Source of the DNA: Photorhabdus heterorhabditis
Lineage (GTDB): Bacteria > Pseudomonadota > Gammaproteobacteria > Enterobacterales > Enterobacteriaceae
DNA length: 64,000 nt
Direction of reading: 5' to 3'
NCBI RefSeq assembly: GCF_018448905.1
Contig: NZ_RCWA01000008.1
Location: 112,031-176,030 of the forward strand
The translations under genes were made by a program, and so were the position numbers. Under the pieces are notes generated by a model that was not told the origin of the DNA, did not search any database, and saw only the letters and a list, made by a program, of their open reading frames with translations. Positions 1 to 64,000 of the stretch are shown here, piece by piece (positions within the stretch are counted from its first letter, which is position 1; every line of letters starts with the position of its first letter).

Positions 1-2119
1 TCCCTTCGCCCTGAAACGCGATTTGCAACCGGCTGTGTTCACCATCACCCTCCATATTAACAATGGTTCCTTCACCAAATTTAGGGTGACGAACACGTTG
101 TCCGAGAGTATAACCACTATCATTGGAACTTATTGGCGTACCTAACCGACGATGGCTGACTGGACGAGAGACTGTCGCACGTAACCGAACCTCTTCAATA
201 CATTCTGGTGGCAGCTCCCCAATAAAACGGGATGGCCGATGATAAACTTCTTTACCATATAAACGGCGGCTTTCTGCATAAGTGATTGTCAATTTTTCCA
301 TTGCTCGTGTCAGGCCCACATAAGCCAGACGACGCTCTTCTTCCAAACGTCCACCTTCTTCAATCGACATCTGGCTTGGGAACATACCTTCTTCCATACC
401 AACAATAAATACCTGTGGGAACTCTAACCCTTTAGCCGAATGTAATGTCATCAGTTGCACTGAATCCTGATAGGCATCTGCCTGACTTTCTCCTGATTCC
501 AGCGCTGCATGGGAAAGAAATGCCTGCAATGGCATCAAATTTTCATCCTCACCTTGATAACTGAATTGGCGGGTTGCAGTGACAAGCTCCTCAAGGTTCT
601 CTATACGCGCCTGGGCTTTTTCACCTTTTTCCTGCTGATACATCGCTCGCAGGCCAGAATCACGAATAACCCTGTCAGTCTGAACATGCAATGGCATATC
701 TTCCGTTTCTGACGATAACGCCTCTATCAGTTCAATAAAGCGCTGTAAGGAAGAGGCTGCACGCCCGGCCAGCACTTTCTCCTGAAGCAAAGTTTGACAA
801 CTGTCCCACAAAGTTTCCTGTCGTTCACGGGCAGACTGGCGGACAATATCCAACGTTCTGTCGCCAATACCACGGGTAGGCGTATTCACCACGCGTTCAA
901 ACGCCGCGTCATCATTGCGGTTAGCAATTAAACGTAAGTAAGCCAGTGCATCTTTAATTTCCTGACGTTCAAAGAACCGCTGACCACCATAAATACGGTA
1001 CGGCATTGATGCCTGTAATAACGCTTCTTCCAACACACGGGATTGGGCATTGCTGCGGTAAAGTATGGCACAGTTTTTCAACGCGCCCCCGTTTTCGAGC
1101 CAGCTTTTAATCCGGCTGACTACATAACGAGCTTCATCCAATTCATTAAATGCACAATAAAGGGAAATGGGTTCACCCTCTATACCATCAGTCCACAGAT
1201 TCTTACCCAGACGATCACTGTTATTGGCAATCAATGTATTTGCAACCTTAAGAATATTACTGGTAGAACGGTAGTTCTGCTCCAAACGGATAGTTTCAGC
1301 GCCAGAAAAATCTTTCAGAAAACGCTGAATATTCTCAACCTGAGCCCCACGCCAGCCATAAATAGATTGATCATCGTCCCCGACAATCATCACTTTTCCC
1401 GTTTCCCCCGCCAGCAAATGAATCCAGGCATATTGAATACTGTTAGTATCCTGAAACTCATCTACTAAAATATTAGTAAAGCGACCACGGTAGTGTTGTA
1501 AGATCTGCGGTTTATTCAGCCAGAGTTCATGGGCCCGTAGTAGAAGCTCGGCAAAATCTACCAGCCCGGCCCGATCACAAGCCTCCTGATAAGCTTGATA
1601 AACTTTCTGCCATGTCATCTCAACAGGGTTGCCATAACTTTCAATATTCTGTGGCCGCAATCCTTCATCTTTTTTGCCGTTGATGTACCACATCCCCTGA
1701 CGTGCCGGCCATTGTTTATCATCCAAATTCATCGCTTTGATAATACGTTTAAGCAAACGGTGCTGATCTTCGCTGTCAAGAATCTGAAAATCCTGTGGCA
1801 GATTGGCATCCAGATGATGTGCCCGTAACAATCGATGAGCCAAACCATGGAATGTACCAATCCACATGCCCCCTTGACTGGTACCGATCAAGTTTTCAAT
1901 CCGGTGACGCATCTCTGCGGCAGCCTTATTGGTAAAAGTCACTGCCATAATGGAAAATGGTGAAGCATTCTCCACTGATAATAACCAAGCAATCCGGTGT
2001 ACCAGAACCCGGGTTTTACCACTCCCTGCTCCGGCCAGTACCAACATGTTTGTCCGCGGAGCCGCTACAGCTTCCCGTTGTTTGTCATTCAGACTTTCGA
2101 GCAGATAGGAGACGTCCAT
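1..2119 (-). CDS. uvrD: DNA helicase II UvrD (3' end cut by window edge)
   Basis: Superfamily 1A 3'-5' helicase of nucleotide-excision and mismatch repair. The reading frame is open from an ATG at 2119 to base 1, about 706 codons against 720 in E. coli, so roughly the last 14 residues lie outside the window. Visible motifs are the Walker [10 protein letters not shown] near residue 30, the motif II segment [21 protein letters not shown], and the C-terminal [14 protein letters not shown]. It lies downstream of yigB on the same strand but has its own LexA-controlled promoter region between the genes. It differs from the related helicase Rep at 34865-36892, which has its own family-specific sequence. 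Confidence 0.97.
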   Translation of the reverse strand, partial: MDVSYLLESLNDKQREAVAAPRTNMLVLAGAGSGKTRVLVHRIAWLLSVENASPFSIMAVTFTNKAAAEMRHRIENLIGTSQGGMWIGTFHGLAHRLLRAHHLDANLPQDFQILDSEDQHRLLKRIIKAMNLDDKQWPARQGMWYINGKKDEGLRPQNIESYGNPVEMTWQKVYQAYQEACDRAGLVDFAELLLRAHELWLNKPQILQHYRGRFTNILVDEFQDTNSIQYAWIHLLAGETGKVMIVGDDDQSIYGWRGAQVENIQRFLKDFSGAETIRLEQNYRSTSNILKVANTLIANNSDRLGKNLWTDGIEGEPISLYCAFNELDEARYVVSRIKSWLENGGALKNCAILYRSNAQSRVLEEALLQASMPYRIYGGQRFFERQEIKDALAYLRLIANRNDDAAFERVVNTPTRGIGDRTLDIVRQSARERQETLWDSCQTLLQEKVLAGRAASSLQRFIELIEALSSETEDMPLHVQTDRVIRDSGLRAMYQQEKGEKAQARIENLEELVTATRQFSYQGEDENLMPLQAFLSHAALESGESQADAYQDSVQLMTLHSAKGLEFPQVFIVGMEEGMFPSQMSIEEGGRLEEERRLAYVGLTRAMEKLTITYAESRRLYGKEVYHRPSRFIGELPPECIEEVRLRATVSRPVSHRRLGTPISSNDSGYTLGQRVRHPKFGEGTIVNMEGDGEHSRLQIAFQGEG

Positions 2120-2156
2120 AATTACCATCAGTTGATTAGACAGCAACCAAAGGATG

Positions 2157-2172
2157 CTGTGTTTTTATACAG
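2157..2172 (-). promoter_or_regulatory. LexA (SOS) box upstream of uvrD
   Basis: The 16-mer CTGTGTTTTTATACAG fits the LexA consensus CTGT-N8-ACAG exactly. It lies in the 66-base spacer between the yigB stop and the uvrD start, 38 bases before the uvrD ATG. E. coli uvrD is also LexA-controlled, so the inference is SOS induction of uvrD independent of the upstream genes. Confidence 0.9.
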
Positions 2173-2185
2173 AATAATTTCTTGA

Positions 2186-2905
2186 TTATATCAATGCTGT
2201 CAAAGAAGCCAAATCGGAAATCTCAATGTGCGGCAGCAGGCGACTTTCAGCTACCTGCAATAATTTTTTATTTTCTGTATTAATCCAGCAAGCTTGCATA
2301 CCACTACGAACTGCCCCTTCCACATCGGTATTCAGGTCATCACCGACGTGCAAAATTCTCCCAAGCGGTAAACTCAAGCGATCTGCTGCCAAACGATACA
2401 TATCACTGTAAGGTTTTGAGCGCCCATCAGGGCCAGCTTTCAACACAAATTTAAAATAACGAGCAAGGCCACAAGCCGCTGGTTCTGCATTACCATTCGT
2501 AATAGCTACCAATGGCATCCGTTCAGCAAGTATAGCTAGGGTTTTATGTGTTGCTTCAGGCACATCAATCTGACTGCGCCAGTGTGCGAAATGGGCCGTA
2601 ATCTCATCTGCCCCCCGACAAGCATCTTCACGGCTAAAACCGTAATGACAAAACATCAGCTCCGCAGACTGCCAACGCAATAAAGTCATGTCATGATAAA
2701 TGTCAGGATGTTGCTCAAGTATCACTTTACGGAAAACTCTCAGATCCTGATGATCAAGGTGACTAAATTTAGGAGAATATTGCCGCACAAAATTCAGTAC
2801 TTCTTCTTCTGCCTTATCTAACACTGGGCGATTATCGTAAAGTGTGTCATCCAGATCAAATGTCATTGCTGAGACTGGCGCAAGAGGCCGATAAAAATGC
2901 ATCAC
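2186..2905 (-). CDS. yigB: HAD-family phosphatase YigB (flavin pathway)
   Basis: HAD-superfamily hydrolase of 239 residues, close to the 238 of E. coli YigB. YigB is one of the phosphatases that dephosphorylate 5-amino-6-(5-phospho-D-ribitylamino)uracil in riboflavin synthesis. HAD motif I is FDLDDTLYD, with nucleophile Asp17 and acid/base Asp19. Later come ITNGN (motif II), a lysine in [10 protein letters not shown] (motif III) and [12 protein letters not shown] (motif IV). The start overlaps the xerC stop by 4 bases, so the two are translationally coupled; two tandem ATGs leave the exact first residue open. Confidence 0.93.
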
Positions 2906-3813
2906 GATTTCCCTCGTTTGGCTCTGGGATGAGCGACATCATACACTTTTGTCAAATGCTGGAAATCCAAGTGGGTATAAACTTGCGTAGTAGACAAGCT
3001 GGCATGACCAAGCAGCTCCTGAACCGCACGCAAATCACCACTGGATTCTAGAATATGAGTGGCAAAAGAGTGACGCAATTTATGAGGATGGATATGAGTA
3101 TTTATCCCTTGGCGTATGCCCCACTGCGCAAATCGCTGCTGTACATTCCGGGTTGATATCCGCCGCCCCCTATTTGAGATAAAAACAGCATTATCCCCCG
3201 GTTCGAACAATTCTCGCATCTCCAGCCAGCGATTCAGCCATTCAATCGCAGTCCGTCCCACAGGAACCTTCCGCTCTTTACTCCCTTTACCTAAAACCCA
3301 TACCTCTCCACTTTCAAGATCCAGATGTTGACAATCAAGACTAACCAGCTCCGATAAACGCAGCCCAGCACCATACATCACTTCCAACATAGTCCGGTCA
3401 CGCACTGATAATGGATCATTGAAATTGATATTGAGTAATTGGTCGACTTCATCCACATCAATATTTTTCGGCAGGTGGCGCTTAGTTCCCGGGGTACTCA
3501 CGGCTTTACCCGGGTTAACGGCAATCACGCCCTGAGTAACCAACCAATCAAGGAAACTGCGCAAGGAAGATAAGCGCAAAGACAAGTTAGCTGACTGTAA
3601 ACCAGCGCGGCGACTACGTGTTACTAACATTCTCACTTTGGCAGGATCAAGATCTTCCCATTGTCTAACATCTATTGCTAAAACCATCTCAGCCAGCGCA
3701 GAAAGATGACGACGGTAATTAATGATAGTCACCGGGCTTAGCCGACGCTCTACCCTGAGATACCGCAGAAATACCTCAACCGGTTCCAGTAATAGATCGA
3801 TTTCTTGCGTCAT
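2902..3813 (-). CDS. xerC: Tyrosine recombinase XerC
   Basis: Site-specific recombinase that with XerD resolves chromosome dimers at dif. It has 303 residues, with an N-terminal SAM-like core-binding domain (about 8-95) and a C-terminal catalytic domain. The full active-site set is visible: Arg152 (AGLRLSEL), Lys176 (GKGSKERK), His244 and Arg247 (HPHKLRHSF), His270 (LLGHAS) and nucleophile Tyr279 (QVYTHLD). It overlaps yigA upstream and yigB downstream by 4 bases each, giving a tightly packed operon dapF-yigA-xerC-yigB as in E. coli. Confidence 0.97.
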
Positions 3814-4514
3814 ATCCGTTTAATCCATCGAGACAGTATATCCGGCAATAACTTAGCCAGATGATCAAGCATATCCGTTCCCATGCCCTCCTGATAATGC
3901 TGATGATTTCGGCTGTTAAATATTACCACTCCCAACTCTCCCCTAGTGCCCAGTAGAGATACAGCAACTGAACCTACATGACGAACCTGTGGCAATAACA
4001 ATAAAATTTCCGGCCCGTTCAGCATACCGAGGTAGTGGTTATTATTACCAAAACGCTGAATACGGATTGGTTCGAAAGCATTACGGGAAAGCGCTAAACC
4101 AGGCGCATTAAACGGTGCTCCAATATGCCATTTATCACTAAACAGACGGATAGTTGCACTATTTAGCCCCAGATTTTTCGCCCATGAACTCAACCGACCA
4201 AGCATATCCTGTAAACTTTCTGCCGCAGACAAATCAACAAGTAATTTAAACAATTGCTCAAACAACCGTTCATTCACTTTGGCCTGCTCCATTAACAGGG
4301 TTATCTCTTCTTCCAGATAAGTAGTGCGTGTTCTCTGACGGCTCATATACCATTCAACCAAAGAAATAGCTTCTCTTACCGGGTGAGGAACCTGTAGCTG
4401 TTCAATAGCACGTGCATTGCGGATAAAGAAGTTGGGGTTTTCCAACAAATATTCCACAACCGCCTGATCATTAAGTGTACCACTGATGCTTAACGGCTTT
4501 TCTTTTTTCTCCAT
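3810..4514 (-). CDS. yigA: DUF484 family protein YigA
   Basis: Conserved protein of the DUF484 family, found between dapF and xerC in many gammaproteobacteria; its molecular role is not established. From the ATG at 4514 it has 234 residues, against 235 in E. coli. A GTG at 4529 would add five residues and cannot be excluded. The N-terminal part holds the conserved [13 protein letters not shown] segment and a heptad-like helical stretch (about 60-100). The rest resembles a GAF-like sensory fold, which is a family inference rather than something the sequence shows. It overlaps xerC by 4 bases. Confidence 0.85.
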
Positions 4515-4547
4515 CTTCCGACGCCCCACGGTTCAAAACAGAATCGA

Positions 4548-5372
4548 TTACAAATGAATTGTGCCATCATAAACATGTGTCGCCGGTCCAGTCATATAGA
4601 GGGGAGTTCCCGGCCCTGCCCAGCAAATAAACAGCGAGCCTCCAGGCAAATCTACCCGAACATGACTGTCGAGTAGTTGTTGCTGAATGCCGACTGCCAC
4701 CGCAGCACAAGCACCGCTACCACAAGCTTGAGTTTCCCCAACTCCACGTTCATAAACCCGTAAACGGATATGACCACGATTTAAAACTTGCATGAAACCA
4801 ATATTAGCCCGTTCAGGAAATCTTTCGTGGCTTTCCAGTGCTGGCCCCAGAATTTCCACTTCGGCAGTCTCCACGTCTGCTACCTGAATCACGCAATGGG
4901 GATTCCCCATAGAAACAACACTGCAAAGAACCGTTTTCTCTATCACCCTTAAAATATAGGTTTTTTCTGCTCTTAACGCGCGAAATGGTACATTATGGGG
5001 TTCAAATTCAGGTTCCCCCATATTAACGCAAACCTGATCATCATTAGTGATACTCAGCACCATACGCCCTGATTGGGTACTGACTTTTATCTCACGTTTA
5101 TTAATCAATCCCTTAAGACGGACAAAACGGGCAAAACAACGGGCACCATTGCCACATTGTGCGACCTCACTACCATCGGAATTAAAAATGCGATAATGAA
5201 AATCCAAATCCGGATCATAAGGTGCTTCAACAATCAATAATTGATCGAAGCCAATACCCGTATTCCTGTCTGCCAGACGGCAGATCAGTTCTGGTGAGAA
5301 ATAAACATTTTGGGTCACAGCATCAACGACCATAAAGTCATTACCAAGACCATGCATTTTGGAGAACTGCAT
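4548..5372 (-). CDS. dapF: Diaminopimelate epimerase DapF
   Basis: Cofactor-independent epimerase converting LL- to meso-diaminopimelate for lysine and peptidoglycan synthesis. The ATG at 5372 gives 274 residues, the same as E. coli, with a GGAG motif six bases upstream. A GTG four codons earlier overlaps that ribosome site and is unlikely to be used. The two catalytic cysteines are Cys73 (QCGNGARC) and Cys217 ([10 protein letters not shown]). It lies between lptM and yigA in the usual order. Confidence 0.96.
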
Positions 5373-5417
5373 ATAACGCTCCACCGTAAACCGCGGTAAC
5401 TACCCGGCTTATCTCGC

Positions 5418-5603
5418 TTATTTCTGAGAGATGCTGCCCACTTTCTGCTCTTTTTGCGCGCTATCTTCATGCACCTGAGCCGCAGTCGTCGTTTTTTCTG
5501 CCGGTGGTTGTTCTGGTGGAAAATAAAGAGGGCCTTTTAGGCCACAACCAGAAAGTGTAAATAAGGTTATGATAGCCAGAAACCCGTGTAATTTTTTCTT
5601 CAT
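5418..5603 (-). CDS. lptM: LPS-assembly lipoprotein LptM (YifL)
   Basis: Small lipoprotein of 61 residues with a classic signal peptide: a KKK-type n-region, a hydrophobic stretch, then the lipobox LSGC with acylated Cys20. The following GLKGPLYFPP segment is the conserved core of LptM, which assists disulfide maturation of the LptDE LPS translocon at the outer membrane. The tail is charged and of low complexity. It lies upstream of dapF and divergent from cyaY, as in E. coli. Confidence 0.9.
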   Translation of the reverse strand: MKKKLHGFLAIITLFTLSGCGLKGPLYFPPEQPPAEKTTTAAQVHEDSAQKEQKVGSISQK

Positions 5604-5675
5604 TGCATTAATGCCTGTAATTCATACGTCAATATTCTCTATAATCGCAGTTAGACCTCGAAAAGCAAATAGGAA

Positions 5676-6002
5676 ATGAAGATGAACGACAGTGAATTTC
5701 ATCAGTTAGCTGACCAACTAATGCTTTATATTGAAGAGCAACTGGATAACTATGATGGCGATGCTGATATTGACTGTGAAACCAATGGCGGTGTCATGAC
5801 CCTGAGCTTTGATAACGATAGCAAAATTATTATCAACCGCCAGGAACCTTTCCATCAAATCTGGCTAGCAACTAAAAACGGGGGTTATCATTTTGACTAT
5901 AAAGATGGTCAGTGGATTTGCGACCGTCGCGGCGGAGATTTCCTCACCATGCTAGCGCAGTCCATCACAGAACAAAGTGGTGAACTGTTCAGTTTTGAAT
6001 GA
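5676..6002 (+). CDS. cyaY: Frataxin-family iron-binding protein CyaY
   Basis: Bacterial frataxin of 108 residues (106 in E. coli), which binds iron and modulates IscS activity in Fe-S cluster assembly. An acidic first helix ([16 protein letters not shown]) carries the iron-binding ridge, followed by the conserved beta strand [17 protein letters not shown] and the segment [16 protein letters not shown]. It is transcribed divergently from lptM and convergently with cyaA. Confidence 0.96.
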
Positions 6003-6010
6003 TTACCCCA

Positions 6011-6029
6011 TACCCCGCGTGGCGGGGTA
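6011..6029. terminator. GC-rich hairpin between convergent cyaY and cyaA
   Basis: Perfect 8-base inverted repeat (TACCCCGC, loop GTG, GCGGGGTA) in the 29-base spacer between the two stop codons. No clear T-run follows on either strand, so its work as a bidirectional terminator is inferred from position and stem strength. Confidence 0.55.
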
Positions 6030-6031
6030 AA

Positions 6032-8614
6032 TCAATAATGTGATACAGAACGATAAAGTTCCGGCAGCTCTTCTGCGCGATTTTCCCCATCATCAGTTAC
6101 ACATAAATGTGAGAAAGATGATCCGCTGAATGGAATAACCTGAACCAGGCCTCCCATTTGGACAATTTGATAAAACTGTGGCAGGTTAAAATTAATAAAA
6201 CTTGATCCGTAAGTAAACCGATCATGAGATGAAGAATAAAACCGGCTGACATCGCGCACCAGTTCCTCCTTACTCCCCTCACAATGAGAGTAAATTTCTA
6301 CCCGATTGGCTTCATCCAGAATATAAATATTAAAGCCTTTGCCATCTTCCGCATTTTCGAAGAAAAATTGAATGATCCCCTCACTGGCAAAACCATCAAC
6401 CACCGCGGGCAAGTGTGTCTCTTTGGTATTGATTTTTACCGGCAACCCATGCAATTTGTTATTAGAAATTGCCCCATAAAATTCCACCGCATTTTCTAAC
6501 TTCTGCACAGATACGTTAAGACGTTCAAAGAAAAGCCCCCAGGTCTGTCCTGCAATGCGCAACGCCTTAAAACGGCCCGGGTCCTGACGATTGCTGGACA
6601 AACGCAACTCAATACATTCAGATACGAGTTGCTGAATTCGAGTGCGGATAAGTCCACGTAAATGCTGGCTGTAACAGAACACTTCAACCGCTGCTGGTGG
6701 CGCAGCATCCTGATGCATTTTGCCCAAAATAGTTTTCAATGCTTCCAGAACAGATTGTTCACCACTAAAATGTAAAGTTCGCACTTCATTCCATGAATTA
6801 CGGTAAAGCAAGTCAATACTGCCAACCAAACACTGCTGCGATTCACCAAAGCTGAATACATCAAGCTTACGAAAATCAAAATGCACGACCTGATTGGCGA
6901 ACTCAGCGGTCGGATCTTTCTCCAGATTGACAATAATTGCCAAATGGCGAATCTCACATGGGCTATAAAGGGCCTTTGGCGTCGGGGCTGGCAGACGGAT
7001 AGGGAAATGAACGGAAATATCGTTAATTAATTCATGCAATTTCAGCTCATCACACTGGGCTTCACCATTATGAATATGAATACAGGATTTTTCTGTCAAC
7101 AAGCCGTTAAAATAGGTCCACGACACCAGTTTATTCAGATAACGGTTATATTCCAGAGGCTGATGACCAATAATTGATTCAATGGTTGGTGCCTGATTGT
7201 AGAGATACCAACCACTACGATTTGCACGCCCTTGAGGAACATAAATAAATGTTAAATTTTTTTCTGATAAGTCTGGAGAAATCTGTGGATTAACCAACGT
7301 CACCTTCCCCGGCAACGCTTCAAATGCAGCGTATAGCTTACGGGTCAGTACACCAATATCCTGTGGACTGGCACTGACACTCAGATTATTGCGGCGAGCG
7401 AAACGGATTAGGTTACGATAACTCTGCATCATGGTATCAAGCAGCTCATTATGAGCGTCACGAACCTGTTCAATTTTCCATGAATTACGGTTATCCAAGA
7501 TTTCCAGCCGTTCTGCATCCCACTTCCACTCATATACCAGTTGAGTCAGAACTTGGCACCGCCAGCCGTTATAACCTTTATCATCTTGATCAAGAGAGAG
7601 CTTTTCACAAACTTTTAAATAGAAGCATCGACGTATTAGATCCAAACGAGTCGTATCATTAATTTCCGTCAGATAGCGGGTAACACGTTCAAGCATCATG
7701 CTATATGCATCAAGGCCAAAGGAGACAATTTCACCCGCGTGCAAACGCTGCTTCATCTCCATTGCCAATAACTTACCGTTAGGATATTCCCAAGAATAGG
7801 CTTCTAATAACAGGCTTTTCAATACAGCTTTATAAGGAGAGTCGATACTTTTGTACAGTTGCCATAAACTGGCGCCAAAGTATTCCTCAGCGGATAATTC
7901 GCCCAACCCACCAAGATCAAGCCACTCATTTGGAGTCAGAACACCTTGCGCATAAAGCGACAAAACATATTCATCATAATGGCTTTCTTCTTCTACTGGC
8001 ACCATCTCCCATAGCAAACGCTTACCGGCCATACGTACAGCAGTACGATAAAATTCATCAAGTAACAGAATATGCTGAGTAGAACCACAATCCTCACCAC
8101 CAAGGCTACCACTGGTATTATGGCGAAATCGGTTTTCATCAATAAGAAAAAAATTAACTTCGATGCCAAGCGCCGCAGCCCACTGTTCAATAAGAGTACA
8201 TTTACGTTGCAGCAGAAGGCGCTCATCATTATCAAGCCATGACTGATGACATACCCAAATATCCAGATCGGAACAACAGCTTTGCCCGATTGACGAAGTA
8301 CTCCCCATTGAATAGATACCCGTAATGGGAAGCTCACCATTGGCAGGCGGTTCTATAACGTGATTTAATTTATTCTCTAAATCAATAAGATAAGATTTCT
8401 GTACTTCATCATGATCATGCTCGAAAAAACACACGCCATAGGGAACATTACCATTGATGTAACCTGGCATCAGCGGATGATGATAATGCAATAATACTGG
8501 CAGTAAACTGTATACCTGTTTGAATTCCGCACTCATGGCGGTAGAGGCGCGTTCTAACCTGAGTTGGTTTATCGCGTCCAGTCTCTGCTTCAGCGTTTCA
8601 ATATAAAGGTACAA
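6032..8614 (-). CDS. cyaA: Class I adenylate cyclase CyaA
   Basis: Enterobacterial class I adenylate cyclase, making cAMP for CRP. The catalytic N-terminal half holds [19 protein letters not shown], with the nucleotidyltransferase GS and DxD residues; the C-terminal half is the glucose-responsive regulatory domain. I place the start at a TTG (8614), giving 860 residues against 848 in E. coli. The bases around it closely match the E. coli gene, which also starts with TTG, and the protein then runs [18 protein letters not shown] like its homologue. An upstream in-frame ATG at 8707 would add 31 residues, but it lies only 15 bases from the CRP site and so probably at or before the transcript start. 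Confidence 0.93.
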
Positions 8615-8721
8615 GACGTATCGCCCGATTGAGTTCCAGTGCCCAGATAAATCCCCTGCTTCCGGCTGATATAGCTCAATGGAATTATTTATAATGATTT
8701 TTACCAATTTATTACCGGAAA

Positions 8722-8737
8722 CGTGATCAATTTAACA
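8722..8737 (-). promoter_or_regulatory. CRP-binding site of cyaA
   Basis: Read on the minus strand the core is TGTTA-N6-TCACG, against the consensus TGTGA-N6-TCACA. It is very like the CRP site over the main cyaA promoter of E. coli, where CRP-cAMP represses cyaA. It lies about 110 bases before the TTG start, the expected place for negative feedback. Confidence 0.85.
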
Positions 8738-9045
8738 CCTTGTAGATAAACCGTAAAGTCAGTAAAGCAATTGAATTGCAATATCCCCCCCAGCAAGAAA
8801 CCAAGTAACACATTGTTATATATAAAAATAACAATAAAACCCACACCATTTATACTTTCTTTTATATAAGGAAATTTCCCCTATCCAGTTTTCAGGTATT
8901 GTATGTAATTCTTTGTTATTAACGACCTGATAGAAATCACCTTATTGGTTATATTTCAATTAGCGATTCTTTCTATTCAGAATTCTCCAATTACAGAAAT
9001 AATTTACTAGAAAATTTAATTCACATTTAAATCAATCCAATGGCA

Positions 9046-9075
9046 TTGACATAAAAATAATTTAAAAATTAAAAT
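9046..9075 (+). promoter_or_regulatory. Candidate sigma70 promoter for hemCDXY
   Basis: A perfect -35 box TTGACA (9046-9051) is followed, after 18 bases, by TAAAAT (9070-9075), which would start a transcript about 130 bases before hemC. A second TATAAT (9092-9097) lacks a good -35 box. The choice is tentative because the stretch is extremely A+T rich. Confidence 0.45.
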
Positions 9076-9210
9076 TTATTTTATATTTTAATATAATCTG
9101 TATATTATCTTCCCAGGTCTTAGCTGGAAAAAAAACTGTTGAAGTGTTAAAACAGGTATTATGTTTTTCATCTATATGACAACTGCAAAGCCTGAAAAAT
9201 ACAAGCATCT

Positions 9211-10152
9211 ATGTCAACTAAAACTATCCGTATCGCAACCCGCCAAAGCCCTCTGGCTATGTGGCAAGCATTATATGTTCAGAAAAAATTGCAACAATTT
9301 CATCCAGATCTGGCAGTTCAACTGGTTCCCATGGTAACCCAAGGAGACATCATTCTGGACACACCTCTGGCAAAAGTGGGTGGTAAGGGGCTATTTGTCA
9401 AAGAACTTGAACTAGCTCTGCTTGAAGGTCGGGCGGACATCGCCGTTCATTCGATGAAAGATGTACCCATCTCTTTTCCCGAAGGGTTAGGATTAGTCAC
9501 TATTTGCAAACGTGATGATCCACGTGATGCTTTTGTTTCTGTCAAATATCACTCTCTCGATAAACTGCCAACAGGCAGCATTGTTGGTACATCAAGCTTA
9601 CGCCGTCAGTGTCAACTCCGTGAATTACGCCCTGACCTGATTATCCGTGACCTTCGAGGTAATGTTGGAACCCGTCTGAGTAAGCTGGATAATGGTCATT
9701 ACGATGCTATCATTCTCGCTGTTGCAGGATTGAAAAGGTTAGAATTGCATGACCGTATCCGTACACCATTATCCGCAAAACAGTCATTACCTGCCGTTGG
9801 TCAGGGAGCCGTGGGGATTGAATGCCGCCTTGACGACCAGCAAACACGAACTCTACTAGCACCATTAAACCACTATGATACAGAAATCTGTGTTCTTGCC
9901 GAACGAGCAATGAACACCCGTCTGGAAGGAGGCTGTCAGGTACCAATAGGTAGCTATGCCATCTGGCAGGATGGAAAAATCTGGCTGCGAGCATTGGTTG
10001 GAGCGCCAGATGGCAGCGTTATTATTCGTGGCGAGCGGACAGTTTTACCCAAAGATGCATGTCAAGCAGGCGTTGAACTGGCCAAAGAATTGTTGGAGCG
10101 GGGAGCAAGAGAAATTCTGGCGGAAGTTTATCAAGGCAATCCCCCTACATGA
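9211..10152 (+). CDS. hemC: Hydroxymethylbilane synthase HemC
   Basis: Porphobilinogen deaminase, condensing four porphobilinogens into hydroxymethylbilane in heme synthesis. The 313 residues match the E. coli length. Visible residues include the conserved substrate-binding segments VHSMKDVP and GTSSLRR, and Cys242 in EGGCQVPIG, which carries the dipyrromethane cofactor. It overlaps hemD by 4 bases, coupling their translation. The ribosome site before the ATG is weak. Confidence 0.97.
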
Positions 10153-10889
10153 GCATTCTGGTAACACGCCCTTCTCCTGCCGGAGAAGAATTAGTTAGAA
10201 GATTACAGGCTGCGGGCAAAACTGCTTTCAGCGCACCTTTAATCGATATTCGCCCAGGTTCAGAACTGTCACAACTGGCTGAAAAACTTTGCCATCTGAA
10301 TACCGGTGATATGGTATTTCTGCTGTCAAAAAATGCAGTGCATTATGCAAACTCAAAGTTAAATCAAATTAATCTATCATGGCCAGACAAGCTGATTTAT
10401 TATGCTATTGGCAGATCAACCGCTCTGGCTTTTCATCAACTGACTGGTATAAATATTGCCTGGCCATCAGAGGGCGAAACCAGCGAAATCCTGCTAGAAC
10501 TACCCTCATTATATCAGGTTGAAAATAAACAAGCTTTGCTGCTCAGAGGAAATGGCGGGCGTGAACTTATTGCCCAAACTTTGACAGAAAGAGGTGCCAC
10601 AGTTAATTATTGTGAATGTTATTTTCGCCAGCGAGTAGATTACTCGGCAGCAGAATTCAGCGCCCGCTGGCAAAGATATGGGGTAAAAACTTTAGTTGTA
10701 ACCAGCGGCGAAATACTGCAATTGTTATACAACTTAATACCCGACAGTGATCGAAACAGGTGGTTATTGAATTGCCATCTTATTGTGGTAAGCGAACGTC
10801 TTGCACATACCGCCCGGAATTTGGGCTGGCAAGATGTCAAAGTTGCTAAAAGTGCAGATAATGATGCCTTAATTCAGGCCCTAGAATAA
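10149..10889 (+). CDS. hemD: Uroporphyrinogen-III synthase HemD
   Basis: Catalyses ring closure and D-ring inversion of hydroxymethylbilane to uroporphyrinogen III. It has 246 residues, as in E. coli. This family diverges quickly, but [19 protein letters not shown] at the N terminus, the mid-protein [12 protein letters not shown] and the late [12 protein letters not shown] strands are typical of the two-domain fold. The start overlaps the hemC stop, and hemX follows after 20 bases. Confidence 0.94.
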
Positions 10890-10909
10890 ACTGACATGGG
10901 ATACCCACT

Positions 10910-12043
10910 ATGACGGAACAAAAACAGTCCGCCGAGACAATTGAAAAAGTAATAGAAAAGGTTGAACCCCCGCAACAGCCCGGAATAGAGCCTCAGAAGC
11001 AAAAACGTTCTGGCGTTCTGAGAAACATTATTACTATTGCAATTATTCTGGCAATCGGTGGTGGCCTTTATTACTACGGACAACAGCAAAGCCACTTACT
11101 GAGTGCAGAGAACCATGAGCTGCGCCAACAACTGGAATCGCTGAAACATCAACAATCACAAGATCAGCAACGTATTGAAGCTCTGTTCAAAGAACAGGCG
11201 AAAGCTTCGAGCAAGGTTGCCACACAAGCCGCACAAAATGAGCAATTGGATCGTCATCTGCAAGAATTACAGGCCAAAATATCTGCGTTATCCAGTTCTG
11301 ATGTAAAAAGCTGGCTACTGGCACAGGCTGATTTTCTAGTCAAAATGGCTGGACGAAAATTATGGAATGACCAAGATGTCGTCACTGCCGCTGCTCTGCT
11401 AAAAAATGCAGATGCCAGTCTTGCTGAAATGAATGATCCAAGCCTAATTGAAATTCGTCGTGCAATTACACAGGACATCAGCGAATTATCCGCCATTAGC
11501 CAAGTTGATTTTGATGGCATTATCCTGCGGGTTAATCAGCTCTCTAACCAAGTAGACAACCTGCGTCTGGCTGACAATACCCCCGATGGTTTACCAATGG
11601 ATGAAGACAATCATGAATTGACCGGCACCTTATCCGAATGGCGCCAGAATCTGAGCAAAAGCTGGAACAGCTTTATGGATAACTTCATTACTATCCGTCG
11701 CCGTGATACTGCTGCTGAGCCATTATTGGCACCAAATCAGGATATCTATCTACGGGAAAATATCCGCGCCCGTTTATTGATTGCAGCTCAGGCAATACCG
11801 CGTCATCAAGGAGAAGTATTTAAACAATCACTGGAAACGGTTTCAACCTGGGTCAGAGCTTACTTTAATATTAACGATCCAAATACTAAAGCATTCCTGG
11901 AAGAAATTGATTCACTGAGTCAGCAACCTATTTCCATTACTGTGCCAGATCATCTTTCAAGCCAGCCTTTACTGGAAAAACTGATGCAAACCCGGGTCCG
12001 CAGCTTGCTGTCCCAATCTTCTGCAATCAATCAGGAGGGTTAA
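10910..12043 (+). CDS. hemX: HemX, membrane protein of the hem operon
   Basis: Inner-membrane protein of 377 residues. A charged, proline-rich cytoplasmic N terminus precedes one transmembrane helix (about 36-56, [19 protein letters not shown]). A long glutamine-rich coiled coil (about 60-125) and a periplasmic alpha-helical domain follow. It was once annotated as a uroporphyrinogen methyltransferase, but no methyltransferase motif is visible. Position between hemD and hemY suggests a link to heme synthesis or its membrane organisation; the precise role is unknown. Confidence 0.9.
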
Positions 12044-12046
12044 GCT

Positions 12047-13255
12047 ATGCTGAAAGTCCTGTTACTGTTTGTTGTGCTGATTGTTGGTATTGTGCTTGGT
12101 CCAATAGCTGCGGGTCATCAGGGGTATGTGCTAATTCAAACTGACAACTACAATATTGAAACTAGCGTTACCGGTCTGTTTATTATATTTGTTCTTTTAC
12201 AGTTAGTACTTTGCTTTCTTGGTTGGTGCTACCGCAGAGTTATGCGCACAAGCTCACGCACTCGAGGTTGGTTCCTTGGGCGCAAACGTAGCCGTGCCCA
12301 TGCCCAAACAAAAGAAGCACTGATTAAACTGGCAGAAGGTGATTTCAAACAAGTGGAGCAATTGCTGACCCGTAATGCTGATCATGCAGAACAACCTGTA
12401 GTCAACTATTTACTGGCCGCTGAAGCGGCCCAGCAACGCGGAGATGAATTCCGTACTAATCAATATCTGGAACGTGCAGCAGAAGTCGCAGACAACAATC
12501 AGTTGCCTGTGGATATTACCCGTGTACGTATTCAACTAGCGCAAGGTGAAATTCATGCGGCCCGCCATGGTGTGGACAAACTACTGAATCAAGCTTCACG
12601 CCATCCAGAAGTGTTGCGCCTAGCTGAACAAGCTTATACAAGATCAGGGGCTTACCAGTCACTGATTGACATACTACCGACAATGGAAAAAATCCATCTG
12701 CATGATGAGTCACAAATTCATAAGCTGCGTCAACAAGCCTATATCGGTCTGATGAATCAATATATGTCAGAACAAGGCAGTGAAGGTTTAAAACGTTGGT
12801 GGCATGATCAAGGCCGTAAGATTCGTCATAATGTGGCTTTGCAAATTGCAATATCTGAACATTTGATCGAATGTGACGATCATGAAACTGCACAAAAGAT
12901 CATCCTGGAAAGTTTAAAACGTCAATACGATGAACGTTTACTACGGCTGATCCCACGGTTGAAAAATGAAGATCCAAAACCGGTACAAAAAGCACTGGAC
13001 CATCAATTAAAGCAATATGGTGCTACTCCTTTATTGAATAGTACTCTTGGACAGGTTGCTTTACACCACGGAGAATGGGAAAAAGCAACAAAAGATTTTA
13101 AAGCAGCATTAGCTCAACGCCCCGATGCTCATGATTATGCCTGGCTAGCAGATGCATTGGATAAGTTACGCAAACCGGAAGAAGCGGCACAGGTTCGCCG
13201 TGAGGGATTGGTGCTAACTTTGAAGCGTAAGAGTAACGTAGTTCATAGCAAATAG
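12047..13255 (+). CDS. hemY: HemY, TPR-containing membrane protein
   Basis: 402 residues, with two N-terminal transmembrane helices (about 3-22 and 40-62) and then a tetratricopeptide-type helical region, as in enterobacterial HemY. It is not the unrelated Gram-positive protoporphyrinogen oxidase of the same name. A role in the late heme pathway or envelope is assumed from operon position. It starts 3 bases after hemX and ends the operon. Confidence 0.92.
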   Translation: MLKVLLLFVVLIVGIVLGPIAAGHQGYVLIQTDNYNIETSVTGLFIIFVLLQLVLCFLGWCYRRVMRTSSRTRGWFLGRKRSRAHAQTKEALIKLAEGDFKQVEQLLTRNADHAEQPVVNYLLAAEAAQQRGDEFRTNQYLERAAEVADNNQLPVDITRVRIQLAQGEIHAARHGVDKLLNQASRHPEVLRLAEQAYTRSGAYQSLIDILPTMEKIHLHDESQIHKLRQQAYIGLMNQYMSEQGSEGLKRWWHDQGRKIRHNVALQIAISEHLIECDDHETAQKIILESLKRQYDERLLRLIPRLKNEDPKPVQKALDHQLKQYGATPLLNSTLGQVALHHGEWEKATKDFKAALAQRPDAHDYAWLADALDKLRKPEEAAQVRREGLVLTLKRKSNVVHSK

Positions 13256-13321
13256 CTCAGATAACACGGTATCTTCGCTATCCAGTTACCGTTATTCTTT
13301 TCGCATTTTTCACACTTCACT

Positions 13322-13348
13322 AAAAATGCCCCATTCGAGGGCATTTTT
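13322..13348. terminator. Bidirectional terminator after hemY
   Basis: A near-perfect stem AAAAATGCCC / GGGCATTTTT with a seven-base loop, flanked by A and T runs, so it can act on both strands. It lies between hemY and the convergent TM2 pseudogene, whose stop immediately adjoins it. Confidence 0.8.
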
Positions 13349-13643
13349 CTAGCCATATTTTCTGGCGAAATCTTCATCGGAAGTGCAGAGATAAATAATA
13401 AATTCAATAAACGAGATAAGTGAAGGAATGAACATCCAGCAAAATAGTAGGTATAAAATTCCCATGCCTATCTTACCCAAATAAAATTTATGGGCGCCAA
13501 AGCTACCAAGAAAAAAATGCCAATAATGCCGCCACAATTCTGTTATTACTACCAGAAGAATGTACCCTTATCATCGCCCCACAATGTGGGCACGACTATG
13601 CAGATTCATGCAACATCTTTCCGCAGCCAAAGCATCCAATCAT
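13349..13643 (-). pseudogene. Zinc-ribbon plus TM2-domain membrane protein, broken gene
   Basis: Joining two frames from an ATG at 13643 gives an N-terminal zinc-ribbon (CFGCGK, then SCPHCGA), the segment NNRIVAALLAFF, then LGSFGAHKFYLGK and two hydrophobic helices ending DEDFARKYG. This is the layout of bacterial TM2 proteins. Two lesions are visible: an in-frame TAG at 13596-13598 and a T7 run (13511-13517 on the plus strand) where T6 would keep the frame. The remaining 62-residue open part lacks the zinc ribbon. TM2 proteins have no settled function. The frameshift alone could be a sequencing error; the amber codon argues for real decay. Confidence 0.8.
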
Positions 13644-13793
13644 TCTTGATATTTATATATTCCCTTTAAGTAGGTTAAAAAAGTAACCAAGCCTATTTTA
13701 TAGCGAAACCAGCAATCATATTTTCAGCTTTGCCTATATTAGATATTCATATCTGAACCGTTCATAGATTAAAGATATTCCTAAAGATGGGCC

Positions 13794-14004
13794 AAAAAAA
13801 CACCTACCTTAGAAAGATAGGTGTATAAATACAATCAGGTCTACAGACGGATAGTGCCTCACTCAACGTTGAGTCCGGTCGGTGATGAAAAGACAGCTGT
13901 ATCTTATTCATCGTGACATGGACAATAGGCACCGATAATCGGCTCTGCATCATCCCTGGGTTTATGAAGCTTATGCTGTCATAAGAAATAGGATGAGCAT
14001 CTAC
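13794..14004 (-). ncRNA. glmZ: GlmZ small RNA
   Basis: The minus strand begins GTAGATGCTCATCC, contains ATGATGCAGAGCCG and the conserved 3' segment CAACGTTGAGTGAGGC, and ends in a hairpin (CACCTATCTT / AAGGTAGGTG) followed by T7. This matches enterobacterial GlmZ in sequence, size (about 211 nt; 207 in E. coli) and position next to hemY. GlmZ base-pairs with the glmS leader with Hfq to raise glucosamine-6-phosphate synthase, and is cleaved by RNase E with RapZ when not protected by GlmY. Confidence 0.93.
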
Positions 14005-14016
14005 ATTTTTATGGCA

Positions 14017-14032
14017 TGCATTTAACGTGCCA
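14017..14032 (-). promoter_or_regulatory. Sigma54 promoter of glmZ
   Basis: On the minus strand TGGCAC (-24) and ATGCA (-12) are separated by GTTAA, one base off the consensus TGGCAC-N5-TTGCA. It ends 12 bases before the expected 5' end of GlmZ. In some enterobacteria, Yersinia for example, glmZ as well as glmY uses sigma54, and this genome seems to belong to that group. Confidence 0.85.
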
Positions 14033-14127
14033 GCTTTTATTCAAGTGAATAACTGCCTCGCTTTATCAGCTATTTCTCCATTTATTACAACGAGAAAGCA
14101 AACCACGATAAAGCTCGCTTCATTAAC

Positions 14128-14145
14128 TGTCTCTTATTTGAGACA
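14128..14145. promoter_or_regulatory. GlrR (QseF) activator site 1 for glmZ
   Basis: TGTC-N10-GACA, an exact match to the consensus of the sigma54 activator GlrR, about 110 bases upstream of the -24/-12 element. The spacer reads TCTTATTTGA and is identical in site 2. Confidence 0.85.
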
Positions 14146-14191
14146 ATCCCTCACGCGTTTTAAATTTTTAATTTAAATTCAATATGTTAAA

Positions 14192-14209
14192 AGTCTCTTA
14201 TTTGAGACA
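14192..14209. promoter_or_regulatory. GlrR (QseF) activator site 2 for glmZ
   Basis: AGTC-N10-GACA with the same ten-base spacer as site 1, 64 bases further upstream, close to six helical turns, so both would face the same side of the DNA. An IHF-like match (ATTCAATATGTTA, 14177-14189, 12 of 13 consensus positions) lies between them. GlrK/GlrR control in response to envelope state is inferred from family knowledge. Confidence 0.8.
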
Positions 14210-14382
14210 GTCAATATATCTATTGTCGTCAAAATACAACAAGATAATAAATTACAATATAAAACAAATAGTTAATACCAGAGAAAAGAGTGATTCAATC
14301 AACTTAGATCAACAAACCGCATGTTGCGAATAAGAGGCAAAAAAGGAAACAGGAAGAGTGGAAGGGCAAAAAGGTTAAATGC

Positions 14383-14406
14383 AAAAAAACCCCGCAATGC
14401 AGGGTT
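14383..14406 (-). terminator. Terminator of the tRNA operon
   Basis: On the minus strand AACCC and GGGGTT flank TGCATTGC and are followed by T7. It lies 12 bases after the CCA end of tRNA-Pro. Confidence 0.8.
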
Positions 14407-14418
14407 CTTCCTGGAATC

Positions 14419-14495
14419 TGGTCGGCGAGAGAGGATTCGAACCTCCGACCCACTGGTCCCAAACCAGTTGCGCTACCAAGCTGCGCTACTCGCCG
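14419..14495 (-). tRNA. proM: tRNA-Pro (anticodon TGG)
   Basis: 77 nt with encoded CCA. The acceptor arms CGGCGAG/CTCGCCG pair, and the anticodon loop reads TTTGGGA with TGG. Last of the four tRNA genes in an operon with the E. coli argX-hisR-leuT-proM order. Confidence 0.97.
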
Positions 14496-14512
14496 AAATT
14501 TTTTCTTTTTTA

Positions 14513-14599
14513 TGGTGCGAAAGGGGGGACTTGAACCCCCACGTCCGTAAGGACACTAACACCTGAAGCTAGCGCGTCTACCAATTCCGCCACCCTCGC
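14513..14599 (-). tRNA. leuT: tRNA-Leu (anticodon CAG)
   Basis: 87 nt with a long variable arm and encoded CCA; the anticodon loop is CTTCAGGTG with CAG. It reads the common CTG leucine codon. Third gene of the tRNA operon. Confidence 0.97.
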
Positions 14600-14614
14600 G
14601 TGTCACAAAAAAGA

Positions 14615-14691
14615 TGGGGTGGCTAATGGGACTCGAACCCACGACAACTGGAATCACAATCCAGGGCTCTACCAACTGAGCTATAGCCACC
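14615..14691 (-). tRNA. hisR: tRNA-His (anticodon GTG)
   Basis: 77 nt with encoded CCA and the extra 5' G (G-1) characteristic of tRNA-His; the anticodon loop is TTGTGAT with GTG. Second gene of the operon. Confidence 0.97.
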
Positions 14692-14761
14692 ATAACAGCT
14701 ATTTAATAATTCACTACTTACAACAGCAAAATACACCACCGCAGCTCTTGCACGCTATTAA

Positions 14762-14838
<77 letters not shown>

Positions 14839-14859
14839 TTAACGCCGTTGCGGATGGGG

Positions 14860-14888
14860 ATAGTACGGATTTAATGATCTACTGTCCA
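14860..14888 (-). promoter_or_regulatory. Promoter of the argX-hisR-leuT-proM operon
   Basis: The -35 box TGGACA (14883-14888) and -10 box TACTAT (14860-14865) are separated by exactly 17 bases. A C-rich stretch follows the -10 box, the kind of discriminator typical of stable-RNA promoters under stringent control. The start would be about 15 bases before the tRNA-Arg 5' end. Confidence 0.8.
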
Positions 14889-14991
14889 GTGCTTTTTTTC
14901 AGAAATGATGCATTTGATTACACCTTGCTCATTTCGTTGATAAAGCCAGCTCTTAATTTCTCTACCACCCCAGCTATGACAGCAAATTAAT

Positions 14992-16371
14992 CTATCGGAC
15001 TATTAGCTTTCTGACACTAAAAAGCCTTACCAACCAATAAATAAGCGACACTATTAGCAAAAATCCTCCGCCTACCAACAGTGAAAAACGGGTATCAGGG
15101 TTAATCGCCATGCCCACCAACACACAACATAAAAATGCCAGTGTCAGATAATTTACATATGGGAACAAAATAGATTTGAAATTATGTTGTTTCAATGCCG
15201 CTTGATGGTGCTGACGAAAACGCAGCTGGCTCACCAGAATAACAAACCACGGAACCATCCCCGGCAGGACACTAGCACTGTAGACATAAACAAAAACCGC
15301 CTGTGGGTTTGGGATCAGGTAATTCAAACTGGAACCTACCATCAAACACAAGATCGTAATGGCAATACACGTTACTGGTACACCATTCTTTGACAATTTA
15401 GTCAGTGATGAGGGTAACTGTCGATTTTGCGCCAATGCATAGAGCATACGTCCACCACTGTACATACCACTGTTACAACCAGAAAGCGCAGCGGTCAATA
15501 CGACAAAGTTAATCACGGCTGCTGCTGAAGTGATTCCTACTTTGGTAAATGTCATCACAAACGGGCTACCCTGTGAACCAACTTCTGTCCACGGAAATAA
15601 TGTAACCACAATGAAAATCGCGCCTACGTAGAAAATCAAGATGCGCCAGAGAATATTGTTAATCGCTTTCTTTAAGGTAACCTGTGGATTTTTAGCCTCC
15701 CCCGCAGTGATACCTACCAGTTCCACCCCCTGATAAGATGCAACCACAATACAGAGCGCAAACAAGAACCCTTGCCAACTACCAGCAAAAAAACCACCAT
15801 GAGCAGTCAAATTACCCAATCCAATAGGTTGCCATTGATTACCGATGCCAAAAAATATCAGCGCCAGACCAACCAGGATCATCACGATAATTGTGGTCAC
15901 CTTAATCATAGCAAACCAAAATTCTAACTCACCATAAAGACGTACCGCCGCCAAGTTTGCCAAAGCGACCAATGCCACTGCAATTAATGCTGACACCCAT
16001 TGAGGAAGTTCAGGGAACCAGAACTCGGCATAAACGCCAATAGCTGTTATTTCTGATATCCCTACTGCCACCCACATAAACCAATAACCCCAAGCGGTCA
16101 GGCATCCCCAATATGGGCTGAGATATTTATGCCCAAAAGAAGCGAAAGAACCCGTAACAGGCTCAAGAAACAGCATTTCCCCCATGGAGCGCATAATGAA
16201 GAAAACAAAAATTCCGGCAATAATGTAAGCCAGCAAAACAGAAGGCCCCGCCCATTTCAGCGTGCTGGCTGAGCCCATAAACAGACCGACACCAATAGTT
16301 CCGCCTAATGCGATTAGCTCGATATGACGGGCTTCTAAACCTCGTTGCAGGCCCTGTTGTTGATCTGCCAT
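14992..16371 (-). CDS. yifK: Amino-acid permease YifK/ThrP
   Basis: APC-superfamily transporter of the amino acid-polyamine-organocation type with twelve hydrophobic segments. E. coli YifK (ThrP) imports threonine and serine. The N-terminal [20 protein letters not shown] is the family signature of the first helix. I start at the ATG at 16371 (459 residues, 461 in E. coli), which matches the homologue's MAEQ start. A TTG-independent ATG five codons upstream adds MDREF and is less likely. It lies between wecG and the tRNA operon, as in E. coli. Confidence 0.92.
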
Positions 16372-16575
16372 AAATTCCCTGTCCATTGTTATGTGTTGTA
16401 ATGTGTAATAGTCAAAATATACAAAACTGGTTTTGACCAGCCATAAAAATGGCAGGGATCAAAACATGTTTTTCCACTCAGTGGAATAAAAAATTACCCA
16501 ATAATTAGTATTGATAGTAAAAGCCCGGCAGGATCAAACGGTTATATAGACGCTGTGAAATGAATTTTTTGACAA

Positions 16576-16601
16576 CCTGTCGCAAATTGTTATACGACAG
16601 G
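16576..16601. repeat. Inverted repeat in the yifK-wecG spacer
   Basis: CCTGTCG and CGACAGG form a perfect 7-base stem around a 12-base A+T-rich loop, in the 242-base spacer downstream of wecG and upstream of yifK. No T-run follows, so it is not a standard terminator; it may stabilise the 3' end of the ECA transcript or shape the yifK leader. The rest of the spacer shows nothing clear. Confidence 0.4.
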
Positions 16602-16613
16602 CAGACAACACAT

Positions 16614-17351
16614 TTACAGACGATTGAAGTAGTAATATCCCAAAAACTTCAATAGCTTAAACTGGCGACGGATACGGCTTGGTTGTGATAACAAACGATA
16701 AAACCATTCAAGCCCGAGGTTCTGCCATACTTTCGGCGCACGTTTTACATGACCGGTAAATACGTCATAAGTACCACCAACCCCCATATAGAGAGCATCG
16801 AAATGAATTTTACGGCAGTCGCGCATGAAAATTTCCTGCTTAGGCGACCCCATTGCAACTGTTACAATTGCTGCTCCGCTAGCATGAATCCGTTCAAAAA
16901 CAATATTACGTTCTTCTGGTGTGAAATAACCATTCTGGCTGCCAACAATATTGACGTTCCATTGAGTCCGTAATTTGTTTTCCGTTTGTTCCAATATCTC
17001 TGGTTTCCCCCCGACCAGAAAAACAGGAGTACCTTCCTTGCCAGCACGTTCCATCATCGCTTCCCACAAATCTGCCCCCGCTACGCGAGAAACTTTAGCA
17101 TCAAGGTATTTACGGCGGATAGCACGTACAATGCTGATACCATCGGCATACAGATATTCTACTTCACCTAACAAAGTACTCAGAGTATTGTCTTCTTCCG
17201 CTGTCAGAACTTTTTCTGCATTAATTGCAACCAAAGTACCCGTCTTTACCTGCCCTCGCTGAAAAATATGGTCAAGAAAGTGCGCCATATCGCGAAAGCC
17301 CCAAATATTCAAGCCGCGAATGTTATACTTAGGAATATTGTTTCGCTCCAT
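16614..17351 (-). CDS. wecG: UDP-ManNAcA transferase WecG
   Basis: WecG/TagA/CpsF-family glycosyltransferase (245 residues; 246 in E. coli) that adds N-acetyl-D-mannosaminuronic acid to lipid I, forming ECA lipid II on the inner leaflet. Conserved parts include [31 protein letters not shown] and [12 protein letters not shown]. It is the last gene of the ECA operon, 15 bases after wzyE. Confidence 0.96.
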
Positions 17352-17366
17352 TTTCTTTCCTTAATA

Positions 17367-18722
17367 TTACAACGGACGTTTTTGCGATAAAGCCCAGTTG
17401 CTAGTCAAATATTTTCTGATAAGCCCAGCACTGTCAAACAGCCAATACAACAACTTAGCAACCACCAAACATAAACCAAAAATAATACAGAAAAACACCA
17501 CTCGGGAAACAAATGAATCCAACCCTTCACGAGCCAGAACTATCATGTTGAAGATCGCTCCGAAGCAAAATGCCTGCAAAATAGCAGCCTTATAACGATT
17601 AGTCTCCTGTTTCCCCAACTCATAAATCCAGTCAAACCACTTAATTATCAACCCAACAACAATCGCACCAACCGGAATAAACAGCACTCCCCCCATAACA
17701 ATCAAAGATCCTATTAAAGTTGGGGAAATTGCTAAGCCGGAGTGGTTATCTAACACTTCCCAAGTAAAGTAATTTGCAGAATTCAACACAGCATCAGGGC
17801 GTCCTGGCCAAAGCCAACTTGGAATGAAAACATAGAAATCACGGATAATCGGTGCCAACCCCTGAAAATCGATTTTGTCGTAGTTATTCAACAATAACGC
17901 AAAATTTTCCCACGGAGAGAAAGTATCTCTTGTGAGATAAAGGAAAGTATAAAACGCTTCTGCACCACTGACATCCAAACTATAGCGTTTAAGAGCCAAC
18001 CAGAACATACCAACAATTCCCACTGCTCCCGCAGTTATCAGCATCCACAATGTTATCCAACCACGAACAATGCCGATAAATAGAAACAGCGCAAACGCAA
18101 TAATAATATTAGCCCGTGTTCCCCCAACAATCACATAAGTCAAAATCCCGAAAGCAACCGTGCTTATCAGAAAAAACAGCCAGCGTAATTGTGTCGGTTT
18201 CAGGAAATAAACGACTAGCATGGCTGGAATAAAGAAGTAAAAGAACCGTTTTAAGGCAACACCAGACACCTGACTGGAGAAAATCTGACTATACGACTGT
18301 AATTTAAACAATAGAAACCCATTCTGCATGAAGAATAGCCCAACGGTCACAACCGCAACTAATGTCAGTAGTAACCATGTCAAATTAGTTTCTACCCGGT
18401 TCATGGTGAATACCGGTGCTTTGGGTTGCCCAGAAGGTCTTTTCAGCCGAGTTTTATAACTGACATAATAAATTGCATAGAAGCACGTTGAAGCCAACAG
18501 AGCATGTAACAAAGAGTCTACTGGTACCACCTCAACATCAAACTGAAAAACCAGCAAGCACGTCAGTGGGAAACCGAAATAGAACGTCAGCAAATAAAGT
18601 AATGAGAAGAACACATTGAAATTAAAACGTACACGTCGGAATTCCTGATAAGCTAGCGTCAGGATAAAAACCAGTGATATCAGGTAAACAGTAAATAATC
18701 CGCCAAATTGCGTTAAACTCAT
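17367..18722 (-). CDS. wzyE: ECA polymerase WzyE
   Basis: Polytopic inner-membrane polymerase joining ECA trisaccharide repeats in the periplasm. It has about 11 hydrophobic segments; the central [17 protein letters not shown] and [18 protein letters not shown] regions are strongly conserved. The ATG at 18722 gives 451 residues (450 in E. coli) and overlaps the wecF stop as ATGA. A longer frame opening 13 codons upstream lies inside wecF and is not likely used. Confidence 0.95.
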
Positions 18723-19804
18723 TGCTGCTCTCCTGCCACTTTTGCCAGCGCTTGCCGCCAACCATCAACAACGTTTGGGCTGAAGAAAGCTATTGTATTC
18801 CTGTCTAAAGAAAGCATCTGCCGTTGTGCTTCGGCAATCAATTGTCTATCCAAAGGATCGCCGCAGAAAAATACCGGTACCTGCTGTTCTGTCAGATCCT
18901 GCCAGAAAAGATTTCGACGACTAAGTACAAATGGCACCCCAAATTGTATCAACAGGCAAATTGTTCCAACCCCTTGCTGGCGGTCAAATATGAAATACCC
19001 TAAATCGCAACAACGCAGTAATGCCAGATAGTCATCAAATTCCATCTTTTGCTTAATAATTTTCAAACTTTCTGAGCAAAACAGTGATAAAGCCGTTTGC
19101 TCAACCTGATCAATATAAGCCTGATTATTCTCCGGATAACCCATCGGAATGACTATTCGTACCTTATCACCAAATTGCTTATGAATAGCTTTGAGTGCGG
19201 CGATATGTCGGTTTGATCGATCACCGGAGTTCCCCAGCAAAATTGTCATTCTGTTATCGTCAGAAGGTGTTTTTTCTACCATCGTCAAAGCTGGCTCCAT
19301 TCTGGTTGGGAAATAAAGCAACGATGTTGGTACCTTCAGATGATGCTGAGAATAAAAATGTGAATCCCCACGAGTCGCAAATACATGTTCCACTCGATTC
19401 TGCGCCAAACGACGTAGAAAATAAAACAGGCGGAATTTCAACTGGCGAGAATCTTCATACAAATCTGCTCCCCAAGCATGCCACCAAAATTGATTGCGTT
19501 TAATTTTTCCTGACAACAGTGCCAACCATAAACCTGTATTAAATTGACCATGAAAAAAAAACCGGCAAGCTCTGTCTGACTGCGCTTTAGCAGTAACCGC
19601 CTGCGCCAGAGCTTTTTTACTGTCAAAAAATGTCATATCCAACTCCGGACAATCATCCAGAGAAGCTCGATTCCTGGTCACCACCATAAACTTTGGTTTA
19701 GCCGAAAAACCCATTTCTTGCGCTAAGACATCATTAAAAAAGCGTAATACCGTTCGATTGTGATGCGGGATATCAGATCCCAGAACGTGAATTAGGGTAG
19801 TCAT
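18719..19804 (-). CDS. wecF: TDP-Fuc4NAc:lipid II transferase WecF
   Basis: Transfers 4-acetamido-4,6-dideoxy-D-galactose (Fuc4NAc) to ECA lipid II, completing lipid III. The ATG at 19804 overlaps the wzxE stop (ATGA) and gives 361 residues (359 in E. coli), starting [19 protein letters not shown]. Other conserved parts are [32 protein letters not shown] and the late [11 protein letters not shown]56 family, also called RffT. Confidence 0.96.
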
Positions 19805-21051
19805 GCTCGCCTGCGGTAAATAAGAAATACACCACAACAAAGGGTGAAATAAACAATATAAGTTGTCATATAGGCTTGTGCTGCGCCTAACGCTCCATTA
19901 GCAGGAATAAGCCAGTGGGAAAAACCAGTAAGCAACAAAAACTGACTAACCTCAGTTAGCACATAAAAACGCAACGCAGCTTTGGCAATCACTAAGTAAC
20001 CAAAAACATAGGCGCCCACTTTCAAGACATCACCAACCAGCTGCCAAGCAAACAAATCACGCATAGCTGTAAATTTGTCGGAAAACAGCAACCAAATGGC
20101 AAAATCACGCAACAACCATACAGTAAAACTCGCAACAGCCACCGCTGGCAAAACAAATTTCAACGCCTTGACTATCTCATCTGATATTTCGACCTTACCC
20201 TGTAATCGTGAAAGTGTTGGCAACAGATAAACACTGAAAGAAGCTGTAATAAATTGCAGGTAAGCATCGGAAATACTACTTACACCTTGCCAGATACCCA
20301 CATCATCCCAACTATAATGCGCGGCCAGCAAGTTTCGCATCATAATGTAAGCAACTGGTAAAGTAATAGAAGTCAACAAAGCCATAAGGGTAAATTTGCC
20401 GAGTTGACTAGCGAGTACCTTATCCCACATAGGCTTAAGATCTGATAACGGAACCACGTTGCGATACCAAAGCATCAGCCCCGCAGGAAATATTATCAGT
20501 GCTGGCACTAAAGCCAAACCAGCCAAAGCACCTTCATACCCTCCAAGAGTAAAGCAAAGATAATAAGCCATCACGCCAATTAAACTACCAAGAATAATAG
20601 CCAGGGCATTCCCCAGAGCATCCCTGTATCCTTTCAAAATAGCCAGAAAATAGTTGGCACTGGCAATACCCATTTGAATAAATGCAAGCGCCTGCACAAC
20701 GGGTTCATAATCTTGATGACCAAATAATCCAATACTGATTGATCCACTGAACAACAAAAAAATTACTGCCAACAGCGTGGAAAATCCCAAGATAATGGCA
20801 GAAGACGTTCCTAATACCGCACGCAGCCTTTCCGGTCGCTGCTGATATTCAGCAACATATTTAGTCACACCATTAAAAATACCTGCTCCTGCCAATACCC
20901 CCAGCACGGTAATAAGTTGACGGAAATTACCCGCCAGCCCAACACCACTGGGACCGAAAGCAACTGCCAGTAATTTAACAATCAAAAGCCCCACACCGAT
21001 CTTTATCAGTGTAGAGCCAGCAGTCCATACCGATGCTTTAGCCAGTGACAT
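19801..21051 (-). CDS. wzxE: ECA lipid III flippase WzxE
   Basis: MOP-superfamily flippase moving undecaprenyl-PP-linked ECA trisaccharide across the inner membrane. The ATG at 21051, one base after the wecE stop, gives 416 residues, the E. coli length; an in-frame TTG three codons earlier lies within wecE. Twelve hydrophobic helices; [21 protein letters not shown] and [20 protein letters not shown] are hallmark segments. Confidence 0.96.
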
Positions 21052-21052
21052 A

Positions 21053-22183
21053 TCAGGCAAAGAATTCCTTGATATGTTTGATAACAGCTTGTTGCTCAGT
21101 CTCTGTTATGTTGTAAAACATTGGCAAACGTACCAAGCGCTCACTTTCACTAGTAGTGAAGCGATCTTCTCCATGGAAGTGACCAAATTTCTCACCACCT
21201 GGGCTACTGTGCAGAGAAACATAATGGAATACCGTTAGTACACCTGCATCGTTCATATAGCTATTGAATGCAGAGCGTTCCCCAATATCTTTCAGCTTGA
21301 TATAGAACATATGGGCATTATGCTCCAATCCTTCAGGTATTACAGGCAATGTCAGACGACCAACATCAGCCAAAGGTTTTAACGCTTGATAATAGGTATC
21401 CCACAAGGCAAGACGGCGTTCATTGATTTTCTCAGCAGCTTCAAGTTGTGCCCACAAATAAGCAGCCTGAAGTTCTGACATCAGATAACTGGAACCAATA
21501 TCACGCCAGGTATATTTATCGACCTGACCACGGAAAAACTGGCTGCGGTTAGTACCTTTTTCACGGACAATTTCCGCACGGGAGATCCGTGACTTGTCAT
21601 TAATAAGTATTGCACCACCTTCACCACCAGAAGAATAGTTCTTGGTTTCATGGAAACTGTAACAACCGATGTGTCCAAGAGTTCCCAATGCGCGGCCTTT
21701 ATAAGTGGACATTACGCCCTGTGCTGCATCTTCCACTACAAACAGATTATATTTCTCTGCTAGGGCCATGATTGCATCCATTTCACAAGCCACACCCGCG
21801 TAATGAACAGGAACAATCGCACGTGTTCTGTCTGTAATCGCTGCTTCGATTTTAGTTTCATCAATATTCATGGTATCCGGACGGATATCCACAAAAACAA
21901 TCGTTGCTCCCCGCAGTACAAATGCGTTCGAAGTAGAAACGAAAGTGAAACTCGGCATGATAACCTCATCACCGGGCTGAATATTTAGCAAAATAGCCGC
22001 CATTTCTAGCGAAGCTGTGCAGGATGGTGTCAATAGAGCTTTCAAGCAATTGAAATGTTGTTCCATCCACTCTTCACAACGTTTGGTAAAACCACCATCC
22101 CCGCAAAGCTTACCGCTCGCTATTGCCTGCTTCATATAATCTAATTCAGTGCCGACTACTGGCGGTCTGTTAAATGGAATCAT
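21053..22183 (-). CDS. wecE: TDP-4-oxo-6-deoxyglucose aminotransferase WecE
   Basis: PLP-dependent sugar aminotransferase (DegT/DnrJ/EryC1 family) making TDP-Fuc4N for ECA. The ATG at 22183 gives 376 residues as in E. coli, starting [17 protein letters not shown]. The PLP lysine is in SFHETKNYSSGGEGG near residue 181. It overlaps wecD by 14 bases. A longer frame opening at 22231 lies inside wecD. Confidence 0.96.
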   Translation of the reverse strand: MIPFNRPPVVGTELDYMKQAIASGKLCGDGGFTKRCEEWMEQHFNCLKALLTPSCTASLEMAAILLNIQPGDEVIMPSFTFVSTSNAFVLRGATIVFVDIRPDTMNIDETKIEAAITDRTRAIVPVHYAGVACEMDAIMALAEKYNLFVVEDAAQGVMSTYKGRALGTLGHIGCYSFHETKNYSSGGEGGAILINDKSRISRAEIVREKGTNRSQFFRGQVDKYTWRDIGSSYLMSELQAAYLWAQLEAAEKINERRLALWDTYYQALKPLADVGRLTLPVIPEGLEHNAHMFYIKLKDIGERSAFNSYMNDAGVLTVFHYVSLHSSPGGEKFGHFHGEDRFTTSESERLVRLPMFYNITETEQQAVIKHIKEFFA

Positions 22184-22910
22184 TTCGCCCCCGGTATAAC
22201 CAATAAGCAGTGCTTTCAACAAATGCACCACTGCGTTTATAAAGACGCAAAGCAGCGATATTGCTGGTTTGTGTCGCGATTCTTAATCGTTGTATTTGAT
22301 GGTACTGGCACCACTGTTGCGCCGTCGACATTAATTTTGAACCAATTCCACAACCGGTATTTCCTGGAAACACCGCCAGCAATCCCATGCGGGACTGGCC
22401 TTTCTCTAACTCCCGCAAAGTAACAAACCCTGCGGGTTGCCCATTATCTCCATTTACCAGTAAACATTGATGATCAAATGTACCCAACACCGCTTTTTCA
22501 ACCCAGGTAGCATAGAAACGACCACTATCCTGCGGCTGATACCAAGGGGTACGGAAACGGCTTGAAGAAAATACTTTAGAAGCCACTTCTTTCAACATGG
22601 GAATATCTTGCTGTGTTGCCGATATCATCTCCGTCTCAGGATTATCACTACAATTCGTAGTATAAGCATTTTTTGTGCCAATCATTAATGAGAAATCTAC
22701 TTCCCCTTCCACCAGCGAAAAACCCAATGCCGATAATCCATCAATAATGTCTGGCCGTTGTACTGGCACTTTAGCCTGCACTAAAGAATATTGTTCTAAC
22801 TGAGATAAAGTTAACAACTTGGAATCAGGTGTAAAATCAAGACGAGCAGTGGAGAATCCAAAATAATGGCTATCCCACTCTAATGGTTCAATATTGGCGC
22901 GAACGGACAT
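22170..22910 (-). CDS. wecD: TDP-Fuc4N acetyltransferase WecD
   Basis: GNAT-fold N-acetyltransferase that acetylates TDP-fucosamine to TDP-Fuc4NAc. It has 246 residues (E. coli about 224) and starts [12 protein letters not shown]. The GNAT acetyl-CoA loop is visible as [15 protein letters not shown], followed by [21 protein letters not shown]. It overlaps rffH upstream by 23 bases and wecE downstream by 14, so the sugar-nucleotide genes are tightly coupled. Confidence 0.94.
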
Positions 22911-23769
22911 GGAGCAGATCCAACAGATATTGGCCGTAACCAGTTTTTGACAAAGATTTTGCTGTTTCTCTTAAGTGATCATCATCTAACCAACCATTAC
23001 GCCAGGCAATTTCTTCAAGACAGGCGACTTTAAAACCCTGACGCTTCTCAACAGTCTGCACAAAAGTGCTGGCCTCAATCAGACTATCGTGCGTGCCGGT
23101 ATCCAACCAAGCAAAACCGCGCCCTAACAGTTCAATATTCAGTTCACCACGATCCAGATACATCTGGTTAATACTGGTAATTTCTAATTCACCTCGGGCA
23201 GAAGGCTTCACCTGTTTGGCAAAGTCCACAACCTGATTATCATAGAAATAGAGACCTGTTACTGCCCAGTTAGATTTTGGTTTTTCTGGTTTTTCTTCAA
23301 TGGAAAGAACATGAAACTCGTCATCAAACTCCACCACACCAAATCGCTCAGGGTCCATTACCTGATAACCAAAAATAGTCGCGCCATTTCCACGGGAAAC
23401 GACACTCTTCAGTTTCGGACTGAATGCTTGCCCAAAGTAGACATTGTCTCCCAATACCAAGCAACAGGATTCGCCGTTGATGAACTCTTCACCAATCAGA
23501 AATGCCTGAGCTAAACCATCCGGTGATGGCTGTTCTGCATAGCTCAAACGAATACCAAATTTATCACCATTGCCAAGTAGTCGGTGGAAAGAAGGTAAAT
23601 CTTCTGGTGTGGAGATAATCAAAACATCGCGTATCCCTGCCAGCATCAGTACTGACAAAGGATAATAAATCATCGGTTTGTCATAAATCGGCAGTAATTG
23701 CTTGGAAACACCTCGTGTTATCGGATGCAACCGAGTACCCGATCCTCCTGCCAGAATAATGCCTTTCAT
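22888..23769 (-). CDS. rffH: Glucose-1-phosphate thymidylyltransferase RffH
   Basis: Makes TDP-glucose from glucose-1-phosphate and dTTP for ECA (an RmlA paralogue). It has 293 residues, as in E. coli. The nucleotidyltransferase signature [11 protein letters not shown] and the [16 protein letters not shown] segment are at the N terminus. GDNVYFG and [10 protein letters not shown], both conserved in RmlA-type enzymes, follow. Confidence 0.96.
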
Positions 23770-23786
23770 GTTACCTCCAAAGTAGC

Positions 23787-24857
23787 TCAGTCTTTACCTA
23801 ATCCAAGACGCTCACCAGCATAAGAACCATCCTGAACTCTGCGCCACCAGTTTTCATTTTCCAGATACCATTGAACTGTTTTACGAATACCTGATTCAAA
23901 AGTTTCTTGGGGCTTCCAGCCCAACTCATGCTCAATTTTCGCCGCATCAATGGCATAGCGCATATCATGACCAGGACGATCTGTAACATAAGTAATCAAA
24001 TCACGATAATGAGCAATATTTGCTGGCTTCTCTGGGCAAAACTCTTCCAGCAATTCACAAATTGCGCAAACCACATCAATATTTTTTCGTTCATTATGAC
24101 CGCCGATATTGTAGGTTTTACCCGGTTCTGCTGTTGTTACAACAAGATAAAGCGCCCTAGCATGATCTTCCACATACAGCCAATCACGAATTTGCTTCCC
24201 TTCGCCATATACTGGCAGGGACTTGCCCGCTAATGCGTTCAAAATCACCAACGGTATCAATTTTTCCGGGAAGTGGTAAGGACCATAATTATTTGAACAA
24301 TTAGTGATAATTGTCGGCAAACCATAAGTTCGGTGCCATGCTCTTACCAGATGGTCACTAGATGCCTTGGACGCTGAATATGGGCTGCTTGGTGCATAAG
24401 GTGTTTCTTCGGTAAAGAAACCATCCTCACCATGTAAATCACCATACACTTCATCTGTTGAAATATGATGAAAACGGAAAGCGGCCTGTTTCTCTTTACT
24501 CAATTTTTGCCAGAAAGCTCGAGCAACTTCTAGCAAAACATAAGTACCAACAATGTTCGTTTCGACAAAGGCCGCAGGGCCATCAATAGAGCGATCCACA
24601 TGACTTTCTGCCGCCAGATGCATCACACAATCCGGTTGATACTGCTCAAACACCCGGTCCAGCGCTTCACGCTGGCAAATATTAACCTGTTCAAAAGCAT
24701 AGCGTGAGCTATCCGCAACCGAGGCAAGAGATTCTAGATTGCCAGCATAAGTTAAGCTATCAACCACAACTACACTGTCTTCTGTATTATCAATAACATG
24801 TCGCACAACAGCAGAACCAATAAAACCCGCTCCACCTGTGATTAGAATACGTCTCAA
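23787..24857 (-). CDS. rffG: dTDP-glucose 4,6-dehydratase RffG (TTG start)
   Basis: Short-chain dehydrogenase-type dehydratase (RmlB paralogue) producing TDP-4-oxo-6-deoxyglucose. The NAD motif is GGAGFIGS, and the catalytic STDEVYGD and [11 protein letters not shown] (YxxxK) are present. I choose a TTG at 24857: an AAGGAG lies seven bases upstream, the protein then starts with RRILITGG like its homologue, it gives 356 residues (355 in E. coli), and the TTG overlaps the wecC stop (TTGA). The frame extends 10 codons further but would run deeper into wecC. Confidence 0.94.
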
Positions 24858-26116
24858 CGCCAGACTCCTTTTGTATCCACAATCCATTTCTGTTTAATGT
24901 CATAACCATTTACCGCTTTAAACTGATTATGGTCCACCAGCATCAACAGGATATCGGCTTCTTCCAAAGCTTTCTCCAAGTTAACCAGTTGAACTATTTC
25001 CTTTAAATAAGCGGGTAATTCATGAACATTAGGTTCTACAACCAATGTCTCACCTGCATGCCATTGCGCAATAATACGGGTGATATGCACAGCTGGGCTT
25101 TCACGTAAATCATCAATATTTGGTTTAAACGCCAAACCCAAACAAGCAATTTTCACTTCTCCAGCGCGTTTTCCACTTTCAGCCAAACAGTCCGCAACAG
25201 CGGCTTTTACTTGATCCACAACCCACAAGGGCTTTCCATCATTAACCAAACGTGCTGTATGTATAAGACGTGATTGTTCCGGGTTTTGGGAAACAATGAA
25301 CCACGGATCAACAGCAATACAGTGACCACCCACACCAGGCCCTGGCTGAAGAATATTTACTCGGGGATGGCGGTTTGCCAAACTGATAAGTTCCCACACA
25401 TCAATACCTTGATCAGCACAAATCAGGGAAAGTTCGTTAGCAAATGCAATGTTTACATCTCGAAAGCTATTTTCTGTCAGCTTACACATTTCTGCTGTCC
25501 TTGAGTTAGTGATAACACATTCACCTTCAAGGAAAATTTTATACAGCTCGCTGGCTCTGGCTGAAGATTTTTGTGTCATGCCGCCAACAACACGGTCATT
25601 CTTAATCAATTCAACCATAACCTGGCCTGGTAACACGCGTTCAGGGCAGTAAGCAATATCAATATCAGATTCCTCACCTACCTGCTGAGGAAAAGTCAAA
25701 TCGGGACGCGTCGCTGCCAACCATTCTGCCATCTGTTCCGTCGCACCTACTGGTGAAGTAGATTCTAAAATCACCAGATCGCCTTTTTTCAGAATGGGCG
25801 CCACTGATTCAGCTGCAGAACACACATACTTCATATCCGGTTCATGATCCCCTTTAAAAGGAGTTGGAACAGCTATCAAAAAAGCATCTGCTGGTAACGG
25901 AGAAGTCACTGCTTTTAGGTAACCCTCTTCCACAGCCGTTTTCACCACCTTGTCCAGATCCGGTTCTACAATATGAATTGCGCCACGATTAATCGTTTCC
26001 ACCGCGTGCTGATTAACATCGACGCCTATGACTTTCTTATTACGGGATGCAAACGCTGCCGCAGTGGGTAAGCCGATATACCCAAGACCGATAACAGAAA
26101 TAGTTTCAAAACTCAT
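24854..26116 (-). CDS. wecC: UDP-ManNAc dehydrogenase WecC
   Basis: NAD-dependent oxidation of UDP-N-acetylmannosamine to UDP-ManNAcA for ECA; UDP-glucose/GDP-mannose dehydrogenase family, 420 residues. The Rossmann motif is [15 protein letters not shown] at the N terminus, and the catalytic cysteine is in [13 protein letters not shown] (near residue 265). It starts 4 bases after wecB and overlaps rffG by 4. Confidence 0.96.
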
Positions 26117-26120
26117 AATG

Positions 26121-27242
26121 TCACCTGATTTTTTTCAAAGCATCGAGAATACGTTGACAGGCATCACCATCCCCGTAAGGATTATGAGCACGACTCATTT
26201 GCTGATAGGCAACATCGTCTGTCAACAATCGTGTCACCTCTTCTACGATAGTTCTTGTGTCTGTTCCTACCAGCCGTACCGTTCCGGCATCCACCGCTTC
26301 TGGCCGCTCAGTAGTATTACGCATCACTAAAACCGGCTTTCCCAAAGAAGGAGCCTCTTCCTGAATGCCACCAGAATCCGTCAGGATCATATAGGAATGG
26401 TTCATCAGATAGACGAATGGCAAATAATCCTGTGGTTTTATAAGCATGATATTATCTATATTATGCAAAATGCGCTTTACCGGCTCACAAACATTTGGGT
26501 TCAAATGAACCGGATAAACTACCTGAACTTCTGGATGAGTACGGGCTATCTGTGCCAAAGCTTCGCAAATTCGTTCAAATCCACCACCAAAACTTTCACG
26601 ACGATGGCCTGTTACCAGAATCATTTTTTTATTGGTATCAATAAACGGGTAGTGTTCCGCCAACTTACTCCGCATAATCTCGTCATTCATTATTCGATCG
26701 CGTACCCACAACAACGCATCAATCACGGTATTACCCGTGACAAAAACCTGATTATCTGCAATCGATTCTTTCTGCAAATTCTTACGAGAGTTTTCCGTCG
26801 GAGCGAAATGGTACATTGCCAAGTGCCCAGCAATCTTACGGTTTGCCTCTTCTGGCCAAGGGGAATAGAGATCGCCGGTTCTCAGTCCAGCTTCAATATG
26901 ACCGACAGGGACACGCTGGTAGAACGCAGCTAAACTGGTTGCCATAGTTGTTGTTGTATCACCGTGAACCAACACAACATCAGGCTTAAATTCGGCCAAA
27001 ACAGGCTTTAATCCCTCCAGAATACGACACGTAATATCCGTTAAATCTTGCCCTGATTTCATAATATTGAGATCAAAATCGGGAGTAATCTCAAAAAGAT
27101 GTAATACCTGATCCAACATTTCCCGGTGTTGGGCAGTGACACATACTTTCGCTTCGAAGGCTTCATCCTTTGCCAGCGCATGTACCAGCGGAGCCATCTT
27201 GATGGCTTCTGGCCGGGTACCAAACACAGTCAACACTTTCAC
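26121..27242 (-). CDS. wecB: UDP-GlcNAc 2-epimerase WecB
   Basis: Non-hydrolysing epimerase interconverting UDP-GlcNAc and UDP-ManNAc, feeding WecC. It has 373 residues (376 in E. coli). [14 protein letters not shown] at the N terminus, [30 protein letters not shown] and [17 protein letters not shown] are family signatures. A 126-base spacer without a clear signal separates it from wzzE. Confidence 0.97.
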
Positions 27243-27368
27243 AGTGACTCTCTTATTGGTCAGTAACTTGCAGATCTTCCTGCAAAAACACTCTTTAATA
27301 CTATTTATTTCTGCTTCTGGAGTTGCGAAAAATATTTTTCAAAAGCAGTCACTTCTATAACTATTTGG

Positions 27369-28424
27369 TTACTTACGCGAACGCCGTACCAGTGCTATTC
27401 CGGCACCAACTAAAGTGCCAACCGCGCCCCACATGATGACAATAAACATTCTACGTGGACTGTCTCTGGTAACAGGCTCTTCAGGGGTTCTCAGATAACG
27501 ATAAGTCTGGAATTGATCCTGCAATATCGGGTGAACATTCAATGTCGCTAACATCGCAATATTCTGGTCATAGTCCACATCATAATCAGGACCCGTTGCT
27601 TCCAAAGTTTCAAGCTGAGCCTGTAACAACGGCGCACCTAGCATAAACATTTTTGAATCAGGCAACTGATCTATCGGTGTGTCAGTTTGATTGCGCCGAA
27701 TCCCCTGCTTTTCTGCAATCTTCAAGGATTGTTGCAACACATTCATTTCACGGTTATAAACCGCTTTAGCAACTATTTCTTGCCGCTTAACCAATGCGTT
27801 CATAGATTGAGTACGGATAGCCCATGCACCTTTTACTTCATTATTCAAATGAGTACTCGCGCGACTGTTAGCAAAAGCAATGTATTGGCGTAAGAGTTGA
27901 TTTGCTTGTACAGAAGATTCTGCTGTCAGTTTGATACTGTCATTCAGCACTTTTTTATCATCATGAGGAATGAACTGAATATTATTGATTAACTCATCCA
28001 GTAAAGCTGCATCTGCTCTGGCATCACCCTCCTTATGTTGCTTGTAGTAATCAGACTTTAACCAAAATTCACGGCGGGTATCATATGCCGCGAGCTGAGT
28101 GACAAGTTCTTTATAAGCTTCTTCTGGAATAGACGGTAACTGAGTTTCCTGTGAAACGTTAATGTGAGTATCCAAGTTGCGTAAAAACTGCTGCCGAGAA
28201 TAATAACTACCCAAATGATTAGTCGTAGGCAAGTCAATGGTTGCCGTTGCACTCCATTTTTGTTGCATCAGATAAGATGCTCCCAGAGCTATAGCAGCGA
28301 AGATTATTGCCAGTACGACAATCCATATTTTTCCACGCCATAGAGCACTACACAAGGCTCCGATATCCAGCTCATGCTCCAGAATCTGTTGATCTTGAAT
28401 AGATTTCGTTTCTGATTTTATCAC
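27369..28424 (-). CDS. wzzE: ECA chain-length regulator WzzE
   Basis: Polysaccharide co-polymerase setting ECA chain length together with WzyE. It has 351 residues, with two transmembrane helices (about 31-51 and 326-345) around a large periplasmic, coiled-coil-rich domain. The N-terminal ELDIGALCSALWRGK and the proline-containing TRDSPRRMFIVIMWG before the second helix are typical of Wzz proteins. It lies between wecA and wecB. Confidence 0.95.
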   Translation of the reverse strand: MIKSETKSIQDQQILEHELDIGALCSALWRGKIWIVVLAIIFAAIALGASYLMQQKWSATATIDLPTTNHLGSYYSRQQFLRNLDTHINVSQETQLPSIPEEAYKELVTQLAAYDTRREFWLKSDYYKQHKEGDARADAALLDELINNIQFIPHDDKKVLNDSIKLTAESSVQANQLLRQYIAFANSRASTHLNNEVKGAWAIRTQSMNALVKRQEIVAKAVYNREMNVLQQSLKIAEKQGIRRNQTDTPIDQLPDSKMFMLGAPLLQAQLETLEATGPDYDVDYDQNIAMLATLNVHPILQDQFQTYRYLRTPEEPVTRDSPRRMFIVIMWGAVGTLVGAGIALVRRSRK

Positions 28425-28450
28425 TGCACAAAACCTCTGTTGATAGATGT

Positions 28451-29536
28451 TTAATGGTTAGCAGAATAGCGTATACGACGTTTTTGCCGTTTAATGAAAC
28501 GAGCCACCCGCCATGCACGTTTGATGCAATAGCCATACAACATAAATGCAAGCAAGAACAATGCCAACATTACCCATTCAGGAACAAACTCCAACCATTC
28601 TCCAATCATTCCGGCAGCCGCGAACAAAGCCGCAGCAACAGTGATCAAAACAAATGCCTGACGTGATGAAAATCCAGACCGCATAATCAGGTGGTGAATA
28701 TGTTGTCTATCTGGAGAAAATGGGCTCATTCCTTTACGCAAGCGACGGTACATGATGGCAACCATATCCATTAAGGGAATGGCAATAATCCACAATGCAG
28801 TAACTGGCTTCACAGAAGGTTCATTCCCCTGAGTAGATTCAATAAGTAGCCAGATAATGGTAAAACCAATCAGTGTACTGCCCGCATCACCCATAAATAC
28901 TTTGAAACGTTGGCTTAAGAAACCAAGATTGAGCAGAATATAAGGAAGAATGGCCGCAATAAATGCAAAACACCATAATGCCAGTGCCGTGTTACCACTT
29001 CGATACAGTAAGATCCCCAAAGCACCGAAAGAGACACAAGATAATCCACCTAATAGTCCATCTATCCCATCAACCATATTGAATGCATTAATAGCAGCCC
29101 AAACAGCAAATAGCGTCACAACATAACTGAATGGCCCAAGATTCATATCCCAAGGACCAAAAGCATAGCCAAGGCTATTTAATTTCAGGCCAGCAAAATA
29201 CATCATTGCAATACCAACCAGAGCCTGAATAGTTGCCCGGACCTTAACGCTGATATCAAAACGATCATCCAATGCACCAACAAATACCAGTACAGTGGCA
29301 CAAATTAAGTACGGCCATTTATGAGGTATAAACTCGTTTGTTATAACAAAAGCAAAACAGATACCAGCAAATACAGTTATCCCACCAACCAGAGGCACTA
29401 GTCCCTGATGATGCTTGCGATAATTGGGTTTATCAACGAGGCCAATTTTCCTTCCTGCGATACGCGCCATAAACAGAAACGCAAACGAAAACAGAAAAAT
29501 GCAAAAAATTTCAATACTCATACTGGGAATATTCAC
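28451..29536 (-). CDS. wecA: UDP-GlcNAc:undecaprenyl-phosphate GlcNAc-1-P transferase WecA
   Basis: Initiating enzyme for ECA and many O-antigens; polytopic membrane protein of 361 residues (367 in E. coli) with about 11 helices. Active-site features include GALDDRFD, AINAFNMVDGIDGLLG and FMGDAGSTLIGF, plus the C-terminal cytoplasmic HIHHLIMRSGFS loop. First gene of the ECA operon; rho upstream has its own terminator, so a promoter in 29537-29773 is expected, though I could not assign one. Confidence 0.96.
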   Translation of the reverse strand: MNIPSMSIEIFCIFLFSFAFLFMARIAGRKIGLVDKPNYRKHHQGLVPLVGGITVFAGICFAFVITNEFIPHKWPYLICATVLVFVGALDDRFDISVKVRATIQALVGIAMMYFAGLKLNSLGYAFGPWDMNLGPFSYVVTLFAVWAAINAFNMVDGIDGLLGGLSCVSFGALGILLYRSGNTALALWCFAFIAAILPYILLNLGFLSQRFKVFMGDAGSTLIGFTIIWLLIESTQGNEPSVKPVTALWIIAIPLMDMVAIMYRRLRKGMSPFSPDRQHIHHLIMRSGFSSRQAFVLITVAAALFAAAGMIGEWLEFVPEWVMLALFLLAFMLYGYCIKRAWRVARFIKRQKRRIRYSANH

Positions 29537-29740
29537 GATAAAAACTCTCCGTGAAAAACAAATATAACCTGGTTATTTATCATCCACAGCCACATGGTTT
29601 TTCTGGCCAGGAACCAACCCCATAAATTCTCCATTTTGTGAGGATACTTTTCTTTACTGTAGAAAAATTAATAACCTTTACATCATAATCTACGACGCTT
29701 ATTGGAAAATGGCAGTATATAAGTTTCATGCAAAATACAT

Positions 29741-29768
29741 ACCATATCTATATGGTGCTATAGCACCA
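29741..29768. repeat. Overlapping palindromes between rho and wecA
   Basis: ACCATA-TCTA-TATGGT (29741-29756) overlaps the perfect 16-base palindrome TGGTGCTATAGCACCA (29753-29768). The two hairpins share TGGT and cannot form together. They lie just beyond the rho terminator and about 205 bases before wecA. Function unknown; an operator or a switch on the ECA leader are possible. Confidence 0.5.
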
Positions 29769-29773
29769 GATGC

Positions 29774-29799
29774 AAAAAACGCCACAGAACTGTGGCGTT
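29774..29799 (-). terminator. Terminator of rho
   Basis: On the minus strand AACGCCACAG and CTGTGGCGTT form a strong stem with a two-base loop, followed by T-rich sequence, 29 bases after the rho stop. Confidence 0.85.
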
Positions 29800-29827
29800 G
29801 AAAAATCATCATGAACCAAGTTAAAAA

Positions 29828-31087
29828 CTACGAGCGTTTCATCATGTCAAAGAAATCGTCGTTTGTTTTACTCATAGCCAATTTATTGATAAGGAACTCC
29901 ATCGCATCAATTTCTCCCATTGGGTGAATAATTTTGCGAAGAATCCACATCTTTTGTAGCTCTTCAGATGTGGTAAGTAACTCTTCTTTACGTGTACCGG
30001 AACGGTTGTAATCGATAGCAGGGAAGACGCGCTTTTCAGCAATTTTACGTGAGAGGTGCAACTCCATATTACCAGTGCCTTTAAACTCTTCGTAAATCAC
30101 TTCATCCATCTTCGAGCCTGTATCCACCAATGCAGTAGCAATAATGGTCAAGCTTCCACCCTCTTCTACATTACGTGCAGCCCCGAAGAAACGTTTTGGA
30201 CGATGTAACGCGTTAGCATCTACACCACCAGTCAGTACCTTACCGGATGCCGGAACAACAGTGTTATAGGCACGTGCCAGACGAGTAATAGAATCAAGCA
30301 GGATAATAACGTCTTTTTTATGTTCAACCAGACGCTTAGCTTTCTCAATGACCATCTCTGCCACCTGAACGTGACGGGAAGCCGGCTCATCAAAAGTAGA
30401 AGCAATAACCTCACCCTTCACCAAACGTTGCATTTCAGTGACTTCTTCCGGACGTTCATCAATCAGAAGTACCATCAATACACAATCCGGATGATTATGA
30501 GCAATGTTAGCTGCGATATTTTGCAGCAACATAGTTTTACCCGCTTTTGGTGGAGCAACAATAAGACCACGTTGTCCGCGACCAATTGGTGCCGCCAGAT
30601 CCAGAACACGAGCCGTCAGATCCTCAGTGGAACCATTACCACGCTCCATCCGCAAGCGGTTATTCGCATGCAAAGGAGTTAAGTTTTCAAAAAGAATTTT
30701 GCTGCGGGCATTTTCTGGTTTATCAAAGTTAACTTCGTTAACCTTCAACAGTGCAAAATAGCGCTCACCTTCTTTAGGTGGGCGGATTTTACCTGAAATT
30801 GTGTCACCGGTACGGAGGTTAAAACGGCGGATTTGGCTGGGAGAGACGTAGATATCATCGGGACCGGCAAGGTAGGAGCTGTCTGCTGAACGGAGGAATC
30901 CAAATCCATCCTGCAATATCTCCAGCACACCGTCACCGAAGATATCTTCTCCGCTTTTCGCATGCTGCTTAAGGATAGAGAAGATAATATCTTGTTTACG
31001 CATACGGGCCAGATTTTCCAGCCCCATATTTTCGCCGAGTGTAATCAGTTCAGATACCGGCGTATTCTTTAATTCGGTAAGATTCAT
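29828..31087 (-). CDS. rho: Transcription termination factor Rho
   Basis: Hexameric RNA-dependent ATPase ending transcription; 419 residues, as in E. coli. The N-terminal RNA-binding domain starts [15 protein letters not shown], with the cold-shock-like part around [17 protein letters not shown]. Walker A is [11 protein letters not shown], Walker [17 protein letters not shown], and the Q-loop/R-loop region follows with [16 protein letters not shown]. Confidence 0.98.
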
Positions 31088-31561
31088 AATGGTGGGTTCT
31101 TTAACTCGGGGTATATCTCGAACTATGAACGTGAATAGTATGGCAGCGTCATCGATGCCTGTTTATTTTGTACAAAAACAAATAAGACCTTTAATACATC
31201 ATTTATATAAAAAGGTAATAATTTGAAGTACCAAGATTGAGCTCAAATAAGACTGACAGGCTGTCAAAAACGCTGTTGAGATAATGCCGAAACATTACTG
31301 ATTTCTATAAAAAAACTATCTCAACGTAATGAGTTATACACCAGATTATTCCTGCATAACCCATTGGATATTTTAGACTATCCAGAGATAACAGACTTAT
31401 CAGACACTACAGATTGTTCAGTATGCAACATACTTCTAACATGAGGTATGTGATACAAGCAGTGGCGCTAACTTATCACGCTTCTTTACGGACGTCTAGC
31501 GGTCAATGAAATAAATAGTGATATACGCCAAACGTCCGGTATTAGTGTGATCTCACTTCAA
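31088..31561 (-). other. rho leader region
   Basis: 474 bases between trxA and rho. In E. coli this region holds the rho promoter and an autoregulated leader. Visible here are a 9-base inverted repeat (GTTGAGATA 31275-31283 / TATCTCAAC 31317-31325) and the small palindrome TGACAG-G-CTGTCA (31254-31266). No convincing homologue of the RhoL leader peptide was found; the short ATG frames present lack good ribosome sites. Confidence 0.5.
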
Positions 31562-31888
31562 TCAGAGATTAGCATCCAAAAATTCTTTCAACTGAGTTTT
31601 TGACAATGCCCCCACTTTGGTGGCTGCTACCTGACCGTCTTTAAACAGTAGTAGCGTAGGAATACCGCGGATACCATACTTAGGAGCAGTTGCCGGGTTA
31701 TCATCAATGTTCAGTTTTGCAATCGTCAGTTTACCTAAATATTCCGGTGCAATTTCATCTAAAATAGGTGCAATCATTTTACATGGACCACACCATGCCG
31801 CCCAAAAATCGACAAGAACTGGACCCGCTGCTTTCAGAACATCAGCATCAAAGCTATCATCACTCAAATGAATAATTTTATCGCTCAT
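31562..31888 (-). CDS. trxA: Thioredoxin 1 TrxA
   Basis: Cytoplasmic dithiol reductant of 108 residues. The active site WCGPCK (Cys33 and Cys36) and the cis-proline in [10 protein letters not shown] are in place. It is divergent from rhlB and upstream of rho, the usual arrangement. Confidence 0.98.
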
Positions 31889-32006
31889 TTTTTACTCCAA
31901 AGAATAATTTTTTACCATGCTAGTGTAACATTACTGATATAAGGTTGCTTTTATTTCAGAGGATACACTTCCGTAAAACAACGGTTAACTGATATTCTAC
32001 CACACT

Positions 32007-33293
32007 ATGAGTAAAACACACTTGACAGAAAAGAAGTTTTCCGACTTCGCCTTGCACCCCAGAGTCATAGAAGCTCTTGATAACAAGGGGTTTTCTAATT
32101 GTACGCCTATACAGGCACTGACATTACCTTTCACTGTCGAAGGTCGTGATGTCGCGGGGCAAGCGCAAACTGGTACCGGGAAGACACTAGCATTTTTAGC
32201 GTCTGCTTTTCATTATTTACTGACTCATCCCACAACAAAGGGGCGTCAAACCAATCAGCCAAGAGCGCTGATTATGGCCCCTACCCGCGAACTAGCCGTA
32301 CAGATTTACTCTGATGCAGAAGATCTGGCACAAACAACGGGATTAAAGATGGGTCTTGCCTATGGTGGCGATGGTTATGACAAACAGCTGAAAGTGCTGG
32401 AATCCGGTGTTGACATTCTCATCGGCACAACCGGACGTCTGATCGACTATACCAAACAAGGGCATATTAATCTGAATGCCATTCAGGTTATGGTGCTTGA
32501 TGAAGCTGATCGTATGTACGATCTGGGTTTTATCAAAGATATCCGCTGGCTATTCCGTCGGATGCCACCTGCAAATGAACGCATGAACCTGCTGTTTTCT
32601 GCCACTCTGTCTTACCGAGTCCGAGAACTGGCATTTGAGCAAATGAATCATGCAGAATATGTAGAAGTGGAACCGCTACAGAAAACGGGGCACCGTATCC
32701 GCGAAGAGCTGTTTTATCCTTCTAATGAAGAGAAGATGCGTCTGCTTCAAACGTTATTGGAAGAAGAATGGCCCGATCGCTGCATTATTTTCGCCAATAC
32801 TAAATATCGTTGTGAAGATATCTGGGCCCATCTTGCTACTGACGGGCATCGCGTTGGTTTGCTAACTGGTGATGTTGCACAGAAAAAACGGTTACGTATT
32901 CTGGAAGAATTCAGCAAGGGCAATATTGATATTCTGGTTGCAACTGACGTGGCAGCTCGTGGATTGCACATTCCATCCGTAACTCATGTTTTTAACTATG
33001 ACTTACCAGATGACTGCGAAGATTATGTTCACCGCATTGGCCGTACCGGACGTGCAGGTGAAAGTGGCCACTCTATCAGCCTGGCCTGTGAAGAATATGC
33101 TCTGAACCTGCCAGCAATCGAAAATTATATTCAGCACCAAATCCCTGTCAGTAAATATAACAGTAATGCATTGCTGAAAGATTTACCGGTTCCTAAACGC
33201 CGCCATCGTTCGCGTTCAGGGAACCATCAGCGTCGAAATAATTTGTCGCATCGTAACAATACACCGCGTAATAACCGTAAACGTTCAGGTTAA
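32007..33293 (+). CDS. rhlB: DEAD-box RNA helicase RhlB
   Basis: RNA degradosome helicase that unwinds structured RNA for RNase E and PNPase. 428 residues: Q motif near 38-45, Walker [19 protein letters not shown] in [17 protein letters not shown], and [10 protein letters not shown]. The C terminus is a basic, Asn/Arg-rich tail typical of RhlB. gppA follows 5 bases later. Confidence 0.97.
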
Positions 33294-33298
33294 ATTAA

Positions 33299-34804
33299 AT
33301 GATGTTGAGTTCCTCTTCTCTCTATGCGGCTATTGACCTGGGTTCAAACAGTTTTCATATGCTGGTCGTGCGTGAAATATCCGGCAGTATGCAGATACTA
33401 GCTCGAATCAAACGTAAAGTCAGGTTAGCCGCCGGACTGGATAAAAATAACTATTTATCCCAGCAAGCAATGGAGAGAGGTTGGCAATGCCTCAGAGTTT
33501 TCTCTGAACGCTTACAGGATATACCGCCATCACAAATCCGCGTCGTTGCTACAGCAACTTTGCGTATCGCCGGAAATGCTGGTGAGTTTGTGAAAAAAGC
33601 ATCAGAAATACTTGGTTGCCCAGTTACAGTAATCAGTGGCGAAGACGAAGCTAGGCTTATTTATCAAGGGGTTGCTCATACGACCGGCGGCCCTGAAAAA
33701 CGCTTGGTTGTCGATATTGGCGGTGCAAGTACAGAACTGATCACAGGAAATGGAGCAAAGGCTAATCAGTTATCCAGCCTGAGCATGGGCTGTGTTACTT
33801 GGCTTGAATGTTACTTTAATGATCGTAGCCTGACGGAAGAAAACTTTGCCAAAGCCGAAGCTGCCGCACATGAAACGCTGAAACCTGTTGCTTCAAAGCT
33901 TATAGAACAAGGCTGGCAGATTTGCGTCGGAGCTTCCGGCACAGTTCAGGCACTGCAAGAAATCATGATTGCCCAAGGTATGGATGAGCTGATTACTTTG
34001 CCAAAACTCCAGGAACTCAGACATAAAGCAATTGAATGCGGTAAGCTGGAAGAATTGGAAATCGAAGGATTGACGCTGGAACGGGCACTGGTTTTCCCAA
34101 GCGGTCTTGCTATCCTGATAGCTATTTTCCAGGCATTAAATATTGAAAGTATGACTCTGGCTGGCGGCGCTTTACGGGAAGGTCTTGTTTACGGCATGCT
34201 GGATTTACCGATAGAACAAGATATTCGCATCAGAACCTTACGTAATATACAGCGCCGCTTTCAGTTAGAAGTTGAGCAATCTCAACGAGTCAAACAGTTG
34301 GCTAGACACTTCTTACAACAGATTGCTAAACCTTGGGAACTTGATAGCCGATGTCATGAATTATTATTCAGTGCTTGTCTGATACACGAAATTGGCCTGA
34401 GTGTTGACTTCCATCAGGCTCCATCGCACGCAGCCTATCTTATCAGTTACCTCGATCTTCCCGGCTATACTCCCGCACAAAAACAGCTATTAGCCACATT
34501 GCTAAAGAACCAGAGTGCCACAATTGATCCGGTTTCCTTCAGTCAACAAAATGCTTTGCCTCTGATACAGGCCCAACGTTTATGCCGTCTATTGCGATTA
34601 GCTATTATATTAGCCAGTCATCACCGAGAGGACACCTTTTCTGCTCTGCGTTTAAAAGTGAGGGGGGAAGAATTGATGATCACCTTACCTCATGGCTGGC
34701 TAATGCAACATCCTCTACGAGCGGAGTCTTTACAGCAAGAAATTCAGTGGCAAAACCATGTTCAATGGCCGCTTGTTTTGCAAGAACAAGAATTAGGCGG
34801 CTAA
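33299..34804 (+). CDS. gppA: Guanosine pentaphosphatase GppA
   Basis: Exopolyphosphatase/Ppx-GppA family; converts pppGpp to ppGpp in the stringent response. It has 501 residues (494 in E. coli). The ASKHA-fold ATPase motifs are [15 protein letters not shown] at the N terminus and [20 protein letters not shown] and [15 protein letters not shown] follow. Two tandem ATGs leave the first residue open. It probably shares a transcript with rhlB and is convergent with rep. Confidence 0.95.
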
Positions 34805-34864
34805 AATCTGAACTAAATCACATTTCGCCGTCTCTCTGTAACATAGGGAACTTATATGTATTTT

Positions 34865-36892
34865 TTACTGCTTATTTTTCTGCCCAAGCCCTAAACGTGA
34901 CTTGATATCTGCAATACGTGATTGTCCTTTCTGCATTCTCTCTTCAGCAGTCACCACTTTTTTATCTTTTGGCCAATGCAAATCATCCTGTGGCAACTCA
35001 TGTAAAAAACGGCTTGGTTCTGGACGGATCAATTCACCATATTGACGACGTTCTTTACATAAGGTGAAGAATAACTCCCGTTGTGCACGGGTGATTCCCA
35101 CATAAGCCAGCCGTCTCTCTTCATCAATATTGTCTTCATCAATACTGCTCTGATGAGGTAATAACCCTTCTTCCATACCGACCAGAAATACATATGGAAA
35201 CTCCAGCCCTTTAGAGGCATGCAGAGTCATCAATTGAACCTGATCAAACTCCTCACCATCTTCACCACGCTCCATCATATCCCGCAATGTGAAACGTGCT
35301 ACCACCTGAAGTAAATTCATTGGTTCATTCAGTTCATCACCTTCCAACATTTCACTCATCCAAGTAAATAGTTGATTAATATTTTTCATCCGCATTTCAG
35401 CTGCTTTCGGACTCGGTGATGTTTCGTACAACCAACTTTCATAATCCATACCATGCAGTAAATCACGCACAGCCAGCAAAGGTTCCTGTTCAACCTGACG
35501 GGCTATCTCATCCATCCAGTGAGTAAAACGCTGCAATGCAACCAGACCGCGACCGGTCAGACTTTGTTCCAAACCAAGATCAAAACTGGCTTGATAGAGA
35601 CTTTTACTACGTTGATTCGCCCACTCGCCCAGTTTTTGAACTGTAGCCGCACCAATTTCACGTCTTGGCGTATTGACAATCCGCAGAAATGCACTGTCAT
35701 CTTCAGGATTAGTCAGCACCCGCAGATAAGCCAGCAGATCCTTAATTTCAGGACGAGCAAAAAAAGAAGTACCACCAGAAATCCGGTAAGGAATACGGTT
35801 TTGCATCAGCATTTTTTCAAACACTCGGGATTGGTGATTTCCCCGATAGAGAATAGCGTAGTCTTTATATTGGGTTTTATTAATAAAGTGATGTGCAATC
35901 AGCTCTCCGACAACTCTTTCCGCCTCATGATCTTCATTATTAGCTGTAATCACTTTCAATGGATCGCCATACCCCAGTTCAGAAAAAAGACGTTTTTCAA
36001 ATACATGGGGGTTATTGGCGATCAGAATATTAGCTGCTTTCAGAATACAGCCCGAAGAACGATAGTTTTGTTCCAGCTTGATCACATTAAGTTTCGGAAA
36101 ATCTTGTTTCAATAACACCAGATTTTGTGGCCTTGCTCCGCGCCATGAATAAATCGACTGGTCATCATCACCCACCACAGTAAAACGAGCCCTTTGTCCC
36201 ACCAGCAATTTAACCAATTGATATTGACTAGTATTAGTGTCCTGATATTCGTCTACCAACAGATAACGGATACGGTTTTGCCAACGTTCCCTGACTTCTT
36301 CATCACGCTGCATCAACAAAGTAGGTTTGACAATCAAATCGTCAAAATCCAACACATTACAACTCGCCAGATGTAAATCATAACGGTGATAGCATTCAGC
36401 AAATTGATGCTCCTGAGCAGAACGGACCAATGCCGCTGCTTGTTGTGGAGAAAGCAGATCATTTTTCCAGTTTGAAATGGAAGAAATCAGTTTTTGTAGC
36501 AGTTCCTTATCTTCTTCTAACAAATCAGCTGTCAGATCTTTCAGCAAAGCCATTTGATCCTGCTCATCAAACAGTGAGAAATTGCTTTTCATTCCCAGCA
36601 CCTTGTATTCGCGTTTAATGATTTCCAATCCCAAGGTATGGAAAGTAGAAATCATCAGCCCCTTAGCCTCTTTACGCCCCAAAGTCTGTGCTACACGCTC
36701 TTTCATTTCCCTTGCTGCTTTATTAGTAAAAGTCACAGCTGCGATATGACGAGGCTGATAGCCACAAATACGGATAAGATGAGCGATCTTATTCGTAATC
36801 ACTCTGGTTTTGCCGGAACCAGCCCCCGCCAAGACCAGACAGGGGCCGGTAACAAATTCAACTGCTTGTTGTTGGCTAGGATTTAATCGCAT
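34865..36892 (-). CDS. rep: ATP-dependent DNA helicase Rep
   Basis: Superfamily 1A 3'-5' helicase that helps replication forks pass protein barriers; 675 residues (673 in E. coli). Motif I is AGAGSGKTR, motif [10 protein letters not shown], then [13 protein letters not shown] and, late, [17 protein letters not shown]. It is near gppA and ilvC, as in E. coli. ppiC, which lies between ilvC and rep in E. coli, is missing here. Confidence 0.97.
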
Positions 36893-37033
36893 AGTATCTA
36901 ATGAGTTATATCAGGACAGAACTTCAGGGGGTGGAATTGTAGCAGAAAGGGGGGAAGGAAACGCCGTTTTCTTTAAAGCAACAAGCCACCTTTCTCAATC
37001 ACGATGGCTTGTTACTCAACACATTTTAAATTT

Positions 37034-37058
37034 AAAGAGGGAAGATTTATCTCCCTCT
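37034..37058 (-). terminator. Terminator of ilvC
   Basis: On the minus strand AGAGGGA and TCCCTCT pair around an A+T-rich loop, followed by TTTAAATTT, 22 bases after the ilvC stop. Confidence 0.7.
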
Positions 37059-37079
37059 ATCTTTAACTCAAATCTGATA

Positions 37080-38558
37080 TCAATCACCAACAGAAATACG
37101 TTTCATATCTGTCATATAGCCACGTAACACACGACCAACAGCCTCAATTGGATGGTTACGAATAGCTTCATTAACATCACGTAACTGGGCGTTATCAATA
37201 CCACTCTCTGCAACAGACTGACCTAAATCACCTACTTGTAGTGATTTCATGAACTTTTCTTTCAGCAATGGGACCGCAACATGAGAGAACAAATAGTTAC
37301 CATATTCTGCTGTATCAGAAATAACCACGTTCATTTCATACAGACGTTTACGCGAGATAGTATTAGCAATCAGCGGCAATTCATGCAGAGATTCATAATA
37401 TGCAGATTCTGCAATAATACCGGTATCAACCATAACTTCGAATGCCAGTTCAACCCCAGCTTTCACCATAGCAACCATCAAAACACCGTGATCAAAGTAT
37501 TCCTGTTCACCGATTTTACCATCATATTGCGGTGAATTTTCAAACTGAGTGTTACCTGTTTCCTCGCGCCAGCCTAACAGCTTCTTATCATCATTAGCCC
37601 AATCCGCCATCATACCGGAAGAGAATTCACCAGAAATAATATCATCCATATGTTTCTGGAACAGTGGCGTCATGATGTCTTTCAATTGCTCAGATAACGC
37701 ATATGCACGCAATTTTGCCGGGTTAGACAAGCGATCCATCATCAAAGTAATACCACCTTGTTTCAATGCTTCAGTGATGGTTTCCCAACCAAATTGGATC
37801 AGCTTTCCGGCATAACCTGGTTCAGCACCTTCCTCTATCAACTTGTCATAACACAGCAATGACCCTACTTGTAACATACCACACAAAATGGTTTGTTCAC
37901 CCATCAAGTCAGATTTCACTTCAGCAACGAAAGAAGATTCCAGAACGCCGGCACGATGACCACCTGTTGCCGCTGCCCATGCTTTAGCAATCGCCATACC
38001 TTTACCTTTCGGATCGTTTTCCGGGTGAACAGCAATCAAGGTAGGAACACCAAAACCACGTTTGTACTCTTCACGAACTTCAGTACCAGGACATTTAGGT
38101 GCTGCCATCACTACAGTGATGTCTTTACGGATTTGCTCACCAACTTCAACAATATTAAAACCGTGCGAATAACCTAGTGCAGCACCTTCTTTCATCAACG
38201 GTTGAACTGCATGAACAACAGAAGAGTGTTGTTTATCTGGAGTCAGGTTGATAACTAAATCAGCCTGCGGGATCAGCTCTTCATAGGTACCAACTTGAAA
38301 ACCATTTTCTGTTGCTTTACGCCATGAAGCACGTTTTTCTTCAATTGCCTCTTTACGCAGGGCATAAGCGATATCCAAACCGGAGTCACGCATATTCAGA
38401 CCTTGATTCAGCCCCTGCGCACCACAACCGACGATGACGACCTTTTTGCCTTTTAAATATCCTGCCTCATCAACAAATTCTTCCCGTGCCATAAAACGAC
38501 ATTTACCTAACTGCGCCAACTGCTGACGCAAGTTCAGCGTATTAAAATAATTAGCCAT
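37080..38558 (-). CDS. ilvC: Ketol-acid reductoisomerase IlvC
   Basis: Class II (long, about 490-residue) NADPH-dependent enzyme of valine and isoleucine synthesis. The ATG at 38558 gives 492 residues (491 in E. coli), starting [20 protein letters not shown]. The cofactor motif [17 protein letters not shown] is visible, as are the Mg-binding acidic residues near [10 protein letters not shown] and the duplicated C-terminal knotted domain. A longer frame (MTTELL) starts six codons earlier. It is divergent from its activator ilvY. Confidence 0.97.
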
Positions 38559-38667
38559 TAGTAACTCCGTGGTCATGTTGTGTTCAGCAATTAAGTGCTG
38601 CGACTATTTTTGATATTTCCTCACCCAGTGAGGTATCTACATATTTTCAATATATGACATGAAAGCT

Positions 38668-38715
38668 ATTGCTTAAATTGATATATTAACAATACTACAT
38701 TGCATTTTATGCAAT
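38668..38715. promoter_or_regulatory. IlvY operators in the ilvC-ilvY spacer
   Basis: A perfect inverted repeat ATTGCAT-TTT-ATGCAAT (38699-38715) fits a LysR T-N11-A site. A weaker dyad from ATTG to CAAT (38668-38693) lies next to it on the ilvC side. Two tandem operators in the ilvY-ilvC spacer match the known E. coli arrangement, in which IlvY activates ilvC with acetohydroxybutyrate or acetolactate and represses itself. Confidence 0.75.
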
Positions 38716-38748
38716 ACTGATTATAGGATAAGAAAAGGTAAACGGATT

Positions 38749-39630
38749 ATGGACATACGTGATCTCAAACTGTTTCTGCATCTGGCTGAAAGCTGTCATT
38801 TTGGCCGCACTGCGAAATCAATGCATGTCAGCCCTTCTACATTATCTCGCCAAATCCAACGCATTGAAGATACTCTGGGTCATCCATTATTTTTACGGGA
38901 TAATCGCACCGTAAAACTGACATTCGCTGGAGAGCAACTTAAACAATTCGCCCAACAGATACTGTTACAATATCAGCAACTACAACACTCACTGAATCAA
39001 CAAAGCCCATCGTTAAGTGGCGAATTACGTCTGTTTTGTTCAGTCACTGCGGCCTACAGTCACTTGCCACCGATTCTTGATCGTTTCCGTGCAGAGCATC
39101 CCTTGGTTGAAATCAAACTTACCACTGGTGATGCTGCAGATGCAGTAAATAAAGTACAGTCTAATGATGCCGATTTAGGAATCGCTGGTAAGCCAGAAAA
39201 ACTACCAGATAATGTCAGCTTCACCAAAATCGGTGAAGTACCACTAATACTGATTGTACCGTCCCTCCCCTGTACTGTGCGAACGCTCGTAATGCAAGAG
39301 AACCCTGACTGGGATACTATCCCCTTTATTTTGCCGGAACATGGTCCTTCACGTAAGCGCATTGAGTACTGGTTCCGCCACCATCAAATCAATAACCCAT
39401 TGATTTACGCTACAGTATCCGGCCACGAAGCGATTGTTTCTATGGTTGCGCTAGGTTGTGGCATTGCATTAATTCCCAATGTAGTTGTAGAGAACAGTCC
39501 TGAACCAGTGCGCAATCGCATATCTTTACTGGAGAATATTTCTCTGGTGAAGCCGTTCGAATTGGGTATATGTGTACAGAGAAAACGGCTAAATGAACCC
39601 TTGATTAAAGCATTTTGGGGATTGCTATAA
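38749..39630 (+). CDS. ilvY: LysR-type activator IlvY
   Basis: 293-residue LysR regulator of ilvC. N-terminal winged helix-turn-helix (LKLFLHLAESCHFGRTA then SPSTLSRQIQRIE), then the periplasmic-binding-protein-like effector domain. It is divergent from ilvC with operators between. It is the last backbone gene before the accessory region. Confidence 0.95.
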   Translation: MDIRDLKLFLHLAESCHFGRTAKSMHVSPSTLSRQIQRIEDTLGHPLFLRDNRTVKLTFAGEQLKQFAQQILLQYQQLQHSLNQQSPSLSGELRLFCSVTAAYSHLPPILDRFRAEHPLVEIKLTTGDAADAVNKVQSNDADLGIAGKPEKLPDNVSFTKIGEVPLILIVPSLPCTVRTLVMQENPDWDTIPFILPEHGPSRKRIEYWFRHHQINNPLIYATVSGHEAIVSMVALGCGIALIPNVVVENSPEPVRNRISLLENISLVKPFELGICVQRKRLNEPLIKAFWGLL

Positions 39631-40218
39631 TGAATAGCCTTAGCAGGTATTTTTATTCATTACAAGTCTGATATAACCCACTTCCCGCATTATTCTCATA
39701 TACTTATGATTGGTGTGACATAATTCACAAAGAATATAAAAAAATAACCATATAGTTTTCATGATAATATGTTTAATATAAGTTATAACTAATCAATAAT
39801 AATTATATGAAATATTGACTCATCATTAAATTTTTGGTCACTAATTATGTTACTAAAGGAAATATCTATAACTATATCAAGTGGATAATGATTATTTATC
39901 ACTGAAAAATTCAAATATTGTTAAAATTGACTAGCAAAAGCAAAGCATTTTGAATATTTCATCAGCTAAAAATATAGCTGTGAAAAATTCTCTATGCCAT
40001 GTCAAAACAATATTTGCCCATAGTGAAATTATTTCTTGAAAGATACCATAGGAAACAATTTCAATTTCATAATAATCATTTATTAATATCAATAAAATAT
40101 AGTTTCCAATAATAATTATTTAATAGCATTCAATTAAAAAAATAATATCATGAATTTATTGTAATCACAGAAAATAATTAACTCAAACACACACAATAAT
40201 TTAATAAAGGATAAAATC
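39631..40218. other. A+T-rich spacer at the left edge of the accessory region
   Basis: 588 bases without a credible coding frame and clearly more A+T rich than the flanking backbone. No integrase, tRNA fragment, direct repeat or strong hairpin was recognised. It probably contains the promoter of the AraC-type gene, whose GG-A-type ribosome site (AAAGGATAAAATC) directly precedes the ATG. Confidence 0.5.
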
Positions 40219-41055
40219 ATGTTACATAAAATACCGTATTTTATTAAATTCTATAAGTTTCATCTGCAAGATTTAGTTTTCTCTTATAATATGAAAACCG
40301 AATGGCATCGCCACCCTTGTATACAATTAAGTGTAACACCAAATAATTCACCGATGAGGATTGATACTGACAATGAATCCAGACAAGTACATGGATTTAT
40401 TATTTCTTCTAATATAAAACATAAATTACACACAGAAGGACAACTCTGTTTTAATTTACTAATAGATCCAGCCAATCCTCTATGCCATTTGTTATCACAT
40501 CAGATGGGAAACTCAGATATAATATATTTAAGTCAAGAGTCATCCAGTTTGATAGCAAATTATTTTATTAATTGTTTACAATCAGAAACCTCTCCAGATA
40601 TTTTTATCTTAAATAACCTCTTAGGTGAAATAGAAAATTGTCATTGTTATCAGGATAAAAGGATCATGAAAGCAGCCACTCTTATCACTGAACTGCCGGT
40701 TAAATGTATATCTTCCCGAGAAATATCAAACCAACTTTATTTATCTGAAAGTCGATTTTTACATCTATTTCGAGAAAAAATGGGAACAAATTTCCGTAGC
40801 TATCTATTATGGAAACGCCTACATCATGCTATTGATGAGATACATTTATCTGATTCTCTTACTCTATTAGCCAATAATAGCGGGTTTTCCGATAGCGCAC
40901 ATTTCAGTCGTACCTGTATGATGCTATATGGATTAAGACCATCTGAGTTAAAAAATGCTTGTATGAATAAATCACAACAAAAACAACTCAATTTTTCATC
41001 AACATTAACAGGATTAAATTTTCCAAAGCAAAATACCTATGTCATGCATAAATAG
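40219..41055 (+). CDS. AraC-family transcriptional regulator
   Basis: 278 residues. The N-terminal half looks cupin-like (WHRHPCIQLSVTPN near 28-41), suited to binding a small ligand. The C-terminal half (about 150-255) carries the double helix-turn-helix of AraC proteins: ISSREISNQLYLSESRFLHLF, then LTLLANNSGFSDSAHFSRTC and the closing YGLRPSEL. It lies next to a biosynthetic cluster and is its likely local regulator, with the long palindromes at 42561-42650 as possible targets; both points are inference. Convergent with the flavoprotein gene. Confidence 0.85.
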   Translation: MLHKIPYFIKFYKFHLQDLVFSYNMKTEWHRHPCIQLSVTPNNSPMRIDTDNESRQVHGFIISSNIKHKLHTEGQLCFNLLIDPANPLCHLLSHQMGNSDIIYLSQESSSLIANYFINCLQSETSPDIFILNNLLGEIENCHCYQDKRIMKAATLITELPVKCISSREISNQLYLSESRFLHLFREKMGTNFRSYLLWKRLHHAIDEIHLSDSLTLLANNSGFSDSAHFSRTCMMLYGLRPSELKNACMNKSQQKQLNFSSTLTGLNFPKQNTYVMHK

Positions 41056-41128
41056 TATTTTTGATAAGTTATTTAAAATAAATAAATCCTATTTATAATT
41101 GTTATTATCAAGAGCCAGTATGTTAAAG

Positions 41129-41191
41129 ATTCTGTATCATTCTACACCAATAACATATTTAAATTATGTACTTTTAGTAATGATACAGAAT
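41129..41191. repeat. Long inverted repeat between araC-type and flavoprotein genes
   Basis: ATTCTGTATCATT (41129-41141) and AATGATACAGAAT (41179-41191) are perfect 13-base complements around 37 bases, which hold a smaller ACATA/TATGT stem. It lies between two convergent genes and could be a bidirectional terminator (weak in G+C) or a protein site. Confidence 0.55.
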
Positions 41192-41285
41192 TCAAAATAA
41201 TTTCATAACAATATCAGCCAATAAGTCACGAATCCATGACAAATAAAACATACAGAGTAAAATATCACTATCCTGTACTAATCAT

Positions 41286-42371
41286 TCATTTTAATGATAC
41301 ATGCTCTTTCAGATAATTTTCTACCCATTTAGCTATCCTGTTTGTATCTTTATAAGCGCCTAATATTAGTTCAGAACCACGGCTACTCAGCCATTTCCGC
41401 CCGACGATAAATAACCCTGGGTAAGGTGTTTTTCCACCTTCTGCATAACCACTTTCACAAACAAATCCATTGGTATCCGCAGCGCCAGGAAGAGTCAACC
41501 ATGCTGTATTATCTTTATAACCCAAGCACCAAATAACAGTATCTGCCTCATATTGATTACCAGACAAATCACATAATTTATTATCTTTTATGTCAACCAA
41601 TCTATTTGCTATTTTTACACCAAAAGCAGCTAACCGATGATTTTTCAGATCCCCACAAGGAATAGGATTACGCCGGCGCATGATTTTTCCTACCAGACTA
41701 TAATAATTAGCAAACAACAGACCACTTTTACTCAACCACCAAAAGATATCTTTACCCATTATTCTATTCGGTAAGAGAGGACGAGAAGAACCGCAAAATA
41801 ACGTCACATTCGTAGTAGCCGCTAAATCTTTCGCAATTTGGCGCCCACTAGCACCATCACCAATGACAGCGACTCTACTACCTTCTTTAATTTGCCTAGG
41901 CTCCTGATATTTATCTGCCGCCAGTTGCTGTATATCAGCTGAAAGTTGCTTAGCAAATGCAGGAACATCAGCTAACTGATTAGCACCCGTTGCATTAACC
42001 AGACAAGGCGCATTAAATACTTTCCCATCTTTCGTTTTAACACGGTAGCCGTTTTTATCATGCGTCACTTCAACTACTTCGGTTTGAGTATGTATATTAA
42101 GGTTATGATGTATAGCATAGCGTTCGAGGTAATCGGCAACTTCATTTTTATCCGGATATCCATCTTCGATTCCAGGAAACGGGAGGCCATGAAGCTGGGT
42201 CATACCACGTGAAGTGAATAATAACATATTATCAGGGCGCCTACGCCATACATCACCAATACGCGCATTTCGCTCTAATATGCAGACATTAATATTCTTA
42301 GTCGCGAGGATAGCGGCTAAACTTAACCCGGCTTGACCGGCACCCACAATTAAACAGTCCATTTTCACCAT
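41286..42371 (-). CDS. FAD-dependent monooxygenase-like protein (CzcO/YUCCA type)
   Basis: 361 residues with two Rossmann motifs: an FAD site GAGQAG at 10-15 followed by ERNARIGDVWRRRPDNMLLFT, and an NAD(P)H site GDGASG at 171-176. This pattern is shared by flavin-containing monooxygenases and the CzcO-like family. VNATGA and TVIWCLGYK are the ATG-type motifs. It is divergent from the LuxE-family gene over a palindrome-rich spacer, so it may be co-regulated with that operon. Plausible roles are N- or S-oxygenation or Baeyer-Villiger-type oxidation of the cluster product. Substrate unknown. Confidence 0.85.
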   Translation of the reverse strand: MVKMDCLIVGAGQAGLSLAAILATKNINVCILERNARIGDVWRRRPDNMLLFTSRGMTQLHGLPFPGIEDGYPDKNEVADYLERYAIHHNLNIHTQTEVVEVTHDKNGYRVKTKDGKVFNAPCLVNATGANQLADVPAFAKQLSADIQQLAADKYQEPRQIKEGSRVAVIGDGASGRQIAKDLAATTNVTLFCGSSRPLLPNRIMGKDIFWWLSKSGLLFANYYSLVGKIMRRRNPIPCGDLKNHRLAAFGVKIANRLVDIKDNKLCDLSGNQYEADTVIWCLGYKDNTAWLTLPGAADTNGFVCESGYAEGGKTPYPGLFIVGRKWLSSRGSELILGAYKDTNRIAKWVENYLKEHVSLK

Positions 42372-42759
42372 GCGTACTCGTTTTTAATTCGTAATTTATC
42401 GGTATCTTATTTTTTATCATTATCCCAATCTTAGAACAATAAAAATTTTTATAAAAAAACCATTCAATAGATTAAAAAACAATGAACTCCACGAAAATAT
42501 AAAAGATAATTAAACAATTTACTTGAATTAACTGGTCATATTCGTATTAAAGTGGATATTTTGAATAAATCAGCTGTTCTTATCATTAATTTATCAATAT
42601 TGATAAGTCCATATAGTTATCAGCAATAATAATACAGCCGATTTATTCAATAAAATGACATAATTAATAACTATCCTTTTTGCCTACGTAACTTATGCAT
42701 TATTGCTATAACATATAATAAACAAAGATGAATTCATCTACTCTACCGGAGATGCAAAA
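42372..42759. promoter_or_regulatory. Divergent control region of the flavoprotein and luxE-family operons
   Basis: 388 A+T-rich bases between two divergent starts, without a coding frame. Both promoters must be here or nearby. The luxE-family gene has a good ribosome site (GGAG eight bases before the ATG), and a TATAAT-like box lies near 42712. The main structure is the nested palindrome listed separately. Confidence 0.6.
42561..42650. repeat. Nested palindrome upstream of the luxE-family operon
   Basis: The outer arms TTGAATAAATCAGCTGT (42561-42577) and ACAGCCGATTTATTCAA (42634-42650) pair over 17 positions with one mismatch. Between them is the perfect 16-base palindrome TTATCAATATTGATAA (42591-42606). 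The right arm ends about 110 bases before the luxE-family start. Arm length and nesting suggest operator sites or a cruciform rather than a terminator. Confidence 0.7.
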
Positions 42760-43938
42760 ATGGAAAATATCAAAAATATATATGATGGTATAAAGTCTCG
42801 TGGAGGAAATCCGCTGAAATGGTTAATAGCAGATGTCGACTTTCTCTATAAGCTGTCCAAAGAAGAGCAACAAGAATTAAAAACTTGTTTACTTAAAGAT
42901 GCTTTTCATTTCCATTACCATAATAATTCTTACTATAAAGATATCTGTGAAAAGCAAAATATTAAACCAGAAGATATCCAGAACTATAATGATTTAGTTC
43001 GTATTCCACTGATACCTGTTACAACTTATAAATCAGCCGAAAGTCATCGCTTATTAAGCAAGCCGTTATCTGAAATCGAACATGAAATGCGTTCAACGGG
43101 TACAAGCGGAGTTCCCAGTGTTTATCGTCGTTGCCACGATACGATGGATCACACAGTATTGGCTGTTTACTCTAATTATCGCAGCATGTTCAAAGTATCT
43201 GGCGGTGCAGGATTATGTTTATGCCCTTCAACAGAAGATATTCCAGAAATGGCGTTGGTCAAGATCTTTAATTTCCTGACAGGTTTATTAGATACTCGAC
43301 GCTATATGATCAATCAAGATCGGTTTTCCCCAGAAGATGCTCTGGATCAATTAATCCAATGGAAAGGCAAATTCACTCGGCATTTAATTGGCCCTCCATT
43401 CATGATCCATCGTTTTATCACGTTCCTAAAAGAAAATAATACCAAGCTCACTTTAGATCGCGATAGCATGGTAATCACAATGGGCGGCTGGAAACGTTTT
43501 ACCGGAGATATGATCTCCCGCGGTGAACTGAATACAGATATTGAAGAATGGATGGGAATTCCAGCATCCCGGACACGTGATATGTACGGTCTGGTTGAGG
43601 CAAACGTTCTTGCTATAGAAGATGAATATAACCATAAGCATATTCCGCCTTATATTCATTTCTCCGTCCGTGATCCTAATGATTTATCGCGCGAGCTACC
43701 CGATGGTGAAACAGGGCAATTAGTGATTCTGGACCCACTTTCTGTTTCCACTCCAGGTATGTTACTAACAGAAGATTTGGTCTACTTACGCACTGATCCT
43801 AACAAATCCTGGCGTAATTCTCAGAGAATTCAGTTTGTTATGCGCACTGCTGCCGCTAAAGAATTTGGTTGTTGTGCGGTCAATCTTGAGAGAAAAATGT
43901 CAAACGACGAAGATTCCTCGGCTACCCCCGCTGTATAA
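42760..43938 (+). CDS. LuxE-family acyl-activating enzyme
   Basis: 392 residues matching the LuxE acyl-protein synthetase family, an ANL-like adenylating enzyme that activates an acid as acyl-AMP and passes it to a cysteine. Visible are the phosphate-binding loop RSTGTSGVPS (111-120), MGGWKRF (241-247), RDMYGLVEAN (273-282) and a C-terminal KEFGCCAVNLERK. Its Cys371/Cys372 lie where LuxE has its acyl-carrying cysteine. No luxC, D, A or B is nearby, so this is not the bioluminescence reductase. It heads an operon with Fe-S-type sulfur genes and an ACP. Probable role: loading a starter acid onto the ACP or onto sulfur; substrate unknown. Confidence 0.85.
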   Translation: MENIKNIYDGIKSRGGNPLKWLIADVDFLYKLSKEEQQELKTCLLKDAFHFHYHNNSYYKDICEKQNIKPEDIQNYNDLVRIPLIPVTTYKSAESHRLLSKPLSEIEHEMRSTGTSGVPSVYRRCHDTMDHTVLAVYSNYRSMFKVSGGAGLCLCPSTEDIPEMALVKIFNFLTGLLDTRRYMINQDRFSPEDALDQLIQWKGKFTRHLIGPPFMIHRFITFLKENNTKLTLDRDSMVITMGGWKRFTGDMISRGELNTDIEEWMGIPASRTRDMYGLVEANVLAIEDEYNHKHIPPYIHFSVRDPNDLSRELPDGETGQLVILDPLSVSTPGMLLTEDLVYLRTDPNKSWRNSQRIQFVMRTAAAKEFGCCAVNLERKMSNDEDSSATPAV

Positions 43939-43963
43939 GCTGTATAAATAGCAAGGTGGAATT

Positions 43964-44320
43964 ATGTTTAACAGCATCATTATTGACAATTTTTGTAATC
44001 CTGACTGCCAGGGGGAGTTATCCAAACCCACAATTAAGCTGGCGTTAGGCAACCCTGTATGTGGTGACAAGGTTGATATTGACCTGACATTGGATAACCA
44101 GGGGCGGATAGATAATGCCTGTTTTCGTGCATGGGGATGCACGGCATCCCTGGCAATGTCTAACCAATTTTGTCGTCACGCTAAAGGCAAAACTCTTGAA
44201 GAACTAAACGCATTATCACCTGACGGCATTGATGCGTTATTAGGAGAGTTAGAACCAGCCCAGCAACACTGCCTTGATATGCTGCATAAGCTATTCGAGC
44301 AGCTAAAGGGAAAAATATGA
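43964..44320 (+). CDS. IscU/SufU/NifU-N-like scaffold protein
   Basis: 118 residues of the IscU/SufU fold. The three cluster- or persulfide-binding cysteines and the modulating aspartate are all present: Cys33 and Asp35 (NPVCGD), Cys59 (AWGCTASLAMS) and Cys103 (AQQHCLDML). Extra cysteines occur at 11, 15, 53 and 70. It lacks the IscU LPPVK chaperone motif. Its stop overlaps the cysteine desulfurase start as ATGA, so they form a pair. It may act as sulfur acceptor for the pathway rather than as a general Fe-S scaffold, since no hscBA, fdx or iscA accompany it. Confidence 0.85.
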   Translation: MFNSIIIDNFCNPDCQGELSKPTIKLALGNPVCGDKVDIDLTLDNQGRIDNACFRAWGCTASLAMSNQFCRHAKGKTLEELNALSPDGIDALLGELEPAQQHCLDMLHKLFEQLKGKI

Positions 44321-45501
44321 CAAGCCTATACTTCGACTACAACGCCACAACACCGCTAAGTGTTAAAGCGCAGCTGGCGATTAAAGACGCTTTGTCTGTT
44401 TTTGCTAATCCATCCAGTCACTACAGCTTAAGCAACATGGCTAAAAACTTGCTCACCGACGCCAGAAGATCTATGGCGTCATTAATGGGCACGGTACCAG
44501 AACACATCCTGTTTACATCAGGAGGAACCGAAAGTAATAACCAAGCGTTGTCCAGCCTGTTAGCGACACTTCCCGGCTCGGATCTGTCTGCACATCATGT
44601 CATTAGCTCTTCCATTGAACATCCGTCTGTTCTGGCACCATTACTCTGGTACCAGCAACGCGGACTTCAGTTGACGCTAATCGATCCTGATAATCAGGGA
44701 CGAATAAGTGTACAAAGCATTGAGAAAAACTTGCGGCCAGAAACACGCCTGATCACATTAATGGCAATTAACAATGAAACCGGAGTGATACAGCCCTATG
44801 AAGCCGTCGCCTCTTTGGCAAAAGAGGCCCGTGTTTATCTGCACATAGATGCGGTACAGGCTATTGGTAAACTGCCTTTTAGCTGCGACACGTTTGATGG
44901 CATAACAACCGTATCTTTCTCTGGTCATAAATTTAATGGTCCTAAAGGTATTGGTGGTCTTTATCATGCACCAGGCATTCCATTAAATCCTTTACTACAC
45001 GGCGGAGGACAAGAACAAGGAATACGCAGTGGCACTGAGAACACGCTGGGCCTTGCGGGACTCGCTGCCGCAGCTAAAGAATCTCTGAACGGGTTGAAAG
45101 AACGTTTCGATACCTACAAAACACGCAGAGAAACCTTGCTATCTCTGTTGGAACAACATCATGTTAACTATCTGGTTAATGGCAGTACAAACCCAGAGTT
45201 TCAAGCCCCCTGGACACTCAATTTAAGTTTCCCTGGGGTCCGAGCTGAATCATTGGCCAGTAGGTTGGATTTATGTCACGGAGTCTCCTTATCTTTAGGA
45301 TCAGCCTGTAGTAATAACAAATCAACGCAACGTTCTCATGTTCTGGTTGCTATGGGGCTGCCTGATGATCGTATTGATAGCGCGGTACGTATCAGTTTTG
45401 GATATACAACAAGCCAAAATGATATTGAAATGCTGGCTAACGCTATCAAACAGGAAACTTATAACTTGCTGAAAATTTCGGGCAAATCTTTAAACGCTTA
45501 G
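44317..45501 (+). CDS. Cysteine desulfurase (NifS/IscS class)
   Basis: 394-residue class V PLP enzyme releasing sulfur from cysteine as a protein persulfide. PLP lysine is Lys205 in FSGHKFNGPKGIG; other cofactor contacts are His102 (SSIEHPSV) and the HIDAVQ segment (176-181). The catalytic Cys331 sits in LSLGSACSNNKSTQRSHVL, the group I loop position. It is translationally coupled to the scaffold gene and lies between the acyl-activating enzyme and the ACP. That setting suggests dedicated sulfur supply. It could also back up Fe-S assembly. Confidence 0.92.
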   Translation: MTSLYFDYNATTPLSVKAQLAIKDALSVFANPSSHYSLSNMAKNLLTDARRSMASLMGTVPEHILFTSGGTESNNQALSSLLATLPGSDLSAHHVISSSIEHPSVLAPLLWYQQRGLQLTLIDPDNQGRISVQSIEKNLRPETRLITLMAINNETGVIQPYEAVASLAKEARVYLHIDAVQAIGKLPFSCDTFDGITTVSFSGHKFNGPKGIGGLYHAPGIPLNPLLHGGGQEQGIRSGTENTLGLAGLAAAAKESLNGLKERFDTYKTRRETLLSLLEQHHVNYLVNGSTNPEFQAPWTLNLSFPGVRAESLASRLDLCHGVSLSLGSACSNNKSTQRSHVLVAMGLPDDRIDSAVRISFGYTTSQNDIEMLANAIKQETYNLLKISGKSLNA

Positions 45502-45535
45502 GAATAACAGTAAAACAACATTTAAAGACGGCGTA

Positions 45536-45579
45536 GCAGGAATAATTAACTTATTACCTATTGATACCTATATTCCTGC
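45536..45579 (+). repeat. Hairpin in the spacer between desulfurase and ACP genes
   Basis: GCAGGAATA (45536-45544) and TATTCCTGC (45571-45579) are perfect 9-base complements around a 26-base loop. There is no T-run. It may protect the 5' side of an ACP-only transcript or mark a processing site. Confidence 0.45.
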
Positions 45580-45623
45580 ACCTAAGCTCCGTTAATATTT
45601 TTTAGACTTTACGGGATATTAAT

Positions 45624-45860
45624 ATGAAACTATTTGAATTACTGCAATCTCAGATTACTGAATTGACTGATATCGAACCAGAGGACATTACTCTTGATAC
45701 CTTACTTGATGACATTCATTTAGTAAGCTTAGATTTTGTATCCATTCAGGTTGCGTTAAAAAGAGAAATGGGTATTCAACTGAATTTCGATAAATTCCAG
45801 AGAGATAATACGACGACAATCGGCGATTTCGTCAATTACGTCAGTGAAGCAACAAAATAA
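45624..45860 (+). CDS. Acyl carrier protein, variant motif
   Basis: 78 residues with the four-helix ACP layout. The phosphopantetheine serine is most likely Ser35 in LVSLDFVSIQVAL, at the start of helix II. The usual aspartate before it (DSL) is valine here, giving VSL, while the following LD is kept. The third-helix region KFQRDNTTTIGDFVNYV is normal. It is preceded by a weak ribosome site and followed by a terminator-like hairpin, so it may be made in excess over its neighbours. Presumed carrier for the ketosynthase and reductase downstream. Confidence 0.88.
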   Translation: MKLFELLQSQITELTDIEPEDITLDTLLDDIHLVSLDFVSIQVALKREMGIQLNFDKFQRDNTTTIGDFVNYVSEATK

Positions 45861-45879
45861 TTATTATCAATATACTTGG

Positions 45880-45926
45880 ATGTTAGCTGTCTATGGCATA
45901 TCACGACACAGCTAACATTTATTTTT
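45880..45926 (+). terminator. Terminator-like hairpin after the ACP gene
   Basis: ATGTTAGCTGT (45880-45890) and ACAGCTAACAT (45908-45918) are perfect 11-base complements around 17 bases, followed by TTATTTTT. It lies 20 bases after the ACP stop and about 90 before the ketosynthase. Either partial read-through or a separate promoter must serve the downstream genes. Confidence 0.7.
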
Positions 45927-46014
45927 GTGATGCTTTTATCTACCAATCCCATTATTTGGTTGTATTAAAAAATAAAGCATGTCACCAGGAACTTACTTTT
46001 GGAGATAATGTTTC

Positions 46015-47280
46015 ATGAATTTTCAAACTAACTACCGCCGCGTTGCCATCACAGGCTATGGTTCTATCTGTTCTCTTGGGCAAAATACTCAGGAAATTTG
46101 GGATGCAATCCTAAACTATCGTATAGGTTACAAAAAGGAAACCCACCCAGACGCTTCTGTTGTTGCAAAATTCTTCGGCAACATACCTTTTTCTCCTGAT
46201 GTGTCACGATTTTCCAAAAAGTTGCTAAAGAACCTTCCCAGATTCAGCAAACTTGGGCTGATTGCTGCGGACGATGCAATCAAAATGGCATTTGGTAACG
46301 ATAAAGCAGCCCTTGACGAAAGTTATTCACCTTTTGAACGAGGTGTCATTTTTGGTACTGGCTGGGGTGGAGAAGATGCAACCGTTGAAAACAGCCATTC
46401 CTATGCTACCCAAGGTATTGCCTCACCCATGACAAATATTATGTCCATGCACAGCGTGGGCACGGCAGCTATTTCAATGAATTGGAATTTACGGGGATAT
46501 CAGAATACCCCAGTTGCAGCGTGTGCAACTGGCAGTATGGCAATAGGAGATGCTTTTGAACTTATTCGAAGCGGACGCACTAAAATGATGCTGGCAGGTG
46601 GCGGTGAAAGTATCAGAGATCCTTTCATTGTTTGGAGCATCGACATTCTTGGCGCACTCAGTAAGGAACAGGAATCTGTCGAAAAAGCCTGTTGCCCATT
46701 TAGCAAAGACCGTAGTGGTTTTGTGATGTCAGAAGGCGCGGCAGTATTATGCCTTGAAGATTATGACAGTGCCGTTGCCAGGGGAGCCAAAATACTGGCA
46801 GAAGTCATCGGCTATGGTAACTGCTCCGATGCATCTGATATGACAGCACCAGCACCAGATTGCAAAGGACGAGTAATGGCGATTCAAACGGCACTGGAAC
46901 AAGCCCAACTCTCCGCTTCAGATATTCACTATATCAATGCCCATGGGACATCAACCCCATTAAACGATATTAACGAAACTGATGTTCTAAAAATGAGCCT
47001 GGGAGAACACGCCTACCATGTTCCTATTTCCAGTACCAAATCCTACACCGGCCATCTTATTGCCGGGGCAGGAGCAATTGAATCCATTTTCTGTATCAAA
47101 GCAATAGAAACAGCCACTATTCCCGCAACTATGCACTTGAACAATCCAGATCCGCTATGCGATCTGGATTACGTACCTAATATCCACCGAACTCACCAAG
47201 TTATTGATACTGCTTTAAATGTTAACTATGGATTTGGCGGTACAAACTGTGCGCTTATTTTCAGGAAAGCCGACAGATGA
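46015..47280 (+). CDS. Beta-ketoacyl-ACP synthase (KAS II type)
   Basis: 421-residue condensing enzyme like FabF. The active-site Cys-His-His triad is complete: Cys170 (VAACATGSMA), His310 (INAHGTSTPLND) and His347 (STKSYTGHLIAGAG), with Lys342. It is therefore a catalytic synthase, not a chain-length factor. It overlaps the following hydratase-like gene by 4 bases. It should elongate the acyl group on the cluster ACP with malonyl units, which must come from the host FabD as no acyltransferase is encoded here. Confidence 0.93.
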   Translation: MNFQTNYRRVAITGYGSICSLGQNTQEIWDAILNYRIGYKKETHPDASVVAKFFGNIPFSPDVSRFSKKLLKNLPRFSKLGLIAADDAIKMAFGNDKAALDESYSPFERGVIFGTGWGGEDATVENSHSYATQGIASPMTNIMSMHSVGTAAISMNWNLRGYQNTPVAACATGSMAIGDAFELIRSGRTKMMLAGGGESIRDPFIVWSIDILGALSKEQESVEKACCPFSKDRSGFVMSEGAAVLCLEDYDSAVARGAKILAEVIGYGNCSDASDMTAPAPDCKGRVMAIQTALEQAQLSASDIHYINAHGTSTPLNDINETDVLKMSLGEHAYHVPISSTKSYTGHLIAGAGAIESIFCIKAIETATIPATMHLNNPDPLCDLDYVPNIHRTHQVIDTALNVNYGFGGTNCALIFRKADR

Positions 47281-48095
47281 ATGTTCAATTTAGCAAAGAA
47301 GATCTTAAACAGTGGGCTGAATTCTCCGGAGACTACAATCCCATCCATTTTGATGAAAAAATCGCAAGAGAAGTTGGATTGGGTGGCATTGCAGTACACG
47401 GCATGTTGGCAATGATCCCGCTTAAAAGTGGATATCACCATTCATCGCAACCGAACGAGAACATTGGCAGGCAATGGCACGTTAACTTACGCAATCCCGT
47501 GCCCCTGGATGCTTGCTATTGCATTAAAACTAAGCATATTGACTTGAATGGGAAAACTACTTTTAATCTACAAGATGAAATAACAAACCTAAAACTTTTA
47601 GTGGGTCATTATAGTTGCTTCGATTTTTCGCAAAAAACCCGCTTTCTGGAAAAACCACAATGTCAGGTTCCCCTACAAGAAACAATAAGAAAGTCCATTG
47701 AATTCAAGAATACCTTTCCTAGGGTCAATGAGTTCTGGATCTTTCTGGATGCCCTGATTTTTTATCTCTTTATGCAACAAAGTGCAAAAACTGCACTAGC
47801 AACGGAATTTAAAAACTATTTCGGCAAACAAGGGAGACATGATGAAACATGCCTCAAAGATCTTATCGTCTTACATGTTATGCATACAGTGAGTTTCTCT
47901 CCAGCCCTGCTCAATCGCGAAATCCCAGATGAAATGCCAAGCATCGAATATTCGATCCTACCCAAGGATACCTTTGATGTTGATGGCTCATTATACGGTA
48001 CGTTGGAAATTCCGATCTGGCTAAATGGAGAAATCGTTTTAGTTGTTGAAATGAGTCTGATGGGAACAACAAAAAGAAAACAGATTACCAACTAA
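47277..48095 (+). CDS. MaoC-type hydratase-like protein with extra C-terminal domain
   Basis: 272 residues. The N-terminal half (about 1-130) is a hotdog fold of the MaoC/(R)-specific enoyl hydratase type, with the catalytic pair Asp19 and His24 in FSGDYNPIHFDE and the HGML segment at 45-48. It probably dehydrates or hydrates a beta-hydroxyacyl-ACP. The C-terminal half (about 140-272), from RVNEFWIFLDALIFYLF to the end, does not match anything I recognise and may be a degenerate second hotdog. Start overlaps the ketosynthase stop (ATGA). Confidence 0.8.
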   Translation: MNVQFSKEDLKQWAEFSGDYNPIHFDEKIAREVGLGGIAVHGMLAMIPLKSGYHHSSQPNENIGRQWHVNLRNPVPLDACYCIKTKHIDLNGKTTFNLQDEITNLKLLVGHYSCFDFSQKTRFLEKPQCQVPLQETIRKSIEFKNTFPRVNEFWIFLDALIFYLFMQQSAKTALATEFKNYFGKQGRHDETCLKDLIVLHVMHTVSFSPALLNREIPDEMPSIEYSILPKDTFDVDGSLYGTLEIPIWLNGEIVLVVEMSLMGTTKRKQITN

Positions 48096-48150
48096 GGTTG
48101 ATGAATTCTGTATTGGCAGACGGATGGCATAAATTTAGAGGAATCGATTA

Positions 48151-48894
48151 ATGAATATCAGCATACCTTGGGTTTTTGTTTCAGGGGGATCTCGTGGTAT
48201 TGGCAAAGGCATAGTAAAAATGCTAGCCACTCAAAATTATCATGTGATTTTTACCTACAAATCAAGCACAAGTGAAGCTCAAATACTTTGTCAGGAAATT
48301 AAGCAACAAGGTTATAGCTGTGAAGGCCATCAATGTGACGTATCGAATGCTAAAGAAGTCGCAACACTATCAGCAAAACTTATCTCACAATATGGCCCTC
48401 CCTATGCAATTATCAATAACGCAGGAATTACACAAGATGCATTACTGATAAATATGAAAGAAGAAGAGTGGCACAATGTGATTTCCACCAATCTCTCCTC
48501 TGTTTATTTAGTTAATCACGCATTTCTACCTGAAATGCTCACTGCTGGAGAGGGCTGCATTATTCACATGAGTTCAGTCACCGCATTTAAAGCTAATTCA
48601 GGGCAAGTTAACTACGCTGCAACCAAAGCCGCTATGATCGGCATTACCCGCTCATTAGCCGTTGAAGTTGGCCGATTTAACATTCGCGTTAATACAGTTG
48701 CTCCAGGCTTGATTGATACTGAAATGCTAGATCACATCCCCGCACCACATAAGAAAAAACTATTATCCAATATTCCACTGGGTCGTTTAGGGTCAGCGGA
48801 AGATATTGCCCTGACAATCAATTTCCTGCTTAGCCCTGGAGGGCGTTACATCACCGGGCAAACATTCGTTATTGATGGGGGCATGACTGCCTGA
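48151..48894 (+). CDS. 3-oxoacyl-ACP reductase (FabG type)
   Basis: 247-residue short-chain dehydrogenase. The cofactor motif is SGGSRGIGKG (11-20), NNAG at 89-92, and the catalytic tetrad Asn114, Ser142, Tyr155 and Lys159 is complete (NYAATKAA). The C-terminal GRYITGQTFVIDGGMTA is typical of FabG. It would reduce the beta-keto group made by the upstream ketosynthase. With the hydratase it completes all elongation steps except enoyl reduction. Confidence 0.93.
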   Translation: MNISIPWVFVSGGSRGIGKGIVKMLATQNYHVIFTYKSSTSEAQILCQEIKQQGYSCEGHQCDVSNAKEVATLSAKLISQYGPPYAIINNAGITQDALLINMKEEEWHNVISTNLSSVYLVNHAFLPEMLTAGEGCIIHMSSVTAFKANSGQVNYAATKAAMIGITRSLAVEVGRFNIRVNTVAPGLIDTEMLDHIPAPHKKKLLSNIPLGRLGSAEDIALTINFLLSPGGRYITGQTFVIDGGMTA

Positions 48895-48948
48895 TCCGTT
48901 TAAGCAACTGGCATCAGTGGTCTCGTATCCATAATCCAACAGTTATTT

Positions 48949-48973
48949 GTACCCAGAAAAATATTCTGGGTAC
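48949..48973. repeat. Perfect hairpin after the fabG-type gene
   Basis: GTACCCAGAA and TTCTGGGTAC form a perfect 10-base stem with a five-base loop, 54 bases after the stop codon. It lacks a T-run, so a terminator or mRNA 3'-stabilising role is possible but not shown. Confidence 0.55.
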
Positions 48974-49132
48974 TGACACCCAATGCCATTAGTCATAAAT
49001 CACATCGTCAGATAGACAACCGGCATCTCAGATAAATGTTAATGACCATGATAAATAATTTCAATGTTAATAATATATTTAGCATTAAGTGCTAAATATC
49101 ACAAATTTTAAATTTATCAATGCTAATAAAGC

Positions 49133-49164
49133 TTGACCTTGAAGTCGACTCCAAGGTGTTTAAT
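49133..49164 (+). promoter_or_regulatory. MerR-type promoter of emrAB
   Basis: A -35 box TTGACC (49133-49138) and a -10 box TTTAAT (49159-49164) are separated by 20 bases, longer than normal. The spacer holds a 22-base near-perfect palindrome (49136-49157) running from ACCTTG to CAAGGT around AGTCGACT, with one mismatched pair. This over-long spacer with a central dyad is the hallmark of promoters activated by MerR-family regulators through DNA distortion; zntA is a similar case. No merR-type gene lies in the window. Confidence 0.8.
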
Positions 49165-49223
49165 CAAACACAAATACATTAACAAGAATAATTTATTTTT
49201 GATCGCTGTTATGGGAGAGGAAC

Positions 49224-50396
49224 ATGGCCGAAGAAATACAATCACCTCCACTTAGTGAGAAAAAGTCAAAACGTAAGTTAGCGCTGATCCTCGCAACTCT
49301 CTTATTTGTTTTTGCCGGATTAGGTTACTTTGCCTATTGGTTTATTGCACTGCGTCATTACCAAGCTACTGATGATGCTTATGTTGTCGGTAATCAAGTG
49401 CAAGTCATGGCACAAATCACGGGAAGCGTAACCACTATCTATGCCGATAATACCGACTTCGTCCAGCAGGGAGACATTCTGCTGCGTTTAGATAGTATTG
49501 ATGCAGAACATGCCTTTGAACGGGCAAAAAACACACTGGCTAATCATGTCAGACAAACCCACCAGACCATCATTGATAATGAAAAGTTGCTGGCTAATAT
49601 TGAGCTAAAAAAAACTGTACTACAGCAAGCTCAGGATGATTTGAAACGACGTGAACATCTGGGAATAACAGGCGCTATCGCCAAAGAAAATCTCATTCAT
49701 GCCCGTAATAGCGTTCGAATGGCAAAGTCTGAGCTAAATGTCGCCCGGCAACAATACTATGCTAATAAAGCGTTAATTATAGATACCCCATTAGAACAAC
49801 AGCCAGCCATTAAACTTGCCGCCTCCCAACTCCGTGATACATGGTTAACCTTACAGCGCACCCAAATTACAGCCCCCGTGACAGGCTACGTTTCACGCCG
49901 TAGTGTTCAGGTAGGATCACAAATAAAAAGCGGTGCCCCGCTGATGGTTATCGTGCCTGCTAATCAACTTTGGGTCGAAGCTAACTTCAAAGAGGTACAA
50001 CTTGCCAATGTACGTATTGGTCAACCAGTAACCCTGATTAGCGATTTCTATGGTAGTGATGTTACTTATCAGGGCCGGATCGTAGGTCTTGATATGGGTA
50101 CTGGTAGCGCATTTTCTTTACTACCCGCACAAAACGCCACCGGTAACTGGATCAAAGTGGTCCAACGTTTGCCTGTCCGTGTTGAACTGGAAGCCCAGCA
50201 GCTTATTGATCACCCTTTACGGATCGGTTTATCCATGCATGCCACTGTCGATACCAGAAATCAAGATGGTCTAGTGCTTGCCGACACACCTCGCAATGGC
50301 ATTGTTTATGAAACCAGCGTTTTGTCTTACAACACAGGAGAAATTGATCGGCTAATTAACGAAATTATTCAAGTTAATACCAGTCAAAATGAGTGA
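49224..50396 (+). CDS. emrA: Membrane fusion protein of an EmrAB-type efflux pump
   Basis: 390 residues (as E. coli EmrA). One N-terminal transmembrane helix (about 20-41), then the HlyD-type periplasmic layout: YQATDDAYVVGNQVQVMAQITGSV with the first lipoyl half, a coiled-coil hairpin (about 100-190), the second lipoyl half TQITAPVTGYVSRRSVQVG, and a beta barrel. A GGGAGAGG-like ribosome site lies directly upstream. It links EmrB to a TolC-type outer-membrane channel. Driven by the MerR-type promoter upstream. Confidence 0.92.
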   Translation: MAEEIQSPPLSEKKSKRKLALILATLLFVFAGLGYFAYWFIALRHYQATDDAYVVGNQVQVMAQITGSVTTIYADNTDFVQQGDILLRLDSIDAEHAFERAKNTLANHVRQTHQTIIDNEKLLANIELKKTVLQQAQDDLKRREHLGITGAIAKENLIHARNSVRMAKSELNVARQQYYANKALIIDTPLEQQPAIKLAASQLRDTWLTLQRTQITAPVTGYVSRRSVQVGSQIKSGAPLMVIVPANQLWVEANFKEVQLANVRIGQPVTLISDFYGSDVTYQGRIVGLDMGTGSAFSLLPAQNATGNWIKVVQRLPVRVELEAQQLIDHPLRIGLSMHATVDTRNQDGLVLADTPRNGIVYETSVLSYNTGEIDRLINEIIQVNTSQNE

Positions 50397-50403
50397 GGTT
50401 AAC

Positions 50404-51921
50404 ATGCTAAAAGAGCCATTATCAGGAGCCAAACTTGGCTGGCTAACCCTGGCTTTAGCATTAGCCGCTTTTTTACAAATATTAGACCTGACCATTGCTA
50501 ACGTTGCAATATCGACGATTGCCGGAGATTTGGGTTCATCGGTATCGCAGGGTACTTGGGTTATCACTTCATTTGCTGTTGCTAATGCGATTTCTATCCC
50601 ATTAACTGGCTGGTTAGCTAAACAGTTTGGAGAAGTTCGTGTTTTCTTAATTTCAATGATCTTGTTTGTGATAACTTCCTGGTTGTGCGGTATTGCTAAT
50701 AGCTTGGAAATGTTGATTATTTCCCGCATTTTACAAGGTATCTCAGCCGGGCCGATTATGCCCCTTTCACAAAGTTTATTACTAAACAACTACCCTCCAC
50801 TAAAACGAAATATGGCACTGGCAATGTGGTCAATGACTATCGTTGTCGCTCCAGTTTGTGGTCCCATACTCGGTGGTTGGATCAGTGACAACTATCATTG
50901 GGGATGGATCTTCCTTATCAATGTCCCGGTCGGCTGTGCCGTTATCGCTATCACCTGGGCGCTATTAAAAAATCGGGAAACTGAAACAAAGATCAGACCA
51001 ATTGATGGCGTAGGACTGATTTTATTGATTACCGGTGTCGGCTGTTTTCAGTTATTACTCGATAGAGGGAAGGAACTTGACTGGTTTAACTCAGCAGAAA
51101 TTATTGCCTTAGCGATTATCGCGATTATTACCATTACTTTCCTGATCATCTGGGAACTGACCGATGATGATCCGATCATTGATTTATCACTCTTTAAATC
51201 ACGTAATTTTACTATCGGTACTTTATGTATCAGTCTGGCCTTCTTACTCCACATCGGTACTCTGGTTCTACAGCCCCAACTATTACAGATGGTCTTCGGT
51301 TATACGGCCACTTGGGCAGGATTGGTAATGGCCCCATTAGGGATAGTGCCGATAATACTTGCTCCACTGATTGGCCGTTTTAGTTCAAAAATCGATATGC
51401 GTTATTTGGTGATGTTCAGCTTTATCGTTTTTGCACTGTGTTTTTTTTGGCGGGCTTATACCTTCGAGCTATCAATGGACTTTGCTACCGCTGCCTGGCC
51501 ACAGTTTATTCAAGGCTTTGCTATTGCCTGTTTAATAATGCCACTAGCCGCCATTATTTTGTCCGATGTCGAACCCGCTAAAGTCGCCTCTGCGGGCAGC
51601 CTGTTCAACTTCCTACGCACTCTGGCAACATCCGTGGGCATCTCAATTACCACTACCATGTGGTCCCGCCGTGAAGCAGTCCATCACGTTCAATTAACTG
51701 AGTCGATAACCCCACATAATCCCATTGCTCAGCAAGCCTATCAGAAAATGGAGCTGTTAGGGATGTCACAGCCTCAAGCTAGCAGCTCTCTGGCGCGCGA
51801 AATCACCAATCAAGGATTGATTATTGCCGCTAACGAGCTTTACTGGCTATTTGGCTTTATTTTTCTCATCTTACTGTTTCTTATCTGGCTGGCAAAACCC
51901 ACAATTGGAGAGAAAAAATAA
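50404..51921 (+). CDS. emrB: MFS drug exporter of EmrAB type
   Basis: DHA2-family (14-helix) proton antiporter. The ATG at 50404 has GAGG five bases upstream and gives 505 residues starting MLKEPLSGAKLG, like E. coli EmrB. An ATG at 50389 overlapping emrA would add five residues. Signature segments are LDLTIANVAISTIAGDLG (motif D1), ILGGWISDNYHWGWIFLINVP (motif C region) and TWAGLVMAPLG. It may export the product of the neighbouring cluster or general uncouplers and drugs; adjacency is the only evidence for the former. Confidence 0.92.
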   Translation: MLKEPLSGAKLGWLTLALALAAFLQILDLTIANVAISTIAGDLGSSVSQGTWVITSFAVANAISIPLTGWLAKQFGEVRVFLISMILFVITSWLCGIANSLEMLIISRILQGISAGPIMPLSQSLLLNNYPPLKRNMALAMWSMTIVVAPVCGPILGGWISDNYHWGWIFLINVPVGCAVIAITWALLKNRETETKIRPIDGVGLILLITGVGCFQLLLDRGKELDWFNSAEIIALAIIAIITITFLIIWELTDDDPIIDLSLFKSRNFTIGTLCISLAFLLHIGTLVLQPQLLQMVFGYTATWAGLVMAPLGIVPIILAPLIGRFSSKIDMRYLVMFSFIVFALCFFWRAYTFELSMDFATAAWPQFIQGFAIACLIMPLAAIILSDVEPAKVASAGSLFNFLRTLATSVGISITTTMWSRREAVHHVQLTESITPHNPIAQQAYQKMELLGMSQPQASSSLAREITNQGLIIAANELYWLFGFIFLILLFLIWLAKPTIGEKK

Positions 51922-51967
51922 AACAATAACAAAGGTGGAAACCTCTGTGCACACTAAACCTTTTTTC

Positions 51968-51994
51968 AAAATAGCACCCCGAAGGTGCTATTTT
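51968..51994. terminator. Bidirectional terminator between emrB and ilvA
   Basis: AAAATAGCACC and GGTGCTATTTT form a perfect 11-base stem with a CCGAA loop, flanked by A and T runs for both directions. It ends the accessory region transcript and the ilvGMEDA transcript. Confidence 0.85.
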
Positions 51995-52035
51995 GTTGTT
52001 CTATAGAATATATCTTTTTCACGTCAAAACACTTA

Positions 52036-53610
52036 CTAGCATCTGTCTGTTTCTGATATCTGGCACATTAAAAAGAATTTAAACGCAGGGGTATCCGTCT
52101 CATCGTGATACGCGTAGCCTAATGCATCAAGATGACGTTTAAAACGCACTTCTGCTTCTGAAAATTCAAATGCTGCTAACACCCGACCATAATCTGTACC
52201 ATAATTGCGATAATGGAATAACGTAATATTCCAGTAAGTTCCCAAAGTTTGTAGGAATTTCAGCAAAGCACCCGGTGATTCAGGAAATTCAAAACTAAAC
52301 AAACGCTCTTTCAATGGCGTAGATGGTCGTCCCCCAATCATATAGCGGACATGTAATTTCGCCATCTCATCATCTGAAAGGTCTGCAACCTGATATCCTT
52401 CGGCACGCAATTCTTCAATGATTTCTCGTCGCTCCACTTCACCACGGCTCAGGCGGACACCAACGAAAAGACAAGCCTGTTCAGGATCAGCATCCGTGTA
52501 GCGGTAATTGAATTCAGTTACCGCCCGATCACCCAGTTTCTGGCAAAAACGCAAGAAACTACCTTTCTGCTCAGGAATAGTCACAGCCAACAATGCTTCC
52601 CGCTGTTCACCCAATTCACAACGCTCAGAGACATAGCGTAATCCGTGGAAGTTTACGTTAGCACCAGAAAGAATATGCGCCAACCGCTCACCTTTGATCT
52701 GATGCCGCTGAACATACTTTTTCAATCCAGCCAGCGCCAATGCACCAGATGGCTCCGCAATAGCACGCACATCTTCAAACAGATCTTTTACTGCAGCACA
52801 AATGGCATCACTATCTACCGTAATAACATCGTCCACATATTGCTGACACAAACGAAAAGTTTCATCACCGATACGCTTAACTGCAACACCTTCGGCAAAC
52901 AGACCTACCCTTGGTAAATCTACCGGATGCCCAACTGCCATGGCTTCTTTCAAGCAAGCGGAATCTTCTGCTTCCACACCAATAATTTTGATTTCTGGCA
53001 TCAGTTGCTTAATCAACACAGAAACTCCAGCAATCAATCCCCCTCCACCTACAGGCACAAAGATTCGATCCAGATGCACATCCTGTTGCAAAAGTTCCAT
53101 CGCCAGGGTCGCCTGACCTGCAATGACATCTGGATGATCAAACGGAGGAACAAAGGTATAGCCTTCCTGCTGTGCCATTTCTATTGCTTTGGCTTTAGCT
53201 TCATCAAAATTGACACCATATAACAGGACTTCACCACCGAGACTATGGACCGCATCGACTTTGATATCCGCAGTGGCAATCGGCATAACAATCAGGGACT
53301 TAATTCCCAGGCGATTAGCAGACAGAGCAACACCCTGAGCATGATTACCCGCAGATGCAGTAATCACACCCTGTTTTTTTTGTTCTTCAGTCAAACCCGC
53401 AACCATGGTGTAAGCACCACGGAGCTTGAAACTGTGAACAGGCTGCCTATCTTCCCGCTTTACCAAAATAGTATTTCCCAAGCGGGTCGAAATTTTATTC
53501 ATTTCCTGTAAGGGAGTCACCTGAGCAACTTCATAAACAGGAGCACTTAATGCAGCTTTCAGATATTCTGCACCGCTTGGTGCAGAAGTTAAGGGAAGAA
53601 ATGCAGCCAT
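52036..53610 (-). CDS. ilvA: Threonine deaminase IlvA (biosynthetic)
   Basis: PLP enzyme converting threonine to 2-oxobutanoate, the first step to isoleucine. 524 residues (514 in E. coli); the extra residues are a short C-terminal extension (MCQISETDRC). PLP lysine is in HSFKLRGAY near residue 62, with the glycine loop VGGGGL. Two ACT-like domains (about 340-510) mark the feedback-inhibited biosynthetic form. It starts 4 bases after ilvD and closes the operon. Confidence 0.96.
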   Translation of the reverse strand: MAAFLPLTSAPSGAEYLKAALSAPVYEVAQVTPLQEMNKISTRLGNTILVKREDRQPVHSFKLRGAYTMVAGLTEEQKKQGVITASAGNHAQGVALSANRLGIKSLIVMPIATADIKVDAVHSLGGEVLLYGVNFDEAKAKAIEMAQQEGYTFVPPFDHPDVIAGQATLAMELLQQDVHLDRIFVPVGGGGLIAGVSVLIKQLMPEIKIIGVEAEDSACLKEAMAVGHPVDLPRVGLFAEGVAVKRIGDETFRLCQQYVDDVITVDSDAICAAVKDLFEDVRAIAEPSGALALAGLKKYVQRHQIKGERLAHILSGANVNFHGLRYVSERCELGEQREALLAVTIPEQKGSFLRFCQKLGDRAVTEFNYRYTDADPEQACLFVGVRLSRGEVERREIIEELRAEGYQVADLSDDEMAKLHVRYMIGGRPSTPLKERLFSFEFPESPGALLKFLQTLGTYWNITLFHYRNYGTDYGRVLAAFEFSEAEVRFKRHLDALGYAYHDETDTPAFKFFLMCQISETDRC

Positions 53611-53614
53611 GCGA

Positions 53615-55465
53615 TTATCCCCCTAACTTAGATTTATCGCGAACAGCTCCTTTATCCGCACTGGTCGCCAATGAAGCATAAGCTCGCAAAGCAAAAGATA
53701 CCTGACGTTCACGGGATTTTGGAGTCCACGCTTTATCACTGCGGACTAGTTCCACCTCTTTACGGGCGACAAGCGTACTTTCATCCACATCAAGCTGAAT
53801 TTTCCGCTGTGGAATATCAATATCAATAATATCGCCATCTTGAACCAAACCTATCAGTCCACCATTAGCCGCTTCTGGAGAAACATGACCGATAGACAAG
53901 CCAGATGTACCACCAGAGAAACGGCCATCAGTAATCAATGCACAACTTTTACCCAACCCCATAGATTTTAGATAAGTCGTCGGATACAACATCTCCTGCA
54001 TACCTGGTCCACCTTTTGGTCCTTCATAGCGAATGACGACCACATCACCAGCAACGACTCTTCCACCAAGAATCGCATCAACTGCATCTTCTTGGCTTTC
54101 ATAAACTTTAGCTGGCCCACGGAACGTCAGGCTACCTTCATCAACCCCTGCGGTTTTTACAATGCAACCATCCATAGCCAAATTGCCGAATAAAACCGCA
54201 AGGCCACCATCTTGGCTATATGCATGTTCAATGTCACGAATACAGCCTTCTACGCGATCTGTATCCAAAGAAGGCCAGCGACAATCCTGTGAAAACGCCT
54301 GAGTAGTACGAATACCTGCCGGACCCGCTGAATACATTTTCTTCACCGATTCATCTGCCGTCTGCATCACGTCATACTGATTAAACGTTTGTAGTAAGTC
54401 TAACCCCAAAACATTTTTAACCTGACGATTCAACAGACCAGCTCTATCCAACTCACCTAAAATACCGATCACACCACCAGCACGATGAACATCTTCCATA
54501 TGGTATTTTTGTGTGCTTGGTGCAACTTTACACAGATGCGGAATCTGACGAGACAAACGGTCAATATCTGCCATAGTGAAATCAACTTCCCCTTCCTGCG
54601 CCGCAGCCAGTAAGTGAAGCACAGTATTAGTTGAGCCACCCATTGCAATGTCCAGCATCATCGCATTTTCAAATGCGGCTTTCGTTGCGATATGACGGGG
54701 CAAAGCACTGTCATCATTTTGCTCATAGTAGCGCTTAGTCAGCTCAACAATACGTTTGCCCGCGTTGAGAAATAGCGCCTTGCGATCTGCATGAGTCGCC
54801 AGCAACGAGCCATTCCCTGGCTGAGACAGACCCAGCGCCTCTGTCAGACAATTCATGGAATTAGCAGTAAACATTCCTGAACAGGAACCACAGGTTGGGC
54901 AAGCAGAGCGCTCAATCTGCTGGCTATCTTCATCACTGACATTAGGGTTTGCCCCTTGGATCATGGCATCGATCAGATCAAGCTTGATAATCTGATCCGA
55001 CAATTTAGTTTTACCCGCTTCCATGGGGCCACCGGAAACAAAAATCACCGGAATATTCAAGCGCAATGCTGCCATCAGCATTCCCGGCGTGATTTTGTCA
55101 CAATTGGAAATACACACCATGGCATCAGCACAGTGAGCATTCACCATATATTCGACAGAGTCAGCGATCAATTCACGTGATGGCAGAGAATAGAGCATAC
55201 CACCATGCCCCATTGCGATACCGTCATCTACCGCTATTGTATTAAATTCTTTTGCAACACCACCTGATGCTTCAATCTGCTCAGCAACTAGTTTACCCAA
55301 ATCCCGTAAATGAACATGTCCTGGGACAAACTGAGTAAATGAGTTAACTACCGCAATAATCGGCTTACCGAAATCTGCGTCAGTCATCCCTGTCGCACGC
55401 CATAAAGCGCGAGCCCCGGCCATATTACGGCCATGGGTCGTGGTAGCAGAACGATACTTAGGCAT
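53615..55465 (-). CDS. ilvD: Dihydroxy-acid dehydratase IlvD
   Basis: Fe-S dehydratase giving 2-oxo acids of valine and isoleucine; 616 residues, the E. coli length. Iron-sulfur cysteines are in [12 protein letters not shown] (near 122) and [11 protein letters not shown] (near 195); the C-terminal half holds [20 protein letters not shown]. Member of the ilvGMEDA operon. Confidence 0.97.
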
Positions 55466-55536
55466 TATTCTTCACTCCCGTGTTATCAAAGCAAACAGGC
55501 GGGGAACGAACCGCCTGTAAATTATTTATAGTTCTA

Positions 55537-56463
55537 TTAAGAGTTTATTGGATCTAACCAACCCCATTTATCGTCTGTCTCGCCATTAAACAAGCCAAAG
55601 AAAGCTTTCTGAATTTTCTTAGTAATAGGCCCACATTTACCAATACCAACCTGAATACCATCAACACTACGAACTGGTGTGATTTCAGCCGCAGTACCAG
55701 ACATAAACACTTCATCAGCCAGATACAGAGATTCACGCGACAGTACTTGTTCACGCACTTCCAGTCCCAAATCTTTCGCTAGTTTAATGATGGCATCACG
55801 AGTAATCCCCGGCAGTGCAGATGAAGTGAATGGTGGAGTAAACAGTACGCCATTTTTTACTTCAAACAGATTTTCACCGGCACCTTCAGAGATATAACCA
55901 TAAACATCCAGTGCAATACCTTCTTGATATCCATGACGACGAGCTTCACTCCCCACCAGCAGAGAAGACAAATAGTTACCACCTGCTTTAGCCGCAGTTG
56001 GCGTTGTATTTGGCGCTGCACGGTGCCATGAAGAAACCATAGCATCAATTCCTTGATCCAGCGCCCCTTCTCCGAGATAAGCCCCCCATGGAAAAGCGGC
56101 AATTATGACATCCGTTTTATAGCCAGCAGGTGGATTAACCCCCATTCCAACATCACCGATAAAAACCAATGGGCGTATATAAGCACTGACTAAATTATTT
56201 TTACGTAGAGTTGCCCGGCAAGCTTCCATCAATTCATCGACACTCTGACTTAGTGGCATGCGGTAAATCTTTGCAGAATCATGTAAACGCTGCATATGCT
56301 CACGATGGCGGAAAACAACAGGCCCTTTATGAGAGTCATAGCAACGAATGCCCTCAAAGACAGACGTACCGTAATGTAAGGCATGGGACATTACGTGAAC
56401 TTTAGCATCTGCCCAAGGAACCATCTCACCATTGAACCAAATATAATCGGATTGCTTAGTCAT
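55537..56463 (-). CDS. ilvE: Branched-chain amino-acid aminotransferase IlvE
   Basis: Fold type IV PLP aminotransferase, last step for valine, leucine and isoleucine. 308 residues (309 in E. coli). The PLP lysine is in AAKAGGNYLSSLL near residue 160; the conserved HALHYGTSVFEGIRCY is near the N terminus. It lies 24 bases after ilvM. Confidence 0.97.
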   Translation of the reverse strand: MTKQSDYIWFNGEMVPWADAKVHVMSHALHYGTSVFEGIRCYDSHKGPVVFRHREHMQRLHDSAKIYRMPLSQSVDELMEACRATLRKNNLVSAYIRPLVFIGDVGMGVNPPAGYKTDVIIAAFPWGAYLGEGALDQGIDAMVSSWHRAAPNTTPTAAKAGGNYLSSLLVGSEARRHGYQEGIALDVYGYISEGAGENLFEVKNGVLFTPPFTSSALPGITRDAIIKLAKDLGLEVREQVLSRESLYLADEVFMSGTAAEITPVRSVDGIQVGIGKCGPITKKIQKAFFGLFNGETDDKWGWLDPINS

Positions 56464-56487
56464 TCTCTTATTCCTTTATTTCTACAA

Positions 56488-56745
56488 TTATGCACGTATT
56501 AGTTGTGATTTTTGTTGCAGGATCTTGACACCAGCGACATCCACTAATTTAGTCAATTGCGAAAACAACAAATTAACAGGTCTTTGGCTGGCAACAATTA
56601 GTTCGATATTAACATTATCGCCATCCATTGTTTGATCCATATTCATTGAACATATCTGAAATCCACGATGCCGCGTTACTCGTAAGATACGCTCTAATAT
56701 TTCAGGGCAGAAACGAGCCTGGATTGCAAGTTGATGCTGCATCAT
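56488..56745 (-). CDS. ilvM: Acetolactate synthase II small subunit IlvM
   Basis: 85-residue regulatory subunit with a single ACT-like domain, starting [23 protein letters not shown]. It overlaps the ilvG stop by 4 bases. It pairs with IlvG in the valine-resistant isozyme II. Confidence 0.94.
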
Positions 56746-58388
56746 AATGATTTCTCCAACATAGTTTCATTGCTTGCACCGGGAGGGACCAACGGCCAAA
56801 CGTTCTCTAATTCTTCAATGGATACCTGCAGTAAATATGGCCCTTTACTGTTGAACAATGCATCCAGAGCTTCATCAATCTGTGATTTCTCTGTGATATG
56901 TTGCCCCGGAATATCAAACGCTTTCGCTAATGCGACAAAATCAGGGTTATCTGTTAATGTTGTTTCGCTATATCGTTTATCAAAAAACAGTTCTTGCCAC
57001 TGTCTCACCATTCCCAGTCGCTGATTATCCAACAGTAAAATTTTTACTGGTAACTGCTTGCGTTTGATCGTCCCCAACTCCTGAACATTCATCATGAAAG
57101 AACCATCACCGGATACGCAGATCACCATATCTTCTGGTCGAGCAATCTGGGCACCTATCGCAGCAGGGATACCCAACCCCATCGCTCCTAACCCACTGGA
57201 TGTAATGAAATTTTCAGGTCCGTCAAAAGTCATATGCTGAGCGGCCCACATCTGATGCTGTCCAACATCAGTGGTAACAACCGTGTTTAACGCTTTGCGA
57301 TCTGAAACCTGCTTTAGTAACAAAGGTGCGTAGATGCTCTCGCTCTGATGGTCATAACACGAAGAATATTCAACTTTCATGCGCTGAACGTCTTGTTGCC
57401 AAGACATAATTGATAATGGCTGCTGTAAACGAGGTAATAACGCCTTCAAATCTCCGAGTAACGATACATGAGTCTGACGTAATTTATCTAACTCTGCCGG
57501 GTCAATATCCAAATGAATAACTTTTGCATTCGGTGCAAAAGTGTTGAGTTTGCCAGTCACGCGATCATCAAAACGAGCACCTGCGGCAATCAGTAAATCA
57601 CATGACTGAACCGCCAAGTTTGCTGCTTTCGTACCATGCATTCCAAGCATTCCCAGATAATATGGATGTTCTGCATCAGCAGCGCCCAAACCTTTCAATG
57701 TGGAAACAACCGGCATACCCGTTTCTGCGACAAAATCACGCAGAACAGAAACGGCCTGTGACATACCTACTCCACCACCAACATACAGTACTGGTTTTAC
57801 CGCAGCGGCAATTATCTTCCTGGCCTGTTCTAATTCACTTTTTGGACAGAGTATCTCTTGCTCAACAGGAACTAAATATGGTGTCAAACTCCCCTCTTTC
57901 AGTTGAATATTTTTAGGAATATCAATCAAAACCGGGCCAGGTCGACCACTGGTTGCAATAGAAAAAGCGTTCGCCATAATTTGAGGCAGATTTTCCAGAG
58001 AATCCACTAAGAAACTATGTTTGGTGCAAGCAAGGGAAAGACCTAGAACATCGACTTCCTGAAAGGCATCTGTTCCAATAAATTCAGAACTCACCTGGCC
58101 AGTGATAGCCACAATAGGAACAGAATCTAACAGCGCATCAGCTAATCCAGTGATTAAATTTGTTGCTCCCGGTCCCGATGTAGCGATACAAACTCCCGGT
58201 TTACCACTAGCTCTCGCATAGCCGATAGCGGCCATAACGGCCCCCTGTTCATGTCGGCAAAGCAAATGTTCCACGCCACCATCGTACAAAGCATCATAAA
58301 CCGGCATAATCGCGCCACCAGGATAGCCAAAAACCTTATCAACTCCCTGCGTTTGTAATGCCTTTACAACCCACTGTGCCCCATTCAT
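56742..58388 (-). CDS. ilvG: Acetolactate synthase II large subunit IlvG (intact)
   Basis: Thiamine-diphosphate enzyme of 548 residues making acetolactate and acetohydroxybutyrate. The conserved glutamate is in [15 protein letters not shown] near residue 47; the ThDP/Mg motif is [14 protein letters not shown]. The frame is open throughout, unlike the frameshifted ilvG of E. coli K-12, so isozyme II should be active and valine toxicity not expected. Confidence 0.97.
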
Positions 58389-58471
58389 TTTTCATATCCC
58401 CTGTGTTTACTCTGTGAGACAAAATTTTGTTCTGTTGTATGTTTTTGCCTCTGCTTGATTTCCACCTGCCG

Positions 58472-58504
58472 AAAAAAAACCCCCGCGCCTTTCGGTGCGG
58501 GGGT
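58472..58504 (-). terminator. ilvGMEDA attenuator
   Basis: On the minus strand ACCCCCGC and GCGGGGGT flank ACCGAAAGGC and are followed by T8, between the leader peptide gene and ilvG. This is the classical attenuator terminator, released when ribosomes stall in ilvL. Confidence 0.95.
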
Positions 58505-58527
58505 CTTCGAGAGATCTGGCTGTTCGT

Positions 58528-58626
58528 CTAAGCCTGTCTTCGTCCAAGTGCAGCCCCGCACGGTGGGATAATAATCACCACCACGCTGACGATAACTAGG
58601 CTAATCACTTGGACGAATGCGTTCAT
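58528..58626 (-). CDS. ilvL: ilvGMEDA leader peptide IlvL
   Basis: 32-residue leader peptide, beginning MNAFVQVISLVIVSVV and ending GAALGRRQA; it matches the E. coli peptide closely. It is packed with valine and isoleucine codons (GTG GTG GTG ATT ATT ATC in a row) plus leucine codons, so ribosome stalling senses all three amino acids. Followed by the attenuator. Confidence 0.96.
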   Translation of the reverse strand: MNAFVQVISLVIVSVVVIIIPPCGAALGRRQA

Positions 58627-59264
58627 AATTCTGATCGTTTAACTCGTTTGTTTTACGTATATTTAAGAGTTACCATGTTCTTCATAACTAAACAACTTTT
58701 ATTTTATTTTTTTACTTCATATTAAAAAATATCCTTTGTTTTCAACATAATAATTAAACCCCGAATTATTTACCCAAAAAAAATCATCCTTAAGTGATAA
58801 AAACCAACTAATTTTAGATAAGAACGAAATAATCCATAAGAAATAAATCAGAGAATCAAATTATTAAACTGTTATCAGATCAATATCTGATTATTAATCA
58901 CCTGAGTAACAAAAATTTATAATTATTAATAAAATCGAATTACATAAAACACCAATTTTATTTACCGAAATAATATATTAACTAAAAGTTTAAATATGCT
59001 ATTTCACTAAAAAATCAGTCTCAGAGCGCTATTTAAAACTTATAAGAAGAATATAAAAACAATAAACATCATGATTAACACCACAAATTAATAAATAGAT
59101 TAAAATCAATATCTTAATAAAAAATCACAAATCATTTTATGAAGAAGAACTTTAGAACCACTTCGCAAAATATTTCTCAGAGCCATCTCGCAAAAAAATA
59201 ACAGGACACTATTTATTATCTAATTTCAGGCCATCATATACGCTTTATTATGAAGGAGAATAGA
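58627..59264. other. ilvL-comM divergent spacer
   Basis: About 640 very A+T-rich bases between the ilvL and comM starts. The ilvGMEDA promoter must lie near the left end but no clear -35/-10 pair stood out. No coding frame, tRNA or strong hairpin was seen. The comM ribosome site AAGGAG lies at the right end. Confidence 0.5.
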
Positions 59265-60788
59265 ATGGCCCTCTCTGTTATTTATACCAGAGCGACTATT
59301 GGTATTCAGGCACCCATTGTTACTGTTGAAGCACATATTAGTAATGGTTTACCTGGATTAACTCTGGTCGGCTTGCCTGAAACAGCTGTCAAAGAAGCCA
59401 GAGATCGTGTCAGAAGCGCGTTGATCAACAGCGGATTTACTTATCCAGCGAAAAGAATCACAGTCAATCTTGCACCAGCAGATCTGCCCAAAGAAGGTGG
59501 TCGTTATGATTTGCCAATCGCTATCGCTATTCTGGCAGCTTCAGAACAGATACCAGCCAATAAACTGAATCATTACGAATTTCTTGGTGAACTCGCTCTA
59601 TCAGGAAGTTTGCGGAAAGTCACTGGCGCAATTCCAGCGGCACTCAGCTCAAGAGAAGAAGGAAGGCAACTTATTTTATCGATAGAAAATGAAGCTGAGC
59701 TGGCAATCTTATCTCAGAATGAGACCTTAATGGCAAAACACCTCTTACACATCTGCCACTTTCTTCAGGGAGAAAAACAACTACTGACAGCACCGGTCCG
59801 ACATGAATTCTCAACAGAACAATCACAACCAGATCTACAGGATATTATTGGTCAAGAACAAGCAAAACGCACACTAGAAGTCGCAGCAGCAGGTGGACAT
59901 AATCTTCTACTACTTGGCCCACCGGGGACAGGAAAAACAATGCTAGCAAGCCGCCTGTGTAGTTTATTGCCGCCATTAACAAACAAAGAAGCCCTTGAGG
60001 TTGCCGCTATCAATAGCTTAATGGACACCTACCTTCCACCTGAACAATGGCATATACGCCCATTCAGAGCGCCTCATCACAGCTCTTCAATGGCAGCACT
60101 AGTTGGCGGGGGTGGACTTCCTAAACCCGGTGAAATTTCGCTTGCTCACAATGGGGTGCTGTTTCTAGATGAACTACCAGAATTTGAACGCAGAGTCCTT
60201 GATGCTCTCCGGGAACCATTGGAATCAGGGGAAATCATCATATCCCGAGCTAGAGCAAAAGTTTGTTTTCCTGCACAGGTTCAATTGATAGCAGCAATGA
60301 ATCCCAGTCCTACAGGCTACCATCAAGGAATTCACAATCGGAGTAATCCTCAGCAAATCCTTCGATACCTGGCAAAACTATCCGGACCTTTTTTAGATCG
60401 TTTTGATCTCTCAATTGAGGTTCCTTTATTACCCATTGGCACATTGAGTAGCCCAGTGAGATTAAGCGAAAGCAGCAAAGATGTAAAATTAAGAGTACTG
60501 ACAGCACGGGAAATACAACTGAAACGTTGTGGTAAAATTAATGCACGCCTGAACAGTAAAGAAACAGAATCATTTTGTAAACTCAAACCCAATGATGCGG
60601 TATTTCTAGAAGAAACACTCGTAAAACTTGGGCTTTCAATTCGAGCATGGCACCGAATTCTCAAAACATCCCGGACACTTGCTGACTTAGAAGAAAAAAA
60701 AGAGATAGAAAAACCGCATATCATGGAAGCCTTAAGCTACCGTAGTATGGACAGACTATTAATACAGTTACAAAAGCAATCAAGTTAA
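59265..60788 (+). CDS. comM: ComM/YifB family Mg-chelatase-like AAA+ protein
   Basis: 507 residues (506 in E. coli YifB). The start ATG at 59265 has AAGGAG six bases upstream and opens MALSVIYTRATIG; five extra codons lie upstream. N-terminal Lon-protease-like S5 fold domain (about 1-170), then AAA+ with Walker A GPPGTGKTM (near 222) and Walker B VLFLDELPEF, then the Mg-chelatase C domain. In naturally competent bacteria ComM is a branch-migration helicase; its role in non-competent enterobacteria is unclear. Confidence 0.94.
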   Translation: MALSVIYTRATIGIQAPIVTVEAHISNGLPGLTLVGLPETAVKEARDRVRSALINSGFTYPAKRITVNLAPADLPKEGGRYDLPIAIAILAASEQIPANKLNHYEFLGELALSGSLRKVTGAIPAALSSREEGRQLILSIENEAELAILSQNETLMAKHLLHICHFLQGEKQLLTAPVRHEFSTEQSQPDLQDIIGQEQAKRTLEVAAAGGHNLLLLGPPGTGKTMLASRLCSLLPPLTNKEALEVAAINSLMDTYLPPEQWHIRPFRAPHHSSSMAALVGGGGLPKPGEISLAHNGVLFLDELPEFERRVLDALREPLESGEIIISRARAKVCFPAQVQLIAAMNPSPTGYHQGIHNRSNPQQILRYLAKLSGPFLDRFDLSIEVPLLPIGTLSSPVRLSESSKDVKLRVLTAREIQLKRCGKINARLNSKETESFCKLKPNDAVFLEETLVKLGLSIRAWHRILKTSRTLADLEEKKEIEKPHIMEALSYRSMDRLLIQLQKQSS

Positions 60789-60792
60789 AAAT

Positions 60793-60811
60793 AAAAAAGG
60801 GGCAAAGCCCC
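60793..60811 (-). terminator. Terminator of maoP
   Basis: GGGGC-AAA-GCCCC stem; on the minus strand it is followed by T6 ATTTTT, 25 bases after the maoP stop. It may also weakly end comM transcripts from the other strand. Confidence 0.7.
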
Positions 60812-60835
60812 CTGTATTTATAACTTGTGATGATA

Positions 60836-61174
60836 TTAATCATCAGTGTCGGTATAGTCATCAGAAGAATCAACCTGAGGCTTACCACCTGAAAGAGTAT
60901 GAAAACGCTTTGGACGACTAATCCTTGTAAGATACTTAGTCCAAACCTTTTCTTCCATTGTCACAGGCTGACGTTCACCCCGGCAAACAGCAACAAACAG
61001 TTTTTCTATTTCTGTTTGAGGCTCGCGTTTACCGAGATCTAACTCATTAAACGCATAGCCATGGCGCTCTAGCAATTGCGCCTCTTTAATGGTGAAATCG
61101 CCATGACGGGAAAACCCGCGAGGATAATGTTTGTTATCAAAAAAACGATTAGTCGTGATGAAGCTTTCAGCCAT
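60836..61174 (-). CDS. maoP: Macrodomain Ori organisation protein MaoP (YifE)
   Basis: 112 residues from the ATG at 61174, identical in length to E. coli MaoP and very similar ([19 protein letters not shown] near the start, [15 protein letters not shown] near the end). In E. coli MaoP with the site maoS shapes the Ori macrodomain of the chromosome. A 12-codon N-terminal extension of the frame is not conserved. Divergent from hdfR. Confidence 0.94.
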
Positions 61175-61299
61175 CTGACACACTCCTAATTCTAGTACTG
61201 TTACTATCATGCCAATTATGGCGCGGAGTATTAGATAGGCCCGGCATTCTGTAAAACAAAAAATTTAAATCTTAACGATAAAAATTATTGGAGATATAC

Positions 61300-62136
61300 G
61301 TGGACACTGAATTACTGAAAACCTTTCTGGAGGTCAGTAAAACTCGTCACTTTGGCCGTGCAGCCGAATCACTGTACTTGACACAGTCAGCAGTCAGCTT
61401 TCGCATACGCCAATTAGAAAATCAATTAGGTGCTAATCTTTTTACTCGTCATCGTAATAACATCCGCCTTACAGCTGCTGGCGAGCGACTTGTTCCCTAT
61501 GCAGAATCACTGATGAATACCTGGCAGTTGGCTAAAAAAGAGATAACACATGCATCTCAGCATACTGAATTAACAATTGGCGCTACTGCATCACTATGGG
61601 AAGCTTATTTAACACCCTGGCTACAGGATTTCTATAAAAAACATCAGGGACTAAGATTGGAATCCCGGGTTTCTACACGGCAATCCCTTATTAAACAACT
61701 TCATTCACGTGAATTAGATCTTTTAATAACCACTGAACCACCTAAAATGGATGAATTCCAGAGCCTGTTGTTAGGGAATATTCGCCTGAAATTATTAACG
61801 ACGGAAGAAAATCTGAAATACCAAGTTAAAAATTACATCAAACTAGAATGGGGAGCTGATTTCCATCATCAGGAGCAACAGATTTTAAAAAGTGAGCAGT
61901 TACCTATCATCACAACCACTTCAGCACATATAGCCCGTCAACTACTCGATAGTGTAAGAGGGGCCGCCTTCTTACCACTACACTGGCAAAATGAGTATTC
62001 AGAACTTGTTTCTTACCCAAATACTGAGCTGATTGAACGCCCATTATACGCTATATGGTTACAAAAAAATGATCAGCAAGCCTTCATTCAGCAGCTATTA
62101 AAAATAGCTGTCATAAATACCTCAATAAGAGGTTAA
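61300..62136 (+). CDS. hdfR: LysR-type regulator HdfR (GTG start)
   Basis: 278 residues (279 in E. coli), regulator repressing flhDC and activating gltBD in E. coli. The N-terminal winged helix ([19 protein letters not shown], then [18 protein letters not shown]) is almost identical to E. coli HdfR. I use the GTG at 61300, which has GGAG six bases upstream and gives the conserved MDTELLK start; a TTG four codons earlier overlaps that ribosome site. Confidence 0.94.
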
Positions 62137-62262
62137 GGAACATTTTATGCAAAATAAATCCACTTTTATTCGATGAACAAATATGTATTTGCTCTATTCT
62201 TACTGTTCTTGATTTAGTACCCACCTTATTTTCAGATCAATCAACAAAGGCGAGGAAGGCAC

Positions 62263-62840
62263 ATGATAAGACAACAATATGCTCTAGAGTTCAAACGCAA
62301 AGCTGTCGCTCGGTTACTCGAAAGAAGCGAATCCGTGCCCACATGGCGCAAGAAACCGATATCAAAGAGAATACAACTCTACAACTGGAGAACCGTCGTG
62401 CCTTAAAACCAAAATAGTCAAGCTGGAAAGTAAATAACATTATCCTGAAAAAAGGACTGCGTTCTTTACACAGGAAAGCCTCTGAAAAATGTCATAGTTT
62501 CTCAATTATCAGCTCTCCATTTAGTTAATCAGATCTAACTGTTACTCAAGGACAGCATGCAGGGGTTATCCGAGTGATATAGTTGCTTGCCTTGTCAGCT
62601 CAATAGCAGAATGAAGTGATTAACCAGCGGATAATTCAGCTTCAGGGGACCTACAGTATCCGATGTTTGCAAAGTGATTTGTACAATTGAGCCGCATTTT
62701 CATGGTAAAGTCCGTATCAGTAGGCTAATGAAGCTGACCGAGTTGAAAACCACTAATCAGCCACGATATAAAATGATGACTAACAGTCAACATCATTATA
62801 CGGTAACACCCAATATCGCCTGGATAACAGAATAGAGGTA
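62263..62840 (+). pseudogene. Decayed IS3-family transposase genes (orfA/orfB)
   Basis: An intact short frame (62263-62406, 47 codons, with AGGAAGG upstream) reads MIRQQYALEFKRKAVARLLE and later LYNWR, like the helix-turn-helix OrfA of IS3-type elements. In shifted frames LKK and TAFFTQESL continue OrfA (62450-62490). Near 62710-62815 RISRLMKLTELKT then VTPNIA resembles the start of OrfB. Several stops and frameshifts separate the pieces, so no transposase can be made. No inverted terminal repeats were recognised. Confidence 0.75.
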
Positions 62841-63116
62841 AACCGGCGTCAGATGTAGGAAAGAGTCATTATCCATTCAGATAATAAGAAATTACGTTAT
62901 GAATCTAGATTTTCTGCGTTATGTGATGTCAATCCACATACTGTGCCTCGAGTAAACCCAATTGCCGCAAGCTTAATAGCGAGTGGGAGATCGTACAGCA
63001 AACAAATAGCGTATTTCGTATCATAGCCATTATAATCCTCACAGACTTGAAGTAATAAGTATACAGAGGACTTTTATCTCCAAGCCCCCACTTGAGCAAA
63101 GTAACGATAGAGTACA
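62841..63116. other. Unassigned sequence between two transposase remnants
   Basis: 276 bases. A minus-strand frame of 62 codons overlaps here (62929-63117) but its protein is not recognised. Probably further decayed mobile-element sequence. Confidence 0.3.
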
Positions 63117-63488
63117 TTTTGTGTCAGAGAGATGTTGAGTCATTCATTGAGGGTATGAGTCATGATCTCAAGGCTCCAACGAGAGCGAAGATAACCTAAC
63201 TCCTGAAGGGATTGCTAATAGGTTATAAAGAGGCGTGAGAGGCGTGAGATCCCAGACAGCCGGTAAACTTTTGGCTCCTTCGAGTCCATATAATTTAAAC
63301 CACTCAACCCAACGATTGATGGAAAAGCGTGCGGCACGAAGAGTTTTGGCGACATAAGTCACCGTTAATCCCTCATTGAGCATCAATAACTCCGTTAATC
63401 AACGGGAATAGTTCTTATCACGGGTTTTATGGATAAGTTTTCTCATTTTCTGGCATTCATCTTAAGGTATAGGTGCTATGATTGGCAT
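63117..63488 (-). pseudogene. Decayed IS630-family transposase gene
   Basis: From ATG 63488 the minus strand reads MPIIAPIP, stop, then KLIHKTRDKNYSR, stop, then LMLNEGLTVTYVAKTLRAA with SINRWVEWFKLYGLEGAKSLPA, and in another frame GYLRSRWSLEIM. This is the N-terminal helix-turn-helix part of an IS630-type transposase, broken by at least two stops and one frameshift; the DDE catalytic part is absent. Orientation is opposite to the IS3-type remnant. Confidence 0.75.
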
Positions 63489-63492
63489 AACT

Positions 63493-63550
63493 CAGTCCGT
63501 GTTAGGGTTTGTGATTTTTTGCGATTGATCAGATCGCAAAAATCGGACTG
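63493..63550. repeat. Long palindrome beside the IS630 remnant
   Basis: Outer arms CAGTCCG (63493-63499) and CGGACTG (63544-63550); inner arms GATTTTTTGCGAT (63513-63525) and ATCGCAAAAATC (63533-63544), differing by one base in the A/T run, around TGATCAG. It lies just upstream of the transposase start, so it may be the element's terminal region or a small inverted-repeat element. Confidence 0.6.
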
Positions 63551-63601
63551 AATTCCCTTCTAGAGATCTACAATTTTGAAAATTTATTTAGCACACATAA
63601 G

Positions 63602-63627
63602 AAAAAACCCAGCTAAATAGCTGGGTT
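63602..63627 (-). terminator. Terminator of the rrn operon
   Basis: On the minus strand AACCCAGCTA and TAGCTGGGTT form a strong stem followed by T6, 42 bases after the CCA end of tRNA-Trp. Confidence 0.85.
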
Positions 63628-63669
63628 ATCAATATCAGGAACTACTTTCGTTATTACTTAGTTTGTAAT

Positions 63670-63745
63670 TGGCAGGGGCGGAGAGACTCGAACTCCCAAC
63701 ACCCGGTTTTGGAGACCGGTGCTCTACCAATTGAACTACGCCCCT
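63670..63745 (-). tRNA. trpT: tRNA-Trp (anticodon CCA)
   Basis: 76 nt with encoded 3' CCA; acceptor AGGGGCG/CGCCCCT and anticodon loop TCTCCAAAA with CCA. Sequence matches E. coli trpT. Last gene of the rrnC-like operon. Confidence 0.98.
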
Positions 63746-63753
63746 AAATTAGG

Positions 63754-63830
63754 TGGCGGTGCGGACGGGACTCGAACCCGCGACCCCCGGCGTGACAGGC
63801 CGGTATTCTAACCAACTGAACTACCGCACC
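63754..63830 (-). tRNA. aspT: tRNA-Asp (anticodon GTC)
   Basis: 77 nt with encoded CCA; acceptor GGTGCGG/CCGCACC and anticodon loop CTGTCAC with GTC. Eight bases separate it from tRNA-Trp; together they are the distal tRNAs of the rRNA operon, as in E. coli rrnC. Confidence 0.98.
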
Positions 63831-63879
63831 ACCGAATTCCTTGTGTCCTATGTCGCTACAACATAAAACTTTAATTTAA

Positions 63880-63998
63880 AGCCTGGCAGTGTCCTACTCT
63901 CGCATGGGGAGACCCCACACTACCATCGGCGCTACGGCGTTTCACTGCTGAGTTCGGCATGGGGTCAGGTGGGACCACCGCGCTATCGCCGCCAGGCA
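63880..63998 (-). rRNA. rrf: 5S ribosomal RNA
   Basis: About 119 nt on the minus strand, from TGCCTGGCGGC to CTGCCAGGC, with the conserved GGTGGTCCCACCTGACCCC and GCCGAACTCAG segments; the two ends pair. The 23S and 16S genes would lie beyond the right edge. Confidence 0.97.
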
Positions 63999-64000
63999 TA

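Follow-up and report, generated by a model that had tools for sequence, protein, structure and literature searches.

A LuxE-IscU-cysteine desulfurase gene triad as the core of a candidate sulfur natural-product cluster in Photorhabdus heterorhabditis

The window, a stretch of 64,000 nucleotides of Photorhabdus heterorhabditis DNA, contains a gene cluster that probably points to a sulfur-containing natural product. The core of the cluster is a triad of genes for a LuxE-family enzyme, an IscU-like protein, and a cysteine desulfurase (CD), and the surroundings of this triad have been swapped between loci. The gene set, its conservation, the invariant residues, and the module swaps can be read directly from the DNA. 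As the best explanation, we propose that ATP-dependent acid activation and a cysteine-derived persulfide together yield a thiocarboxylic acid, which would then be oxidized, perhaps on sulfur, and that the cluster is a horizontally spread one of the natural-product type, combining a sulfur cassette, a chain-building module, and an exporter. Taken jointly, we give these two statements slightly less than an even chance. To our knowledge, few routes are known by which sulfur is put on a carboxyl group in natural products.

Families were assigned with Pfam and NCBIfam, the Pfam scan taking in the ten open reading frames (ORFs) at 40219-50396. The initial annotation had listed nine genes at 40219..48894, namely those for an AraC-type regulator, a flavin monooxygenase (FMO), LuxE, the IscU-like protein, CD, an acyl carrier protein (ACP), a beta-ketoacyl-ACP synthase (KAS), a MaoC-type hydratase, and FabG. 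All nine are present in the ORF list, and Pfam/NCBIfam and motif checks agree with the families given and find the catalytic residues intact. Spacing is operon-like, with 4-base overlaps at IscU/CD and KAS/MaoC. Purifying selection acts on the cluster genes: in four of the 12 Photorhabdus scan loci, eight genes have dN/dS values of 0.02-0.15. These values, together with the presence of the cluster LuxE in 13/13 Photorhabdus genomes, the source genome counted, indicate that the locus is real beyond chance, and the conservation of LuxE suggests that it has a part in the lifestyle of Photorhabdus.

A locus scan seeded with LuxE alone returned 43 loci from Pseudomonadota and Bacillota, including 12 from Photorhabdus and eight from Xenorhabdus. 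LuxE, the IscU-like protein, and CD are adjacent, in that order and on the same strand, in 42/43 of these loci, and the IscU search is headed by the very 14 Priestia plasmid records in which LuxE was found. Distances among LuxE, IscU, and CD correlate (r 0.85-0.89, 26 loci, shared species history not removed). The earlier proposal that acid activation and sulfur mobilization belong together is thus borne out by a unit distinct from the housekeeping copies; the search for the gene set in other genomes, suggested at the same time, recovered the triad and revealed that the locus is not unique.

A fatty-acyl-AMP ligase (FAAL), ACP, and FMO occur together in 19 of the 43 loci, and in L026 FAAL and ACP are fused. 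None of ACP, FAAL, and KAS was found beside the triad in L046, L049, L050, and L051, and L047 has only a 21% FAAL-like match there. Because the adjacency of the triad persists without these genes, the sulfur appears tied to the carboxyl group activated by LuxE. Counting against the thiocarboxylic acid reading are the second acid-activating enzyme of the FAAL clusters, which carry both FAAL and LuxE, and the lack of an ACP match in five Bacilli loci of the 43. Sulfur might instead enter another group (a thiol, a thiolactone/thiotetronate-like ring, a thioamide, or a disulfide) from an acyl-ACP or unsaturated acyl chain, with LuxE only loading or releasing the acid. Co-occurrence of FAAL and LuxE suggests that LuxE may not act first, and, from family knowledge, KAS/FabG/MaoC would yield an unsaturated acyl-ACP able to accept sulfur at C-3. 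The persistence of LuxE beside IscU-CD in the five reduced loci speaks against this alternative, which we consider possible but rather unlikely.

The LuxE-family acyl-adenylating/acyl-protein synthetase (42760..43938, plus strand, 392 aa) matches PF04443 in Pfam with 130.6 bits (cut-off 24.9) and keeps the ATP-site residues. One cysteine of its vicinal pair Cys371-Cys372 aligns with the C-terminal acyl-accepting cysteine of LuxE, given as Cys364 for luminescence LuxE in PMC8301110; which one is ambiguous, with HMMER choosing C371 and MAFFT C372. The GCCA motif is found in 45/46 rows of the triad LuxE alignment, and 8/8 other LuxE-family proteins, two near-identical pairs among them, have a single Cys at this site. 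The cluster enzyme therefore shares family, ATP site, and C-terminal acyl-Cys region with luminescence LuxE (7xc6_E) but differs by the extra vicinal Cys; it is 26-28% identical to luminescence LuxE of same-genus genomes and does not reach the luminescence model NF052244 in NCBIfam (147.7 of 550 bits). Family membership alone would also fit a LuxE-dependent route to a fatty aldehyde or acyl-protein of the kind used in bioluminescence, in which IscU and CD are passengers. We find this hardly credible, since Pfam matched neither LuxC nor LuxD, and thus no LuxCDE fatty acid reductase, among the ten window genes, a luxCDABE operon recognized from translations lies elsewhere (L065, LuxE there 640 bits), and the near-constant IscU/CD adjacency speaks against passengers.

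The IscU/NifU_N-like sulfur or Fe-S scaffold (43964..44320, plus strand, 118 aa; NifU_N in Pfam) has the three Cys, the Asp, and the His expected of IscU ligands: C33, D35, and C59 in 45/45 copies, H102 and C103 in 44/45. LPPVK, the HscA-binding motif of housekeeping IscU, is carried by the housekeeping IscU of the source genome and occurs in 0/45 IscU-like copies, where the site reads xPxQ or xPxH in the 44 ungapped rows. The NifS/IscS-type CD (44317..45501, plus strand, 394 aa; class V aminotransferase in Pfam/NCBIfam) has the catalytic residues His204-Lys205 and Cys331, with the PLP lysine K205 in 45/45 and the active-site C331 in 44/45 copies. As the genome has a separate iscS-iscU elsewhere, to whose products the cluster CD and IscU-like protein are 35% and 32% identical, respectively, the pair differs from the housekeeping copies. 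Compared with the Isc system (IscS-IscU), both proteins are homologous and the ligands are kept, whereas the gene order is reversed (IscU-CD), LPPVK is lost, and ORF list and Pfam reveal neither hscBA nor ferredoxin in the locus.

The FMO gene (41286..42371, minus strand, 361 aa) is divergent from the operon. The nearest solved relatives of its product are FMOs (E 3e-20 to 2e-22), the best of which we take to be SMFMO, CFMO, and PSFMO. Similarity to these and two GxGxxG motifs mark it as type II FMO-like. The related enzymes CFMO, PSFMO, and SMFMO oxidize sulfides in vitro, and SMFMO performs Baeyer-Villiger oxidation too, according to PMC4220118. FMO is found in 33/43 related loci, which upholds the earlier assignment of an oxidizing flavoprotein to the pathway; it was not found in 10/43 fetched loci, L041 and L052 possibly being cut off. 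In eight of the 43, all from Bacillota, a pair of genes resembling UbiU/UbiV (U32a and U32b), whose products have conserved cysteines, comes after the triad. FMO is absent from seven of these eight and coexists with the pair in L053; 32/43 loci have FMO without the pair. Since the split follows phylum lines and L053 has both, replacement of one by the other is not proven. UbiUV are described in PMC6747719 as an O2-independent hydroxylase class that binds 4Fe-4S. U32a, like UbiU, matches U32/UbiU models (one copy scanned with Pfam, three with NCBIfam), but reaches only 40-55 of 440 bits against UbiU and differs in Cys spacing. U32b has the exact UbiV spacing CX12CX3C in 6/8 loci, plus an upstream Cys. 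In UbiU-UbiV both members are U32 proteins, whereas here the first matches and the second has no Pfam or NCBIfam family in the copies scanned (two and three, respectively), so that it resembles UbiV through Cys spacing and gene position only.

With its full Fe-S ligand set, the IscU-like protein may still build clusters, and IscU and CD could be a dedicated Fe-S assembly pair for a pathway enzyme, the product being made without that sulfur. The eight UbiU/UbiV-like pairs would fit this, given the reported 4Fe-4S of UbiUV, as would an nfuA-like gene near the Xenorhabdus site, though the block there looks like an ordinary chromosomal one. Against this stand the 32 loci with FMO and no such pair, the Isc pair already present in the genome, and the absence of LPPVK from all 45 copies. 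Moreover, Pfam matched no known Fe-S enzyme among the ten window genes, the set covered by systematic scanning, which makes the product the more likely destination of the sulfur. We therefore regard a dedicated Fe-S pair as improbable.

The chain-building module begins with an ACP (45624..45860, plus strand, 78 aa; PP-binding in Pfam) whose Ser35 lies in a VSL, not a DSL, motif. On the same strand follow a FabF-type KAS (46015..47280, 421 aa; NCBIfam) with Cys-His-His intact (ACATGS at 169, NAHGT at 308, GHL at 346), the MaoC-type hydratase (47277..48095, 272 aa), matched by Pfam only over residues 3-46 and with D19 and H24 in 13/13 aligned copies, and a FabG-type ketoreductase (48151..48894, 247 aa; SDR in Pfam/NCBIfam) with the catalytic motif Y155-x3-K. 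Of the enzymes reported missing in the initial annotation, acyltransferase, thioesterase, and megasynthase are indeed without a Pfam match in the ten ORFs, so this is not a classical PKS/NRPS cluster; as to the enoyl reductase, the top Pfam model on the FabG ORF is the enoyl-ACP reductase-type SDR PF13561, and NCBIfam has 3-oxoacyl-ACP reductase/FabG as its best match. KAS-MaoC-FabG occurs in 12/43 loci, every one Photorhabdus. Relatives of KAS and FabG at 50-58% identity reside on enterobacterial plasmids (two stretches examined): a Kosakonia plasmid has a similar set, ACP-KAS-MaoC-FabG (KAS 58% identical), and one Serratia plasmid KAS-MaoC-ACP (KAS 50% identical), with no sulfur triad seen in either fetched stretch. 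With such relatives on plasmids, the locus gives the impression of two modules that have been joined. Elongation on ACP, which had been made part of the pathway, thus has its genes in place, but outside the core; the earlier interpretation is partly supported, being largely right with elongation as an add-on. Alternatively, KAS could be a non-biosynthetic resistance copy of FabF that shields the cell from a thioacid inhibitor of FabF; binding to FabF is described for thioplatensimycin and thioplatencin (PMC6006322). The company of ACP, MaoC, and FabG, the similar plasmid sets, and an identity of only 37% to the closest other KAS of the genome make this very improbable.

An AraC-type regulator (40219..41055, plus strand, 278 aa; HTH_18 in Pfam) precedes these genes, and 8/8 Xenorhabdus scan loci have a homologue next to the cluster. 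The initial gene list was incomplete, having overlooked EmrA/EmrB at 49224-51921: an EmrA-type periplasmic adaptor (49224..50396, plus strand; Pfam/NCBIfam) and an EmrB-type MFS pump (50389..51921, plus strand), the latter named from its sequence and its place behind EmrA, not from a family-library scan, and 72-74% identical to Xenorhabdus copies. The pump belongs to the cluster, adjoining it in 11/12 Photorhabdus and 8/8 Xenorhabdus scan loci; in the exception, L015 (P. australis), FabG is shortened, and the fetched stretch, free of N, yielded no pump gene. After EmrB, a terminator-like hairpin of 12 pairs (51967..51995, plus strand) matches the consensus, with weak support because the region has 13 such sites against 8.9 expected.

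In the thiocarboxylic acid route that we propose, CD would draw sulfur from cysteine and hold it as a persulfide on the enzyme, and the IscU-like protein, having lost the chaperone-binding motif for Fe-S delivery, would pass it on. LuxE would adenylate a carboxylic acid and keep it as a thioester on the Cys-Cys motif, where the relayed persulfide sulfur would attack; the second Cys may help to resolve the acyl-persulfide to R-COSH. In Photorhabdus, the acid would be assembled on the dedicated ACP in one or few KAS/FabG/MaoC rounds and, as no enoyl reductase is evident, the chain may be unsaturated or hydroxylated; in other loci, FAAL would load a ready-made fatty acid onto ACP. The flavoprotein would oxidize the product, most likely at sulfur, to an acylsulfenic acid or similar compound, to be exported by EmrAB under AraC-type control. 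A bolder version holds that LuxE-IscU-CD, a plug-in passed from phylum to phylum, is a self-contained, previously undescribed thiocarboxylic acid route via an acyl-persulfide on the vicinal Cys-Cys of LuxE, and that S-hydroxylation to acylsulfenic acids falls to a flavin enzyme in aerobes and, in Bacilli and Clostridia, to the UbiU/UbiV-like pair, which would work without O2. As a whole, we consider this version doubtful.

LuxE with GCCA beside IscU-CD offers a searchable marker for sulfur metabolites of a class that may so far have stayed hidden, one that cluster predictors built around PKS/NRPS would probably overlook. Found in two phyla, this compact ATP-driven cassette, which has a putative desulfurase and relay of its own, also makes testable how labile acyl-sulfur groups arise with and without oxygen.

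Among known systems, sulfenicin is an acylsulfenic acid natural product. In its pathway, said to have been described by Xue and colleagues in Nature Chemistry in 2025, a flavin-dependent S-hydroxylase reportedly acts on a thiocarboxylic acid; this resembles the flavoprotein S-oxidation of a thioacid proposed here. A close comparison for the sulfur step is the PtmA3/PtmU4 cassette of thioplatensimycin. According to PMC6006322, PtmA3 converts the acid to a CoA ester, and a sulfur-carrier protein with a GG tail feeds PtmU4, a type III CoA transferase; the Photorhabdus locus has instead LuxE, a proposed IscU-like relay, and a dedicated desulfurase, with no CoA transferase in the Pfam scan of the ten ORFs at 40219-50396. 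The same source places the PtmA3/PtmU4 cassette in the PDTC and TQB clusters as well, and what the two systems would share is an activated acid, carrier-relayed sulfur, a thiocarboxylic acid (proposed here), a natural-product cluster as setting, and recurrence of the cassette across many genomes.

All open reading frames named in the initial annotation were recovered by ORF listing, and Pfam and NCBIfam searches placed each in the family it had been given. Nine genes form a plus-strand run that extends from the LuxE-family gene (42760) to emrB (51921), with 4-base overlaps between the IscU and cysteine desulfurase genes and between the KAS and MaoC genes, and an 8-base overlap between emrA and emrB. 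The flavin monooxygenase (FMO) gene lies upstream and is divergent from this run, and the AraC-type gene lies ahead of it. The cluster is flanked by what we take, from the translations and family knowledge, to be ilvC/ilvY on one side and ilvA on the other. GC content is 40.2% across 40219-51921 versus 43.0% in the remaining window, and is 31% in the AraC gene. Promoter predictions numbered 38, against 42.4 expected, and were uninformative. Elsewhere on the minus strand of the window, matches were obtained to the Rev39 5' UTR of soft-rot enterobacteria (Rfam; 58405-58700) and to a TrxA thermometer (31859-31946).

LuxE was present in all 13 Photorhabdus genomes, the own genome included, among the 59 relatives searched (94-100% identity). 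Its closest named relatives belong to Photorhabdus (94-97%), the P. australis and P. asymbiotica proteins both being 97% identical. Eight genes compared with four of the 12 Photorhabdus loci from a LuxE-seeded scan gave dN/dS values of 0.02-0.15, indicating that the cluster genes are maintained for function. One of these 12 loci, that of P. australis (L015:13385 onward), has a shortened FabG match, and pump genes were not found within the stretch fetched.

The scan of species genomes, with LuxE as the sole seed, returned 43 loci, a lower bound since it relied on strict peptide patterns. They comprise 12 Photorhabdus and 8 Xenorhabdus loci, two each from Cellvibrio, Pseudomonas and Lysobacter, 10 from Bacillota, and others from Photobacterium, Azohydromonas, Pseudoduganella, Deefgea, Curvibacter, Actibacterium and one Granulosicoccaceae bin. 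The gene set that the initial annotation had treated as one compact pathway recurred only in part: LuxE, IscU and desulfurase follow one another directly on the same strand in 42/43 loci, whereas MaoC was found in 12/43, every one Photorhabdus. The sole exception to the triad order is L052, in which nothing but a partial LuxE was seen. It could be argued that the IscU and desulfurase genes are housekeeping copies or passengers; the near-constant adjacency and the separate location of the own-genome housekeeping iscS and iscU led us to reject this. The LuxE subfamily is rare, with 2 of 398 genomes drawn evenly from the phylum positive at E<=1e-60, the own genome included, and a LuxE scan of viral contigs yielded no confirmed relative. 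Among Priestia plasmids, LuxE and IscU occur together in 14 records, with the desulfurase next in the one inspected; a fatty-acyl-AMP ligase (FAAL) on one such plasmid is annotated as two overlapping ORFs (L013:8817-10582). Next to the triad, Actibacterium and Lysinibacillus carry a transglutaminase-like gene (L045:6979-7662, L049:15742-16434, L050:15747-16439). The Peribacillus locus L048 looks broken, its desulfurase being split over two frames; it also holds FAAL and FMO along with a stretch resembling a polyketide synthase (L048:9568-16922).

In a LuxE alignment of 46 rows (43 from the scan, two from additional fetched loci and one from the window, with one contig duplicate), 45 carry the motif GCCA; the remaining row reads SRCS and is presumably the fragment of L052 with its reading frame continued. 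In the eight further LuxE-family members compared, one Cys stands at this position. These include two pairs of close relatives, namely the proteins encoded by the own lux operon and by the lux operon of a laboratory plasmid (93% identical) and those of a second cluster of the own genome and its counterpart in another genome of the genus (90%), together with two from other genomes and two from other plasmids. Either cysteine can align with Cys364 of Photobacterium LuxE, depending on the aligner used. In IscU, C33, D35 and C59 are present in 45/45 copies and H102 and C103 in 44/45, the exception being L048, which is gapped there; LPPVK occurs in none of the 45. Besides its lux operon, the own genome has a further cluster (L066, G000:C45:22000-30000), whose translations include a LuxE-like protein, an 802-residue LuxC-like and adenylating protein and another adenylating protein.

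In a desulfurase tree of 24 rows (21 cassette copies picked from 45, and three others), the three non-cassette rows group together (100/99), as do the cassettes of the window, two Xenorhabdus and Photobacterium (100/99). The latter grouping suggests that the chain module was exchanged beneath a single cassette lineage. The tree has five open forks and three compositionally unusual rows, and it cannot, given three outside rows, be taken as proof that all cassettes share one origin.

The chain module (KAS, MaoC and FabG) also occurs separately. MaoC was detected only in the own genome among 369 genomes drawn from the class (E<=1e-15), and in 14 plasmid records (12 Serratia, one Kosakonia and one Chimaeribacter). 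We inspected the Kosakonia record and a single Serratia record. Kosakonia plasmid p888-76-2 carries ACP-KAS-MaoC-FabG and the Serratia plasmid KAS-MaoC-ACP, in a stretch that ends at the record end; the sulfur triad is annotated in neither stretch. Identity to the window is 58% (Kosakonia) and 50% (Serratia) for KAS, 50% for FabG and 24-26% for MaoC. The predicted MaoC structure had a mean pLDDT of 34 and was discarded. Since the modules are also found apart, the Photorhabdus locus looks like a joining of the two. A recent fabF duplication as the source of KAS was rejected, the nearest other KAS of the genome being 37% identical. On the Kosakonia cowanii record (L082), ACP-KAS-MaoC-FabG-hydrolase-methyltransferase sits between the usually chromosomal blocks rep-ppiC-ilvC-ilvY-ilvA and rho-trxA-rhlB-gppA; proximity to ilvC is common to this module and the window cluster.

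Around the triad, other parts vary: the 43 loci contain FMO in 33, an ACP match in 34, FAAL in 23 and an MMPL-type RND exporter in 11, with FAAL, ACP and FMO jointly in 19. Six of the eight Xenorhabdus loci show the order AraC, EmrB, EmrA, LuxE, IscU, desulfurase, FAAL, ACP, FMO, and in L027 and L034 the pump and regulator are placed after FMO. Pump and regulator thus accompany the triad, whereas the chain module is a different one. Loci L014 and L026 lie at a chromosomal site other than that of the window, next to genes that are presumably bioH/nfuA-like and feoB-like. The fusion of FAAL and ACP in a single 645-residue ORF in L026 supports a predicted loading of ACP by FAAL. In Photobacterium lipolyticum (L033:12874-17170), triad-FAAL-ACP precedes an MMPL transporter and two more genes, which may form an envelope export set; FMO was not found in the stretch fetched.

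Eight Bacillota loci (Bacilli and Clostridia; L046, L047, L049, L050, L051, L053, L055, L057) carry a UbiU/UbiV-like pair directly behind the triad, five of them with an acyl-CoA dehydrogenase and an MFS pump. FMO is absent from seven of the eight, L053 having both; in the stretches fetched for three other loci (L033, L041 and L052), neither FMO nor the pair was found. The first product of the pair matches U32 (PF01136; one of eight scanned with Pfam) and, weakly, UbiU (40-55 bits versus a cut-off of 440; three of eight scanned). For the second product, neither Pfam (two copies scanned) nor NCBIfam (three copies) gave a family match; six of eight have the exact UbiV spacing CX12CX3C, and two clostridial copies are off by a few residues. 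The available text of PMC6747719 gives this cysteine motif for UbiV and describes UbiUV as an O2-independent hydroxylase. An exchange of the O2-using FMO for this pair at one shared oxidation step is only suggestive, however, as the split tracks phylum lines and the family of the second member is unproven.

LuxE-family enzymes use ATP to form an acyl-AMP and then an acyl-Cys, and cysteine desulfurases form a persulfide. Based on this family chemistry and the near-obligate adjacency, we read the triad as a putative thiocarboxylate-forming unit, in which an acyl persulfide could plausibly be resolved via the second LuxE cysteine. Two weak points of this reading are that FAAL clusters hold two acid-activating enzymes and that in five Bacilli loci an acyl-CoA dehydrogenase was found but no match to an ACP. 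A simple lux-type aldehyde pathway is disfavoured, with no LuxC or LuxD match among the ten genes scanned. S-oxidation by FMO would be a further step, made more plausible by the existence of sulfenicin, an acylsulfenic-acid natural product whose pathway reportedly has an S-hydroxylase, and by the flavoproteins CFMO, PSFMO and SMFMO, presumably PDB entries 4usq, 4usr and 4a9w. These three oxidise sulfides, according to the available text of PMC4220118. Among the titles and opening lines of abstracts listed by our targeted literature searches, whose coverage excluded most subscription journals and bioRxiv, none concerned a LuxE-IscU-desulfurase cluster, and the available main text of PMC9177418, on Photorhabdus and Xenorhabdus clusters, mentions neither LuxE nor a desulfurase. 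The known thioacid cassette PtmA3/PtmU4 has a CoA transferase; none occurs among the ten window genes scanned, which places the locus outside that cassette. We file the cluster with thiocarboxylate-type natural-product chemistry, as a variant apart from PtmA3/PtmU4.
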